DNA of 53,345 bases from an uncultured Ectothiorhodospiraceae bacterium (GTDB lineage Bacteria; Pseudomonadota; Gammaproteobacteria; Nitrococcales; Nitrococcaceae). The number at the start of each line of letters is the position of its first letter. Position 1 is the first letter of the stretch. The stretch covers positions 1 to 53,345 of the forward strand of contig CAJXSH010000011.1 in assembly GCA_913061005.1 (NCBI GenBank). The letters run 5' to 3'. Below the pieces are notes generated by a model that saw nothing but the letters and a program-made list of their open reading frames with translations, did not search any database and had not been told where the DNA came from. The position numbers and the translations under genes are program-made. Below, piece after piece: positions 1 to 53,345 of this stretch.

Positions 1-473
1 GAATGACCACCGGCACGGGAAAGCCGCTCGGCCAGCCTGCGCGCTGCCGACGGGGGTGCCTTGGACGCCGCCGGCGCCCCGGAATGGCCATCGAGGTTAC
101 CCCAGACAGCCGCAATGCCCTTTCGTAAGTCTTCACTGGAAGCAGGCAAGCGAATACAGGTTTCTACCCCGGCTTTAATCGCTGCAACCCGAAGCTCGTC
201 GGCGCCTTGCGGGATCAATGCGACCACCTTCGCGGCGAACACGGGTAGAGTCGCTTGAATGAAAGCCAGCTTGCTTTGCCGATCACCGGTCAAATCGACA
301 ACCAGCAAATCAAGTTGGTAGAGATAAGGCGAACCACGCAGCTCGCCGATACTGGGGAGTACCCACAGCGATTCACAATAACCCTGCAGCGCGACCCGGA
401 ATTCACGCTGCTCGATTGGACTCCCGATCACCGCGGCGACCCGTGGCAGCCTCGACCCAGAAGTACTTTGCAT
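1..473 (-). CDS. Degenerate receiver-domain protein (partial, C-terminus outside window)
   Basis: The frame is open from an ATG at 473 to the left edge, giving 157 codons. The fold pattern is that of a CheY-like receiver: a hydrophobic strand near residue 12-16, a VVDLTG strand with Asp60 where the phosphoryl-accepting Asp should lie, then a VVALIP strand and an AIKAGVETCIRLP segment. The acidic pair of the first strand is absent (AVIGSP) and the usual KP motif is LP, so it is probably a pseudo-receiver. What follows the receiver is lost, although a charged stretch (ARLAERLSRAG) begins. It lies 65 nt after the response regulator at 539-1162 on the same strand and probably shares its transcript. 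The fold is inferred from pattern only. Confidence 0.6.
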   Translation of the reverse strand, partial: MQSTSGSRLPRVAAVIGSPIEQREFRVALQGYCESLWVLPSIGELRGSPYLYQLDLLVVDLTGDRQSKLAFIQATLPVFAAKVVALIPQGADELRVAAIKAGVETCIRLPASSEDLRKGIAAVWGNLDGHSGAPAASKAPPSAARRLAERLSRAGGH

Positions 474-538
474 GCAGCCAGACCCTGCCTCGATCAAAGC
501 ACCTATGGTCGCGCCGGGCTGGCCGGTTGGTTATCCCC

Positions 539-1162
539 TCAAGACGGTATTTTGGCGTATTGGGCGCGATGCCGGGCCGCCATGGCCATCAGCGAGGCGC
601 CACTGCAGCGTAGCTTGACCGCGATCATCTTCCGGTGGGTCGCCACGGTCGTAGCCGATCGACTCAGCCGCTTGGCGATATCCCGGTTGGTCAGCCCTTC
701 GCCGAGCAGATTGAAGATCTCCAGCTCGCGAGTGGTCAGTCGATCAATGAGCGCATTTTCGTCTTCGACATTGGGCAGATGCCGCTGGACCAACCGACGA
801 ACATGCTCATTGACCGAGCGATAGGCGTCCGCCTTACTGATCACCGCAGCGATATGGGGCTGCAGTTCCGATGGCGCCACAAAATCCTCGGCGTGCGCCG
901 AGAGAATGATTGCGTTGGCATCGGGCCGGGCTTGAGTCAGCGCCCTCAGCACATCAAGGCCATGACCATCCGGCAGAGCCAGATCCAGGATCAATAAAGC
1001 CGGCCTGTATCGCTGGCAAGCGCTTATACCGGTTTCCACCGTGTAGCTACGCGCTAACAACTCAAGGCCGGAGACCTCTATCAACGCCCGTGCCAGCATC
1101 TCGGAAAACATCCGCTCATCCTCGACAAGCACCACACCCACCGCGTTGTCGTTACCGCTCAT
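539..1162 (-). CDS. NarL/FixJ-family response regulator
   Basis: The 207-residue protein has an N-terminal receiver and a C-terminal LuxR-type helix-turn-helix. Receiver residues are in place: the acidic pair E14/D15, phospho-acceptor D60 in LILDLALPDG and K110 in VISKAD. The DNA-binding part (about 140-185) carries LTTRELEIFNLLGEGLTNRDIA and a recognition helix around SATTVATHRK. It should be a cytoplasmic transcription factor phosphorylated by the kinase encoded upstream, whose end overlaps this gene's start by 4 nt. The target genes are unknown; the adjacent degenerate receiver protein may modulate the system. Confidence 0.9.
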   Translation of the reverse strand: MSGNDNAVGVVLVEDERMFSEMLARALIEVSGLELLARSYTVETGISACQRYRPALLILDLALPDGHGLDVLRALTQARPDANAIILSAHAEDFVAPSELQPHIAAVISKADAYRSVNEHVRRLVQRHLPNVEDENALIDRLTTRELEIFNLLGEGLTNRDIAKRLSRSATTVATHRKMIAVKLRCSGASLMAMAARHRAQYAKIPS

Positions 1163-2628
1163 CCTCGACTTACCTCTTTGATCAGAAAATGCATCGTTGT
1201 CCCGCGCCCAGGGGTTGAATCGACCACGAGCGCAGCGCCCGTGCGCTCAACAACCCCCTGGACCATGTAGAGGCCATATCCATGACCGTCGTTGTGATCC
1301 CGGGTGGTGAACATCGGCTGGAACATGCGACTAAGGACCTCCGGCTCTATCCCGGGGCCCTCGTCGCCGACCGCGATATCCACCATCGGTCCGGTCAACG
1401 GCTCACCAATCCGATGTATCCCGGCTGGCAGCTCGTCCCGGCGTCGGGTCGCCAACCGCAACACGCCCCCCTGCGGCATGGCATCCCGGGCGTTGGCGGC
1501 CAGGTTGAAAAGCGCCGAGACCAGAAAGCCCCGGTGCGTGTAGCCGAGCAGCGAGGGCTCGGTCGTTTGCTCGAGTCGGATATTGACGGGCAACGTCGAC
1601 TCGAGCATCGACCCGACCTCGCCGACCACGGCTTCGATACAGACGTCTTCCAGCGCCGGGGGCTGATGACTACCCAGCACCATCAAACCCGATGTCGTGA
1701 TCCTTGCTTGATCAAGCGCGGTCCCCATAAGCTCCAGCGCAGCCGGACGCACGGGCTCGTGGCGTTTCACCTGTTCGGCGACCTCTCCATACCCCAACTG
1801 CAGCACACCGAGGATGTTATTCGCGTCATGCGCGACGCCGCGGGCGAAATGCTCGATCGTATCGGCGCGCGCATCCCGCAGCTGCGCTGCCTGGACACGG
1901 CGTTCGGCCCATCGCGCCGCCACCTCATTCGTCAGCCGCTCGCGAGCCTCGAGGGCTTTTCGATCGGCCTCTTCCTTTTTCAGCAACACAAACGTCGGCC
2001 CCTGGACAAAAGCAAGGAAGATCGCGGCCATGAAGAAAAGACCGTTGGGAATCGCGGAGTTGTTAAAAGGGTAGGGGTCGAGCAGATCCGAGGGGACATT
2101 GGCTTGAGCGATGTAGACAAAGCGCGCCAAAAACGCCAGGCCGAGTGCGATGTGGGATGCACGCAAAAGATTCAACAAACGGACGTATTGGGCCTTCACC
2201 GTCCAGAGAATCACCACGGCCAGCAGCTGACTGGTCGCCACCAGCACCGCAATGATCATGACCCGAACATCGACGGGCGCCAGCACCGGCGGGCTGGCCG
2301 CGACATTAAAAATCACCGCGCTTGCCAAAAACCAGAGGGCAACCACAAAGATCATCCCGGAGCGCTCTGCATAAAGCGCCAGCGCCCCGACCATGCAGGC
2401 CACGCCCGCGAGCATGATGGTGTTCCCCACCTGAATGCTGATGACCGGGGGAATGAGGCCACGCAATAAAAGCAGCAGAAGCCCGGCGCCGCCCAGCAGA
2501 AACCCCGTCGCCCAAAAACGCGTACTTCGATCGCCGGCGTGAGCCGCTAAAAGCAAGGCACCGCCGAAGGCCATGGTCCCCAAGGACAGCATCAAGACCA
2601 GCGTTCCGGCGTCAACGAATTCAGCCAA
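1159..2628 (-). CDS. Membrane sensor histidine kinase
   Basis: The 489-residue protein has an N-terminal multi-helix membrane sensor of about seven hydrophobic segments between residues 5 and 215, a coiled linker, a dimerisation/phospho-acceptor helix with H267 in VAHDANNIL, and an HATPase_c domain: N-box N375 (FNLAANARDA), G1 DEGPGI at 422-427 and G2 GHGYGLYM at 448-455. The start is a TTG at 2628, chosen because GGAG sits about nine bases upstream and no ATG precedes the first membrane helix. It overlaps the response regulator by 4 nt, so the two form a cognate pair. The sensor does not match a ligand family I can name. Confidence 0.88.
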   Translation of the reverse strand: MAEFVDAGTLVLMLSLGTMAFGGALLLAAHAGDRSTRFWATGFLLGGAGLLLLLLRGLIPPVISIQVGNTIMLAGVACMVGALALYAERSGMIFVVALWFLASAVIFNVAASPPVLAPVDVRVMIIAVLVATSQLLAVVILWTVKAQYVRLLNLLRASHIALGLAFLARFVYIAQANVPSDLLDPYPFNNSAIPNGLFFMAAIFLAFVQGPTFVLLKKEEADRKALEARERLTNEVAARWAERRVQAAQLRDARADTIEHFARGVAHDANNILGVLQLGYGEVAEQVKRHEPVRPAALELMGTALDQARITTSGLMVLGSHQPPALEDVCIEAVVGEVGSMLESTLPVNIRLEQTTEPSLLGYTHRGFLVSALFNLAANARDAMPQGGVLRLATRRRDELPAGIHRIGEPLTGPMVDIAVGDEGPGIEPEVLSRMFQPMFTTRDHNDGHGYGLYMVQGVVERTGAALVVDSTPGRGTTMHFLIKEVSRG

Positions 2629-2750
2629 TGGGGCGTGCTCCGAGGCCTGACAGAGAAAAAACTACTTTCTTTTAACTAGGTCAGCAGCATCGCATGTTCG
2701 CGAGCGTGCCCGAATACCCAAAAGCGGGTAAGGCGCCGTCATAGTCCGCC

Positions 2751-2779
2751 TTGACCCACCAGGACGCTTCGGGTTGAAT
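2751..2779 (+). promoter_or_regulatory. Candidate sigma-70 promoter of tRNA-Phe
   Basis: A TTGACC -35 element (2751-2756) is followed after 17 nt by TTGAAT (2774-2779), ending 14 nt before the mature tRNA 5' end. The -35 is near consensus and the -10 matches four of six positions. The region between the -10 and the tRNA is GC-rich, as is common for stable-RNA promoters. Confidence 0.5.
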
Positions 2780-2793
2780 ACAGGGCTTCCGGC

Positions 2794-2869
2794 GGCCAGG
2801 TAGCTCAGTCGGTAGAGCAGACGACTGAAAATCGTCGTGTCGGGAGTTCGATTCTCTCCCTGGCCACCA
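2794..2869 (+). tRNA. tRNA-Phe (GAA)
   Basis: The 76-nt cloverleaf has acceptor arms GGCCAGG/CCTGGCC, a D-arm with GCTCAG...GAGC, anticodon stem GACGA/TCGTC with loop CTGAAAA giving anticodon GAA, a T-arm GGGAG/CTCTC around TTCGATT, discriminator A and an encoded CCA at 2867-2869. No intron or truncation is visible. Confidence 0.97.
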
Positions 2870-2878
2870 CCTACTCAA

Positions 2879-2894
2879 CGCCACAGCAGTGGCG
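2879..2894 (+). terminator. Short hairpin after tRNA-Phe
   Basis: CGCCAC-AGCA-GTGGCG forms a perfect 6-bp stem ten bases after the tRNA 3' end. There is no T-tract, so it may be a processing or weak termination element, and read-through into the bactofilin gene is possible. Confidence 0.35.
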
Positions 2895-2923
2895 CCACAA
2901 AGCGTCCGCCCAACGCACCAGCC

Positions 2924-3331
2924 ATGAAAAACCCCGAGACAGAATCCTCAGCGGTCATCGGCTTCGGTGTACGGGCGCATCTGGCAAGCGAACTCCACGC
3001 CGAAGGCGACATCGAGGTCTACGGGACCATCGAAGGCGACATCCGATGTCAGTCCCTGCTGGTAGGCAGTTCCGGGCATATCAGCGGATCGGTCATCGCC
3101 GATACGGTCGAAATCAAAGGCCACTCCGCCAGCGAAATCACCGCCGGCCATATCCTTTTGCGGGACGGCAGCGAGGCGAGCGGCAACATCGGTTACACCA
3201 CGATAACGGTCGATGCCGGCGCAACCCTGAACGCCACGCTGACCCGCATCGAGCCAACCGCAACGACGGCCGATGCGGCGATCGACGCAACGATCGACGA
3301 CCCGGGTGCGCAGGCAGCCACCGATGGATAA
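2924..3331 (+). CDS. Bactofilin (first copy)
   Basis: The 135-residue cytoskeletal protein of the bactofilin (DUF583) family has a core (about residues 20-110) of short repeats typical of the right-handed beta-helix: GDIEVYGTIEGDI, LLVGSSGHISGSVIADTVEI, ITAGHILLRDGSEASGNI. Flexible hydrophilic tails flank it. Family members polymerise without nucleotide and often scaffold cell-wall enzymes. The ATG at 2924 is preferred because upstream in-frame codons overlap the tRNA. The stop overlaps the M23 peptidase start by 8 nt, indicating translational coupling and a joint role. Confidence 0.88.
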   Translation: MKNPETESSAVIGFGVRAHLASELHAEGDIEVYGTIEGDIRCQSLLVGSSGHISGSVIADTVEIKGHSASEITAGHILLRDGSEASGNIGYTTITVDAGATLNATLTRIEPTATTADAAIDATIDDPGAQAATDG

Positions 3332-4289
3332 TCTGCGCGCCGACCAATGGCTTGAATCGCTAAGGGGCAAGCTGCCGGAGCGAGGCCATGGCGAGGTCAT
3401 TGTCATCGGCGATGGCGACAGCACCCATATCCCGATCGCCCGGGCCGACATCGAGCGAATGATCCGGCGGCAAAAACGTCGCGCCGCGCTGCGCGGCTGG
3501 CTCTACAAAGGCGTCGCGGCCGTCGCATGCGCCGGCCTGGTGGCGTTTACTCTTGGCACGTTCGACAAGCACATCCACCAGGTGGTCGAGTCGACCAAGT
3601 ACCAGGCACTCACCGAAGAGCGACAGGCCGCCGTCGAGGCACTGGATCTCTACAGTCAATTCACCGCTGACATTGTTGCCGAGCACGAGCAGTCGCTCGA
3701 GACACAAGTCGATGCGCTTGGCACGAACATGCGGACCGTCGAGGAGAGCATCGACTCGATCCTGGGGACCGGTGGCATGATCTCCGCGCGGTCGGCATCA
3801 GCGGATGTTCTCAACCAACATGTCCCCCAGACCTCGCTCGAGTCACTGCAGCGCATCCGCAGTATCGAGGAGTTCATGGCCAAACTGCCGGCCCGCGTGC
3901 CAATGGCCGCCAGTCACATGACATCGGGCTTTGGCATGCGCGAGCACCCGGTAAGCGGCCATCTTCTGCCCCACCGGGGGATCGACCTGGTCTCGTGGGA
4001 CGAACCGGCCATCCTCGCCGGCGGGCCCGGACGGGTGACTTTTGCCGAGGCGGATGGCCCGTCGGGCAAGATGGTGATCATCGACCACGGGGCCGGCGTC
4101 GAATCCTATTACCTGCACATGGCACGGATCGATGTCGAAGTTGGTGACACGGTGGCCGCCGGCGATGTGATCGGGCTGATGGGTGACACCGGCCAGACCG
4201 ATGGCGGGCATCTGCACTACGAGGTCCGGGTGGCGGGACGCCACCTGGACCCAGCCAAGGTCCTAGAGGTGGTGGGCGATGTGGAATAA
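3324..4289 (+). CDS. Membrane-anchored M23 (LytM) family peptidase
   Basis: The 321-residue predicted cell-wall endopeptidase has a short cytoplasmic tail, one transmembrane helix (about residues 55-77), a charged probable coiled-coil region and a C-terminal LytM domain (about 195-315). Zinc-ligand motifs are intact: HRGID around H217-D221 and HLHYEV around H296-H298, plus SGFGMREHP at the domain start. This is a type II membrane topology with a periplasmic catalytic domain. The ATG at 3324 lies within the last codons of the upstream bactofilin, and its own end overlaps the second bactofilin by 11 nt. The order recalls bactofilin/Csd peptidase neighbourhoods in Helicobacter, so a role in cell shape is inferred. 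Confidence 0.9.
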   Translation: MDNLRADQWLESLRGKLPERGHGEVIVIGDGDSTHIPIARADIERMIRRQKRRAALRGWLYKGVAAVACAGLVAFTLGTFDKHIHQVVESTKYQALTEERQAAVEALDLYSQFTADIVAEHEQSLETQVDALGTNMRTVEESIDSILGTGGMISARSASADVLNQHVPQTSLESLQRIRSIEEFMAKLPARVPMAASHMTSGFGMREHPVSGHLLPHRGIDLVSWDEPAILAGGPGRVTFAEADGPSGKMVIIDHGAGVESYYLHMARIDVEVGDTVAAGDVIGLMGDTGQTDGGHLHYEVRVAGRHLDPAKVLEVVGDVE

Positions 4290-4716
4290 GGCCGCGTTTC
4301 GTCTGCGGGCCGCCACACCGGCCGGTCCCGAAGCCGATCGCAGCGGCAACGATCCGGTCAGCGAGTCAGCCGCCCCCCTGGGCCCTGCCCTCGAGCCAGA
4401 ACATCGCTCATCGGTGATCAGCGAGGGCGTGATCGCGCGGGGCGATATCAGTTCGCCCGGCAGTGTCCACGTCAACGGCGCGCTCACGGGCAATGTCGAA
4501 GCCGATGTGGTGCACGTGGGACGCAACGGATCCCTTGAGGGGAATGTGCAGGCCAAGCAAGTCACCGTTGCCGGACAGATGAATGGCGATCTTCGATGCG
4601 AGCAGGCAACCCTGCGGTCGACGGCGTTACTCACCGGAAGCATCGAGGCTTTAACGCTTCAAATCGAGGCGGGCGCCATTACCGAGGGCAGGATTCGGGT
4701 CGAAAACCGGGTGTAG
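4279..4716 (+). CDS. Bactofilin (second copy)
   Basis: The 145-residue bactofilin has a proline/serine-rich N-terminal tail of about 45 residues, then the beta-helical core: SVISEGVIARGDISSPGSV, GNVEADVVHVGRNGSLEGNV, AKQVTVAGQMNGDL. It is clearly related to the protein at 2924-3331 but diverged, with a longer N-tail and a short C-tail. Overlap with the M23 gene by 11 nt suggests the three proteins are made together. The two copies may copolymerise or form separate filaments on either side of the peptidase's cytoplasmic tail; that is inference. Confidence 0.87.
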   Translation: MWNKAAFRLRAATPAGPEADRSGNDPVSESAAPLGPALEPEHRSSVISEGVIARGDISSPGSVHVNGALTGNVEADVVHVGRNGSLEGNVQAKQVTVAGQMNGDLRCEQATLRSTALLTGSIEALTLQIEAGAITEGRIRVENRV

Positions 4717-4783
4717 CGTTGCAGGGACCGCCATTTACCATCACCCTACGCTGGCCCTTGATCAAGCAGCCCTGACCGGCCTC

Positions 4784-5419
4784 ATGCAATCAGCCCTCTC
4801 CGTGCTCGCGCTGTTTGGCGTTTTCTCTCCGGCCCTGATGCTGCCCGGGCCGGATTTTGTCGCCGTGGTGCGCAACACCATCGCCAAAGGTCAAGGTGCC
4901 GGCATCCTGACCGCACTGGGTGTCAGCCTGGGCATCAGCTTTTACGCCGGCCTGAGCGCCGTGGGCCTGTCCACCCTGCTGGCCCGCGTTGAGTGGTTCG
5001 AGTGGGTGGTGCGCGCCGGCGGTGCCGGTTTTCTGGGGTATCTGGGGGTGCGGTTGCTGACAACCCGGGGGCCGACCCGCCATATCGAAAACGAGCCCCC
5101 CCGCCGGCCCAGCGGCCCTGACAACCCGGTGCTGCTGGGTCTGATGGTCAATCTGACCAACCCCAAGGCCATCGTGTTCTTTGCCAGCGTCTTTGGTGCG
5201 GCCATCAAACCGGGTACCCACCCCTGGGTAATCGGCGGCATCGTCGCCGCAGTCGGCCTCGCCGGCCTGCTCTGGTTCTCTCTGGTGAGCATGCTCACCG
5301 CCTCGACCGGGCTGCTGGTCCGCCTCGAAGACCACCAGCACTGGATCGAACGACTCGCCGGGCTTGCCTTTCTGGGCTTTGCCGGGCGCATCACCTACGA
5401 ACTCATCATCTCTTCATAA
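4784..5419 (+). CDS. LysE/RhtB-family amino-acid exporter
   Basis: The 211-residue integral membrane protein has about six hydrophobic segments and the family's N-terminal signature: SPALMLPGPDFVAVVRNTIAKG, followed by G-rich helices and NLTNPKAIVFFASVFG in the middle. The family exports amino acids and derivatives such as lysine, homoserine and threonine; substrate cannot be read from sequence. It precedes the BCCT gene by 11 nt and may be cotranscribed with it. A 10-bp palindrome CTTGATCAAG lies at 4757-4766 just upstream. Confidence 0.88.
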   Translation: MQSALSVLALFGVFSPALMLPGPDFVAVVRNTIAKGQGAGILTALGVSLGISFYAGLSAVGLSTLLARVEWFEWVVRAGGAGFLGYLGVRLLTTRGPTRHIENEPPRRPSGPDNPVLLGLMVNLTNPKAIVFFASVFGAAIKPGTHPWVIGGIVAAVGLAGLLWFSLVSMLTASTGLLVRLEDHQHWIERLAGLAFLGFAGRITYELIISS

Positions 5420-5430
5420 AGGATTGGTTA

Positions 5431-7005
5431 ATGACCACGAGTAATGCCGAGGCCATCGGTTCGTCCGATCATGCCCCAACGACCGACAAGCGCTTCGGTG
5501 ATCCCTGGGTGCTGGGGCTTAGCATGGGCTTTGTCCTGGCCTTTGTCGGGCTGTCCCTCTACGACGTCGAGCTGGTCTCGGCGCTGGTCGGGGCCGGGTT
5601 TAGCTGGACGGCGCGGTATCTGGGTTCCTACTTTCAGATCCTGCTGCTTTTGACCTTTTTCATTGCCCTGGGCGTGGCCGCCTCGCCGGCCGGGCGAGCA
5701 CGGATGGGCAACCTGGCCCAGCCCGAGATGAGCACCTTTCGCTGGCTGGCCATCATCCTGTGCACACTGCTTGCGGGCGGTGGCGTTTTCTTCGCCGCCG
5801 GCGAGCCGGTCTATCACTTCATCGCCCAGACACCACCGGCCTTCGACGCCGAAGTGGGTACCGCCGAGGCGATCCGCGGCGCCCTTGCCCAGTCATTCAT
5901 GCACTGGGGCTTTCTGGCCTGGGCGGTGCTGGGTGGGCTGACCAGCCTGGTACTGGCCCACGCCCACTATGTCCGCGGCCAGGCGCTGCGGCCCCGGACA
6001 CTGCTCTACCCGGTCTTTGGCGAGGCCATCATCAACGGCCGGCTCGGCAGCCTGATTGATGCGGTCTGCGTCATCGCCGTGGTGGCCGGCACGGTCGGGC
6101 CCATTGGCTTTCTGGCGACCCAGGTGGCCTATGGCGGCAGCGTGCTTTTTGGTCTGCCGGATGGCTTTGCCACGCAGCTTATCGTGCTGGCGGTACTGGC
6201 GGGCATCTACGTGAGCTCGGCGGTCAGCGGCATCCACAAGGGCATCCAGCTGCTCAGCCGATTCAACGTCTATCTGGCCCTGGCCATTGGCCTTGTCATC
6301 ATCAGCTTCGGCCCGACTGTGTATCTTATCGATGCCTACACCCAGGGCATGGGAGCCTATCTGGGCGAGTTCATGAGCATGGCCACCATGACCGCTCAGA
6401 CCGCGCCGGATTGGTGGATGAAGTGGTGGACGGTGTTTTTCTTTGCCTGGTTCATCGGCTATGGGCCATTGATGGCATTGTTTGTGGCGCGCATCTCGCG
6501 GGGCCGTTCCATTCGCGAGATGATCATCGCGGTCTGCATCACCGCCCCGATTGCCACCACCATCTGGTTCACGCTGCTGGGCGGCTCGGGCATTTTCTAT
6601 CAGATGAGCGGCGCCATCGATCTGGCCGAGCCACTCAGTAACTTCCGCTTTGACGTCGCCACACTGACCGTGGCCCAGGCGCTGCCACTGGGCACCGTGA
6701 TGGCGGTGGCCATTCTGCTGCTGACCACCATCTTCGTGGCCACCACCGGGGATTCGATGAGCTACAGCATCTCCATGGTCACCTCGGGCGATGACAAACC
6801 AAGCAGCGCACTGCGCGCCTTTTGGGGCTGCACGCTCGCCCTGATGGCGGCCATCCTGCTCTACATGGGGGCCGGGCAGATCTCGGCGCTGCAACAGTTC
6901 ATCGTCGTGACCGCCATCCCGGTCTCGCTGGTGCTGCTGCCATCGCTATGGACCGGGCCCAGGGCGGCTTATGCCATGGCACGCGAGCAGGGGCTGGTCG
7001 GCTAG
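5431..7005 (+). CDS. BCCT-family transporter
   Basis: The 524-residue carrier of the betaine/carnitine/choline family has about 12 transmembrane segments. Family hallmarks are the glycine-rich helix with GGGVFFAAGEPVYHF, the HWGFLAW helix and the tryptophan-rich signature WWMKWWTVFFFAWFIGYGP followed by ARISRGRSIREM. Members take up quaternary ammonium compounds, and some carry other substrates, using Na+ or H+. Its position 57 nt before hydroxyisourate hydrolase, at the head of the purine genes, raises the possibility that it serves a purine-related or ureide substrate; an osmolyte role is equally compatible. The N-tail is short and no long C-terminal regulatory tail is seen. Confidence 0.9.
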   Translation: MTTSNAEAIGSSDHAPTTDKRFGDPWVLGLSMGFVLAFVGLSLYDVELVSALVGAGFSWTARYLGSYFQILLLLTFFIALGVAASPAGRARMGNLAQPEMSTFRWLAIILCTLLAGGGVFFAAGEPVYHFIAQTPPAFDAEVGTAEAIRGALAQSFMHWGFLAWAVLGGLTSLVLAHAHYVRGQALRPRTLLYPVFGEAIINGRLGSLIDAVCVIAVVAGTVGPIGFLATQVAYGGSVLFGLPDGFATQLIVLAVLAGIYVSSAVSGIHKGIQLLSRFNVYLALAIGLVIISFGPTVYLIDAYTQGMGAYLGEFMSMATMTAQTAPDWWMKWWTVFFFAWFIGYGPLMALFVARISRGRSIREMIIAVCITAPIATTIWFTLLGGSGIFYQMSGAIDLAEPLSNFRFDVATLTVAQALPLGTVMAVAILLLTTIFVATTGDSMSYSISMVTSGDDKPSSALRAFWGCTLALMAAILLYMGAGQISALQQFIVVTAIPVSLVLLPSLWTGPRAAYAMAREQGLVG

Positions 7006-7062
7006 CGAGATGGTGCGGACAGGGTAGACTGGGCGTGTGAAAGGCCAATCTTGGGAGACCGC

Positions 7063-7413
7063 ATGACCGCTACCCTGTCCACCCATGTACTCGACACCGC
7101 CCGCGGCGTACCGGCCGCCGGGCTTGCCATCCAGCTAAAGCGCTGCAGCCCCGATGCCGCGCTGATCGGCGAGTTCGTCACCAATGCCGACGGCCGGGTA
7201 GACGGCGGTTTGCTGGCCGATGGCCAAGCGACGCCCGGGACGTATGAGCTCACCTTCCATGCCGGTGACTATCTGCGTGCATGCGGGGTCATACTCACCG
7301 AACCCCCCTTTCTCGATGTCATCCCCATCCGTTTCGGGCTGGGCGCGAGCGGTCACTACCACGTCCCGTTGCTGCTCAGTCCCTACGGCTATTCCACCTA
7401 CCGGGGCAGCTGA
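7063..7413 (+). CDS. uraH: 5-hydroxyisourate hydrolase
   Basis: The 116-residue transthyretin-like enzyme hydrolyses 5-hydroxyisourate to OHCU, the second step of urate breakdown. The family N-terminal motif LSTHVLDTARG and the C-terminal YGYSTYRGS, both active-site segments, are intact, as is HYHVPLLLSP. The ATG at 7063 has GGGAG five bases upstream; a TTG at 7051 is a less likely start. No signal peptide is present, so the enzyme is cytoplasmic. It is followed by a RutR-like palindrome and the xdh genes. Confidence 0.95.
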   Translation: MTATLSTHVLDTARGVPAAGLAIQLKRCSPDAALIGEFVTNADGRVDGGLLADGQATPGTYELTFHAGDYLRACGVILTEPPFLDVIPIRFGLGASGHYHVPLLLSPYGYSTYRGS

Positions 7414-7421
7414 ATGAGGCA

Positions 7422-7437
7422 TTGACCGATCGGTCAA
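7422..7437. promoter_or_regulatory. RutR-like operator
   Basis: TTGACCGATCGGTCAA is a perfect 16-bp palindrome. Its arms TTGACC/GGTCAA equal those of the Escherichia coli RutR consensus as I recall it (TTGACCA-NN-TGGTCAA); only the two inner positions differ. It sits immediately upstream of a candidate promoter for xdhC, and a RutR-like regulator is encoded at 16605-17339. Binding is inferred. Confidence 0.7.
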
Positions 7438-7443
7438 AAACTT

Positions 7444-7471
7444 TTGCATTCGCTTTTCATATCCGTATGCT
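7444..7471 (+). promoter_or_regulatory. Candidate promoter of xdhC operon
   Basis: TTGCAT (7444-7449) and TATGCT (7466-7471) are separated by 16 nt, in an AT-rich pocket unusual for this DNA. The palindrome at 7422-7437 abuts the -35 region, so a bound regulator could activate or interfere with polymerase. Confidence 0.45.
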
Positions 7472-7503
7472 GATTTTGACGTCGGTGGACGTGAGAAGCG
7501 GTG

Positions 7504-8337
7504 ATGAAAGCGACAATGACCTGGCATCAGGCCCTTCAGGCCTGCAAGGACGCCGACCAACCCTTTGTGCTGGCCACGGTGCTGTCGGCTGCCGGGTCAA
7601 CGCCCCGGGACACCGACGCCAAGATGGTGATCACCGCCACCGATCAATATGACACCGTCGGGGGTGGCCGGCTCGAGCACGAGATCATCACCCGGGCCCG
7701 GCGACGGCTGGAAAGCGGCGAGCAGGGACCGGCCATCGAGAAATTCGCACTGGGCTCGCAACTGGGCCAGTGCTGTGGTGGCAGCGTCAGCATCCTGCTC
7801 GAGAGCTTTGGCGCAAGCCATTTCAACATCGCGCTATTTGGCGCCGGCCATGTCGCCACCGCACTGACCAGCATCCTCGGCCAACTGCCCTACCGGGTCG
7901 AGTGGGTGGATTCACGGGTGGACCTGTTCCCCGACTCGCTGCCCGACAACGTTCACCCGCGCCCCGCCAAGGACCCGGTCGGCTGGATCAGCCAGATCCG
8001 CAGCGGGGCCCATGTGCGGGTCATGACCCACGACCATGACCTGGACTTTCGGCTCATCCACGCGGCATTGCATCGCGCCGATCTTGGCAGCGTCGGTGTC
8101 ATCGGCTCCGAGACCAAGGCCCGGCGGTTTCGGCGCCGGCTGGAGCAGACCGGGGTGGAGCCGGCCACGATCGACCAGCTGATCTGTCCCATCGGACTGG
8201 CGCAGGTCCCCGGCAAACGCCCCATGGAGGTCGCGGTTTCAATCGCCGGCGAGCTCATCGCATCGGCCAACGAGGACCAGGTCGACGCCGGCTGGCGGGG
8301 GCTGGACAAGCAGACACTCAAAGAGGGGCTGGGATGA
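7504..8337 (+). CDS. xdhC: Xanthine dehydrogenase accessory protein XdhC
   Basis: The 277-residue protein of the XdhC/CoxI family binds molybdenum cofactor, promotes its sulfuration and inserts it into xanthine dehydrogenase. The N-terminal XdhC domain carries SAAGSTPRD and GGGRLEHEII, and the QCCGGSV cysteine pair lies near residue 89. A Rossmann-like C-terminal half has ALFGAGHVATAL and GVIGSETKARRF. The ATG at 7504 follows a GTG at 7501; either could start. XdhC genes commonly follow xdhAB, but here it precedes them, overlapping xdhA by 4 nt. Confidence 0.93.
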   Translation: MKATMTWHQALQACKDADQPFVLATVLSAAGSTPRDTDAKMVITATDQYDTVGGGRLEHEIITRARRRLESGEQGPAIEKFALGSQLGQCCGGSVSILLESFGASHFNIALFGAGHVATALTSILGQLPYRVEWVDSRVDLFPDSLPDNVHPRPAKDPVGWISQIRSGAHVRVMTHDHDLDFRLIHAALHRADLGSVGVIGSETKARRFRRRLEQTGVEPATIDQLICPIGLAQVPGKRPMEVAVSIAGELIASANEDQVDAGWRGLDKQTLKEGLG

Positions 8338-9788
8338 TCCGTTTTTTGCTCAACGACGAACTGCGTCACGAGGATGACCTCGACCCCAACCTGACCGTTT
8401 TACGCTACCTCCGCGAGCAGCGCGGCAAGACCGGCACCAAAGAGGGCTGTGCCTCCGGTGACTGCGGCGCCTGCACGGTCGTGCTTGCCGAGCCCCATGC
8501 GGGACGGCTGCGCTACCGGGCGATCAACGCCTGCATCACCCCGGTGGCTGCCTTGCATGGCAAGCAGCTGATCAGCGTCGAAGACCTCAAACAGGGCGAA
8601 GCGCTGCACCCGGTGCAACGGGCCATGGCCGATATGCATGGCTCGCAGTGTGGTTTTTGCACGCCCGGGTTCGTGATGTCGATGTTTGCGTTTAGCAAGA
8701 ACACCGAGCAGTACCACCGCGAAGAGGCGCTCGAGGCCCTGGCCGGCAATCTGTGCCGCTGCACCGGTTACCGGCCCATCCTCGATGCGACCGCCGCGGC
8801 CATGCAGCAGATCGAGCACACCGACGGCCCGGTGGATGCGTTTGACCGGCAAGCGGACGAGACCCTCGAGCGGCTCCGGGCAATCGCCGTCGAGGATGGG
8901 TCGCTCAGCAAACGGGATCATCAAGGCTATCTGCCCACCACGCTCGACGAGGTCACCGACCGCCTGGCCGCCAACCCCACCGCGCGCCTGGTGGCCGGTG
9001 CCACCGATCTGGCGCTTGAGATCACCCAACAGCATCAAGCCCTGCCCACATTGATCCACCTCGACCGCGTCGAGGCGCTGCAGACCATCACCGAGGGGGA
9101 TGGCTTTCTGGATATCGGCGCCGCGACTCCGCTTACCGATTGCTATGACGCCCTGGCAACGGCTTTCCCGGATTTTGGCGAACTGCTGGGGCGCTTTGCA
9201 TCCACACAGATCCGCAACCGGGCGACGCTGGGCGGCAACATCGCCACAGCCTCGCCGATTGGCGATACACCGCCGCTGCTCATCGCCCTCGGGGCCACCG
9301 TGAGACTGCGATCGGCGAACGGTTATCGGGATCTGGCCCTGGAGGATTTCTTCCTCGACTACCGCAAGACCGACCTGCGGACGGGCGAGCTGATCGAGCG
9401 GGTATTCATCCCGCTTGAAAGCAAGCGCCGGCTGTTTGCCTACAAGGTATCGAAGCGCATCGAGGACGATATCTCGGCGGTCTGCGGGGCATTTGCCATC
9501 CGGCTTGGCGACGATGGCCGGCGGGTAGACGAGGCGCGAATCGCCTTTGGCGGCATGGCGGCCACACCGGCAAGGGCCAGGGCCTGCGAAACCGCACTGC
9601 AGGGCGCACCGATTACCCAGGCCAGCCTCGAGACCGCCTGTGCGGCGCTCGATGGCGACTTCACCCCGATCAGTGATTTTCGGGCGAGCCGCGAATACCG
9701 CCAGCGCGTCGCCCGCAACCTGCTGCGCCGGGTTTTCATCCGGATTGCCGAACCCCGCCAGGCGGTGATGGTGAGCGATTATGAGTAA
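8334..9788 (+). CDS. xdhA: Xanthine dehydrogenase small subunit (2Fe-2S, FAD)
   Basis: The 484-residue subunit carries electrons from the molybdenum centre to FAD/NAD+. The N-terminal ferredoxin-like domain has CASGDCGAC (C39, C44, C47) and C67; the second 2Fe-2S domain has CGFC (C106, C109) and CRC (C141, C143). The FAD domain starts near residue 190 with LVAGATDLAL and continues with RNRATLGGNIATASPIGD. The C-terminal FAD-linked domain is complete. The gene overlaps xdhC by 4 nt and xdhB by 8 nt, so subunits and chaperone are made in step. Confidence 0.95.
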   Translation: MIRFLLNDELRHEDDLDPNLTVLRYLREQRGKTGTKEGCASGDCGACTVVLAEPHAGRLRYRAINACITPVAALHGKQLISVEDLKQGEALHPVQRAMADMHGSQCGFCTPGFVMSMFAFSKNTEQYHREEALEALAGNLCRCTGYRPILDATAAAMQQIEHTDGPVDAFDRQADETLERLRAIAVEDGSLSKRDHQGYLPTTLDEVTDRLAANPTARLVAGATDLALEITQQHQALPTLIHLDRVEALQTITEGDGFLDIGAATPLTDCYDALATAFPDFGELLGRFASTQIRNRATLGGNIATASPIGDTPPLLIALGATVRLRSANGYRDLALEDFFLDYRKTDLRTGELIERVFIPLESKRRLFAYKVSKRIEDDISAVCGAFAIRLGDDGRRVDEARIAFGGMAATPARARACETALQGAPITQASLETACAALDGDFTPISDFRASREYRQRVARNLLRRVFIRIAEPRQAVMVSDYE

Positions 9789-12201
9789 CCACCCCGATCA
9801 GCAACCCAGCCAACAGGCCATGGAAGCGGCCTTTCGCGAGTCCCTGGTCACCGGCGCCAGCCGGGCGGTCAAGCACGAAAGCGGCGAGAAGCACGTCACC
9901 GGCGAGGCGCAGTACGTCGATGACCATCTTCAGTTTCCCAATCAGCTCCATATCCAGGCACGCCTCAGCGAACACGCCCATGCCCGGATCCTGCGCATCG
10001 ATACCGCGCCCTGTCGGGCGATGCCCGGGGTCGCCGCCGTGATGACCGCGGCGGATGTCCCCGGCAAGCTCGACATCGGGCCGGTGTTCGAAGGCGACCC
10101 CCTGCTCGCCGACGATCGGGTGGAGTATGTGGGCCAGCCGGTACTGGCCGTCGCTGCCGACACCCCCGAGCAGGCCCGGGCCGCTGCCGATGCGGCCATC
10201 ATCGAGTACGAACCCCTCGACCCGGTGCTGGATCTGGGTGAGGCGCTGGACAGCGCCCATTACGTGCTCGAGCCACATCAACAGCAACGCGGTGATGCCG
10301 ACGCCGCGCTTGCCAGTGCCCCTTATCGCATCGACGGCGAACTTCGCATCGGCGGCCAGGAACATTTCTACCTCGAAGGCCAGGCCACCACCGTGGTCCC
10401 CACCGAGGACGGCGGCATGCTGGTGCACTCATCCACCCAGAACCCCACCGAAATCCAGAAACTGGTCGGCGAGGTGCTTGGCGTGGACATGAACGCCGTC
10501 ACCGTCGATACAAGGCGCATGGGCGGCGGATTCGGCGGCAAAGAAACCCAGGCGGCCGCACCCGCCTGTCTGGCCGCCCTGGCGGCGCGTCTGACCGGCC
10601 GGCCGGCCCGGATGCGTCTGTCACGGGCCGATGACGGCATGATGACCGGCAAGCGCCATCCGTTTCTGGCGCGCTATGACATCGGCTTCGATGCCAAGGG
10701 CCGTTTTCACGGCGTGGCCATCGATCTGGCGGCCAACTGCGGCTACTCCCCCGATCTCTCCGGTGCGATTGTCGACCGGGCCATGTTCCATATCGACAAC
10801 GCCTACTATCTGGGGGATGCCCGCATCCGCGGTTATCGCTGCAAGACCAACACCGCCTCGAATACCGCGTTTCGAGGATTTGGTGGCCCCCAGGGGATGG
10901 TGGTGATCGAGGAGATCATCGATCGTATCGCCCGCCACCTCGATCTGGACCCGCTTGAGGTGCGGCGACGTAACTACTATGCCGCGCCCGATCGCAACGT
11001 GACCCATTACCACCAGGTGGTCGAAGAAGAGATCATCGCCGATATGACCGATGATCTTGCAGCGAGCGCGGATTATGCAGCCCGCCGCCGCGAGATTGCC
11101 GCTTTCAACGCCGGCAGCGAGATCCTCAAACGCGGCCTGGCGCTGACGCCGGTCAAGTTCGGCATCTCCTTTACCACCACGTTCCTCAACCAGGCCGGCG
11201 CGCTCATTCACGTCTACACCGACGGCAGCATCCATTTAAACCACGGCGGCACCGAGATGGGCCAGGGGCTCAACACCAAGGTCCAGCAGATTGTCGCCGA
11301 GGTTTTCCAGGTAGAAACCGACCGGATTCGCATCACCGCCACCAACACCGACAAGGTGCCCAACACCTCACCCACAGCGGCCTCCTCGGGGGCAGACCTC
11401 AATGGCATGGCCGCCCGCAACGCCGCCGAGACCATCCGCCAGCGCCTTGTGGAATTCGCCGCCGGGCATTTCCGGGTGACCCCGGAGGAGGTGGTCTTTC
11501 GCAACGGCCATGTGCGCATCCGCGACGAGTACATGACCTTCGAGGCATTGATCCGTCTGGCCTATCTATCGCGGATCTCGTTATCGAGCACCGGCTACTA
11601 CCGCACGCCCAAGATCTACTATGACCGGGACAAGGCGGCCGGTCGGCCGTTTCTCTACTATGCCCACGGCGTGGCCTGCTCGGAGGTCCTCGTCGACACC
11701 CTGACCGGCGAATACCGCATCCTGCGCGCGGACATCCTCCACGATGTCGGCCAGTCACTGAACCCGGCCATCGACATCGGCCAGATCGAGGGCGGATTCG
11801 CCCAGGGCGTGGGGTGGCTGACCACCGAAGAGCTGGTGTGGAACGCACAGGGACGACTGATGACCGCCGGGCCGGCGACCTACAAGGTGCCGGCGGTCTC
11901 GGACATGCCCGAGGCTTTCCATGTCCGGCTGGTGGAAAGCCGCAAGAACCCGGAGCAAACGGTATTTCGATCCAAGGCCGTCGGCGAGCCACCGCTGATG
12001 CTGGGCATCTCGGTCTGGGCGGCGATCAAGGACGCGGTGGCGAGCATCGGCGATTACCAAGTCCACCCGCGCATGGATGCGCCCGCCACACCCGAGCGGG
12101 TGTTGTGGGCCATTGAATCCGTTCGCCCGCCGGCCGATGGCGATGCGCGCACCACCCTCGAGCCGGGCGACTCCCGCGAGGTCGAGGACATGCCCGGATG
12201 A
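9781..12201 (+). CDS. xdhB: Xanthine dehydrogenase large subunit (molybdopterin)
   Basis: The 806-residue molybdenum-cofactor subunit oxidises hypoxanthine/xanthine to urate. Characteristic segments are GGGFGGKE (cofactor contact), TAFRGFGGPQG with the substrate-binding Arg, the TAASSGADLNG loop and KAVGEPPLML holding the catalytic base Glu near residue 736. Length fits XdhB-type subunits. No signal peptide is seen. The stop overlaps guaD by 4 nt. It pairs with the upstream FeS/FAD subunit. Confidence 0.95.
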   Translation: MSNHPDQQPSQQAMEAAFRESLVTGASRAVKHESGEKHVTGEAQYVDDHLQFPNQLHIQARLSEHAHARILRIDTAPCRAMPGVAAVMTAADVPGKLDIGPVFEGDPLLADDRVEYVGQPVLAVAADTPEQARAAADAAIIEYEPLDPVLDLGEALDSAHYVLEPHQQQRGDADAALASAPYRIDGELRIGGQEHFYLEGQATTVVPTEDGGMLVHSSTQNPTEIQKLVGEVLGVDMNAVTVDTRRMGGGFGGKETQAAAPACLAALAARLTGRPARMRLSRADDGMMTGKRHPFLARYDIGFDAKGRFHGVAIDLAANCGYSPDLSGAIVDRAMFHIDNAYYLGDARIRGYRCKTNTASNTAFRGFGGPQGMVVIEEIIDRIARHLDLDPLEVRRRNYYAAPDRNVTHYHQVVEEEIIADMTDDLAASADYAARRREIAAFNAGSEILKRGLALTPVKFGISFTTTFLNQAGALIHVYTDGSIHLNHGGTEMGQGLNTKVQQIVAEVFQVETDRIRITATNTDKVPNTSPTAASSGADLNGMAARNAAETIRQRLVEFAAGHFRVTPEEVVFRNGHVRIRDEYMTFEALIRLAYLSRISLSSTGYYRTPKIYYDRDKAAGRPFLYYAHGVACSEVLVDTLTGEYRILRADILHDVGQSLNPAIDIGQIEGGFAQGVGWLTTEELVWNAQGRLMTAGPATYKVPAVSDMPEAFHVRLVESRKNPEQTVFRSKAVGEPPLMLGISVWAAIKDAVASIGDYQVHPRMDAPATPERVLWAIESVRPPADGDARTTLEPGDSREVEDMPG

Positions 12202-13532
12202 GCACGACGGCCTCATCGCGCCGGGCCTGGCGCAGCCAGCTCGCCTTTTGCACGGCCGATCCATTCCACGAGCCAACCGCAGAGGCCTTTCACTTCATCA
12301 GCGATGGCGTGGTGGTCTGCGAAAACGGGCGCTTCGCCGCGGTGGGCGAGGCCGAGCGGATTCTGCCGACCCTGGGCGACGAGATCCCCATCGAGCATTA
12401 TCCGGATCACATCATCATCCCGGGCATGGTGGATGCCCATGTGCACTATCCCCAGCACGGCATCATCGGCGCCTATTCCGGCGAGCTGCTCGAATGGCTC
12501 GAGCAAGTGGCTTTCCCCGCCGAGGCGGCTTTCGCTGATCGCGCCCATGCCGATGCAGTGGCCGAGGGGTTTCTCGAGGGCCTGCTGACCAACGGCACCA
12601 CCACGGCTTTGGTTTTCGCCACCGTTCATGAGGCATCGGTCGAGGCATTCTTTACCGCCGCGGCCCGCCGTGGCCTGCGCATGATCTGCGGCAAAGTCTT
12701 GATGGATCGCAACGCACCGGCGGCGTTACTCGATACCGCCGATAGCGGTGAGCGGCAAAGCCGTGCGCTGATCGAGCGCTGGCACGGCCATGACCGGCTG
12801 GGTTATGCGGTCACGCCACGCTTTGCCCTGACCAGCTCGTCGGCACAACTCAGCAGCGCCGGCCGGCTGCTCGAAGCCTACCCGGATGTCCTGCTGCATA
12901 CCCATCTTTGCGAAAACCCCCACGAGATCCGGGCGGTGAAAGGCGAGTTTCCCCACTGCGAGGATTATCTGGGGGTCTACGAGGCCCACGGATTGGTCGG
13001 CTCGCGGTCGGTTTTTGCGCATTCGATCCATCTCAGCGAACGCGAGCAGGCGTGTCTTGGTGAGCACGATGCTGCGGTCGCCTTCTGCCCGATGTCCAAT
13101 TTTGCCCTTGGCAGCGGTCTTTTCGATCTGGATGCCGCCCGACAACACCGCCTGCGCGTGGCCCTGGGCTCGGATGTGGGCGCGGGCAACAGCCTCTCAT
13201 TGCTGCGCTGCCTGGATGAGGCCTACAAGACCTGCAAGCTGCGTGGCCAGCGGCTGGAACCCGCCCACGCACTCTATCTGGCCACCCTGGGAGGCGCCCG
13301 GGCACTGGGCCTGGAGCGCCAGATCGGCTCGCTGGAGGTAGGCAAGGAAGCCGATTTCGTTGTGCTTGACCCGCTTGCGACTCCGGATCAGCGCTCGCGC
13401 AATGTCCCACCCCGGGATGCCAGTGAGCGGCTTTTCACCATCTTCTCCCTCGGCGACGACCGCTGTGTGGCTCAAACCATCGCCGCGGGTCGTGTCGCCC
13501 ATCGTCGGACAGCAGAGGCCATCCCCTCATGA
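12198..13532 (+). CDS. guaD: Guanine deaminase
   Basis: The 444-residue amidohydrolase-superfamily enzyme converts guanine to xanthine. Metal ligands are visible in GMVDAHVHYPQ (about residue 80), LLHTHLCEN (about 232), FAHSIHLSE (about 275) and the Asp of LGSDVGAGNSLSLLR. PMSNFALGSGLFD is also typical of the family. The gene lies between xdhB and uraD with 4-nt overlaps on both sides, so guanine is fed directly into the xanthine-to-urate path. The short N-terminal beta-sandwich is complete. Confidence 0.94.
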   Translation: MSTTASSRRAWRSQLAFCTADPFHEPTAEAFHFISDGVVVCENGRFAAVGEAERILPTLGDEIPIEHYPDHIIIPGMVDAHVHYPQHGIIGAYSGELLEWLEQVAFPAEAAFADRAHADAVAEGFLEGLLTNGTTTALVFATVHEASVEAFFTAAARRGLRMICGKVLMDRNAPAALLDTADSGERQSRALIERWHGHDRLGYAVTPRFALTSSSAQLSSAGRLLEAYPDVLLHTHLCENPHEIRAVKGEFPHCEDYLGVYEAHGLVGSRSVFAHSIHLSEREQACLGEHDAAVAFCPMSNFALGSGLFDLDAARQHRLRVALGSDVGAGNSLSLLRCLDEAYKTCKLRGQRLEPAHALYLATLGGARALGLERQIGSLEVGKEADFVVLDPLATPDQRSRNVPPRDASERLFTIFSLGDDRCVAQTIAAGRVAHRRTAEAIPS

Positions 13533-14047
13533 CCATGTTTCGTGCCCTCGACGTCACCACGCTGGATCGTGATGCGTTTATCGAGACCTTCGGCGGCATC
13601 TATGAGCATGCCCCCTGGATCGCGGCTCGGGCGTATGACATGGGGGTGGACGAGAGCCTCAATAAAGTCGAGACGCTCCGCGAGAGAATGGCCCGAATCC
13701 TTGATGAGGCCGATCACGAAGCGCAACTGAGCGTCATCCGGGCCCACCCGGATCTGGCCGGGAAGGCCGCGGTGGCCGGCGAGCTGACCGACTCGAGCCG
13801 TCGTGAACAGGCCGGCGCCGGCATTGACCAATGTTCGCCCGAAGAATTTGCCGAATTCGAGCGCCTGAACGATGCTTATAAAAAGCGATTCGGTTTTCCG
13901 TTTATTATCGCTGTCGCGGGACTGGATCGGTATGCCATTCTCGAAGCGTTCAGAACGCGAATCGAACACGATCGCGAGACCGAGCGACGCACAGCACTGG
14001 TGCAGGTGCACCGCATCGCGGCAAATCGGCTGGTGCAGATGACATAA
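13529..14047 (+). CDS. uraD: OHCU decarboxylase
   Basis: The 172-residue 2-oxo-4-hydroxy-4-carboxy-5-ureidoimidazoline decarboxylase yields (S)-allantoin. The catalytic His73 lies in RAHPDLAGKA; the substrate-loop motif FPFIIAV and the ERLNDAYKKRFGF helix are present. The protein is a stand-alone UraD and not fused to the hydrolase. It overlaps guaD by 4 nt and is the last gene of the xdhC-xdhA-xdhB-guaD-uraD run. Its 3' coding end carries a palindrome that may serve the downstream sigma-54-like promoter. Confidence 0.94.
   Translation: MTMFRALDVTTLDRDAFIETFGGIYEHAPWIAARAYDMGVDESLNKVETLRERMARILDEADHEAQLSVIRAHPDLAGKAAVAGELTDSSRREQAGAGIDQCSPEEFAEFERLNDAYKKRFGFPFIIAVAGLDRYAILEAFRTRIEHDRETERRTALVQVHRIAANRLVQMT
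14000..14012. promoter_or_regulatory. Candidate upstream activator site for ABC operon
   Basis: GTGCAGGTGCACC contains the dyad GTGCA-GG-TGCAC and lies about 90-100 nt before the predicted start of transcription of the sigma-54-like promoter at 14075. The identical 13-mer occurs at 37264-37276 upstream of the other sigma-54-like promoter. It lies in uraD coding sequence, so codon constraint could explain it. Confidence 0.35.
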
Positions 14048-14051
14048 AAAA

Positions 14052-14101
14052 GCCCCTTTTCACGGTATGGGCCGTGGCACCGAAATTGCTTTAAAAGGGG
14101 C
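14052..14101. repeat. Inverted repeat around the ABC-operon promoter
   Basis: GCCCCTTTT (14052-14060) and AAAAGGGGC (14093-14101) are perfectly complementary over nine bases. Inside lies a smaller dyad CACGG-tatggg-CCGTG (14061-14076). It could be a regulator site, an RNA element, or, on the opposite strand, a terminator-like hairpin followed by six T. Its role is unresolved. Confidence 0.5.
14075..14089 (+). promoter_or_regulatory. Sigma-54-like (-24/-12) promoter
   Basis: TGGCAC-N5-TTGC matches the RpoN consensus exactly with GG (14076-14077) and GC (14088-14089) ten bases apart, followed by TTT. It is 40 nt before the ATG of the substrate-binding protein. Predicted transcription would begin near 14101. 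Nitrogen-responsive expression of a purine-linked transporter would be coherent. Confidence 0.6.
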
Positions 14102-14128
14102 ACCAACAACGGTCCGAGGAGTGAAACC

Positions 14129-15142
14129 ATGATGATCCGATCAATCCGTCTCGCAGCGCTCGCCGTGGGGCTTGCCGCCACCGGCGCCCAGGCCCAGAGC
14201 CTTGATACCCCCTTTGCACTGGACTGGAAATTCGAAGGCCCGGCGGCGCCGTATTTTCTGGCCGAAGAACGCGGCTATTTTGACGACGCCGGACTCGATG
14301 TCGAAATCTCGGAGGGGTCCGGATCACTGGATGCCATTCCCAAGGTAGCCACCGGCTCTTTCCCCTTTGGTTTTGCCGATATCAACTCGCTGATGCGGTT
14401 TCTTGACCAGAATCCGGACGCACCGGTCAAAGCGGTGATGATGGTCTATGACAAGCCCCCGTTTTCGATTGTCGGCCGCAAGTCCCTGGGAGTGGATGAG
14501 CCCCAGGATCTGGAAGGCCGCGTCCTCGGGGCCCCGCCGCCGGATGGCGCCTGGGCGCAGTTCCCGATCTTTGCCGCCGAGACCGGCATCGATTCGGATG
14601 CGATCACCGTCGAGCCGGTCGGCTTTCCGGTGCGCGAGCCCATGCTGGCGGACGGCGAGGTGGATGCCATCGCCGGATTCTCGTTTTCCTCAACACTCAA
14701 CCTGCTGCGCCTCGGCGTCCCCGAGGACGATCTCTCGGTGCTGCTGATGGCCGACCATGGTCTCGAGCTCTATGGCAACGCGATTATCGTCAATACCGAT
14801 TTCGCCGAAGCCAATCCGGATGCGGTCAGCGGGTTTTTGGCCGGCATCGCCCGGGGCTGGAAGGACGCCATCGCCGAGCCCGGCACCGCCGTGGAGGCGA
14901 TGGTCCCTGCCAACCCGGCCATGGATACCGACAGCGAGACCCAGCGGCTTGAGCTTGCAATCAACGCCAATGTGCTCACCGACTACGTGCGCGAAAACGG
15001 CATGGGCGGTGTCGATCGCGAGCGTATGACGGCGGCCATCGAGCAGACCAAGCTGGTCTATGACTTCGACCAGGTGCCATCCATCGAGGATGTCTTCGAC
15101 GCCCGTTATCTGCCGGCCCAGGCCGATCGGATGCTCGAATGA
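14129..15142 (+). CDS. NMT1/THI5-type ABC transporter substrate-binding protein
   Basis: The 337-residue periplasmic protein has a signal peptide (about residues 1-22, ending GAQAQ) and the NMT1-like fold shared with thiamine-precursor, nitrate/sulfonate and pyrimidine/purine binding proteins. Visible features are FALDWKFEGPAAPYFLAEE near the mature N-terminus and GSFPFGFADINSLMRF in the first lobe. SD GAGGAG lies seven bases before the ATG. It is followed with 4-nt overlap by the ATPase. Context suggests uptake of a purine, ureide or related N-heterocycle; substrate is not determinable. Confidence 0.88.
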   Translation: MMIRSIRLAALAVGLAATGAQAQSLDTPFALDWKFEGPAAPYFLAEERGYFDDAGLDVEISEGSGSLDAIPKVATGSFPFGFADINSLMRFLDQNPDAPVKAVMMVYDKPPFSIVGRKSLGVDEPQDLEGRVLGAPPPDGAWAQFPIFAAETGIDSDAITVEPVGFPVREPMLADGEVDAIAGFSFSSTLNLLRLGVPEDDLSVLLMADHGLELYGNAIIVNTDFAEANPDAVSGFLAGIARGWKDAIAEPGTAVEAMVPANPAMDTDSETQRLELAINANVLTDYVRENGMGGVDRERMTAAIEQTKLVYDFDQVPSIEDVFDARYLPAQADRMLE

Positions 15143-15939
15143 CCGGGCTGATCGAAATCGAGGGGGTCACGCACGCCTATCCAACGGCGGCGGGCCCCCT
15201 GCCCGTTCTGGAGAACCTGCAGATCAGCGTCCCCGAGAACGAGTTCGCCGCGGTCGTGGGGCCGTCGGGGTGCGGCAAGTCGACATTGACCCGACTGGTG
15301 GCCGGACTGCTGCTGCCGGACGAGGGCGGTGTGCGGCTGCACGGCGAGTGGGTACGCTCGCCACGCAGCACCGTGGGCATGGCGTTTCAGAACCCGGTGT
15401 TGCTGGAATGGCGCACCATTCTGGATAACGTCATCCTGCCGCTGGAGATCGTTGCCCCGCGCATGGGACGCCGCGAGCGGGTGGACCGGGCCATGCAGCT
15501 GCTCGAGATGGTGGGCCTGAAGGGTTTCGAGGCAAAGCGCCCGTCCGAGCTCTCCGGGGGCATGCGTCAGCGTGCCTCATTGTGCCGGGCCATCGTCCAC
15601 AAACCCGAAGTACTCATCCTCGATGAGCCCTTCGGCGCGCTCGACGCCTTCACCCGTGAGGATCTCTGGCAGACGCTGCGCAACCTGCGCCAGGAAGAGC
15701 CGTTCACAACTTTGTTGATCACCCATGACCTGCGCGAGAGCGTTTTTCTAGGTGACCAGGTCTTTGTCCTCTCGGGGCGGCCTGCCCATACCCAGTATGT
15801 GCTCGATGTCGACCTGCCCGATGACCGCGATATCGAAATCCTCTACGACACGCGATCGGTCGAGATGCTTGCCATTCTGCGTGAGCAGATCCGCATCGCC
15901 CAGGGCCGATCCACCGCCGAACAGGCCGTGAACTCATGA
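15139..15939 (+). CDS. ABC transporter ATP-binding protein (NitT/TauT type)
   Basis: The 266-residue ATPase has Walker A GPSGCGKST near residue 38, the signature ELSGGMRQRASL, Walker B VLILDEPFGALD and a switch histidine in LLITHDLRESV. It would couple ATP hydrolysis to import with the SBP before it and the permease after it; both junctions overlap by 4 nt. Confidence 0.93.
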   Translation: MTGLIEIEGVTHAYPTAAGPLPVLENLQISVPENEFAAVVGPSGCGKSTLTRLVAGLLLPDEGGVRLHGEWVRSPRSTVGMAFQNPVLLEWRTILDNVILPLEIVAPRMGRRERVDRAMQLLEMVGLKGFEAKRPSELSGGMRQRASLCRAIVHKPEVLILDEPFGALDAFTREDLWQTLRNLRQEEPFTTLLITHDLRESVFLGDQVFVLSGRPAHTQYVLDVDLPDDRDIEILYDTRSVEMLAILREQIRIAQGRSTAEQAVNS

Positions 15940-16703
15940 ACTGGAAGCACAAGATCCTGATCCCGGTCACCGCACTGGCGCTGTTCACGCTTGGCTGGGA
16001 GGCGCTGGTGTGGGTCAACCAGTGGCCCGCCTACAAAATGGCCGCGCCCTCGGATCTGCCGGCGGCGTTCGTCGAACACTTTGATCTGTTTGTCCAGATG
16101 AGCTGGCAGACCCTGTGGCGGACCGTGGCCGGTCTGGCGCTGTCGGTGCTCGCCGGGACACTGCTTGGCATGATCATGGGGTTTTCACGGATTGCCCGCG
16201 AGGCGCTCTATCCACTGCTGGTGGGTTTCAACGCCATCCCCAAAGCCACGCTGGTGCCGGTGATCGCGCTCATTTTCATCGGTCAGCACGACTTCAACAC
16301 CGTATTGATGGCGTTTTTGATCTCGTTCTTTCCGATCGCCGTGTCGGTCAGCATCGGACTGTCGACGCTCGAGCCCGAGTATCGGGATATCCTGCGCAGC
16401 CTGGGTGCATCGCGGGTGACGCTTTTCACCAAGATCGCCCTGCCCAAAACCCTTCCAGAGTTCTTTGGTGCGCTCAAGGTCGCGGCAACGCTCGCGTTTA
16501 TCGGAACCAACCTGGTCGAGATCGTCTCGCCTCACGGCCGTGGCCTGGGGGCGCTTTTTCGCTCGGGTGAGACCAATGGCGATTATCCATTGATGTTTGC
16601 AGTGCTAATCGCGCTGGCCGTGATGGGCATCCTGATCTACTACGCGGTCATCCTGCTCGAGCGCATCTTCGCCGGCTGGGCTGAACGCAGCGAGACCGGG
16701 TAG
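15936..16703 (+). CDS. ABC transporter permease (NitT/TauT type)
   Basis: The 255-residue inner-membrane permease has about six transmembrane segments and the EAA-like cytoplasmic loop YRDILRSLGASRVTLFTKIALPKTLPEF. It completes the NMT1-type importer. Its last 99 nt lie antisense to the 3' end of the TetR gene on the other strand, an unusually long convergent overlap. Confidence 0.92.
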   Translation: MNWKHKILIPVTALALFTLGWEALVWVNQWPAYKMAAPSDLPAAFVEHFDLFVQMSWQTLWRTVAGLALSVLAGTLLGMIMGFSRIAREALYPLLVGFNAIPKATLVPVIALIFIGQHDFNTVLMAFLISFFPIAVSVSIGLSTLEPEYRDILRSLGASRVTLFTKIALPKTLPEFFGALKVAATLAFIGTNLVEIVSPHGRGLGALFRSGETNGDYPLMFAVLIALAVMGILIYYAVILLERIFAGWAERSETG

Positions 16704-17339
16704 GGCGTGATCGGCATGGGTGAGCGGTTCCAGACCACAACTTCTCAGCACAAAGGCGCTCAGGGCGTCGGCGATGTGGGCGAGATCGGTCTCGGTATAG
16801 GCCGAGCGGTCCATGAGGACCAGCACCTGGGCGCCAAAATCGGCATAGTGCTGGGTGACCGCCCAGATCATGAAGATCAGCTGGATCGGGTCGATCGCGG
16901 CAATACGACCGTCGTCGACCCAACCGGCGATGACAGCGCTTTTATCCGCAAGCCAGGGGCGGATGGCCTCCCGCAGATGCCGCTGGGTGTACGGGGCGCC
17001 GTTGAGGATTTCCATTGCGAAGATACGCGACGAGCGGGGGTCATTGATCACGCGCTCGAATTTCGCTCGCACCACCCGGTCCAGCGCCATCGCCGGGTCC
17101 GCATCCGGCTGCAGATGGTCGAAGGCATCGTTCCAGTCATGGATGATGTCGTGGAGGACCGCTTCATAGAGCCGCTCTTTGGAGCCGAAATAGTAGACGA
17201 TATTGGGCTTGGGCAGGCCGGCACGCCGGGCGATGCCCTGCAGGGTCGCCCCCTGGAAGCCCTGGGCGCCGAATGCGGCGCGCGCCGCCCGAAGGATCCG
17301 GCCCTTTTTCTCTCGCCGGTTGGTTTGTTGTCTGTTCAT
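16605..17339 (-). CDS. RutR-like TetR-family regulator
   Basis: The 244-residue regulator has an N-terminal TetR helix-turn-helix (about residues 15-60; LQGIARRAGLPKPNIVYYFG) and a ligand domain closely matching RutR: KSAVIAGWVDDGRI, IDPIQLIFMIWAVTQHYADF. E. coli RutR senses uracil/thymine and controls pyrimidine and purine degradation. The perfect palindrome at 7422-7437 is its likely operator. About 35 residues at the C-terminus extend beyond RutR's usual length and overlap the permease gene antisense. The start is ATG 17339; it diverges from puuD with only 23 nt between start codons. Confidence 0.88.
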   Translation of the reverse strand: MNRQQTNRREKKGRILRAARAAFGAQGFQGATLQGIARRAGLPKPNIVYYFGSKERLYEAVLHDIIHDWNDAFDHLQPDADPAMALDRVVRAKFERVINDPRSSRIFAMEILNGAPYTQRHLREAIRPWLADKSAVIAGWVDDGRIAAIDPIQLIFMIWAVTQHYADFGAQVLVLMDRSAYTETDLAHIADALSAFVLRSCGLEPLTHADHALPGLAAFSPAGEDALEQDDRVVDQDAHHGQRD

Positions 17340-17362
17340 CCTCAACGAGGAGCCCTTTAGCC

Positions 17363-18544
17363 GTGGACTACTGGATGGATTTTGCCAGCATGCTGGTGCG
17401 ATGGCTGCATGTCATCACCGCCATTGCCTGGATCGGGAGCTCATTTTATTTCATCTGGCTCGATCTCTCTCTACGCCGTGCCAATGCCCTGCCCGAGGGG
17501 GTTAAAGGCGAGAGCTGGCTGGTCCATGGAGGGGGGTTCTATCGGGTTCGCAAATACCTGGTCGCCCCCGAAGAGATGCCCGGCACGCTGCACTGGTTCA
17601 AATACGAGAGCTACTTTACCTGGATCAGCGGCTTTGCCCTGCTGGGGATTACCTACTACTGGGGCGCCGAGGCCTACCTGCTCGACCCCGCCGTCTCGGG
17701 CATCTCGCCGCTTGTGGCGATCGGGCTTTCCCTGGCCTCGCTGGCCGTTGGCTGGCTGCTCTACCACGCACTGTGTCTCAGCCCGCTGGGGCGGAATGTC
17801 TGGGCCCTTGCGGCGGCGGTCTATGTTGTGATCATCGCGGCGGCCTGGGGCTACAGCGAACTCTACAGCTCCCGCGCCGCGCTGCTTCATACCGGCGCGC
17901 TGGTGGCCACCTGGATGACCGCCAATGTGTTTTTCGTCATCATCCCCAACCAGAAAAAGACCGTCCGTGCGCTACAGGCCGGCGAAGATCCCGACCCGGC
18001 ACTGGGGCTTGAGGCCAAGCAGCGTTCGACGCACAACAACTACCTGACCCTGCCGGTGTTGTTCATGATGCTCTCCAATCACTATCCGATGACCTTCGTC
18101 GGCGAGTGGTTGTGGCTTCTGGTCGGGGCCGTGGTGCTGTTGGGCGGGATCATTCGCGATTACTTCAACGCCAGCCACACCGGCCATGGCGGCTGGCGGG
18201 TCTGGTGGCAGTGGCCCACCGCCGCCGTGCTCGCCCTGGGGATCGCCCTGTCACTGCGGCCCGAGCCAGTCACCATCGACCCGGCGGCGGCGGCGGTCTC
18301 GGATGGTGCCATTCGCACCATCGTCAACAACCATTGCATCAGCTGCCATGCCGCCAACCCGAGTTTTCCCGGGTATAACGAGCCGCCGGCCGGGGTGCGC
18401 CTGGAGAGCCTGGACGATGTCCGTCGCTACGCATCACAGGTGCATGCCCAGACCATCGCCTCGCGGGCGATGCCGCTTGGCAACATGACCGAGATGACCG
18501 AAGCCGAACGCGAGCAGCTAGCGGCCTGGCTGGCCGCCCAATAA
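17363..18544 (+). CDS. puuD: Urate hydroxylase PuuD (membrane, cytochrome c-fused)
   Basis: The 393-residue membrane urate oxidase converts urate to 5-hydroxyisourate and passes electrons to the respiratory chain. The N-terminal part (about residues 10-310) has roughly eight membrane helices beginning VRWLHVITAIAWIGSSFYF; the C-terminal domain has the c-type heme motif CISCHAAN near residue 325 and a distal Met candidate in SRAMPLGNM. The GTG at 17363 is chosen because GAGGAG lies 11 bases upstream; an ATG at 17375 is an alternative. It supplies the missing step between xanthine dehydrogenase and UraH. It ends 2 nt before the convergent oxidoreductase. Confidence 0.94.
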   Translation: MDYWMDFASMLVRWLHVITAIAWIGSSFYFIWLDLSLRRANALPEGVKGESWLVHGGGFYRVRKYLVAPEEMPGTLHWFKYESYFTWISGFALLGITYYWGAEAYLLDPAVSGISPLVAIGLSLASLAVGWLLYHALCLSPLGRNVWALAAAVYVVIIAAAWGYSELYSSRAALLHTGALVATWMTANVFFVIIPNQKKTVRALQAGEDPDPALGLEAKQRSTHNNYLTLPVLFMMLSNHYPMTFVGEWLWLLVGAVVLLGGIIRDYFNASHTGHGGWRVWWQWPTAAVLALGIALSLRPEPVTIDPAAAAVSDGAIRTIVNNHCISCHAANPSFPGYNEPPAGVRLESLDDVRRYASQVHAQTIASRAMPLGNMTEMTEAEREQLAAWLAAQ

Positions 18545-18546
18545 CG

Positions 18547-19575
18547 CTAGATCTCGATGCAGATCTTGCCGAAATGCGCGCCGGCCTCTTCATGCTGGAA
18601 AGCGGCCACCAGCTCCTCGAGGGGGAAATGCCGGTCAATGACCGGCCGCAGGCCGATGGCCTCGACCGCCGCCACCAGGTCGGCCTGGTCCTGTCGGCTG
18701 CCAACCAGCACGCCCTGGAGTCGCTGCTGGCGAAGCAGTGACTGAATGAGCGGAAAGTCACCCTTGACACCGGTGAGCACGCCGATCAGCGCGATATGAC
18801 CCCCCACCGCTGCCGCGGTCATTGACTGTGGCAGCGTCCCTGGTCCGCCCACCTCGATGACATGATCCACCCCCCGGCCATCGGTGAGCTCGCGGACCCG
18901 CTGGCCCCATTCCGGATTTTCCCGATAATTGATCACCGCATCGGCACCCATTGCCTGGAGCCGCTGGAGCTTTTCATCGCTGGAAGAGGTGCTGATCACC
19001 CGCGCGCCGGCCGCCTTGGCCAACTGCAGGGCAAAGATCGAGACACCGCCGGTCCCCAGGGTGAGCACGGTCTGGCCGGCCTGTAAGCCGCCGTGGGGGT
19101 AGAGCGCGCGCCAGGCTGTGACACCCGCGGTGGTCAGTGTGGCGGCCTCGGCATGGCTCCAGCCGGCGGGCGCGCGGGTAAACGCCTGCGCCGGGCGGGT
19201 GACGAATTGCCGGGCGTATCCATCGACCCCGTCTCCGGGGGTACGGCCGAACCCTTCATTGACCGGATCACCGTCGGACCAGTCCAGAAAAAACGTACTG
19301 ACCACCGCGTCACCCACGGCGAACTCGTCGACCCCCTCGCCGGTGGCCATCACCTCGCCGGCGCCATCCGAGAGCGGAATGCGCGCCTCATCCCGGGGTG
19401 CCATCGGCCCCTTGACCACGCCGTAGTCGTGATAGTTAAGGGAGCTGGCGTGAACACGAACGGTGATCTCGCCGGGCCCCGGTGCCGGGGGCTGTCCGGC
19501 GTCGAAGATCTCCACGGCATCGAAACCGCCTCCCGGTGCGAGGCGAAGGGTACGGTTTTCCATTGGTTTGCCCAT
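18547..19575 (-). CDS. Medium-chain dehydrogenase/reductase (alcohol dehydrogenase-like)
   Basis: The 342-residue NAD(P)-dependent MDR-superfamily enzyme has an N-terminal GroES-like domain with SSLNYHDYGVVKG, and a Rossmann domain with LTLGTGGVSIFALQLAKAAGA and GADAVINY. The Cys usually found in the catalytic zinc site near residue 45 is replaced (NYHD), and no structural-zinc Cys cluster is seen, so it resembles zinc-free quinone-oxidoreductase-type members. Start ATG 19575 has AAGAG directly upstream; ATG 19563 is an alternative. Substrate unknown. It is the last of four minus-strand genes, the others all regulators. Confidence 0.85.
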   Translation of the reverse strand: MGKPMENRTLRLAPGGGFDAVEIFDAGQPPAPGPGEITVRVHASSLNYHDYGVVKGPMAPRDEARIPLSDGAGEVMATGEGVDEFAVGDAVVSTFFLDWSDGDPVNEGFGRTPGDGVDGYARQFVTRPAQAFTRAPAGWSHAEAATLTTAGVTAWRALYPHGGLQAGQTVLTLGTGGVSIFALQLAKAAGARVISTSSSDEKLQRLQAMGADAVINYRENPEWGQRVRELTDGRGVDHVIEVGGPGTLPQSMTAAAVGGHIALIGVLTGVKGDFPLIQSLLRQQRLQGVLVGSRQDQADLVAAVEAIGLRPVIDRHFPLEELVAAFQHEEAGAHFGKICIEI

Positions 19576-19642
19576 CTCTTATGTGGTGGTCAACAAACCT
19601 CCATGCTGTGCATGCGGCGGGCTGGATGCAAGGGGATGGGCA

Positions 19643-19668
19643 CTGGCGGCCGGCAGCGCATCCGCCAG
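19643..19668. repeat. Hairpin between regulator and oxidoreductase genes
   Basis: CTGGCGG and CCGCCAG form a perfect 7-bp stem with a 12-nt loop in the 108-nt gap. Without a T-tract it is at most a weak terminator or mRNA-stability element. Confidence 0.3.
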
Positions 19669-19683
19669 CGGAGCCGACCCGGG

Positions 19684-20058
19684 CTACTGAATCCGGGCCC
19701 GGACCTCGGCGAATGCCTCGCGGAGACGATCCGAGGGGATCAGAAAGACCAGGCGCCGATCTTCGCCACGGCGCTCTTTGGTGATCCAGCCATCGGCGAT
19801 GAGCTGAGCGAGGTTATAGCGGACCCCGGTCACCGAGTAGGGCAACACCGCGAGGAGCTGTTTCATCGTCAACGGACGACCCGTTTCATGATGAACGCTC
19901 ACGGTAATCAGGATATCCGTTGGAATAAGAGACGGCCCATAGGGCAGTACCGGAGCCAGGGCCTGTCGCAGCTTTTCGGTCAGCCGGGCGTCGGCGAGCG
20001 CATCCCAAGTGCCCATGGCAAAGTCCCTGTCGCCTTTATCGTCGCGGAAACTAGCCAT
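19684..20058 (-). CDS. Winged-helix (MarR-like) transcriptional regulator
   Basis: The 124-residue protein has a winged-helix pattern: PTDILITVSVHHETGRPLTMKQL, then the recognition helix SVTGVRYNLAQLIADGWI and a wing with KERRGEDRRLVFLIPS, the ERRGEDRR turn being typical of MarR wings. No effector domain is visible. The ATG at 20058 follows AGGCGG; an upstream TTG is less likely. The next gene upstream is the GntR-family regulator, 36 nt away, same strand. Confidence 0.78.
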   Translation of the reverse strand: MASFRDDKGDRDFAMGTWDALADARLTEKLRQALAPVLPYGPSLIPTDILITVSVHHETGRPLTMKQLLAVLPYSVTGVRYNLAQLIADGWITKERRGEDRRLVFLIPSDRLREAFAEVRARIQ

Positions 20059-20094
20059 GCCGCCTGTCGGTGGCAACGGATTTCGACGCCTAAA

Positions 20095-20805
20095 TTAGCA
20101 CTCGCTTGACCGGGGCGACGTGATCGCCTCCTCGGTATCACCATCGGTGGGCCAGGGCTGGCCGTTGGATACCGACAGGATATGCGTACGCAATACCTCC
20201 GCCGCCTTTGATCCATTGCCGCACGCCAGGGCGGTCACGATCTCGGCATGTTCGCGGTGGGCCTTGTCCAGCCAGGCCTGGGAGAGCCCAAAGGTGTTAC
20301 GGGCCGAGACCGCGCCATCGAGCAAGCCCTCCATGAGCCGCCGCAGCCGCCGGCTGCCACTGGCCGAGCAAATCGTCTCGTGGATGGCCAGGTTGATCCG
20401 GCTGAGTCGCTCGTGGTCGACCCGATCGGCGCTGATCACTTGATACTCCTGCCCGATCAGGCGCTGCAGATCACCGATGGTGGCGGTGTCGATCCGCTCT
20501 GCGGCACGGCGCGCCGCATGTCCCTCCAGCAAGGCCCTGAGCTCGAAGACCTCGTGACTGTCATCCGGCGTCCAATCAATGACCCGCGCGCCGCGATACG
20601 GGATGAGCTCGAGCCAGCCCTCCTCGGCCAGCCATTGCAGGCAGTCGCTGACGACTGGACGCGAAACGCCCAGCTCCGAGGCGATGGCTTCTTCGCCGAG
20701 GAACTCGCCACCCCGATACTCACCATTGAGAATCCGCTTCCGTACCGCCGCGCAGACCCGATCGCTCAAGCTCTCCATCGAAGCGAACCCAACATTTGCT
20801 GACAT
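20095..20805 (-). CDS. GntR-family regulator (FCD type)
   Basis: The 236-residue regulator has an N-terminal GntR winged helix (about residues 12-78: LGVSRPVVSDCLQWLAEEGWLEL) and a C-terminal all-helical FCD domain with ELRALLEGHAARRAAER, NLAIHETICSASGSRRL and KAHREHAEIVTALACG supplying probable metal/ligand residues. FCD regulators usually sense carboxylates or sugars acids. The start at 20805 lies three bases after the LysR stop codon, so the two regulators share a transcript. Confidence 0.88.
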   Translation of the reverse strand: MSANVGFASMESLSDRVCAAVRKRILNGEYRGGEFLGEEAIASELGVSRPVVSDCLQWLAEEGWLELIPYRGARVIDWTPDDSHEVFELRALLEGHAARRAAERIDTATIGDLQRLIGQEYQVISADRVDHERLSRINLAIHETICSASGSRRLRRLMEGLLDGAVSARNTFGLSQAWLDKAHREHAEIVTALACGNGSKAAEVLRTHILSVSNGQPWPTDGDTEEAITSPRSSEC

Positions 20806-20808
20806 AAA

Positions 20809-21699
20809 CTAATCATGACCGCTCCGCTTCGGGGCATCAATCAGCAATGACAGCAGCGGGTTGGGATAGCGGCGTTCGATGGTCACCGCGTGGAATGTCT
20901 CGGTCAGCGTCGTCAACCGATCCGCCTCGATCAATTGACCACTATCAAGCTCATCCCGGACGACAATCGGCGGGATGATGGCAAGTCCCACACCCTCCCG
21001 GGCCAGCAGACGCATCATGGCCATGTCATCCACCTCGGCCGCGATCTGCGGCGCGACACCCAGCGACGCCAGCAAGGCATCAACCCGGGTCCGCAGGCCG
21101 ACGCTGCGCGCGGGCAGCAAAAGCGGGGCGGTCGATAGCCGCTCGGCAAGGCTCAGGCCATCGACCACATGATCGGGGGTCCCGATCAGGCCCACCGGCT
21201 GCTCATCGATGCGGTGGACGTGAAAAGGCCGCAGCGCGTCGGCGCGGGGTGGGTCGTTGGTCAAGACCACATCCAGCTGCAGCCCCATCAGCGCGTCGTA
21301 GAGTTCGGCTGCACTGCCCGATCGCAGCACCACTTCGACATCGCTGCGGCCCAGTAGCGGTCGCAGAAATCGCAGCTGAAAGTTTCGCGACAGCGTCGCC
21401 AGTGCGCCGACGCGCAGCGCCTGCCGCTCGCCGGTGCGTTGCTGCAGGGTAGCGAGCAGCTCATCGCCGGTGGCGAAGATGGTATCGGCATGATCGAGGG
21501 CGATCCGGCCGGCCTCGGTCAAATGCAGCGCCCGGCCACGTCGTTCAAATAACGACTGCCCGAGCCGCTCTTCCAGCCGGCGGATCTGTGACGACAATGC
21601 CGACTGCGCGATGTTGAGCTGTTCGGCCGCCCGGGTCAGGTGCCCCTCGTGGGCGACGACCTGAAAGTAACGGAGATGGTGATAATTGAGCGCCGGCAT
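20809..21699 (-). CDS. LysR-family transcriptional regulator
   Basis: The 296-residue regulator has an N-terminal HTH (residues 3-62: LNYHHLRYFQVVAHEGHLTRAAEQL, QSALSSQIRRLEERLG) and a periplasmic-binding-like effector domain from about residue 90. The YHHLRYF opening recalls NhaR/CbbR-like members. It is the first gene of the LysR-GntR-MarR-MDR string on this strand, and diverges from the lipoprotein gene at 21875 across a 175-nt gap that is AT-rich near 21700-21750. Confidence 0.9.
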   Translation of the reverse strand: MPALNYHHLRYFQVVAHEGHLTRAAEQLNIAQSALSSQIRRLEERLGQSLFERRGRALHLTEAGRIALDHADTIFATGDELLATLQQRTGERQALRVGALATLSRNFQLRFLRPLLGRSDVEVVLRSGSAAELYDALMGLQLDVVLTNDPPRADALRPFHVHRIDEQPVGLIGTPDHVVDGLSLAERLSTAPLLLPARSVGLRTRVDALLASLGVAPQIAAEVDDMAMMRLLAREGVGLAIIPPIVVRDELDSGQLIEADRLTTLTETFHAVTIERRYPNPLLSLLIDAPKRSGHD

Positions 21700-21767
21700 A
21701 ATATTCGTTAAAGGCGAACGTTTGGTCTAAAATAAATCACAAAGACGAACAATAAGTCCAGCCCCGG

Positions 21768-21806
21768 GGCGGTGCGCCAACTCAACCCGAGGCGGTGTGC
21801 CAACTC
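21768..21806. repeat. Tandem direct repeat in LysR/lipoprotein gap
   Basis: GGCGGTGCGCCAACTC (21768-21783) and GGCGGTGTGCCAACTC (21791-21806) differ at one of 16 bases and have a 23-nt period, about two helical turns. They lie just upstream of a TTGACG that could be the lipoprotein -35. They may be a protein-binding pair. Confidence 0.5.
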
Positions 21807-21809
21807 GAA

Positions 21810-21837
21810 TTGACGAAACAACCACCGCCGATATCAG
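21810..21837 (+). promoter_or_regulatory. Weak candidate promoter for lipoprotein gene
   Basis: TTGACG (21810-21815) is followed after 16 nt by TATCAG (21832-21837). The -35 is good and the -10 poor. The distance to the start codon at 21875 is reasonable. Confidence 0.3.
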
Positions 21838-21874
21838 TCATAATAAAGGCAGCCTCAGCACAGGAGCCCCCACC

Positions 21875-22540
21875 ATGGTGTGTTCAAGGACAACCGCAAA
21901 CGCCCTCATTCTTCTGGCGGTGCTGGTACTGCTAAGCGCCTGCGCATCGGTAAGCGGCAGCGGCGATTACAACCGCAGCTATGACTTCAGCGCCATCGAG
22001 CGCACCGCGGTGGTCTCCGTCGACGGCATTGGCGGAGACGCCGCCCGCGACCAGATTGCCAGCATGTACAACCAGGCATTGCTGGGGCTTGGCTACAGCC
22101 CCATCGAGCGAAGCCAGATCGATCAGATACTCGAAGAACAGGACTTCTCTCGCTCGCAGGTCACGACGGCGAGCGGCGCAGCAGAGGTCGGGCGTATTCT
22201 CAACGTCGATAGCGTGGTGCTGGTCAATCTGCCAGAGTTCGGCGAGACCATGAGCATGAGCGCTCAAATGGTCGATGTCACCGACGGTACGATCCTCTGG
22301 TCCGCCTCGGGCACCGCCCGGACCGGGGCCGACATGACCCGGCGGGCCGGGCAGCTGCTTGGCGCCATCGGCGGCGGCATTCTGGGTGCCGAAATCGGCG
22401 ACGACAGCACCGGCGCGGTGGTTGGCGGTGTCGGTGGCGCCGTGGGCGGCGATATTGTCGGCGAAGCGTTATCCAAACAGCGCCAGGAACAGGCAGCGGT
22501 GCTGATCGATCGGCTCACACTCACTCTGCCAGCCCGCTGA
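21875..22540 (+). CDS. Outer-membrane lipoprotein, LpoB/CsgG-like with glycine-rich segment
   Basis: The 221-residue predicted lipoprotein has a signal peptide ending in the lipobox LLSACAS, so Cys would be acylated. The mature N-terminal half (RTAVVSVDGIGGDAARDQIASM, LGYSPIERSQIDQILEEQDF, VGRILNVDSVVLVNL) has the pattern of the CsgG/LpoB-type alpha/beta domain. A glycine-rich stretch with GAIGGGILGAEIGDDSTG and VVGGVGGAVGGDIVG follows near residues 160-190, resembling a glycine zipper. ATG 21875 is chosen for AGGAG nine bases upstream and the signal peptide. Role unknown. Confidence 0.75.
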   Translation: MVCSRTTANALILLAVLVLLSACASVSGSGDYNRSYDFSAIERTAVVSVDGIGGDAARDQIASMYNQALLGLGYSPIERSQIDQILEEQDFSRSQVTTASGAAEVGRILNVDSVVLVNLPEFGETMSMSAQMVDVTDGTILWSASGTARTGADMTRRAGQLLGAIGGGILGAEIGDDSTGAVVGGVGGAVGGDIVGEALSKQRQEQAAVLIDRLTLTLPAR

Positions 22541-22559
22541 GCCGGCTCAATCCGGCTCA
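22538..22559. terminator. Convergent hairpin between lipoprotein and response regulator
   Basis: TGAGCCGG and CCGGCTCA form a perfect 8-bp stem with a 6-nt loop. The hairpin covers the stop codons of both convergent genes. No T-tract follows, so termination may rely on Rho or on structure alone. Confidence 0.45.
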
Positions 22560-23206
22560 TCCGGCACCATGCCGTGGCGCGCTGCCCAGACAGCGGCCTC
22601 GACCCGTGAGCGAAGCTTCATCTTGCGCAGCAGGCTGCGCACATGCACCTTCGCGGTCGCCTCGGTGATGTCGAGCTCGCGGGCGATCCGCTTGTTGCTC
22701 AACCCGCGGCCAAGACAGGCCAGGATATCCTGCTCCCGCGGGGTCACCCCCTCCAGGCCCTCGGGCCCACTGCGGCCGGCCGATCGCATGGCGCGGGCAA
22801 GCGCCGAGGTCAGCAGTGGGCTGATCACCACCTCACCGGATGCGGCGCGCAGCAGATCGTCGACCAGTCGGTCCGGTTCGCTTTGCTTTAGCAAATAGCC
22901 GTTGGCGCCCGACTGAAGCGCTGCCGAGAAATCGGTCTGCTCGTCCGAGACCGTCAAAAACACCACCGGCGCCGAAAAACCCCGCTCGCGCAGGGCCTGC
23001 AGCACCTCGACGCCGTTCATGTCGGGCATGTTCAGATCAAGCACCACGAGTTCGGGGTTCAGTGATTCGATGCGCGCCAGCGCCTCGGCGCCATTGCTCG
23101 CCTCGCCCGCCATGGCCAGCCCGCGATCGCCAGCCATCTCGATGAGCTGGGCCAGACCGCGGCGCAGTAAGGGATGATCGTCGACGATGAACACTCGCAC
23201 AGTCAT
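22547..23206 (-). CDS. NarL-family response regulator
   Basis: The 219-residue regulator has a receiver with D9/D10, phospho-acceptor D57 (VVLDLNMPDM) and K107 (YLLKQS), and a C-terminal LuxR-type HTH with GVTPREQDILACLGRGLSNKRIA and ITEATAKVHVRSLLRKMKLRS, the ATAKVHV helix being NarL-like. It overlaps the NarX-like kinase by 4 nt. No nitrate or nitrite reductase genes lie in the window, so its regulon is elsewhere or different. Confidence 0.92.
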   Translation of the reverse strand: MTVRVFIVDDHPLLRRGLAQLIEMAGDRGLAMAGEASNGAEALARIESLNPELVVLDLNMPDMNGVEVLQALRERGFSAPVVFLTVSDEQTDFSAALQSGANGYLLKQSEPDRLVDDLLRAASGEVVISPLLTSALARAMRSAGRSGPEGLEGVTPREQDILACLGRGLSNKRIARELDITEATAKVHVRSLLRKMKLRSRVEAAVWAARHGMVPDEPD

Positions 23207-24585
23207 TGACAGGGCACCTCTGCCACCACACGGCTGCCCGGCTTCACATCGGCCTCGATGGTCAGCTGGCCACCCATCTGTTTGGCCCGCTCGCGCATGA
23301 TCTCGATGCCGTAATGGCCGCGCTCGACATCACCGGTGATGCCAACCCCATCGTCGGTGACGGTCAGCCGCAGCCAGTCCGGGGTGCCGGCGCCAGCCTC
23401 GACGCCTTCGAGCGTGACCGCAGCGCGATGGGCCCGGGCATGGCGACCGACGTTGTTCAACGCCTCGCGGGCGATATGGATCAGATGAATCCGCTGTCCC
23501 GGGTTGAGTTCACACACCCGACCGGTGCACTGGAAATCAAAGGTGATGTCGGGATACCAGCGCGCAAACTCGTCAACCACCGCACGCAACCCCGAGCGCA
23601 GGTCAGGCTGCTCGACCCGCAGCCGGAACATCGCCAAGACGTCGCGAAGATTCTGGTGGGCTTCATCCACCCCCCGTCTGAGCTCGGTGGCTATCTCACG
23701 CAGTGTCGCAGGGGAAGGGTCCGGGGCTTTCAATGCATCGTCCATGCGGGTGACCTGGATTTTGATGTAGGTCAGCGACTGGCCCAGGCAGTCATGGCAC
23801 TCCCGGGCCAGCGCCGAGCGCTCCTCGAGCAGTGCCAGCATGACGCGCTTTTCGGCCTCCCGGGCCTGGTTTTCCATGCGCTCGGCCTGCTCGATGCGCT
23901 CCAGCGCCGCGGCCATGTTGTTGAATCGGTGCATCACCGGGGCCATGCCGGCGCCCTGTTCGGCGTCGACACGGGTTGCCGACCAGCCGCCGGTCAATCT
24001 CTCGATACCGGCGGCAAGCTCCCGGACCGGCCGCATCAGCGACAATCGAAAGTGCTGCACGGCGACCAGCATGAGGGCCAGAAAAATGACAAAGATGCTG
24101 CCCTCGAGCAGGGTCAGCCGCGCAAGACGCGCCTCGGTGCGGGCCTCGACCGCCGTGACAAAGTCATCAAGCTGTATCGCCAGGGTCTCGATGCGATCGG
24201 TCGACGGTGTAAAAGCCGCAAAACTCGGCCCCATGGTCAAAGGCTGGCGCCAGTCGGTATGCCAACGACGTCTCAGCGCGCTGTAGCGCTGCGCCAGCGC
24301 TGGATCGGCCTGCTCGAGCATTCGATGGAGGTTTTCTTCGCGCAATGCCCGATCAAACCGCGCCGCGCTGGCCTGGACCTGCCGGAAATTGCCCTGCTCG
24401 TTGTAGAAAGCCATGCGATAGACCTCGGCACGCATGGCCGCCGCCTGTCGCAACGTACTCGCGTCATCATCCGCGGCACGGGCGTAGTAAAGCGAACTCA
24501 CCATCGCCGCGAGGGCCAGTCCAAAAAGCCCCAGGGCAATCATCGTCAACTGCAGCCGCAGCGAGCCGGCAATCGCACCGAGCAT
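23203..24585 (-). CDS. NarX-like sensor histidine kinase (HisKA_3)
   Basis: The 460-residue sensor has a membrane helix at about residues 12-33, a periplasmic helical domain of about 130 residues, a second membrane helix (160-178), a HAMP-like region and a coiled coil. A HisKA_3 domain carries the phospho-acceptor H264 in RECHDCLGQSLTYIKIQV; an HATPase_c domain has EALNNVGRHARA, TVTDDGVGI and GHYGIEIMRERA. Cys263 and Cys266 flank the His (CHDC), a layout that could tie activity to redox state; that is speculative. It pairs with the adjacent NarL-type regulator. Confidence 0.9.
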   Translation of the reverse strand: MLGAIAGSLRLQLTMIALGLFGLALAAMVSSLYYARAADDDASTLRQAAAMRAEVYRMAFYNEQGNFRQVQASAARFDRALREENLHRMLEQADPALAQRYSALRRRWHTDWRQPLTMGPSFAAFTPSTDRIETLAIQLDDFVTAVEARTEARLARLTLLEGSIFVIFLALMLVAVQHFRLSLMRPVRELAAGIERLTGGWSATRVDAEQGAGMAPVMHRFNNMAAALERIEQAERMENQAREAEKRVMLALLEERSALARECHDCLGQSLTYIKIQVTRMDDALKAPDPSPATLREIATELRRGVDEAHQNLRDVLAMFRLRVEQPDLRSGLRAVVDEFARWYPDITFDFQCTGRVCELNPGQRIHLIHIAREALNNVGRHARAHRAAVTLEGVEAGAGTPDWLRLTVTDDGVGITGDVERGHYGIEIMRERAKQMGGQLTIEADVKPGSRVVAEVPCQ

Positions 24586-24732
24586 CGTATTACCCCGGCT
24601 GCCAGTCCATTGCAGCGGTGTCGGCGATCATCAAGCCTTCCCTGTCCCGCTCTCCTGATGCGAAAAATCAACTAAAAAGAGCATGATTGCAAGCCATTGA
24701 CCCGGGCTATGGGCAGGCAACGACGGCTCTAT

Positions 24733-24761
24733 TTGGGCGTTACCTGAACACCCCGTATGAT
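24733..24761 (+). promoter_or_regulatory. Candidate sigma-70 promoter of hemH
   Basis: TTGGGC (24733-24738) and TATGAT (24756-24761) are separated by 17 nt; the -10 matches five of six consensus bases. It lies 65 nt before the hemH ATG. Confidence 0.5.
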
Positions 24762-24826
24762 GGAGCGAGTTTTGTGGAAAGCTGGGCAGAAAAGCCCTGT
24801 GAGCCACGCTTGCCAGCCAACGACGG

Positions 24827-25942
24827 ATGACTGCCATGCCGATGTACAGCGCCAAGCCCAACGCCCGCCATGACGATGTACCCCGCCTGGGGATCCTCGT
24901 CACCAACCTGGGCACACCCGACGCGCCAACCACGCCGGCGCTGCGCCGCTACCTGGCGGAATTTCTGGGCGACCCGCGGGTGGTCGAGATCAACCGTCCA
25001 CTGTGGTGGCTGCTTTTGCACGGGGTCATCCTGCGGACCCGGCCACGCAAATCCGCCGCCGCCTACCGCGAAGTCTGGGAAGAGGGTGGATCACCGCTGC
25101 TGACGATCGGCCAGAAACAGGTGGCCGGCATCAAAGAGCGGCTGGCAAAAAAGCTAAAGGGCCCGTTCAGCATTGAACTGGCCATGCGCTACGGCAACCC
25201 GTCGATACGCGATGGCCTGCGCAAACTGCGCGAGGAAGGCGCCGAGCGGATCCTGGTACTGCCACTCTACCCGCAGTACTCGGCCACCACCGTTGGGTCG
25301 ACCTACGACGCGGTGTTCGACGAGCTCAAGCAATGGCGGTTCATCCCCGAGCTGCGATTGATTGGCCAATACGCCGATGACCCGGGCTACATCGAGTCGC
25401 TCGCCAACACCATCCGCGAGCACTGGGACCAGCACGGCAAGGCCGAGAAGATGCTGATGTCCTTCCATGGCATGCCCAGACGCTATCTGCTCAATGGCGA
25501 TTTCTACCACTGCCAGTGCCAGAAAACCGCTCGCCTTGTGGCCGAGCACCTGGGCATGGCGGACGACGAATGGCAGGTCACCTTTCAGTCGCTTTTCGGC
25601 CGTGAGGTCTGGCTCCAGCCCTATACCGACGAGACCGTCGAGGCGCTGGCCAAATCCGGCATGAAAAAGCTTGATGTCATCTGCCCGGGCTTTTCGGCGG
25701 ACTGCCTCGAGACGCTTGAGGAAATCGAGGGAGAAAACGCCGAGATCTTCGAAGAGCACGGCGGTGAATCGCTGCGCTACATCCGCGCGCTCAACGACCG
25801 GGACGATCACCTGGACATGCTCACCAACCTGGTGCTCGATCACGTCAAGGGCTGGCCCGAGGCCAGCAACAAGATCAAACGCAGCCGCCGAGACCCCGAG
25901 GCCACCCGCGAACGGGCAGCCGCCATGGGGTGTGAATACTAG
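24827..25942 (+). CDS. hemH: Ferrochelatase
   Basis: The 371-residue enzyme inserts Fe2+ into protoporphyrin IX, the last step of protoheme synthesis. Seen: GILVTNLGTPDAPT at the N-terminus, LPLYPQYSATTVGST, SFHGMPRRYLLNGDFYHCQC with the metal-site His, FQSLFGREVWLQPYTDET and the late CPGFSADCLETLEEI with the second catalytic region. The start ATG 24827 lacks a strong SD; ATG codons at 24836 and 24842 are alternatives. Heme supply fits the nearby cytochrome bd-type oxidase and PuuD. Confidence 0.95.
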   Translation: MTAMPMYSAKPNARHDDVPRLGILVTNLGTPDAPTTPALRRYLAEFLGDPRVVEINRPLWWLLLHGVILRTRPRKSAAAYREVWEEGGSPLLTIGQKQVAGIKERLAKKLKGPFSIELAMRYGNPSIRDGLRKLREEGAERILVLPLYPQYSATTVGSTYDAVFDELKQWRFIPELRLIGQYADDPGYIESLANTIREHWDQHGKAEKMLMSFHGMPRRYLLNGDFYHCQCQKTARLVAEHLGMADDEWQVTFQSLFGREVWLQPYTDETVEALAKSGMKKLDVICPGFSADCLETLEEIEGENAEIFEEHGGESLRYIRALNDRDDHLDMLTNLVLDHVKGWPEASNKIKRSRRDPEATRERAAAMGCEY

Positions 25943-25951
25943 GCCGTTCGG

Positions 25952-25977
25952 CCGGATGCGGGCTGGCCCGCATCCGG
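25952..25977. terminator. Strong convergent hairpin
   Basis: CCGGATGCGGG and CCCGCATCCGG form a perfect 11-bp stem with a CTGG loop in the 39-nt gap between hemH and the convergent rhodanese gene. No T-tract follows on either strand, but the stem is very stable and symmetrical, so it can serve both transcripts. Confidence 0.6.
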
Positions 25978-25981
25978 TCCA

Positions 25982-26923
25982 CTACAAAGACGACCGCCCG
26001 ATCACCAGCGGACGCTGTCCGTCCAGCGTCCATTCATGCAGCGAGCCATCATAAAGGGCAACGCTGGCCCGGCCGTCAAGCTCTGACATGGCAAACCAGG
26101 CAAGCGATGAGACATGCCCTGAGTTGCAGTAATTGATGATCGGCCCCTCGGCATCGGGCAACATCGCATCCACCACGCCTCGAACCTCATCCGCATCCCG
26201 CCAATAGACAATCCCATCCCGGGGGGCGACAAAGAGGTTGAAGGGCAATGGCCGGGCGCCCGGCAGATGGCCCGCCCCCTGGACGTAGTCCTTGCTCATC
26301 AAACCGGTGAATTGGGCGAGTGGCCGGTTGTCCACCAGGCGGGCCTGCTGCTCATCGGCGACGACGGCGGCCACCTCTTCGCTGGTGGCAAGCAATTCGG
26401 GCTGCGGCATGCCGGCCTCAAACCGGCCGTTTTCCGGTGCATCGACCGGGGCGTCGACAGTCTCGCCCCCCGTCGCTGCCCACGCGGCAACCCCGCCGTC
26501 CAGAAGCGCCACCGCCTCGTGATCGTAGTAGCGCATCTGCCAGTAAAGGCGGGTCGCGACGGTGGCATCGCCGTAAACCGCGGTGCCCGCCGGGACGATG
26601 ACGACCGGGTCATCCGAATCGACGCCCATGGCCTGGATCAGCGACTGAAAGTCCTCTGCCGCCGGCACGAGATAGCGGATCGTACCGTCCGGCCCCGGAC
26701 GCTCGGTCAAGAAATCACCCATGGCCACAAACGGGGCGTCAGGGATGAAACCGGTCTCGCCAAAGTTCTCCACCCGTCGCGAGGTGTGAATGAGCGTGAC
26801 CTCATCGCGGTGTTCCTGCACCCATTCCGCGTCCACGACCGGCGCCATGTCAGCACCGTAGACCGGCGCTGCCAGGCCGAAAAGCAGGACAAGGGCGATG
26901 GATGGCATGGCTTTTAGCAACAT
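25982..26923 (-). CDS. Periplasmic rhodanese-family sulfurtransferase
   Basis: The 313-residue protein has an N-terminal signal peptide (about residues 1-24, ending VYGAD) and two rhodanese-like domains. The C-terminal one carries the catalytic Cys in YCNSGHVSSLAWF; the N-terminal one (VIVPAGTAVYGDATVAT) lacks an equivalent Cys, as in SseA/TST-type tandem enzymes. It would transfer sulfane sulfur in the periplasm. ATG 26923 has GAGGGG ten bases upstream and begins the signal peptide. It is last of three genes with the DsrE-like and DUF2892 proteins. Confidence 0.88.
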   Translation of the reverse strand: MLLKAMPSIALVLLFGLAAPVYGADMAPVVDAEWVQEHRDEVTLIHTSRRVENFGETGFIPDAPFVAMGDFLTERPGPDGTIRYLVPAAEDFQSLIQAMGVDSDDPVVIVPAGTAVYGDATVATRLYWQMRYYDHEAVALLDGGVAAWAATGGETVDAPVDAPENGRFEAGMPQPELLATSEEVAAVVADEQQARLVDNRPLAQFTGLMSKDYVQGAGHLPGARPLPFNLFVAPRDGIVYWRDADEVRGVVDAMLPDAEGPIINYCNSGHVSSLAWFAMSELDGRASVALYDGSLHEWTLDGQRPLVIGRSSL

Positions 26924-26940
26924 GGATTGCCCCTCAATGC

Positions 26941-27375
26941 TTAAAAGGTGAAAAGACGGACCGCCGGATCGGCCACCATGGCCCCGATCGCCGGCGGCTG
27001 GGCAACGCCGACCCCGTCGATTAGATCGGTATCGGTATATTCGCTGTTGGGCAGGAAGATCGCGCACACATCCACCTGCACGCCGTTATCAACCAGCCTG
27101 CGCACCATTTGCGCCGGACTCGCATCCGGTCCACGCAAAACCTCCGAGTCGGAGGCTTCCGAGGCGACCGCCAGCTCGCCGGCATCATCACAGAGCAGAA
27201 CCTGCGGGCTGGCGTCGGCTTTCTGTGCCTGCATGGTCAGAATCAGCGCCATCGCCTGGGTTTGCTCCTCATCGCTGGTGATGATCGTGAGCATATCGGC
27301 ATCCGTCTGGGCCAGCGCCAGGCCGGAACCGGCCATGAGCAGCAGGGCAAACGCGGCTTTTTTCAGCATCTTCAT
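26941..27375 (-). CDS. Exported DsrE-like protein
   Basis: The 144-residue protein has a signal peptide (MKMLKKAAFALLLMAGSG...LAQ) and a DsrE/YchN-like alpha/beta domain: LTIITSDEEQTQAMALILTM, QVLLCDDAGELAV, and PAQMVRRLVDNGVQVDVCAIF near the end with Cys residues at the first-strand turn and in VDVCAIF. DsrE-family proteins carry or relay sulfane sulfur, some acting as thiol carriers; the periplasmic location here is inferred. ATG 27375 follows GAGAGGAATAAGTC. It lies 17 nt before the rhodanese gene. Confidence 0.8.
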   Translation of the reverse strand: MKMLKKAAFALLLMAGSGLALAQTDADMLTIITSDEEQTQAMALILTMQAQKADASPQVLLCDDAGELAVASEASDSEVLRGPDASPAQMVRRLVDNGVQVDVCAIFLPNSEYTDTDLIDGVGVAQPPAIGAMVADPAVRLFTF

Positions 27376-27410
27376 TGACTTATTCCTCTCTCGAGTATCC
27401 GGGGCTCGCC

Positions 27411-27605
27411 TCAAGCCTTGCGGCCACAAGTATTCATGCCCAACAGGCTGTAGGCCGGGCAATAACTCACCAGCGCTGTCGCCAGCGGGATCACGCCGAC
27501 CCAGCCCCAGGTCATCCCCTGGCCGAACACCGCCAGCGCGATGAGGACCAGCCCCACGGCGGCACGAATGACGCGATCAACCGCGCCCACATTGGTTTTG
27601 AGCAT
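27411..27605 (-). CDS. DUF2892 (YgaP-type) small membrane protein
   Basis: The 64-residue protein has the DUF2892 layout: MLKTNVGAVDRVIRAAVGL, two short hydrophobic helices and the C-terminal YCPAYSLLGMNTCGRKA, with two Cys. The same domain forms the membrane part of the rhodanese YgaP. Here it is separate but cotranscribed with a rhodanese. ATG 27605 has GGAGG twelve bases upstream, an excellent site. It diverges from the Crp/Fnr-like regulator across 111 nt. Confidence 0.88.
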   Translation of the reverse strand: MLKTNVGAVDRVIRAAVGLVLIALAVFGQGMTWGWVGVIPLATALVSYCPAYSLLGMNTCGRKA

Positions 27606-27676
27606 TGGACTTTTCCTCCAGACAGCGTTGCAATCCTGCTCCAGGGCATTTGTCGTCTTGAACCCGGAGCGACTCA

Positions 27677-27689
27677 GTGATGTAGTCAC
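27677..27689. promoter_or_regulatory. Candidate Crp/Fnr-family half-site pair
   Basis: GTGA-TGTAG-TCAC is a dyad with the half-sites used by Crp-type proteins, although the spacer is 5 rather than 6 nt. It lies in the divergent gap between the sulfur genes and the regulator, 28 nt before the regulator's ATG. Confidence 0.4.
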
Positions 27690-27715
27690 CGTGGATTGGA
27701 CGCGCGGAGCGGCAA

Positions 27716-27731
27716 CATGATCCAGATCATG
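27716..27731. promoter_or_regulatory. Fnr-box-like palindrome over the regulator's start codon
   Basis: CATGATCCAGATCATG is a perfect dyad with 7-bp arms. Its core ATGAT-N4-ATCAT differs from the Fnr consensus TTGAT-N4-ATCAA by one base in each half. It covers the ATG at 27717 itself, so binding by a Crp/Fnr protein could block transcription or the dyad could act in the mRNA. Confidence 0.45.
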
Positions 27732-28403
27732 AAAGATGAAATCTCTCACCCGGCGCTCGACCAATTATCCGATAATGCCTGGGAGTCGGTCGCCCGCAGC
27801 GCCCAGAAGGTCGAGATCCCTGCCGGTACGCAGGTGTTTGGCCCCGGCGAGGTCTGCGAAGGGCTGCCGCTTGTGATCCGCGGCGAGGTCCGGGTCCAGA
27901 TGACCGGCGCGGCAGGGAACGAAATCGTGCTCTACCGCATCCAAGGGGGTGAACTTTGCCCCTTGTCGCTGGCCTGTTTGCTCGCCAAGGGGAGTCACCA
28001 GTCGGAAGCCATCGTTGATCAGGACACCGAGGCGCTGGTCATCCCCGAGCCGCTGACCAATCGGCTGCTCAACGAAGAAGCGGGCTTCCGCCGGGTGGTG
28101 CTGGAGAGTTACGGGCAACGGCTGCTGACCCTGATGCTGGTCATCGAAGAGGTCGCCTTTCGCCGGCTCGATACCCGACTGGCCGAGCGGCTGCTGGCGC
28201 GCCAGCGGGATGGCCGGCTCGCCGCCACCCATCAGGACCTGGCGGTGGAGCTGGGAACGGCCCGCGAGGTGGTCAGCCGGCTGCTCAAGGAGTTCGAGCG
28301 CCGCGGACTGGTCGGGCTCGAGCGCGGCGCGATTACGCTGACCGACCCGACCGGCATCGAGGCGATCGGCACCGCCGAAGCCGAAGGACGCAAGGCAAGC
28401 TGA
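27717..28403 (+). CDS. Crp/Fnr-family regulator with cysteines
   Basis: The 228-residue regulator has an N-terminal cyclic-nucleotide-binding-type beta-roll (about 30-125), a long dimer helix (about 130-150) and a C-terminal winged HTH with THQDLAVELGTAREVVSRLLKEFERRGLV. Cys47, Cys81 and Cys87 lie in the sensor domain (GGELCPLSLACLL), but the N-terminal Cys cluster of oxygen-sensing Fnr is absent. A thiol or persulfide sensing role is suggested by the divergent sulfur genes; oxygen or NO sensing is possible. ATG 27717 is chosen for GGAG ten bases upstream. cioAB follows after 58 nt. Confidence 0.88.
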   Translation: MIQIMKDEISHPALDQLSDNAWESVARSAQKVEIPAGTQVFGPGEVCEGLPLVIRGEVRVQMTGAAGNEIVLYRIQGGELCPLSLACLLAKGSHQSEAIVDQDTEALVIPEPLTNRLLNEEAGFRRVVLESYGQRLLTLMLVIEEVAFRRLDTRLAERLLARQRDGRLAATHQDLAVELGTAREVVSRLLKEFERRGLVGLERGAITLTDPTGIEAIGTAEAEGRKAS

Positions 28404-28461
28404 ACGGCTTGCAAGAACAAAAGGCAACAACCGGCCCGACCCGGGTCAAAGGCAGAGACCC

Positions 28462-29883
28462 ATGGAGTTTGATCCACTCCTGATATCGCGCATCCAGTTC
28501 GCTTTCGTGGTGTCGTTCCACGCCATCTTCCCGGTGTTCACCATCGGGCTGGCGTCGTACATCGCACTGCTGGAAGGCCTGCACTTCAAGACCGGCAACC
28601 CGGCCTGGGCGCAACTGTCGCGCTTCTGGACCAAGGTCTTCGCCGTTGCCTTTGGCATGGGCGTGGTCTCGGGCATCGTCATGTCGTTCCAGTTCGGGAC
28701 CAACTGGAGCAATTTCGCCCAGATGTCGGCCAACTTCCTTGGACCGATCCTCAGTTACGAGGTGGTCACCGCGTTCTTCCTGGAGGCGGCCTTTCTGGGT
28801 GTGTTGCTGTTTGGCCGTGACAAGGTGCCGCGGGGCACCCACCTGTTTGCCGCGGTGATGGTCGCGCTGGGGACGTTCATCTCTTCGTTCTGGATTCTGG
28901 TGGCCAACAGCTGGATGCACACGCCGGCCGGTGTCGAGTTCCAGGACGGGATGCTCCATGTCCGCAGCTGGGCAGAGGCCATTTTCAACCCATCCTTCCC
29001 GTATCGATTCGCGCACATGGCGCTGGCGAGCTTTTTGACCGGCAGCTTTGTGGTCGCGGGTGTCAGTGCCTGGTATCTGCTCAAGGGGCATATGGTCGAG
29101 GCCAACAAAAAGGCGCTTTCCATGTGCCTTTGGATGATCCTCTTTCTGGCGCCGGCACAGGCGGTCATGGGCGATTTCCACGGGCTCAATACGCTTGAGT
29201 ACCAGCCCGCCAAGGTGGCCGCCATGGAGGGCAACTGGGAGACCCAGGCCGGTGCACCGTTGCTGCTGTTCGCGCTGCCGGATCAGGCCGCGCAGGAAAA
29301 CCGCTTCGAGCTCGGCATCCCCAAGCTGGCCAGTCTCATCCTCACCCACAAGGCCGACGGCGTCGTGCCCGGGCTCAATGAAGTGGCGCGGGATGAGCAG
29401 CCCCCCGTGGCGGTGGTTTTCTGGTCGTTCCGCATCATGGTGGGGATCGGCCTGGCGATGATCGCCGTGGGCCTGTGGGGCCTGGTGCTGCGGCTGCGCG
29501 GCAGGCTCTACCAGCCGGGGGTGTTCCACAAGTTCCTGCCGGTGATGATTGCCGCACCGTTCATCGCGGTGCTGGCCGGATGGTTTACGACCGAATCCGG
29601 CCGCGCCCCCTGGCTTGTCTACGGCATGATCAGCTTCGCCGAGGGGCTGACACCATCACTGACCGGGTGGATGGCCATGGCCAGCCTGATCGGCTACGGC
29701 GCTGTCTATGCGGTGGTCTACGCCTCGGGCGGGTACTACCTCTGGCGGCTCATTCAGGGTGGCATGACCGATGCCGAGCCCGGCGCCGATGAGGCCGGTG
29801 CGCATCCAAAACGCCCGATGTCCGCCGGTGGGCCCATCAACCCGGCAATGCCGGCGGCGCCGGAAAAAGGAGAATGGTCATGA
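28462..29883 (+). CDS. cioA: Cyanide-insensitive quinol oxidase subunit I (bd-type)
   Basis: The 473-residue CydA-family subunit binds the hemes and quinol. Seen: RIQFAFVVSFHAIFPVFTIG with the heme-ligand His, FGMGVVSGIVMSFQFGTNW, SYEVVTAFFLEAAFLGV with the conserved Glu, and GWFTTESGRAPWLVYG. The Q-loop is short, as in CIO rather than the long form of E. coli CydA. Such oxidases resist cyanide and sulfide. It overlaps cioB by 4 nt, and the hydrophilic C-tail carries a proline-rich stretch. Confidence 0.94.
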   Translation: MEFDPLLISRIQFAFVVSFHAIFPVFTIGLASYIALLEGLHFKTGNPAWAQLSRFWTKVFAVAFGMGVVSGIVMSFQFGTNWSNFAQMSANFLGPILSYEVVTAFFLEAAFLGVLLFGRDKVPRGTHLFAAVMVALGTFISSFWILVANSWMHTPAGVEFQDGMLHVRSWAEAIFNPSFPYRFAHMALASFLTGSFVVAGVSAWYLLKGHMVEANKKALSMCLWMILFLAPAQAVMGDFHGLNTLEYQPAKVAAMEGNWETQAGAPLLLFALPDQAAQENRFELGIPKLASLILTHKADGVVPGLNEVARDEQPPVAVVFWSFRIMVGIGLAMIAVGLWGLVLRLRGRLYQPGVFHKFLPVMIAAPFIAVLAGWFTTESGRAPWLVYGMISFAEGLTPSLTGWMAMASLIGYGAVYAVVYASGGYYLWRLIQGGMTDAEPGADEAGAHPKRPMSAGGPINPAMPAAPEKGEWS

Positions 29884-30878
29884 TCGACTTTACGATGATC
29901 TGGGCGGCGATCATCGCCTTCGGCGTGATCATGTACGTGCTCATGGATGGCTTTGACCTGGGGGTGGGGATCCTCTACCCCTTCGCCCCCGGCGAAGAAT
30001 CCCGGGATGTGATGATGAACTCGGTGGCCCCGGTCTGGGATGGCAACGAGACCTGGCTGGTGCTCGGCGGTGCCGGCCTGCTGGGTGCGTTTCCGCTGGT
30101 CTACTCGGTCCTGCTGCCGGCGCTCTACCTGGGCGTCTTTTTGCTGTTGGCCGGGCTGATCTTCCGGGGGGTCGCCTTTGAATTTCGATTCAAGGCCACC
30201 CCTGCGACCAAGGGCTACTGGAGCGCCGCCTTTGCCGGTGGCTCGACCCTGGCAGCACTCGCCCAGGGGATCGTGGTTGGCGCCTACATCCAGGGCTTTG
30301 AAACCGAGAACTTTACCTACGTCGGCGGTGCCTTTGACTGGCTCACACCCTTTTCAGTGGTGACCGGCATCGGTCTGGTACTTGGATATGCGTTGCTCGG
30401 CAGCACCTGGCTGATCATGAAAACCGAGGGCGATATCCAGGAATGGGCCTATCGGGTCACGCCGAAGCTGCTCACCGGGGTGCTGGCGGTCTTTTTGGTG
30501 ATCAGTTTCTGGACGCCGCTGGTGGACAGCTTTGTCCGCGACCGCTGGTTCAGCAACCTGTTTGTCATCTGGCTGCTGCCCGCCGGGGCGCTGCTATGCG
30601 CGGCGATGATCTACCGCGCCGTGGGCCGGCGCAGCGAAGGCCTGCCCTTTGTGGCTACCATGGGACTTTTCATCTTTACCTATCTGGGTCTGCTGGCGAG
30701 CAAATGGCCCTATGTGGTGCCGCCGGCGTACACGCTCTACGACGCCGCATCGGCGCGGGAGTCGCAGATGTTCCTGCTCCTGGGCGTGCTTTTTGTCATC
30801 CCGGTGGTGCTGGGTTATACGGCCTGGACCTACTGGGTCTTCCGCGGCAAGGTCCGGGTGGGTGAGGGTTATCACTAG
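29880..30878 (+). CDS. cioB: Cyanide-insensitive quinol oxidase subunit II
   Basis: The 332-residue CydB-family membrane subunit has about eight helices. The N-terminal MYVLMDGFDLGVGILYPF, the VWDGNETWLVLGG segment and the WPYVVPPAYTLYDAAS loop are characteristic. ATG 29880 is preferred because AAAAAGGAGA lies just upstream at proper spacing; an ATG at 29874 is possible. It forms the oxidase with CioA; the pair reduces O2 without pumping protons. Confidence 0.94.
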   Translation: MIDFTMIWAAIIAFGVIMYVLMDGFDLGVGILYPFAPGEESRDVMMNSVAPVWDGNETWLVLGGAGLLGAFPLVYSVLLPALYLGVFLLLAGLIFRGVAFEFRFKATPATKGYWSAAFAGGSTLAALAQGIVVGAYIQGFETENFTYVGGAFDWLTPFSVVTGIGLVLGYALLGSTWLIMKTEGDIQEWAYRVTPKLLTGVLAVFLVISFWTPLVDSFVRDRWFSNLFVIWLLPAGALLCAAMIYRAVGRRSEGLPFVATMGLFIFTYLGLLASKWPYVVPPAYTLYDAASARESQMFLLLGVLFVIPVVLGYTAWTYWVFRGKVRVGEGYH

Positions 30879-30905
30879 AGGCGCTGCAACGCTGTCCGGT
30901 CATCG

Positions 30906-32588
30906 ATGACCGGCAAGGCATGGCTGCAGGCGCAGCGCTCGGCGGTTGCCCTGAAGCTGCGTCTTGCAGCCGCCTACGGGGTCGTCGAAGGACTGCTGAT
31001 CATCGCCCAGGCCGGGCTGATCGCCTGGCTTGTCCATCAGGTCATCCGCGCCGACCAGTCCCCCCATGCGCTGATTGCACCGGCATTGGCCCTGGTGGCT
31101 GTGGTGGTCCTGCGTCCCATGGCTCAGACCTTACGGGCGGCGGCGGCCATCCAGGCCTCGGATCGGGTACGCGCCCGCGTCCGGCAGCGTCTGCTCCGGC
31201 GCATCGAGGCAATGGGCCCGGCCGGCCTGGCGGGCACGGATAGCGGCGAGCTGGCAGCCAAGTTGAGCGATCAGGTGGATGCGCTGGATGGCTATTTCGC
31301 GCGTTACCTCCCTCAGATGCAGGTGGCCATCCTCGTTCCGCTGGCCATCCTTTTGACCGCCTATGCGCTGGACTGGCTGGCGGCGACCTTCCTTTTGCTC
31401 TCGGCGCCCCTCATCCCGCTTTTCATGGCGCTGGTGGGCATGGGCGCCGAGCGACTCAATCGCGACCAGTTCCTGGCGCTGCAGCGGCTGTCGGGTCGAT
31501 TCCTCGACCGGGTGCGGGGGCTGACCACGCTGCGCCTGCTCGGGCGAACCGAAGACGCCGCCGAAGGCATCATCCGCGGCGCCGATGAATACCGGATCCG
31601 CAGCATGCGGGTGCTGCGGGTCGCCTTTCTCTCATCCGCCGTGCTCGAGTTCTTTGCCTCCGTCGCCATCGCGGTGGTCGCCATTTATGTCGGTTTCGGG
31701 CTGCTTGGCTATATCGACTTTGGCCCGGCCCCGAAGCTGACGCTTTTCAATGGGCTTTTCGTGCTGTTGCTGGCGCCGGAGTTCTTCCAGCCGTTGCGCA
31801 CCCTTGCCCAGCATTATCACGACCGTGCCACCGCCCTGGGCGCCGCCGAGCAACTCGCCGAGCTCGACATTGAACCCCCCGCTCAGACCGGGGCCGGTCC
31901 ATCGAACCCGCCGGTGGCCGGACAGCCGTCCGGCCTGCCGCCCGGCCACGTACTGGCTGTCGACTCGCTGACCGTAGCCAGACCCGGCCGGGGCCAGGTC
32001 ATCCATGTGCCGGCGTTGAACGCCACAAGCGGCGAGCGCATTCTCATCGAAGGGCCCTCCGGCAGCGGCAAAACCTCGTTGCTCGAGGCGATCGCCGGGC
32101 TGTTGCCCGCCCAGGGTGGGCAGGTCCATCGACATGCCGACAGCACCCGGGCGCTCGGCTGGCTGGCAGCGCCACCCCATGTCGCCCGTGCCAGTCTGGC
32201 CGACAACATCCGTCTGGGTGATCCCGATGCCGACGACGCTGCGGTGCTCGCCGCTGCCGAGCGCGCCGGGGTGATGGAGTTCGCGGCGCGACTCACGGCC
32301 GGTCTCGACACCCGGGTCGGAGAACGTGGCCAGACCCTCTCCGGTGGTCAGGCCCAACGCCTGGCCCTTGCCCGGGCCTTTGCCTCGCCGGCGTCGCTGA
32401 TCCTGCTCGATGAGCCGACAGCCGCACTGGATGCGGTGACCGAGCGATATGTCCTCGACGGCATCGACGCCCTGGCCGCCGAGGGCCGGGCGCTGATTAT
32501 CGCCAGCCACGATCAGGTCCTGCGCAGGCATGCCGATCAAATCTACTGCATCCGTGACGGCGTTCTGGAGCACTGCGGCGATGCATGA
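30906..32588 (+). CDS. cydD: CydD-type ABC transporter subunit
   Basis: The 560-residue half-transporter has six membrane helices (about 15-310) fused to an ATPase: Walker A GPSGSGKTS, signature TLSGGQAQRLALARA, Walker B LILLDEPTAALD. CydDC exports glutathione/cysteine and is required for bd-type oxidase assembly. A proline/glycine-rich linker of about 30 residues joins the two domains. It starts 27 nt after cioB and overlaps cydC by 8 nt. Confidence 0.92.
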   Translation: MTGKAWLQAQRSAVALKLRLAAAYGVVEGLLIIAQAGLIAWLVHQVIRADQSPHALIAPALALVAVVVLRPMAQTLRAAAAIQASDRVRARVRQRLLRRIEAMGPAGLAGTDSGELAAKLSDQVDALDGYFARYLPQMQVAILVPLAILLTAYALDWLAATFLLLSAPLIPLFMALVGMGAERLNRDQFLALQRLSGRFLDRVRGLTTLRLLGRTEDAAEGIIRGADEYRIRSMRVLRVAFLSSAVLEFFASVAIAVVAIYVGFGLLGYIDFGPAPKLTLFNGLFVLLLAPEFFQPLRTLAQHYHDRATALGAAEQLAELDIEPPAQTGAGPSNPPVAGQPSGLPPGHVLAVDSLTVARPGRGQVIHVPALNATSGERILIEGPSGSGKTSLLEAIAGLLPAQGGQVHRHADSTRALGWLAAPPHVARASLADNIRLGDPDADDAAVLAAAERAGVMEFAARLTAGLDTRVGERGQTLSGGQAQRLALARAFASPASLILLDEPTAALDAVTERYVLDGIDALAAEGRALIIASHDQVLRRHADQIYCIRDGVLEHCGDA

Positions 32589-34299
32589 ACTCATCCCCTA
32601 CCTGCGGATGCTGCGCCGCTACCGCGGCCAGCTGGCCCTGGGCGCGGTCCTGATGCTTGCCACCGCGGCGTCGGGCATTGGTCTGCTGGCGCTCTCGGGC
32701 TGGTTCATTACCGCAACGGCTGTCACCGGCGCGTTACTGGCGGCCGGGGTCGCCGCCAGCCTCGAAATCTACATCCCTGGCGGGGGCATTCGGGCGTTTG
32801 CCGTGACCCGGACAGCCGCCCGATATTTTGAGCGCATTACCAATCACGACAGCGTCCTGCGGCTATTGCGGGATCTGCGCGGACGGGTATTCCGCCGGCT
32901 CGCGGCCACCAGCGCCGAGGACCGGGCGGATTTTGCCAGCGGCGAGCTGCTCAATCGGCTGACCACCGATGTGGATCGGCTCGATGGGCTGTTCCTGCGG
33001 GGACTGGCGCCGCCTCTGGTGGCGTTCCTGGCCATTCTGATCGTCGCCGCCCTGTTGAGCATCGGCAGCCCTTTGGTGGCCTTGCCGGCGGGCGGGGCAT
33101 TGCTGGTGATCGCCGGCATGGCGCTGCTCACCGCCTGGCAACAAGGACAGCAGTCGACCACCCGCCTTGCCGGCGCCCAGGCCGACCTGCGCGCCGGGCT
33201 GATCGACCATATCCACGGGCTTGGCACCTTGCTTGCGTTTGGCAGCCTGAGCGCACATCAGCGACGACTGGATGATCTGGAGACGACAAGCCGTCAGGCC
33301 GAGGCCGGGCTTGCCATGGCCATGGCCCGGCGCGAGGCGTTTTTGCATGGTGCCGTGCAACTGGTGGCGGTCGGTGTGCTGCTGGCCGCCCTGTGGCTTT
33401 TCCATCGCGGTGCGGTCACCGGAGCCGTCGCGGTGATGATGCCACTCGCCGTTCTGGCGCTTCTCGAACCCGTCGGGGTCCTCCCGGGCGCGGGGCTCAA
33501 CCTCGCCCACGCCCGGGCATCGGCGGTGCGGCTGGATGATGGGCTGGCCCGGGTTGGCCCCGACGGCCCGGCCCGGGCATCCGGCGATGTACCCGACAAC
33601 GCCGGCGACACGGGTGGGGCGGCATCGGGGCCGGTCGATGTCCAGATCGACGGGCTCACGATCACCCGGGGCGCCGGCGCTCGGGTGGTCGATGGCCTTA
33701 GCCTTGCCATCGCCGCCGGCGAGCATCTCGCCATGATCGGCCCCTCGGGCTGTGGCAAATCCACGCTGGCTCTGGCCCTTTCCGGACAGATCCAGCCCGA
33801 TCAAGGCAAGATCACGCTCGATGGCACACCCATGGCGGAGATGTCGGCGGCTCAGCGCATCCACCAGGTGGCCTTTCTCACCCAGCAGACCGAACTGTTC
33901 AGCGGTTCGTTGCAGGATAATCTGCAAATCGCCAACCCCTCCGCCACCGATGCCGATTTCTGGCGCGTGCTCGAGGCCGTGGCACTGGATGGCTTTGCCC
34001 GATCGCTGCCCGAGGGCCTTGATACCTGGGTGGGTGAGTCCGGCACCAGCCTGTCCGGTGGACAGGCCCGCCGTGTGGCACTGGCACGGCTGATGCTCCG
34101 CGACCCGTCGCTGGTGATCCTCGACGAGCCCTTCTCGGGTCTGGATGCCGGGACGGCCCGGCACATCGATCAGGCGCTGACCGACTGGCTGGCCAACCGC
34201 ACGGCCCTGCTGCTGGGCCATGCCGAAACGGCATTGCCGCAGGCCGACCGACTCGTCGAGATGCGGGCCGGACAGGCGCAGCAGACCACGCCGGGATAG
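32581..34299 (+). CDS. cydC: CydC-type ABC transporter subunit
   Basis: The 572-residue partner of CydD has a membrane domain (about 15-300) with LLALSGWFITATAVTG and RAFAVTRTAARYFERITNHD, typical of CydC, and an ATPase with Walker A GPSGCGKSTL, signature LSGGQARRVALAR and Walker B VILDEPFSGLD. A hydrophilic insert of about 30 residues (G/D/A-rich) precedes the ATPase. ATG 32581 overlaps the cydD stop. A sigma-54-like motif inside the gene (33222) is judged fortuitous. Confidence 0.92.
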   Translation: MHELIPYLRMLRRYRGQLALGAVLMLATAASGIGLLALSGWFITATAVTGALLAAGVAASLEIYIPGGGIRAFAVTRTAARYFERITNHDSVLRLLRDLRGRVFRRLAATSAEDRADFASGELLNRLTTDVDRLDGLFLRGLAPPLVAFLAILIVAALLSIGSPLVALPAGGALLVIAGMALLTAWQQGQQSTTRLAGAQADLRAGLIDHIHGLGTLLAFGSLSAHQRRLDDLETTSRQAEAGLAMAMARREAFLHGAVQLVAVGVLLAALWLFHRGAVTGAVAVMMPLAVLALLEPVGVLPGAGLNLAHARASAVRLDDGLARVGPDGPARASGDVPDNAGDTGGAASGPVDVQIDGLTITRGAGARVVDGLSLAIAAGEHLAMIGPSGCGKSTLALALSGQIQPDQGKITLDGTPMAEMSAAQRIHQVAFLTQQTELFSGSLQDNLQIANPSATDADFWRVLEAVALDGFARSLPEGLDTWVGESGTSLSGGQARRVALARLMLRDPSLVILDEPFSGLDAGTARHIDQALTDWLANRTALLLGHAETALPQADRLVEMRAGQAQQTTPG

Positions 34300-34361
34300 G
34301 ACGGCCGAGCCGGGGTTGGGGTAGGATAGCGGGTCTTGTTCAGTAGAAGAGACCACGCAGA

Positions 34362-35423
34362 ATGGCCCATCATATTGCCCTTATCCCTGGCGACGGCATT
34401 GGCAAGGAAGTCACCCCCGCCGGCGTGCGCTGCCTGGAGGCACTGGCCCGGCGCCCGGGACTGGATTTCGAATTCTCCGAGTTTCCCTACTCCTGCGAGT
34501 ACTACGCCCGCCATGGCCAGATGATGCCGGATGATGGCATCGAGACGTTGCGGCCCCACGATGCCATTCTGCTGGGGGCAGTGGGCTATCCCGGAGTGCC
34601 CGATCATGTCTCGCTATGGGGCCTGCTTTTGCCCATCCGTCGGGCATTTCAACAGTACGTCAACCTGCGCCCGGTGCGCCTTTTGCGTGGCCTGACATCG
34701 GCGCTGCGTGACCGCGGCCCCGAAGACATCAACTACCTGGTGGTGCGCGAGAACAACGAGGGCGAGTACTCCGACATCGGTGGCCGCCTCTACGACGGAC
34801 TGCCCGAGGCAATGGCCATCCAGGCCAATGTCATCACCCGCAAGGGCAGCGAGCGGATACTCGACTACGCCTTCCGGACCGCGCAGGCGCGTCCCCGCAA
34901 GCAGCTGGCCTATGCCACCAAATCCAACGGCATCAAACACAGCATGCCCTTCTGGGACGAGCAGGTTGCCGCCATGGCCGAACGCTTCGACGATGTGAGT
35001 GTCGAGCAGTACCACGTCGACATCCTGGCGGCCAACTTTGTCACCCACCCGGACTGGTTCGACGTGGTGGTGGGCACCAACCTGTTCGGCGACATCCTCT
35101 CGGATCTCGGGCCGGCCACGGCGGGCGGCATCGGTGTTGCCCCGTCGGCCAACATCAACCCGGATCCGGCCGTGCCCTCAATGTTCGAGCCAGTCCACGG
35201 CTCGGCCCCGGATATCGCCGGACAAGGTGTTGCCAACCCCATCGCCATGATCTGGTCGGTCGTCATGATGCTCGAAGACCTGGGCGAGCAGTCCGCCGCC
35301 GATGACCTGATGGGCGCCATGGAAAATGTCACCCATGAAGGGCGGGTCCTGACCCGCGACCTGGGCGGGACGGCATCGACCAACGAATTCACCGACCGGC
35401 TCCTCGCCGAGCTCAAGGGCTGA
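34362..35423 (+). CDS. Tartrate/D-malate dehydrogenase family (TtuC/DmlA-like)
   Basis: The 353-residue NAD-dependent decarboxylating dehydrogenase of the isocitrate/isopropylmalate superfamily has IALIPGDGIGKEVTPAG, the TtuC/DmlA-type GAVGYPGVPDHVSLWGLL (in place of the isopropylmalate loop), YVNLRPVR, VVRENNEGEYSDIG and the metal Asp residues in NLFGDILSDLGPA. Members oxidise D-malate, L-tartrate or meso-tartrate. It stands 22 nt before the tartrate-dehydratase-like gene, favouring tartrate metabolism. Confidence 0.9.
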   Translation: MAHHIALIPGDGIGKEVTPAGVRCLEALARRPGLDFEFSEFPYSCEYYARHGQMMPDDGIETLRPHDAILLGAVGYPGVPDHVSLWGLLLPIRRAFQQYVNLRPVRLLRGLTSALRDRGPEDINYLVVRENNEGEYSDIGGRLYDGLPEAMAIQANVITRKGSERILDYAFRTAQARPRKQLAYATKSNGIKHSMPFWDEQVAAMAERFDDVSVEQYHVDILAANFVTHPDWFDVVVGTNLFGDILSDLGPATAGGIGVAPSANINPDPAVPSMFEPVHGSAPDIAGQGVANPIAMIWSVVMMLEDLGEQSAADDLMGAMENVTHEGRVLTRDLGGTASTNEFTDRLLAELKG

Positions 35424-35444
35424 GTCAGAACAGGGCAGCGCCGC

Positions 35445-36611
35445 ATGAAAATCACCGACATCCGCGAGGCCAGGGCTTCCATCGCCTCGCCCATCGCCAA
35501 CGCCTACATCGACTTCAGCAAGATGGACGTCTCGGTAGTGGCGATCCACACCGATGTGATCCGCGACGGCCAGCCCGTCGTGGGCTATGGCTTCAACTCC
35601 AATGGCCGGTATGCCCAACAGGGCCTGCTGAGGGATCGCTTTATTCCGCGGCTGCGGGATGCAACGGCTGAGATGATCGTCGATGAAACCGGCGAGAACC
35701 TGGATCCATTCCGGATCTGGGAGATCCTCATGCAAAACGAAAAGCCCGGCGGCCATGGCGAGCGATCGGTGGCGGTGGGCGTACTCGATATGGCGGTCTG
35801 GGACATTGTCGCCAAAATCGAGGCCCGCCCCCTGGCGCAGGTCCTGGCAGAGCGCTTTGGTGATGGCAGCACCGATGCGCGCGTCGCCGTCTATGCGGCC
35901 GGCGGATACTACTACCCCGATGACGACCTCGAGCGACTGCGAGAAGAAATGCGTGGGTATCTGGCGCTTGGTTATACCGCCACCAAGATGAAAATCGGTG
36001 GCGTACCGCTGGCGGATGACCTGCGGCGCATCGACGCCGCGCTCGAGGTGATCGAAAAGCCCGAGTGCCTTGCTGTGGACGCCAACGGGCGTTTTGACGA
36101 GGCCACGACACTCGCCTATGCCCGGGGGATGGCGCACTACGGGCTGCGTTGGTTTGAAGAAGCGGGCGACCCGCTCGACTACGAAATACAAAAAGCACTC
36201 GGCAAGGCGTACAGCGGGGCCACGGCGACCGGCGAGAATCTGTTTTCGCATCAGGACGTCCGAAACCTCATGCGCTATGCCGGCATGCGAGCCGACCGGG
36301 ACATCCTGCAGATGGACCCGGTGCTCTCGTATGGGCTGGTCGAATACCTGCGCATGCTCGATGAGCTGCGGGCCGCCGGCTTCTCGACGCGCAACTGCAT
36401 CCCCCACGGGGGCCATCAATTTGCACTCAACATCGCCGCGGGGCTCAAGCTCGGCGGCAATGAAAGCTACCCCCGGGTGTTTGCACCGTTTGGTGGCTTT
36501 GCCGATAGCACACCCATCGAGGATGGCCATGTTCGCATTCCCGATATGCCGGGTATCGGCTTCGAGGACAAGGCGGCGCTCATGGATACGCTGCGGGCCC
36601 ATCTCGACTGA
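35445..36611 (+). CDS. Enolase-superfamily dehydratase, D-tartrate dehydratase-like
   Basis: The 388-residue member of the mandelate racemase/muconate lactonizing group has an alpha/beta N-terminal cap and a TIM barrel with the KxK base motif TKMKIGG (about residues 182-184), the metal ligands in AVDANGRFD, WFEEAGDP and TGENLFS, and a HGGHQFALN acid/base segment (about 322). These match the D-tartrate dehydratase subfamily described in Bradyrhizobium, which yields oxaloacetate. Substrate assignment is by motif and context only. Confidence 0.83.
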   Translation: MKITDIREARASIASPIANAYIDFSKMDVSVVAIHTDVIRDGQPVVGYGFNSNGRYAQQGLLRDRFIPRLRDATAEMIVDETGENLDPFRIWEILMQNEKPGGHGERSVAVGVLDMAVWDIVAKIEARPLAQVLAERFGDGSTDARVAVYAAGGYYYPDDDLERLREEMRGYLALGYTATKMKIGGVPLADDLRRIDAALEVIEKPECLAVDANGRFDEATTLAYARGMAHYGLRWFEEAGDPLDYEIQKALGKAYSGATATGENLFSHQDVRNLMRYAGMRADRDILQMDPVLSYGLVEYLRMLDELRAAGFSTRNCIPHGGHQFALNIAAGLKLGGNESYPRVFAPFGGFADSTPIEDGHVRIPDMPGIGFEDKAALMDTLRAHLD

Positions 36612-36621
36612 GTGGTCCGGC

Positions 36622-37068
36622 TCATACTCGGGGGCCACCGCGGCGATGTTTGATCCGTCGGATCAGTTGCTTGCAATCGATGCTGATCACCCCCTCCTTG
36701 CCAAAAAAGTGCCGGGTGACAAAGGCATCGAGATCGGCTTCGGTGTCGGTGAGGGTGTGGATGTGCAGGCTCTGCATATCACTCATTAAATACAGACTGA
36801 CGACCTCCGGCGCGGCACCCAGGGTCTGTGCATAGCGCTCGATGACATCGGGGCGAAGGCGCGCGTCGACAAACGCCGAGACCGCTCGACCCATCTTTAC
36901 CGGGTTGACCACCGCCGTGAATTTCTCGATCACGCCCTCATCCACCAGCTGCTGGATACGCGCTCTGGTGTAGCCCCGCGAAAGCCCCACCCGGCGGCCG
37001 ATCTCGGCAAAGCTCATGCGGCTGTCTTCGATGAGCAGCTCCAGAATCGCCCGATCGTTCGCGTCCAT
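36622..37068 (-). CDS. Lrp/AsnC-family regulator
   Basis: The 148-residue regulator has an HTH of about 60 residues (MDANDRAILELLIEDSRMSF, VGLSRGYTRARIQQLVDEGVI) and a C-terminal RAM/ferredoxin-like sensor domain. ATG 37068 has GGAGG seven bases upstream. It converges with the dehydratase gene 11 nt away and diverges from the TRAP operon, so it probably controls the tartrate/dicarboxylate genes. Confidence 0.9.
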   Translation of the reverse strand: MDANDRAILELLIEDSRMSFAEIGRRVGLSRGYTRARIQQLVDEGVIEKFTAVVNPVKMGRAVSAFVDARLRPDVIERYAQTLGAAPEVVSLYLMSDMQSLHIHTLTDTEADLDAFVTRHFFGKEGVISIDCKQLIRRIKHRRGGPRV

Positions 37069-37263
37069 GTTTCGGCCTCCCATGACGGGCACCTCATCGG
37101 CGCATCCGGTCCGATTCGGTGCCTGGCTTACGGCTGCAAAGACAGCCGGTGTTTTTGATGCAAGAAGCACTCCAGGACCGGGTTCGGCCCGGACAATCGA
37201 GCGCCGAAGGGCGTTTGACTGATCAATTGTTCTCTCACCGGCCCCGAGGCCGGCACCGGCATA

Positions 37264-37276
37264 GTGCAGGTGCACC
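37264..37276. promoter_or_regulatory. Candidate upstream activator site for TRAP operon
   Basis: GTGCAGGTGCACC, with dyad GTGCA-GG-TGCAC, lies about 110 nt before the predicted transcription start, a normal position for a sigma-54 enhancer. The same 13-mer precedes the ABC-operon promoter (14000-14012). Confidence 0.4.
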
Positions 37277-37356
37277 AGGCTCGCCCACCGTGGAAAAACA
37301 CCGCTTATGGCAATCAAGTCACTGTTTTTGTGGCCGTTTTTGAGCGATCGGCAGGA

Positions 37357-37373
37357 TTGGCACGGCTATTGCG
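37357..37373 (+). promoter_or_regulatory. Sigma-54-like (-24/-12) promoter of TRAP operon
   Basis: TTGGCACGGCTATTGCG fits the RpoN consensus YTGGCACG-N4-TTGC in every fixed position, with GG (37359-37360) and GC (37371-37372) ten bases apart. It lies 58 nt before the dctP-type ATG. TRAP/Dct dicarboxylate systems are classically RpoN-dependent. Confidence 0.75.
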
Positions 37374-37430
37374 AAGAACCCGGGTGCAGTCGGGGCATTT
37401 CCCGATCAATTCTGCAGCGAGGTATTTGAC

Positions 37431-38528
37431 ATGAGCATGAAACGACGCGATTTCCTCAAGGCCGGCGCCGGTGTGGGTGCCGGCGTCCTCGGCGCACCGA
37501 TGGTCGCCAAATCCCAGTCCAGCCAGACGTTCACCTGGCGGATGACCAACGCCTACCCGCCGGAGTCCCCCTTTTATGTCAGCGGACCGGGCAGCCCGGA
37601 AGATTTCTGTCGCAAGGTCGAGGCGATGTCCGGTGGTCGGCTTCGGATTCAACACTTTGCCGCCGGCGAACTGATTCCAGCCCTCGAGGGCTACGAGGCC
37701 GTCTCGGCCGGCACCGTCGAGATGAACGCCGCCAACGCCTACTTCTGGGCGGGTCAGATCCCCGCCGCGCAGTACTTCACCACCGTCCCCTTCGGGATGA
37801 ACTTCCAGGGCATGAACGCCTGGCTCTACCACGGCGGCGGCCTGGAGCTGTGGCACGAGCTTTATGCCGACCGCGGGTTGGTGGCCTTCCCAATGGGGAA
37901 TACCGGGGTGCAGATGACCGGCTGGTTCCGCGAGCCCATCACATCCGTGGACGACTTTGACGGCTTGACCATGCGCATCCCCGGACTTGCGGGCAAGGTC
38001 TATGCCGAGCTGGGTGTGAACGTACGGCTGCTGCCGGGCGGCGAAATCTTCCCGGCACTGGAGCGTGGCGTGATTGATGCTGCCGAATTTGTCGGGCCCT
38101 ACCAGGACCGGCGGCTCGGCCTGCATCAGGCAGCCCAGTACTACTACACCACCGGCTGGCATGAACCGAGCAATGCCACGGAGTTGCTGATCAACGCCGA
38201 TGCCTGGGCGGAATTGCCCGATGATCTCAAGGCAATCGTTCGCACCGCCGCCATGGCCTGCAATCTCGAAAGCCACACCTGGTCCGAGGCCAATAACTCG
38301 GACGCGCTGACCGATCTGGTCAACAACGAGGGCGTGATTGCCGACACGCTCCCTGAATCGGTCGTCGCTCGTCTGCGAGAGGTCACCATGGATGTCCTCG
38401 AGCAGGGGGCCGCGGCGGATGCGGAAACCCGCAAGGTGCATGACGCCTACTTTGCCTTTCTCGACAAACACGCCTCCTGGGCGGCGTTGAGCGAAGGCCC
38501 GGTGCAGCAGTTCCTGAGCAATAGCTAG
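37431..38528 (+). CDS. TRAP transporter substrate-binding protein (TakP-like)
   Basis: The 365-residue periplasmic protein has a twin-arginine signal (RRDFLKAGAG, residues 5-14) and the DctP fold. GLTMRIPGLAGKVYAELG, LLPGGEIFPALERGVIDAAE and GWHEPSNATELLIN resemble the TakP subgroup that binds 2-oxo acids with a cation. ATG 37431 and 37437 both give the same signal. Together with tartrate enzymes, a hydroxy- or oxo-dicarboxylate substrate is likely. It is followed by a stable hairpin and the DctQ/M genes. Confidence 0.9.
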   Translation: MSMKRRDFLKAGAGVGAGVLGAPMVAKSQSSQTFTWRMTNAYPPESPFYVSGPGSPEDFCRKVEAMSGGRLRIQHFAAGELIPALEGYEAVSAGTVEMNAANAYFWAGQIPAAQYFTTVPFGMNFQGMNAWLYHGGGLELWHELYADRGLVAFPMGNTGVQMTGWFREPITSVDDFDGLTMRIPGLAGKVYAELGVNVRLLPGGEIFPALERGVIDAAEFVGPYQDRRLGLHQAAQYYYTTGWHEPSNATELLINADAWAELPDDLKAIVRTAAMACNLESHTWSEANNSDALTDLVNNEGVIADTLPESVVARLREVTMDVLEQGAAADAETRKVHDAYFAFLDKHASWAALSEGPVQQFLSNS

Positions 38529-38549
38529 GCAAACCGCTGGCCCCGTTGG

Positions 38550-38581
38550 CACGGGCGGAGCGTCCCGGACCTCCGCCCGTG
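38550..38581 (+). repeat. Stable hairpin between dctP- and dctQ-type genes
   Basis: CACGGGCGGAG and CTCCGCCCGTG form a perfect 11-bp stem with a 10-nt loop in the 92-nt gap. There is no T-tract. Position suggests partial termination or protection of the upstream message, giving more binding protein than membrane subunits. Confidence 0.65.
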
Positions 38582-38620
38582 GCCTCTGGCATCAGCTCGG
38601 TCAACACCTGGAGGCGAACG

Positions 38621-39181
38621 ATGCAATCGTTGATCAACACCATTGCCACCATCCTCGAAGCCAGCGGCTGGTTGGCCAAGGCCTGTGCGTTGGTTCTTGT
38701 CGCGCTGGTCACGGCCAATGTTTTTGCCCGCTATTTCCTCAGTGCCGGCAATGTCGGCCTTCAAGAGCTGGAATGGCATTTGATTTCACCCATCGCACTG
38801 CTGGGCATGTCCTATGCGCTGCAACATGGCGAACATGTCCGCGTGGATGTCTTCTACGAGAAGATGAGCGAGCAGACGCGCATTCTCGTCGACATGCTGA
38901 CCGCCGTGCTGACCTTCGCCGTGGGGGCCTATCTGGCCTGGGTGTCCATCCCTTACGTCGAATCCTCGTTTGCCATGGGACAGGGCTCACCCGACCCGGG
39001 CGGTCTGCCGCATCGATTCCTGCTCAAGGCGTTCATCCCCATTGGCTTCGGGCTGTTGGCGCTGCAGGCGATCTCCGCCCTGCTACAGGCTCTGGCGCGG
39101 TTTCGCCACTGTCTTGAGGGACGGGCATCCCGTTCGACCAACCTTGCCAATACCGCCCGACTGGCGGAGGAAAACCGTTGA
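38621..39181 (+). CDS. TRAP transporter small permease (DctQ type)
   Basis: The 186-residue membrane protein has four predicted helices, and the family segments VTANVFARYFLSAGNVGLQELEWHL and YALQHGEHVRVDVFYEKM. ATG 38621 follows GGAGGCGAACG, an ideal ribosome site. It overlaps the DctM-type gene by 4 nt. Confidence 0.92.
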   Translation: MQSLINTIATILEASGWLAKACALVLVALVTANVFARYFLSAGNVGLQELEWHLISPIALLGMSYALQHGEHVRVDVFYEKMSEQTRILVDMLTAVLTFAVGAYLAWVSIPYVESSFAMGQGSPDPGGLPHRFLLKAFIPIGFGLLALQAISALLQALARFRHCLEGRASRSTNLANTARLAEENR

Positions 39182-40503
39182 GCCCTCAAGAAATCCTTGC
39201 ACTGCTCATGCTCGCGGGGTTCATGGGCATGATCTTTATCGGGATTCCGGTTGGTATCTCGCTGGCGGTGTCGGGCCTTGTGTTCGGCTATCTAGGGTTC
39301 GGATCATCCCTTTTCGGACTCCTGCCTTCGCGGATTTACGGGGTTGTCACCAACTACACCCTGCTTGCCATCCCGCTTTTTGTCTTCATGGGGGTGATGC
39401 TCGAGAAATCGCGTATCGCCGATGCACTGCTCGAGACGATGGGGCATGCCATGGGCAGTCTGCGTGGCGGCATGGGTATCGCGATTGTCCTGGTCGGGGT
39501 GTTGATGGGTGCGGCAACGGGCATTGTGGGCGCCACCGTGGTCACCGTCGGGCTTTTGACCCTGCCGGTATTGATGCGGCGCGGTTACAGCAACGGACTT
39601 GCCTGCGGGACGATTTGCGCTTCGGGCACGCTTGGGCAGATCCTGCCGCCGAGTCTTGTGCTCATCCTTTTATCCGACATCCTCGGCGAGTCGGTGGGGA
39701 GTCTTTTTGCCGCCGCGCTGATCCCGGGCCTTATGCTGGCAGGGGTGTATGTCATCTATCTCATCGGCCTTGGCTGGCTCCGGCCCGAGGTGGCACCAGC
39801 CATCCCCGCCGATGAGCGCGCCGAGATCAGTGGATGGGCCTTGATCGGACATATTGCACGCTCGGTGGCGCCCACGCTGCTTTTGGTCTTTGCGGTGCTG
39901 GGTTCCATCATTGGCGGCGTGGCCGCGCCGACCGAGGCTGCTTCGATGGGCGCCGCAGGCAGCCTGCTGATCGCCCTGGCCAGCCGCCGTTTGAACTGGT
40001 CGGTGCTCACGCAAACCCTCAAGGGGACAGTGAGCATCTCGGCGATGGTCTTTTTCATCCTCATGTGTGCCCAACCCTTTGCCCTGGCATTCCGGGGTCT
40101 GGGCGGCGAGCACCTGGTCGAGGCTTTGTTCGCCATGATCCCCGGCGGACTGACCGCCGAGCTGTTGTTCATGATGCTGCTGCTTTTTGTGCTGGGCTTT
40201 TTCCTGGAGTGGATTGAGATCTCCTATATTGCGCTGCCCATGTTCCTGCCCATTTTCCAGGCGGCGGATGTCGATATGGTCTGGTTGGGTATTCTGGTGG
40301 CCATGAATCTGCAGGCTTCGTTTCTGACACCGCCATTTGGCTGGGCGTTGTTCTTTCTCAAAGGGGTGGCGCCCGAGGGCATCACCACCCGGGATATCTA
40401 CGTCGGGGTCCTGCCTTTCATCGGGCTACAAGTCATTGCCCTCGGACTGCTCTTTGTCTTTCCGCAAATGGCAACCTGGTTGCCGGCGGCGATCGGGTGG
40501 TAG
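39178..40503 (+). CDS. TRAP transporter large permease (DctM type)
   Basis: The 441-residue protein with about 12 helices is the ion-coupled translocator. It carries the repeated TRAP motifs (SLRGGMGIAIVLVGVLMGAA, GTLGQILPPSLVLILLSD, AAPTEAASMGAAGSL). The start is a TTG at 39178 within the dctQ-type stop (TTGA), with GGAGG seven bases upstream. It forms one transporter with the two preceding genes. Confidence 0.93.
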   Translation: MSPQEILALLMLAGFMGMIFIGIPVGISLAVSGLVFGYLGFGSSLFGLLPSRIYGVVTNYTLLAIPLFVFMGVMLEKSRIADALLETMGHAMGSLRGGMGIAIVLVGVLMGAATGIVGATVVTVGLLTLPVLMRRGYSNGLACGTICASGTLGQILPPSLVLILLSDILGESVGSLFAAALIPGLMLAGVYVIYLIGLGWLRPEVAPAIPADERAEISGWALIGHIARSVAPTLLLVFAVLGSIIGGVAAPTEAASMGAAGSLLIALASRRLNWSVLTQTLKGTVSISAMVFFILMCAQPFALAFRGLGGEHLVEALFAMIPGGLTAELLFMMLLLFVLGFFLEWIEISYIALPMFLPIFQAADVDMVWLGILVAMNLQASFLTPPFGWALFFLKGVAPEGITTRDIYVGVLPFIGLQVIALGLLFVFPQMATWLPAAIGW

Positions 40504-40506
40504 GCC

Positions 40507-41346
40507 ATGGAACTTCTCGGGCAATACAACGGATTCTGGCTGCTGGGACTGGCGCTTTCGTTGCTCGCAACGGGCCTGGTCGCCGGCATACTGGCCGGCC
40601 TGCTGGGCGTCGGCGGTGGCATTGTCATCGTCCCGGTGCTCTACCATCTGTTCACCCTGCTGCAAGTGGATGACGCGGTTCGCATGCACATGGCCGTTGG
40701 CACATCCCTTGCCACCATCATCCCGACCTCGATCATGTCGGCGAGGGCCCATTACCGCAAAGGGGCGATGGACCTGGCACTTCTGCGATCCCTCGGGCCG
40801 GCGGTTTTGGTGGGCGCGGTTGTGGGTGGCTTTCTCGGCAGCCTTTTTGGCGGTGATGTGTTGGGTTTCATTTTTGCAGCGATTGCGCTGGTGGTCGCCG
40901 CGAACATGGCTTTTCGCGCCGAGGGGACATCGCTGGCCAAAGACCTCCCCGGGCGTATCGGTCGCAGCGCCATGGGCGTTGGGATTGGCTCGATTTCGGC
41001 GGTGATGGGGATCGGCGGCGGCACGTTGGGTGTGCCGGTGCTCTCGGCTTTCAGCTTTCCGATTCGACGGGCCGTGGGCACCGCATCGGCGCTGGGGCTG
41101 CTCATCGGCGTCCCCGGCGCCGCCGGGTTTGTCCTGGCGGGCCTTGGCGTAGCCGAGCGCCCACCGGGCAGCCTTGGTTATATCAACCTGATCGGCTTTC
41201 TTTTGATTGTCCCGCTGACCATGCGCATGGCCCCGGTGGGGGCCAACCTGGCCCATCGCATCAATCCGGTCTGGTTGCGTCGGGCCTTTGCAATCTTTCT
41301 GGCAGCGACCGCGCTTCGCATGTTTCTGGATCTTTTCAACGGCTAA
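40507..41346 (+). CDS. TauE/SafE-family permease
   Basis: The 279-residue membrane protein has about eight helices and the two duplicated family motifs: GLLGVGGGIVIVPVLYHLF and AVGTSLATIIPTS in the first half, MGIGGGTLGVPVLSAFSFP and AVGTASALGLLIGVPG in the second. TauE/SafE proteins move sulfite, sulfoacetate or other organic anions, often exporting. It begins 3 nt after the DctM-type gene and likely belongs to the same operon. Confidence 0.9.
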   Translation: MELLGQYNGFWLLGLALSLLATGLVAGILAGLLGVGGGIVIVPVLYHLFTLLQVDDAVRMHMAVGTSLATIIPTSIMSARAHYRKGAMDLALLRSLGPAVLVGAVVGGFLGSLFGGDVLGFIFAAIALVVAANMAFRAEGTSLAKDLPGRIGRSAMGVGIGSISAVMGIGGGTLGVPVLSAFSFPIRRAVGTASALGLLIGVPGAAGFVLAGLGVAERPPGSLGYINLIGFLLIVPLTMRMAPVGANLAHRINPVWLRRAFAIFLAATALRMFLDLFNG

Positions 41347-41359
41347 AAGCAGGACGTCC

Positions 41360-42952
41360 ATGATCAACGACACCCTTGGCAACCGCGGCATGGTCACCGC
41401 ACCCCATCATCTGGCCGCCGATGCCGGCCGGGATGTGCTGCGCGACGGCGGAAGCGCCGTCGAGGCCATGGTCGCCGCCGCGGCGGTCATCGCCGTGGTC
41501 TACCCCCACATGAACGCCATCGGCGGCGATGGCTTCTGGTTGATCGCCCAACCCGGCCAACCCCCCACCGGGGTGGATGCCTGCGGACCGGCCGCGGCGG
41601 CTGCCACGCCGCAGTGGTATCGGCAGCGAGGGATGACCGAGATCCCCGCCCGGGGCGCCGCGGCGGCGCTGACCGTGCCGGGAACGATTGGCGGGTGGAT
41701 CAAGGCACTCCAATCACCCGGTAGTGGGACCGGGCAGCTGCCGCTCTGGCGACTGCTCGAGCCGGCGGTTGAGCTCGCCCGGCGGGGCGTGCCCGTCACC
41801 CGAGGCCAGGCCGACCTCACGCGGCAAAAACTCGAGGCCCTGGAAGTCGCCCCCGGGTTTGCCGAGACGTTTCTTGGACAAACCGCTGCGGCAACCCATG
41901 CCGGCGCCTCGCTTGTGCAGCCCGGACTGGCGGATACCCTGGAACACCTGGGCCGGGCGGGGCTGGATGATTTCTATCGCGGCGATGTCGCAAAGACCAT
42001 GGCCGATGACTTGCAGCGCCTTGGCAGTCCGCTGGTGTTCGAGGACCTGGCCGCCTTCCAGGCCCTCGAGGTCGACCCCTTGAGCCTGAAGATCGGCCAT
42101 GCGCGGCTCTACAACATGCCACCGCCCACCCAGGGCCTGGCCTCGCTGATGATTCTCGGCATCTTCGAGCGGCTTGGGGTGGACACGGGCGAGGGCTTTG
42201 CGCACGTCCATGGCCTGGTCGAGGCAACCAAACAAGCCTTTCGGGTGCGGGACGAGGTGGTAACCGATCCGCGCTGGATGCCCCGGCCCGCCGGAGAATG
42301 CCTGACAGCAAAGCGGCTGGATGCGGCGGCCAAGGCCATCGATCGCCAAAAGGCAGCGCCCTGGCCGTATCCGCCGGCGGATGGCGATACGGTCTGGATG
42401 GGGGCGGTGGATGCACAGGGCCGGTCGGTGAGCTTTATCCAGTCCATCTACTGGGAATACGGCAGCGGCGTTGTCCTGCCAGGCAGCGGTGTATTGATGC
42501 AAAACCGCGGGATGAGCTTTGGCCTCGACGCCAACCACCCCCAGGCACTGGCCCCGGGACGGCGGCCCTTTCATACCCTCAACCCGGCGATGGCGATCTT
42601 TGACGATGGCCGGCGCATGCCCTACGGCACCATGGGCGGCGAGGGTCAGCCCCAGACCCAGGCGGCGATCTTCTCGCGCTACGCCTTCTACGAGATGCCG
42701 CTGCAACAGGCGATTTCGGCACCGCGCTGGCTGCTGGGGCGGACCTGGGGCGAGCGCACCACCAGCCTGAAGCTCGAATCGCGCCTGCCCGAGTCATTGA
42801 TGACCGCCCTGCGGGATGCCGGCCACGAGGTCGAGACCCTGGGTGCATACGACAGCACCATGGGGCATGCCGGGGCCATCGTGGCCCATCCCGACGGCTA
42901 CCAGGCCGGTGCCGCCGACCCCCGCAGTGATGGTCATGTGGCGGCGGTATAA
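41360..42952 (+). CDS. Gamma-glutamyltransferase-family Ntn amidohydrolase
   Basis: The 530-residue proenzyme of the GGT family shows GGSAVEAMVAAAAVIAVVYP at the N-terminus, the predicted autocleavage nucleophile Thr344 in DGDTVWMGAVD, and MGGEGQPQTQAAIFS in the small subunit. There is no signal peptide, so it is cytoplasmic, unlike classical Ggt. Relatives include oxamate amidohydrolase HpxW and YwrD-type enzymes. ATG 41360 has AGCAGGA upstream. Its place after the TRAP/TauE genes suggests hydrolysis of an imported amide; the substrate is unknown. Confidence 0.85.
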   Translation: MINDTLGNRGMVTAPHHLAADAGRDVLRDGGSAVEAMVAAAAVIAVVYPHMNAIGGDGFWLIAQPGQPPTGVDACGPAAAAATPQWYRQRGMTEIPARGAAAALTVPGTIGGWIKALQSPGSGTGQLPLWRLLEPAVELARRGVPVTRGQADLTRQKLEALEVAPGFAETFLGQTAAATHAGASLVQPGLADTLEHLGRAGLDDFYRGDVAKTMADDLQRLGSPLVFEDLAAFQALEVDPLSLKIGHARLYNMPPPTQGLASLMILGIFERLGVDTGEGFAHVHGLVEATKQAFRVRDEVVTDPRWMPRPAGECLTAKRLDAAAKAIDRQKAAPWPYPPADGDTVWMGAVDAQGRSVSFIQSIYWEYGSGVVLPGSGVLMQNRGMSFGLDANHPQALAPGRRPFHTLNPAMAIFDDGRRMPYGTMGGEGQPQTQAAIFSRYAFYEMPLQQAISAPRWLLGRTWGERTTSLKLESRLPESLMTALRDAGHEVETLGAYDSTMGHAGAIVAHPDGYQAGAADPRSDGHVAAV

Positions 42953-42957
42953 CCGCC
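42943..42957. terminator. Small convergent hairpin
   Basis: GGCGGT-ATA-ACCGCC forms a 6-bp stem over the stop of the GGT-family gene, 10 nt before the end of mutM. No T-tract, so only a weak terminator call. Confidence 0.35.
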
Positions 42958-42967
42958 ATCAAGCCCG

Positions 42968-43786
42968 CTAGCGCTGGCAGGCCGGGCAGTAGACGGTGGC
43001 CCGCTGTCCCAGCCGGGTTGATTTCAACGCCCGTCCGCACTGATGACAGGCTTCGCCGGCGCGCCCATAGACCGCCAGGGTTTGCTGAAAATAACCCGGC
43101 AATCCATCGCTGCGGGCAAAATCACGCAACGTCGTGCCGCCTGCCTCGATGGCCTCGCCGAGCACGGCCTTGATGTCCGTGGCCAGCTGCGCATAACGCC
43201 GTTGCGAGACACGCCCGGCCGAGCGCGCCGGATGGATGCCTGATCGATGGAGGGCCTCGGCCGCGTAGATATTGCCGACCCCGACAACCACGCGGCTGTC
43301 CATGATCAGGTTCTTGACGGCAACCCGACGGCCCCGACTGATCCGCCAGAGATGACCGCCGTCGAAGGCATCGGACAACGGCTCCGGGCCGAGGCGCTCG
43401 AGCAGCGGATGTTCATCGGGTAATGCCCCGGCCTCATGAAGGCTGCCGAAGCGACGCGGGTCGTTGAAGCGCAGCACCACCCCGCTGTCGAGCACAAAAT
43501 CCACATGATCATGGGCCACAACGGGTGTATTGAGCGCAACAACCCGCACATGCCCCGACATCCCCAGATGCAGCAGCAACGAGGCGTCGCCACTCAGCCG
43601 AAAGATCAGATATTTGCCGCGGCGCTCGAGGGCGGTGATGTCGCGGCCGGCAACCCGTCCGGCGACGCCAGGATCGACCGGCCAGCGCAGCCGATGATCG
43701 CGAATGCGTAGCCCGTCGAGTCGCCGGCCGGTGGCATAGGGCGCCAAGCCCCGACGCGTGGTTTCGACCTCGGGCAGCTCAGGCAC
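42968..43786 (-). CDS. mutM: Formamidopyrimidine-DNA glycosylase
   Basis: The 272-residue base-excision enzyme removes 8-oxoguanine and Fapy lesions. It starts PELPEVETTRRGL (after a GTG start at 43786), giving the catalytic Pro and Glu residues; LERRGKYLIF and LHLGMSGHVRV follow, then the H2TH region NLIMDSRVVVGVGNIYAAEAL and a complete C-terminal zinc finger CHQCGRALK...CPACQR. It is separated from rpmG by a terminator. Confidence 0.96.
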   Translation of the reverse strand: MPELPEVETTRRGLAPYATGRRLDGLRIRDHRLRWPVDPGVAGRVAGRDITALERRGKYLIFRLSGDASLLLHLGMSGHVRVVALNTPVVAHDHVDFVLDSGVVLRFNDPRRFGSLHEAGALPDEHPLLERLGPEPLSDAFDGGHLWRISRGRRVAVKNLIMDSRVVVGVGNIYAAEALHRSGIHPARSAGRVSQRRYAQLATDIKAVLGEAIEAGGTTLRDFARSDGLPGYFQQTLAVYGRAGEACHQCGRALKSTRLGQRATVYCPACQR

Positions 43787-43806
43787 GGCGGCCCTGACCC
43801 GGGCAT

Positions 43807-43830
43807 AAAAAAGCCCGCTCGAGGGCGGGC
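43807..43830 (-). terminator. Intrinsic terminator of rpmB-rpmG
   Basis: Read on the minus strand, GCCCGC and GCGGGC form a 6-bp stem (43813-43830) directly followed by six T (43812-43807). It lies 30 nt after the rpmG stop, the clearest Rho-independent terminator in the window. Confidence 0.85.
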
Positions 43831-43859
43831 CTTGTGATCCGCGGTTCCATGGACGGCAC

Positions 43860-44015
43860 TTACTTGATCTTGGCTTCCTTGTAGATCACGTGCTTGCGAA
43901 CCACCGGATCGTATTTCTTGAACTCCAGCTTGTGGGGCGTGTTACGACGGTTTTTGTCCGTTGTGTAGAAATGCCCCGTGCCAGCGGACGAAACGAGCTT
44001 GATCTTGTCACGCAT
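43860..44015 (-). CDS. rpmG: 50S ribosomal protein L33
   Basis: The 51-residue protein begins [18 protein letters not shown] and ends [11 protein letters not shown], matching bacterial L33. It has no cysteines and is therefore the zinc-free (C-) form. It lies 10 nt after rpmB on the same strand, the usual rpmB-rpmG pair, and ahead of the terminator at 43807-43830. Confidence 0.97.
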
Positions 44016-44025
44016 GATCTATCCC

Positions 44026-44262
44026 CTACACCTTTTCGCCGCGGCTGCGCAGATCGGTGACGACCTGCTCGATGCCAACCTTGTCGATGATCCGCATGCC
44101 TTTGCTCGAGACCCGCAGACGGACCCAGCGGCTTTCGCTATCCAGCCAGAAACGATGATAGCGCAGGTTCGGCAAGAACCGACGCCGCGTCTTGTTGTTG
44201 GCATGCGAGACGTTGTTTCCGGTCATCGGCCGCTTGCCGGTGACCTGACAGACCTTGGCCAT
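44026..44262 (-). CDS. rpmB: 50S ribosomal protein L28
   Basis: The 78-residue protein has the L28 sequence [20 protein letters not shown] and [21 protein letters not shown]. Only one Cys is present, so it is zinc-free. ATG 44262 has GGGAGG upstream. A strong promoter is predicted at 44324-44352. Confidence 0.97.
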
Positions 44263-44323
44263 TGGGGCCTCCCGATATCCATGTACCGATGGCGCAGCGT
44301 GATTTGCGCTCAGGAAACCGCGT

Positions 44324-44352
44324 TTTATACCAGCCTCACCCCGGGGCTGCAA
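44324..44352 (-). promoter_or_regulatory. Sigma-70 promoter of rpmBG
   Basis: On the minus strand TTGCAG (44352-44347) is followed by exactly 17 nt and TATAAA (44329-44324), with a TGG extended -10. It lies about 62 nt before the rpmB ATG and is the best sigma-70 match seen. Confidence 0.75.
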
Positions 44353-44517
44353 GCATCGAGGACAAGGAGATGGCCGGCCGCCGGGCCTGAGAGTCATCAG
44401 CGTCCGTGCTGCCATCCCAGCCGGTCCGGCGACCGACCGGCATTAACTCCACCACAACCGGGCAGGGTGGCATATCCCCCATATGCGGGGTATTGCCCGT
44501 GCTCGCCCGCGTTTTTC

Positions 44518-44546
44518 TTGTGGCCCCCCGGCAAAGCCCTTAACCT
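44518..44546 (+). promoter_or_regulatory. Weak candidate promoter for pcm
   Basis: TTGTGG and TAACCT are separated by 17 nt, ending 51 nt before the pcm start codon. Three to four matches per hexamer only. Confidence 0.3.
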
Positions 44547-44597
44547 TTGCAGGTGAACGTCGGCCCCAGTGGCCCCATGCCAAATGGACAATGCACC

Positions 44598-45260
44598 ATG
44601 ACCGATCTCGACCTCGCCGAAGCCAAGGCCAATATGGTGGAGCAACAGCTGCGGACCTGGGAGGTGCTCAACGAGCGCATTCTCGACACCCTCGAGCGCG
44701 TCCCGCGCGAGCATTATGCACCGGCGAAGTACAGCAATCTGGCGTATGCCGATATGCAGATTCCGCTCGGCCACGGCCAAGTGATGCTCGAGCCCAAGGT
44801 GGAGGGCCGTCTGCTCCAGGCACTTGACCCGCAGCCAACCGAGAAAACCCTCGAGATCGGGACCGGGGCGGGGTATCTCACCCACTGCCTGGCCCAGCTG
44901 AGCGCCCATGTCACCAGCGTTGAGCTGTTCCCGGATTTGCGCGAGCAGGCCGAACACAATCTGCAAAGGGCCGGGGTCGACAACATCCATCTACACACCG
45001 GTGATGCGGCTCGGGGCTGGTCCGACGGCCGGCATTACGATGTGATCGCCGTGACCGCCTCACTGCCGGAGATGCACCCGGGCTTTCACCAATCGTTGTC
45101 CATGGGCGGGCGGCTTTTTTTGATCGTCGGCCAGCCGCCGATCATGGAAGCCGTGCTCATCACCCGGGTCGGCGAAGACCAGTGGGCAACCGAGAGCCTT
45201 TTCGACACCAGTGCCCCGGCGCTGGTTGGCGCCCCCGTCAGCCAGCCCTTTGATTTTTGA
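44598..45260 (+). CDS. pcm: Protein-L-isoaspartate O-methyltransferase
   Basis: The 220-residue SAM-dependent enzyme repairs isoaspartyl residues. MVEQQLRTWEVLNERIL, PREHYAP, QIPLGHGQVMLEPKVEGRLL and the SAM motif LEIGTGAGYLTHCLAQL are family-typical. Start ATG 44598; an in-frame ATG at 44577 is less likely. The gene precedes tolC by 40 nt, a pairing frequent in gammaproteobacteria. Confidence 0.9.
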   Translation: MTDLDLAEAKANMVEQQLRTWEVLNERILDTLERVPREHYAPAKYSNLAYADMQIPLGHGQVMLEPKVEGRLLQALDPQPTEKTLEIGTGAGYLTHCLAQLSAHVTSVELFPDLREQAEHNLQRAGVDNIHLHTGDAARGWSDGRHYDVIAVTASLPEMHPGFHQSLSMGGRLFLIVGQPPIMEAVLITRVGEDQWATESLFDTSAPALVGAPVSQPFDF

Positions 45261-45300
45261 TCCGTCGGCACCCACCGACCAACCTGACAGGATGCTCACC

Positions 45301-46635
45301 ATGAGATGCCTCCGGTCCCTGGCAACAGTCGTGCCCGTCGCCTTTGCTGCCGGCATTGCAGCCAATACGGCCGCCGCCACCGATTTGATGTCGGTCTACG
45401 AACAGGCCCGCGAAAGCGACCCGGTTTTCCAGCAGGCCATTGCCGATCGCCAAGCCGTCGAAGAATCCCTGCCCCAGGCCCGGGCGGCGTTGCGGCCGGA
45501 GGTCAACCTGGATACCACCGCCTCGTTCATCGACGCGCAGAGCAACCTCAGCGGACCCGAGGTCAGCGATGATTACCGGCAGCTGAGTTACGGGGTCACG
45601 TTGACCCAGCCCATCTACCGCTATGCCACCGCCAGCGCCGTCGACCAGGCAGACGCTCGCGTGGCCCAGGCCCGAGCCCGCTATGCCGCCGCCGAGCAGG
45701 CACTGGCCCTGCGGGTGGCCGAGCGCTATTTTGCCGTGCTGGATGCCCGGGCCGGGCTTGAAGCCGCCCGGGCGAGCCTCGAGGCCATCAACCGCCAGCT
45801 TGAGCAGGCCGAGCAGCGCTTTGCCGTCGGCGTCATCCCCCGCACCGATGTCGAAGAGGCCCGCGCCCAGGCCGATCTGGCCGAGGCCGAGCGGCTCCAG
45901 GCCGAAGACCGCCTCGAGAACCAACGCGAGGCCCTGCGCGAGCTCATCGGCCGCAGCCCGGCGACCCTCGCCGCAGTGCGCGAAGGCATCCGCCTCGAGC
46001 CGCCCAAGCCGGCCGATCCCGACACCTGGCGCCAGCGGGCCCGCACCGGCAACAGCGAACTGGCCGCGGCACGCTTTGCCGCCGAGGCGGCCATGTCCAA
46101 TATCGAGGTCCAACGGGGTGACCGGCGTCCGACCGTCGATCTGGTCGCCGGCTTCGACGGCATCGAGCAATACGATCGGCTGGGCAGCGACCGCGACTCG
46201 GATGAGTTAAGTGCCAGCCTGCAGCTCAACCTGCCGCTCTATCAGGGCGGTGGCACCAGCGCTGCCATCCGCCAGGCCCAGTTTCGCTACACCGAAGCCC
46301 GCGAGGCGCTGGAAGAGATCCGCCGGCGCGTATCCAGCGATGCCGCCAATGCTTACCGCGGGGTATTAACCGCGCTGCGCCGTGTCGAAGCCCTCGACCA
46401 GGCCCGCACCTCAACCCAGGCAGCGCTGGATGCCACCCGCGCAGGCTTCGAGGTCGGCACCCGGACCATCGTGGATGTCCTCGATGCCGAACGCGAGCGG
46501 TTCAACGCCGAGCGGGACTTTCAGCAGGCGCGTCATGCCTATCTGCTCAACACCCTCGAGCTGAAAGCCGCCGCCGGGGCGCTGGCGCTGGCGGATCTCG
46601 AGCAGATCGACGCCCTGCTCACCGACGAATCCTAA
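45301..46635 (+). CDS. tolC: TolC-family outer-membrane efflux channel
   Basis: The 444-residue protein has a signal peptide (about residues 1-26, ending ANTAAAT) and the two-repeat outer-membrane efflux fold: LMSVYEQARESDPVFQQA, YGVTLTQPIYRYA, VAERYFAVLDARAGLEAAR, then LSASLQLNLPLYQGGGTSAAI and TRAGFEVGTRTIVDVLDAE in the second repeat. It would serve as outer-membrane exit duct for tripartite pumps. ATG 45301 is preferred for ACAGG ten bases upstream. It converges with waaA, overlapping by 4 nt. Confidence 0.93.
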   Translation: MRCLRSLATVVPVAFAAGIAANTAAATDLMSVYEQARESDPVFQQAIADRQAVEESLPQARAALRPEVNLDTTASFIDAQSNLSGPEVSDDYRQLSYGVTLTQPIYRYATASAVDQADARVAQARARYAAAEQALALRVAERYFAVLDARAGLEAARASLEAINRQLEQAEQRFAVGVIPRTDVEEARAQADLAEAERLQAEDRLENQREALRELIGRSPATLAAVREGIRLEPPKPADPDTWRQRARTGNSELAAARFAAEAAMSNIEVQRGDRRPTVDLVAGFDGIEQYDRLGSDRDSDELSASLQLNLPLYQGGGTSAAIRQAQFRYTEAREALEEIRRRVSSDAANAYRGVLTALRRVEALDQARTSTQAALDATRAGFEVGTRTIVDVLDAERERFNAERDFQQARHAYLLNTLELKAAAGALALADLEQIDALLTDES

Positions 46636-47894
46636 GGCAGAAGCGGCGCGACCCAGTCCATCGTCCGCTTGCAGGCGCCGCCATGGGCGGCAGCCACCGA
46701 TTGCGCGGCCTGTCCCATCCGCCGGGCGAGCGCCGGTTCGTTGAAAAGCGCGGTCAGTGCATCGGCAAGCTCATGGGGATCCTGGACCCGGCGGCGCCCG
46801 CCCGCCTCGGCGAGGAGGTTGTCGATCTCAACCACATTGCGCACATGGGGCCCCATCAGCACCGGCAGGCCAAGCAGCGCCGGCTCGAGCGGGTTGTGCC
46901 CGCCCACCGGGACCAGGCTGCCCCCCACAAAGGCCACGTCGGCGGCGGCCAGAAAGACCGGCAACTCCCCCAGGGTATCGCCCACGAAAACCTGGGTGGT
47001 GGCACTGGGGTGCTCGCCGCTGGATCGCCTCGCCCACTGCCAGTCCGCAGCCTGCGCTGCGGCTGGCGGTGGCAGCGTCACCCGATCGGGGTGTCGGGGC
47101 ACGAGGATGAGCAAGGCCTGGGGGTGGGCCTGCAACAGCCGCTCATGGGCGGTGAGGATGGGCGCGATCTCATCACTGCGGGCACTGGCCGCCACCCAGA
47201 CGGGTCGTTTTTGACCGAGCATCTCGCGCAGGCGGTGGCCCGCTGCCACCTGTCCCTCATCCAGGGTCTGATCAAACTTCAGGTTGCCGGTTGTCCGGAT
47301 ACGTTGTGCCGGCACCCCCAGCGTTGCCAGACGCCGGGCGTCATCCGGGGACTGCGCCGCGACCCGCCGGACGCCGCCCAGAGCGGTGGGGATCAGCGCC
47401 CCCAGGCGTTGGTAGCGGTGCAGGCTCTGTTCGCTGAGCCGGGCATTGACCAGCGCCACGGGGATTCCCGCCTTTTGTAGCGCCAGCAATCGATTGGGCC
47501 AGAGCTCGAGCTCGACCATGACCGCCGCCACCGGCCTTAACGTGGATAAAAACCGCGCCACCACCCCGGGGCTGTCCAGCGGCGCCAGCGTGACGCCGGC
47601 CACGGGCAGGTCAAGCTGCTCGACGGTCTGCCGGCCGGTGGTGGTGTTGGTGGTGAGATGGATGGATCGACCGGCGGCGGCCATCGCCCGCACCAGCGGG
47701 GCAACGGCCCGGACCTCACCCACCGAGGCGGCGTGGACCCAGACCACCGGCCCACCGCTCACCTCGCCGGGCCGCCCCAGCCGCTCGGCAAGCGCGGCGC
47801 GGCCGGCTTTATCCCGCCGACCCTGCCAGTACAGACGCGCCAGCACCGCGGGCAGCGCCAGCCGACTGAGTGCCCGGTAGACAAGCGGTGTCAT
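46632..47894 (-). CDS. waaA: 3-deoxy-D-manno-octulosonic acid transferase
   Basis: The 420-residue GT30 enzyme adds Kdo to lipid IVA. WVHAASVGEVRAVAPLVR with the catalytic Glu, LTTNTTTGRQTVEQ, VMVELELWPNRL, TGNLKFDQ and VGGSLVPVGGHNPLEPALLG are diagnostic. ATG 47894 overlaps the stop of the heptosyltransferase; a GTG one codon earlier is possible. An N-terminal hydrophobic segment probably anchors it to the inner membrane. Confidence 0.96.
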   Translation of the reverse strand: MTPLVYRALSRLALPAVLARLYWQGRRDKAGRAALAERLGRPGEVSGGPVVWVHAASVGEVRAVAPLVRAMAAAGRSIHLTTNTTTGRQTVEQLDLPVAGVTLAPLDSPGVVARFLSTLRPVAAVMVELELWPNRLLALQKAGIPVALVNARLSEQSLHRYQRLGALIPTALGGVRRVAAQSPDDARRLATLGVPAQRIRTTGNLKFDQTLDEGQVAAGHRLREMLGQKRPVWVAASARSDEIAPILTAHERLLQAHPQALLILVPRHPDRVTLPPPAAAQAADWQWARRSSGEHPSATTQVFVGDTLGELPVFLAAADVAFVGGSLVPVGGHNPLEPALLGLPVLMGPHVRNVVEIDNLLAEAGGRRRVQDPHELADALTALFNEPALARRMGQAAQSVAAAHGGACKRTMDWVAPLLP

Positions 47895-48982
47895 CACACC
47901 AGCCGCTCCGCCGGTGGCGTGTCCATCAACGCATCCAGCCGATCGCAGACTGACTGAGTGGTGATCAACGACATGGCCTTTGGATCGCGGACCCGGCGGC
48001 CCCAGCGCAGGGCCTCGACGGGCCGGCCAAAGGCCTGTTCAACCGCCTGGGGGTAGGCATTGACCACCCAATGGCGGCCAAGGACCGGGCCGGTGCGCTG
48101 GGGGTTGGAAGTCGCGTACAGGCCGATGACCGGTGTCCCGGCCGCCACCGCCATGTGGACGGGCCCGGAATCCGGTGCCAATACCACGGTGGATTGCTGA
48201 ATGAGGGCAAAGAGGGTTTTGAGATCGGTCTGTCCGGTGGCATTGATGACCGGCCCGGGCGAGAGCCTATCCTGCAGGGTCCGGCCATAGTGGTGATCGC
48301 GGGGATTGTCGGTGCCGGTGATCAACACCTGCATCCCGTGGTACTCAATGGCATGCCGGGCCACCTCGGCGTAATGCGTCACCGGCCAGTCACGGTAATT
48401 GCGAAAGCGCTGCGAGCTACAGGGACTGATCAAAAGCGTCGGCGCTGCGGCATCACCCAGCCAGGCCCCGGCTCGCGCACTCGCCCATTCCGGCACCGGC
48501 ACATCCCAGCGCATCTCGCGCTCGGCAATGCCCAACGCATTGGCAAAGCCGAAGAACCCGTCGATGACATGACCGCGCGGCTGGGCGGGGATGCGCTCGT
48601 TGATGAAAAAACCATGCCCATCCCGGGACCGGGACCGGTCAAAGCCGATGCGCCGGCGGGCATTGACAGCCCGTGAGGCCAGCCCCGCCCGCAAGGCCAC
48701 CTGCATGAGCAAAAGCGCATCAAAATCGCGCCCTTTCAATTGCCGGCGCAGGCCACCGGCCCCCGATCGCTTGTCATGGGTGATAACCTCCACCCCATCC
48801 AGATCGCCCAGCAGGGCCGATTCGGCTCGGCCCATGACCCAGGTGATCTTGCTTTGCGGGCAAAACCGCTGAAGGGTACGCACCATGGGCACCAGATTGC
48901 AGCAATCCCCAATGGCCGAGAGGCGCATCAGGCAGATCCGCTGCGGCGCTGATTGGCTTGGCGTGGTCGTCTGATGCCCCAT
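47894..48982 (-). CDS. Family-9 glycosyltransferase, LPS heptosyltransferase
   Basis: The 362-residue GT9 enzyme has ICLMRLSAIGDCCNLVPMVR at the N-terminus, LISPCSSQRFRNYRDWP in the middle, and APDSGPVHMAVAAGTPVIGLY in the nucleotide-sugar domain, a pattern of ADP-heptose:LPS heptosyltransferases. A waaF lies at the window's right end, so this may be WaaC or a third heptosyltransferase. ATG 48982 is the only start that keeps the first beta strand, and it overlaps the first codons of kdkA on the other strand. Confidence 0.88.
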   Translation of the reverse strand: MGHQTTTPSQSAPQRICLMRLSAIGDCCNLVPMVRTLQRFCPQSKITWVMGRAESALLGDLDGVEVITHDKRSGAGGLRRQLKGRDFDALLLMQVALRAGLASRAVNARRRIGFDRSRSRDGHGFFINERIPAQPRGHVIDGFFGFANALGIAEREMRWDVPVPEWASARAGAWLGDAAAPTLLISPCSSQRFRNYRDWPVTHYAEVARHAIEYHGMQVLITGTDNPRDHHYGRTLQDRLSPGPVINATGQTDLKTLFALIQQSTVVLAPDSGPVHMAVAAGTPVIGLYATSNPQRTGPVLGRHWVVNAYPQAVEQAFGRPVEALRWGRRVRDPKAMSLITTQSVCDRLDALMDTPPAERLV

Positions 48983-49690
48983 TTGACCGTCCAACAACAC
49001 GGAAATCGCTACTTTATCAGCCCCACCGGGGTGGCGTCGGACCGGGTCGATGCGCTTGCCTTTGACCCCGACCAGTTGGCCGCCGCCGGGCGCATCGACG
49101 GCGAAGCCCAGGGGCGGTCGAGTGTGTGGTTTTTTCGCTGGCAGCAAACCCCCATGGCGCTTCGTCACTACCAGCGTGGCGGCCTGCCGGCGCGCTTTAG
49201 CCGCGACCGCTATCTGTGGCGCGGCATCGAAAACACCCGGGTGTGGCGCGAACTGCAAATCACCGATGCGCTGTATCGGCAGGGACTGCCCGTACCGCCG
49301 CCCGTGGCTGGCCGGGTGATCCGCCGAGGGCTTTTCTACACCGCCGATCTCATCACCCAGCGGCTATCCGGCACCCGACCTTTCAGCGACCGGGTGCTGG
49401 CGAGAGACCCGGCGGGCGATGGCATTTGGCAGGCCATCGGCAAGACGCTGCGTCGCTTTCACGATGCCGGCGCCGGCCATGCCGATTTGAACGTGCGCAA
49501 CATCCTCATCGGCGAGGCCAATACCGTCTGGTTGATCGACTGGGATCGCGGCCGGCTGAATGCCGATGTGGCGTTCCAGGCACGCAGCCTGCAACGCCTC
49601 TGGCGATCCATCCAGAAAGAGCCCGCCCTGGCCGCGGCGGCCGCCTCGGGCTGGCCGGCGTTGATGGCGGCCTATAACGCGCCGCGCTGA
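48974..49690 (+). CDS. kdkA: 3-deoxy-D-manno-octulosonic acid kinase (KdkA/WaaP family)
   Basis: The 238-residue cytoplasmic kinase phosphorylates Kdo of the inner core. Protein-kinase-like motifs: RHYQRGGLPARFSRDRYLW in the N-lobe, HADLNVRNILI (catalytic loop, about residue 170) and WLIDWDRGRL (metal loop). Length matches KdkA. ATG 48974 is without a strong SD; TTG 48953 upstream is an alternative. It overlaps hldE convergently by 19 nt. Confidence 0.9.
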   Translation: MPHLTVQQHGNRYFISPTGVASDRVDALAFDPDQLAAAGRIDGEAQGRSSVWFFRWQQTPMALRHYQRGGLPARFSRDRYLWRGIENTRVWRELQITDALYRQGLPVPPPVAGRVIRRGLFYTADLITQRLSGTRPFSDRVLARDPAGDGIWQAIGKTLRRFHDAGAGHADLNVRNILIGEANTVWLIDWDRGRLNADVAFQARSLQRLWRSIQKEPALAAAAASGWPALMAAYNAPR

Positions 49691-51141
49691 ATCCGCTCGA
49701 CAAGCGCGCTGGTGGACTCGCCTTCGACAAAATCCAGCACCCGCACCTCGCCACCGGCGGCGGTCACCGCCTCATACCCGGCAATGGCCTCGGGCGCATA
49801 GTCGCCGCCTTTGACCAGCACATCGGGCAGGATCTCGCCAATCAACGCCGCCGGGGTGTCTTCGCCAAACGGCACCACCCAGTCCACCGAGCCCAGCGCG
49901 GCGAGGACGCTCATGCGCTGGGCAAGCGGCATGATGGGACGCGACTCGCCCTTCAATCGCCGCACCGAGGCGTCATCATTCACTGCCACCACCAGCCGAT
50001 CGCCCAGCGCCCGGGCCTGGGCCAGGTAATGGACATGCCCGGCATGCAAAAGATCAAAGCAGCCGTTGGTCATGACGATCCGCTCACCGCGTGCCCGCAC
50101 CGGCGCCAACAACGCCTTGAGCGCGTTGCGATCGACAATCTGCTCATCGGCCCGGGAGACACCGGCGGCGGCCTCCAGCTCGGCGATGGTGACCGAGGCG
50201 GTGCCGACCTTGGCCACCACCAGCGAAGCGGCCAGGTTGGCGACCGCCGTGGCATGGGCCAGATCCGAGCCGCTGGCAAGGACCGCCCCCAGCAGGGCGA
50301 TCACCGTATCGCCGGCGCCGGTGACATCGAAGACCTCGCGGGCATGGGCAGGCAGATGCAGCGCCGGGGCCTGCCGCCGCGCCAGGGTCATCCCGTCTTC
50401 GCCGCGGGTGATCAAAAGCCCCTCAAGGTCGAGGCCCTCGATCATGGGTCGAGCCGCCTCGGCCAGTGCCTCGCCGTCCCCCCTTGCCGGCTCCGGGGAC
50501 GCCGGCGATGCGTCATGACCTGACCCGCGCCCCTGCATCTGCCAAAACTCCGGCAGATTGGGGGTTAAAAGCGTCGCGCCGGCGTAGCGCTGCCAGTCCG
50601 TGCCTTTGGGATCCACCAGCACCGGCTTGCCCGCGGCACGGGCCTGGTGGATGAGCGCCGCCACCTGCGAGAGCGTCCCCTTGGCGTAGTCCGAGACGAT
50701 CACCACATCGGCGTGGGCCAGCGCCTCGTCATATCGGGGGCTCAGGCCGGCGGCCTCGGCCTCGGTAAAGGGCCGCTCAAAATCGAGCCGCATCAACTGC
50801 TGGCGCTGGCTCATCACCCGCAGCTTGCAGATCGTCGGGTGGGTCGCCACAAAAGCGAGCATCGGCACCACACCCCCGGCCCGCAGCTGCTCGGTGAGCA
50901 GGCGTCCGTGGTCGTCATCACCGGCAAGCCCCACCAGGTAGGTCTCAACCCCCAGCGCGGCCAGGTTCATGGCCACATTGGCCGCCCCACCCGGGCGAAG
51001 GTCCTCCTCATCCACCCGCATGACCGGCACCGGCGCCTCGGGCGAGATCCGCCCGGTCGGGCCCTGCCAGTAGCGATCAAGCATGACATCGCCCACCACC
51101 AGCACGCGGGCGTTTTCAAGATCAGGGATTTCGAGCTGCAT
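49672..51141 (-). CDS. hldE: Bifunctional heptose-7-phosphate kinase / heptose-1-phosphate adenylyltransferase
   Basis: The 489-residue two-domain enzyme makes ADP-heptose. The N-terminal ribokinase-type domain has RVLVVGDVMLDRYWQGP, RPGGAANVAMNLAALG and FDVTGAGDTVIALLGA; the C-terminal nucleotidyltransferase has MTNGCFDLLHAGHVHYLAQA and VVAVNDDASVRRLKG. A hydrophilic insert (GRGSGHDASPASPEPARGDG, about residues 210-230) enlarges the kinase domain. Start ATG 51141. It diverges from lpxL across 85 nt. Confidence 0.96.
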   Translation of the reverse strand: MQLEIPDLENARVLVVGDVMLDRYWQGPTGRISPEAPVPVMRVDEEDLRPGGAANVAMNLAALGVETYLVGLAGDDDHGRLLTEQLRAGGVVPMLAFVATHPTICKLRVMSQRQQLMRLDFERPFTEAEAAGLSPRYDEALAHADVVIVSDYAKGTLSQVAALIHQARAAGKPVLVDPKGTDWQRYAGATLLTPNLPEFWQMQGRGSGHDASPASPEPARGDGEALAEAARPMIEGLDLEGLLITRGEDGMTLARRQAPALHLPAHAREVFDVTGAGDTVIALLGAVLASGSDLAHATAVANLAASLVVAKVGTASVTIAELEAAAGVSRADEQIVDRNALKALLAPVRARGERIVMTNGCFDLLHAGHVHYLAQARALGDRLVVAVNDDASVRRLKGESRPIMPLAQRMSVLAALGSVDWVVPFGEDTPAALIGEILPDVLVKGGDYAPEAIAGYEAVTAAGGEVRVLDFVEGESTSALVERIQRGAL

Positions 51142-51226
51142 CGGACCCTCGGGCCATTGCTTTTGTGGAATAATGACAGAAGTTTAGCAGCCCGCTATTG
51201 CCATCACGTGCCTCAGCCACCAGCAA

Positions 51227-52201
51227 GTGCCCCAACAAGTGTCCGACCCCCAGACCCGACCCGCCTATCATCCCCATAACACCGGCCAGTGGTTGATGAT
51301 CGCGATGCTGTGGTTGATTGGCCGGTTGCCGCCACGGCTGGCCCTGGCCATCGGTGATGCCGCCGGCCGTCTTCTGCCGCGCCTCTCGCGCCGTCGCCGG
51401 GGGATTGCGCTTCGCAACATTCAGTTGTGCATGCCCGAGCTCGGCCCCGATGCGCGTGAGGCGCTGATGCGCGAAAACCTCCGGTACATGGGCCGGGCCG
51501 GTGCCGAGACCGCGCTCGCCTGGTTCGGGGGCGAGGCGGTGGATCGCATCCCCTGCCAGGTGCATGGGCTTGAGAACCTGACCGCCGCGCAACGCGATGG
51601 CCACCCGGTCATTCTGCTATCCGGCCATTTTCTCTGCGTGGAGCTGGCCGCCCGGCTGATCGGCCCACAACTGGACATGGCGGTGATCTACAAACCGCTG
51701 CGCAAAAAGCCGCTCATGGACCGGGCCATGCTTCGCAGCCGCCGGCGCACCCTGGTGGATGCCCTGTCGCGCAGTGACCTGCGCGGCATCGTGCGGACAC
51801 TCAAGCAGGGCACACCGGTGTGGTATGCCGGCGATCAGGATTATGGTGTGGCCAACAGCGTCTTTGTGCCGTTCATGGGCGTGCCGGCGGCCACCATCAC
51901 CGGGCTCACCCGGCTGGCGCGGCTCAGCAAGGCCCGTGTGGTGCCGCTTTTCTTCCATGCCAACGCCCGCGGCGATGGCTATGAGGTCACACTGGAACCG
52001 CCACTGGAAGGCTTCCCCACCGGTTCGGATACACTGGATGCGCAGTGGATGAACGCGGTGATCGAACGGGGCATTCGCGCGCATCCGGCGCAGTATCTGT
52101 GGGTGCATCGGCGCTTCAAGCACCCACCGCCCGGCGAGCGGCCGGCTTATCGCAACTCGCTGCAAAAGCACTACAACCGTGTGGAGGGCGCGCCATGGTG
52201 A
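51227..52201 (+). CDS. lpxL: Lipid A late acyltransferase (LpxL/HtrB family)
   Basis: The 324-residue enzyme adds a secondary acyl chain to Kdo2-lipid A. An N-terminal hydrophobic anchor (about residues 22-45) is followed by LLSGHFLCVELAARL holding the HX4(D/E) catalytic pair (about H134), and by AGDQDYGVANSVFVPFMGVPAAT. GTG 51227 is used as start, with weak SD; a later start would cut the anchor. LpxL versus LpxM/LpxP cannot be settled. It overlaps waaF by 7 nt. Confidence 0.9.
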   Translation: MPQQVSDPQTRPAYHPHNTGQWLMIAMLWLIGRLPPRLALAIGDAAGRLLPRLSRRRRGIALRNIQLCMPELGPDAREALMRENLRYMGRAGAETALAWFGGEAVDRIPCQVHGLENLTAAQRDGHPVILLSGHFLCVELAARLIGPQLDMAVIYKPLRKKPLMDRAMLRSRRRTLVDALSRSDLRGIVRTLKQGTPVWYAGDQDYGVANSVFVPFMGVPAATITGLTRLARLSKARVVPLFFHANARGDGYEVTLEPPLEGFPTGSDTLDAQWMNAVIERGIRAHPAQYLWVHRRFKHPPPGERPAYRNSLQKHYNRVEGAPW

Positions 52202-53345
52202 AAACGGTGGACAACCCCCAGAGCATCCTGGTGATCGGGCCGGCCTGGGTCGGCGACATGGTCATGGCCCAGGCGCTTTTCAAAGCCCTGCGAGACCGTC
52301 ACCCCGAGGTGGCCATCGACGTGGTCGCGCCCGACTGGAGCGGACCATTGCTGGCACGCATGCCCGAGGTCCGCGAGACCATCGGGCTGCCGGTCGCCCA
52401 CGGTGAACTGGGGCTTCGCACCCGATGGCGCATCGCCCGCTCGCTGCGCCAGAAAGGCTATGACCAGGCGATCGTCCTGCCGCGGTCGGCCAAGGCGGCG
52501 TTGCTGCCCTGGTTTGCCGGTATCCCGGTGCGCACCGGTTACCGTGGCGAACATCGCTACGCGATCCTCAACGATATCCGGCCACTGGACGAGGGGGCGG
52601 TCTACCGCACCGTCGACCGTTATGTCGGACTGGCCCTGCCCCGGGGCGAGGCAATGATGCAGCCGCAGAACCGGTCGCGGGCCGAGGCGGGGGACGATGC
52701 GGGTCAGCCATCGGCCTCGACCGATCTGGTCCCGGTCAGCCGCGTCCCCAACCCCCGGCTGACGAGCACCCTCGAGCAGCAGGCAACCGCCATTCGGGCG
52801 CTGGGGCTGGACAAACCCCGTCAGCCCGCGGCCGACCAGCCCGGCGACCGGGGCATCCGGCCGCTGGCTCGCCAGGCCACCGACGAGGACAACACCGACA
52901 AACCGGTGCTGAGTCTCTGCCCCGGCGCCGAATATGGCCCCGCCAAGCGATGGCCGGCCGCCTACTTTGCCGCGCTGGCGCGTGCCTACCTGGATAAAGG
53001 CTGGCGGGTCTGGCTGATCGGTTCGGCCAACGACCAATCCATCGCCGCGCAGATCACCCAGCAGGCGCCCAGCGTCGAAGACCTGACCGGACAGACCGAG
53101 CTGGCCCAGGCCATCGATCTGCTGGCCGCCAGCCGCGCGGTGGTCACCAACGACTCCGGGCTGATGCATGTCGCCGCGGCCACCGGCACGCCGCTGGTGG
53201 CGCTATACGGCTCGTCGGATCCGCAATATACTCCGCCGCTGAGCGATCAGGCCCGGATCCTGTACCGGGGCCTGTCCTGCAGCCCCTGTTTCGAGCGGGA
53301 ATGCCCGCTCGAGCATCTGGACTGCCTGCGGGGGATCACCCCGAC
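52195..53345 (+). CDS. waaF: ADP-heptose:LPS heptosyltransferase II (partial)
   Basis: The frame is open to the window edge (383 codons, C-terminus missing). WaaF hallmarks: ILVIGPAWVGDMVMAQALFK, GYRGEHRYAILNDIRPLD, CPGAEYGPAKRWPAAYFA and VTNDSGLMHVAAATGTPLVALYGSSDP. It transfers the second heptose of the inner core. Between the RYVGLALPRGEA segment and the PGAEYGPAKRW motif there are about 35 residues more than usual, hydrophilic and rich in Asp, Gln, Arg and Pro. ATG 52195 overlaps the lpxL stop. Confidence 0.93.
   Translation, partial: MVKTVDNPQSILVIGPAWVGDMVMAQALFKALRDRHPEVAIDVVAPDWSGPLLARMPEVRETIGLPVAHGELGLRTRWRIARSLRQKGYDQAIVLPRSAKAALLPWFAGIPVRTGYRGEHRYAILNDIRPLDEGAVYRTVDRYVGLALPRGEAMMQPQNRSRAEAGDDAGQPSASTDLVPVSRVPNPRLTSTLEQQATAIRALGLDKPRQPAADQPGDRGIRPLARQATDEDNTDKPVLSLCPGAEYGPAKRWPAAYFAALARAYLDKGWRVWLIGSANDQSIAAQITQQAPSVEDLTGQTELAQAIDLLAASRAVVTNDSGLMHVAAATGTPLVALYGSSDPQYTPPLSDQARILYRGLSCSPCFERECPLEHLDCLRGITP

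Follow-up and report, generated by a model that had tools for sequence, protein, structure and literature searches.

Sulfide and persulfide regulators are known from several protein families, and those named in excerpts of a review (CstR, SqrR/BigR, PigS and FisR; PMC9774590) include no Crp/Fnr protein. Our literature search likewise found no description of a Crp/Fnr regulator of sulfide or sulfane sulfur of the kind considered here. The regulator in this study resembles the ArsR-family proteins SqrR, BigR and YgaV, which are two-cysteine sensors of sulfide genes; an excerpt of PMC9774250 has YgaV controlling the rhodanese gene ygaP, with cydA among its targets. These proteins differ from ours in family and operator, and SqrR and BigR repress, whereas a class II activator is predicted here. 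FisR of Cupriavidus is also a cysteine-based activator of sulfide oxidation genes and responds to reactive sulfur species, but it is of the Fis/sigma-54 type and not Crp/Fnr; in CstR, of the CsoR family, a dithiol forms di- to tetrasulfide bridges, although this protein is a tetrameric repressor with the all-helical CsoR fold (for both, excerpts of PMC9774590). We consider it likely that the present regulator represents a widespread Crp/Fnr clade whose signal derives from sulfide and which, probably as an activator, couples sulfide oxidation to respiration through a bd oxidase. That it stands for an unnamed class of sulfane-sulfur sensors, with C-x5-C in place of the cAMP pocket, a 13-bp N5 operator, activation from -41 and periplasmic sulfide oxidation coupled to bd respiration, is a reading that we favour by a smaller measure.

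The locus lies in a stretch of 53,345 nucleotides, which we call the window. Genes for a rhodanese, a DsrE-like protein and a DUF2892 protein diverge there from the regulator gene (crp), which is followed by cydABDC (Table 1). A sequence-only reading of this DNA had proposed this inventory and order, and coordinates and profile searches find every gene where it had been placed. The true start of cydC is probably the ATG at 32581.

Table 1. Genes and predicted regulatory elements of the locus, in window coordinates
Feature	Position	Strand	Basis
Exported sulfurtransferase, TST/rhodanese type, ~313 aa	25982..26923	-	PF00581 9.5e-14; signal peptide by eye
Exported DsrE-like small protein, 144 aa	26941..27375	-	sub-threshold PF02635; signal peptide by eye
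DUF2892 / YgaP-like transmembrane protein, 64 aa	27411..27605	-	PF11127 6.6e-23
Predicted operator box GTGATGTAGTCAC (GTGA-N5-TCAC), in the gap between DUF2892 and regulator	27677..27689	.	conserved 5' of DUF2892
Second palindrome CATGATCCAGATCATG (TGA-N6-TCA, FNR-box-like), overlapping the crp start codon	27716..27731	.	
Crp/Fnr-family regulator, 228 aa	27717..28403	+	PF13545, PF00027, PF00325; model pLDDT 87.7
cydA/cioA, cytochrome bd subunit I, 473 aa	28462..29883	+	PF01654 1.7e-156
cydB/cioB, cytochrome bd subunit II	29874..30878	+	PF02322 1.3e-94; TIGR00203 over cut-off
cydD, ABC exporter subunit needed for bd assembly	30906..32588	+	TIGR02857 over cut-off
cydC	32530..34299	+	TIGR02868 over cut-off

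The regulator belongs to the Crp/Fnr superfamily: it has a cNMP-binding-like domain and a Crp-type HTH (PF00027, PF13545 and PF00325 over cut-off), and Crp/Fnr proteins are listed by the fold search. Its Pfam matches include no ArsR family, and membership with SqrR/BigR is rejected. We also reject an identity with FNR, since the N-terminal cysteine cluster for [4Fe-4S] is absent and no cysteine precedes position 47. The Arg-Ser of the phosphate-binding cassette is the mark of a cAMP-dependent CRP; judged from sequence only, this identity is rejected as well, the cassette reading GGELCPLSLACLLAKGSHQSEA and the M. tuberculosis CRP aligning PRTSSA where the regulator profile has neither R nor S. 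The likeness to CRP and FNR lies in the fold, the class II position and the recognition helix AREVVSR, which carries the R-E-x-x-x-R with which CRP reads GTGA half-sites; the difference lies in the missing cAMP-pocket residues and FNR cluster and in an operator spacing of N5, not N6. By sequence comparison, C81 and C87 occupy positions that correspond to the cAMP-binding site of CRP.

Translation gives cysteines at exactly 47, 81 and 87, as the sequence-only reading had it, and none elsewhere. In the first homologue set C81 recurs in 27/27 and C87 in 26/27; C47 (20/27) is not a general feature of the homologues. Of 110 homologues in a wider set, 96 keep both C81 and C87; C87 is missing in loci L036 and L172, although both retain DUF2892 and the box. 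The seven homologues of the first set without C47 are exactly the members heading sulfide-oxidation operons, which argues against a general redox or oxygen sensor working through a dithiol-disulfide switch or an Fe-S cluster on C47, C81 and C87, with sulfide genes as only some of its targets. The absence of the FNR cluster and the concentration of extended boxes at crp or sqr in the genus (16/17) argue the same way. Many members do nevertheless carry three cysteines, cytochrome bd counts among the classic targets of low-oxygen control, and a remote box at L270 precedes what appears by eye to be a 1-Cys peroxiredoxin. The relative PgRsp of Porphyromonas, which was modelled on 3dv8, the PDB entry nearest to our regulator, has also been reported as redox-sensing (PMC6955866). 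On balance we regard a general redox sensor as unlikely.

That PDB entry, from Eubacterium rectale, is the closest in sequence to the regulator (2e-41) and keeps both cysteines. PgRsp differs from the protein proposed here in that it was studied as heme-binding and redox-sensing, and the word sulfide is absent from PMC6955866. Its heme binding and its modelling on 3dv8 could point to a heme- or gas-binding protein (CO, NO) of the CooA/DNR/PgRsp type, as could the NO resistance of bd oxidase (a title in the reference list of PMC9774590). We find this improbable: replacement of Cys76, Met78 or His85 in PgRsp left its heme spectrum unchanged (PMC6955866), and the box targets identified, in a search with profiles of sulfur, bd-oxidase, regulator and related families, are sulfur genes.

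To the proposed sulfide-responsive regulator we assign the GTGA-N5-TCAC palindrome. Of 75 loci, 50 have it 5' of DUF2892, where 0.2 would be expected; other half-site spacings occur 0-1 times at the same loci, and 14 of the 25 loci without an exact box are off by one base. The clade consensus is GTGA(C)-N3-(G)TCAC; its half-sites stand nearer to each other by one base than those of the E. coli CRP site, where the spacing is N6. Of 49 boxes, 21 have a TAnnnT -10 hexamer at exactly +22, whereas the mean for the remaining offsets is 0.38, and no comparable peak appears on the opposite side of these 49. A hexamer 22 bp away puts the box centre at about -41, the position of a class II activator. 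A centre at -41 with a fixed distance to the -10 is the standard geometry of superfamily activators, and it counts against a repressor that would leave the box upon reaction with persulfide, like SqrR, BigR and CstR. For such a repressor speak a conserved TGA after the box that resembles a -35 touching it, the closeness of the crp-side box to the start codon, and the repressor nature of the known ArsR and CsoR sulfide sensors (excerpts of PMC9774590). We rate repression as a minority possibility beside activation. Neither the window nor any of the 14 sqr promoters of the genus shows an exact TAnnnT at +22, which occurs in one of 23 further promoters (these 14 and 9 others); in 12 of these 23, A and T fill hexamer positions two and six at +22, a pattern picked out post hoc.

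The regulator and the box recur in many Proteobacteria. Among 369 genomes sampled from the class, 108 contain a match to the clade, and the window's assembly has one clear member of the family. Within the genus crp adjoins cydA in 14/14 genomes, and DUF2892 lies near the regulator at 25 of 30 loci in Alpha- and Gammaproteobacteria (the five misses include three fragments); these two counts exclude chance adjacency, and the linkage, which would have lost its meaning had it been peculiar to this genome, is thus found genus-wide and in other lineages. The suggested bond between regulator and oxidase stands for the genus; in the wider set the bond is to DUF2892, and cyd lies within 4 kb of the regulator in 5/110 cases, of which four come from close to the window's own genus. 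This last count is what favours operons that are neighbours by chance, without shared control, a very improbable explanation given the genus-wide crp-cydA linkage and the conservation of the box at linked and unlinked loci (sqr, dsrE). DUF2892 is found within 700 bp of the regulator for 71 of the 96 homologues with an intact pair and is the sole recognised partner in most of the wider set; neighbour clustering gave it as the one evident partner (67/96 loci), antisense shadow frames swamping the rest. Alphaproteobacterial homologues head DUF2892-dioxygenase-SQR-SulP operons.

The box precedes the unlinked sqr in 14/14 genus genomes and crp in all 13 that are readable there. The extended form CAGTGAYNNRGTCAC is matched 17 times across the 14 genomes; the one match away from crp and sqr (L064) is inside another frame. 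Beyond the genus the box precedes dsrE-rhodanese, pmpAB and SLAC1 exporters, and in two other lineages it stands directly before DUF2892-cydABDC (as crp-box-DUF2892-cydABDC) or sqr-cydABDC. The operator is thus common to sulfurtransferase genes and sqr and also found before cydABDC operons, which supports this part of the earlier proposal, a sulfur unit tied to respiration. A sulfur regulon of the regulator is well supported by these sequence patterns: sulfide-handling genes are very probably under its control together with a putatively sulfide-tolerant oxidase, and the regulon likely includes the unlinked sqr locus. Since the box lies just upstream of crp-cydABDC, crp and cyd in the window are probably controlled by it, whatever the sign of control.

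Strict boxes occur in 38/108 regulator-bearing and 33/261 other genomes (p=2e-6, Fisher, relatedness ignored). Among remote strict sites, 3/20 in regulator-bearing genomes precede dsrE-rhodanese (2) or pmpAB (1), against 0/20 in genomes without the regulator. The other 17 adjoin no profiled family and many are inside reading frames; as the profiles were confined to families of sulfur genes, bd oxidases, regulators and the like, further targets may have escaped notice. The relaxed pattern GTGAYNNRGTCAC gave many further genus matches and some control matches, and the few opened (L212-L214, L227) were inside reading frames; with a pattern this noisy, we rely on box position and extended forms.

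We infer a persulfide on C81/C87 as the signal. SQR would oxidise sulfide to persulfide or polysulfide, and the two thiols would react with this to form a persulfide, a disulfide or a polysulfide bridge. So modified, the dimer would bind the box and, as a class II activator, make contact with RNA polymerase. One output would be a periplasmic sulfur relay of DUF2892, DsrE-like protein and rhodanese, and the other a Tat-exported SQR feeding quinol to the bd oxidase, which could work on while sulfide poisons the sole heme-copper oxidase detected in the genome. Sulfide resistance of the E. coli bd oxidase is reported in titles from the reference list of PMC9774590 and in a separate literature passage, and DUF2892 is induced about 10-fold in sulfide-oxidising Azospira (Dsui_0042 of Azospira suillum PS) according to an excerpt of PMC5358917. 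If our reading is true, the sulfide/persulfide regulators gain a further fold, that of a Crp/Fnr protein reading an operator of its own, and the common orphan pair of Crp/Fnr and DUF2892 gains a suggested function. The 13-bp tag offers a means of mapping sulfide regulons across many genomes, and the matching of sulfide oxidation with a sulfide-tolerant oxidase becomes directly testable in bacteria.

For the oxidase, profile searches match the CydA and CydB families with CydDC. The best NCBIfam match of the unlinked SQR is type III SQR (2.4e-56, below cut-off), and by eye it has the cysteines in PIKCAGAP and SCPL, which we take to be the SQR redox motif. PF00581 covers the second half of the rhodanese, with the cysteine in the second-domain loop NYCNSG; the first half is sub-threshold (20.4 vs 22.2 bits), as is the match to the mercaptopyruvate sulfurtransferase model NF008557. 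The DsrE-like protein falls short of PF02635 (E=0.015; 15.9 bits vs a 22.7 cut-off), and its name is tentative because the predicted model has a pLDDT of 45, leaving the fold unconfirmed, and the PDB holds no meaningful relative (best E=0.23); two cysteines are invariant in an alignment of 14 homologues. The second palindrome of the window recurs as TGA-N6-TCA close to the crp start in 6 of the 14 genus genomes, one of them unreadable.

The regulator gene (crp) of the window encodes exactly three cysteines, at positions 47, 81 and 87 as the sequence-only reading had stated, and the genes around it are arranged as that reading described. It had interpreted the sulfur-relay genes, divergent from the cysteine-bearing Crp/Fnr regulator and a bd oxidase, as a unit that senses sulfane sulfur, and this is mostly right in direction: comparison of sequences across genomes supports a conserved Crp/Fnr sulfur regulon with its own predicted operator, which is a stronger statement than the original one, and the bd oxidase is one lineage-dependent member of this predicted regulon.

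Genes of the divergent locus in the window
Feature	Position	Direction
Exported rhodanese	25982-26923	leftward
DsrE-like exported protein	26941-27375	leftward
DUF2892	27411-27605	leftward
Crp/Fnr regulator	27717-28403	rightward
cydA, cydB, cydD, cydC, in this order after the regulator	to 34299	rightward

The operator, GTGAYNNRGTCAC, was first noticed in the gap between DUF2892 and crp. A GTGA-N5-TCAC box lies within 260 bp 5' of DUF2892 at 50 of 75 crp-DUF2892 loci, against 0.2 expected from the remainder of the same loci, and half-site spacings of N3, N4 and N6-N10 occur there 0 or 1 times each. After thinning to representatives below 60% identity the N5 box is present in 29 of 47, and 14 of the 25 loci lacking an exact box have a near-box with a single half-site change. 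R-E-x-x-x-R, the motif that reads GTGA in E. coli CRP, is retained in the recognition helix of the regulator. On the DUF2892 side a TAnnnT hexamer is found exactly 22 bp from the box in 21/49 cases (mean of 0.38 at other offsets), and the same offset scan gives no comparable peak on the crp side. This hexamer places the box centre at -41, with the conserved TGA directly after the box as a weak -35, a predicted class II activation geometry; alternatively, the regulator may act at the box as a repressor.

Other palindromes occur near crp. An FNR-box-like one, CATGATCCAGATCATG, spans its start codon (window 27716-27731). Of the 14 genus genomes, 6 have TGA-N6-TCA close to where crp begins; genome G005 has TTGATCTGGATCAA. 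Despite this palindrome, a search of the window's assembly (1.65 Mb, completeness 84.7%) with the profile of the regulator family (A1) finds one clear member and no second clear Crp/Fnr protein; the sole other match at E<=1e-5 is weak (2.3e-6, in a 657-aa frame). A second box lies on the far side of crp at three loci (L012 7574, L014 4081 and L068 1503), with a persulfide-dioxygenase-like gene behind it in the latter two.

Within the genus, each of the 14 genomes carries one regulator and one Tat-signal sulfide:quinone oxidoreductase (SQR; two adjacent matches in G001), with GTGAC-N3-GTCAC upstream of sqr in all 14. The box precedes crp in 13/13 readable cases, 10 exact and 3 one change from GTGAYNNRGTCAC, the 14th region being cut by a contig end. 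The longer pattern CAGTGAYNNRGTCAC occurs 17 times, of which 16 are at crp or sqr; the exception falls inside another frame (G013, L064). In the genome of the window, the genes behind the box are sqr and those of a small protein, a SLAC1-like exporter, a HiPIP and DsbG. G004 and G005 retain the box, and DUF2892 was not seen beside their crp. The linkage is not unique to the window's genome: cydA adjoins crp in 14/14 genomes of the genus, and G017, outside it, has the same layout as the window.

Elsewhere outside the genus the order is box-sqr-cydA-cydB-cydD-cydC in G026, where a second cydAB copy adjoins the operon (L257 9388-11807), and crp-box-DUF2892-cydABDC in G303; a SLAC1 exporter gene follows the box in two genomes, and other genomes have sqr or DUF2892 in that place. 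The strict pattern occurs in 38/108 regulator-bearing and 33/261 other genomes (Fisher p=2e-6, relatedness left in). Regulator-bearing genomes hold 27 strict sites away from crp, including the sqr site of the window's genome; among 20 of these (that sqr site not included), sulfur genes follow the box at three (pmpAB; dsrE-rhodanese-SLAC1; dsrE-rhodanese), against none at 20 of the 36 sites from regulator-less genomes. The profiles of this search were limited to families of sulfur, bd-oxidase, regulator and similar genes and would miss other targets. Many of the remaining 17 lie within reading frames, where the pattern has probably arisen by chance. By eye, one further strict box precedes a 1-Cys-peroxiredoxin-like gene (L270 2001, G391); such a gene also stands beside a dioxygenase gene in G303 (L259 870-1535).

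The regulator is found at E<=1e-40 in 108 of 369 genomes drawn from the class (134 matches), of which 80 matched regions were examined, hand-picked mostly by score order, so that weak matches are under-represented. In a first set of 30 loci from a scan of genome contigs, DUF2892 is near the regulator in 25 (exceptions: L032, L034 and fragments L035, L037 and L038), divergent in Ectothiorhodospiraceae-like genomes and directly 3' in Alphaproteobacteria and Thioalkalivibrio. C81 is conserved in 27/27 aligned homologues, C87 in 26/27 and C47 in 20/27. The examined regions and 28 of the first set gave 110 regulators (three from the single locus L162; truncated L035 scored as without the pair), of which 96 have the C81-C87 pair. 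DUF2892 lies within 700 bp of 71 of these 96 vs 4 of the 14 without the pair, and cydA or cydB within 4 kb of only 5 of the 110. In Pelagibius and Loktanella the regulator is followed by DUF2892, a persulfide-dioxygenase-like protein, an SQR-like protein and SulP, with PmpAB additionally in Loktanella; among NCBIfam models, tested representatives score best against Blh sulfur transferase/dioxygenase and type III SQR, below the curated cut-off of each.

In the AlphaFold model (pLDDT 87.7), C81 lies just ahead of, and C87 inside, a helix that corresponds by position to the CRP nucleotide cassette, and the sequence lacks both the cAMP-binding residues and the FNR cysteine cluster; C81 and C87 would react with persulfide. 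Both cysteines are also present in 3dv8, the solved structure nearest in sequence, on which PgRsp, reported to bind heme, was modelled (PMC6955866). We found no description of a Crp/Fnr sulfide sensor with DUF2892 in open-licence PMC papers; the sulfide/persulfide regulators treated in a 2022 review include CstR, SqrR/BigR, PigS and FisR (PMC9774590). The DUF2892 gene Dsui_0042 of Azospira suillum is reported to rise about 10-fold under sulfide oxidation, its deletion causing minor impairment of onset (PMC5358917). The E. coli ArsR protein YgaV controls ygaP, with cydA among its few targets common to FNR or ArcAB (PMC9774250), and cydAB is induced by sulfide in A. baumannii (PMC7315123).

The window's assembly has one COX1-type oxidase. 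Residues 380-384 of CydA (window 29599-29613) read GRAPW, a motif usually spelled GRQPW. After cydC lie a tartrate dehydrogenase gene, at the same place in L009, L011, L035 and L260, and an enolase-superfamily gene (34362-36611), and upstream of hemH a putative LuxR-type response regulator and sensor kinase were noted by eye (22547-24585).
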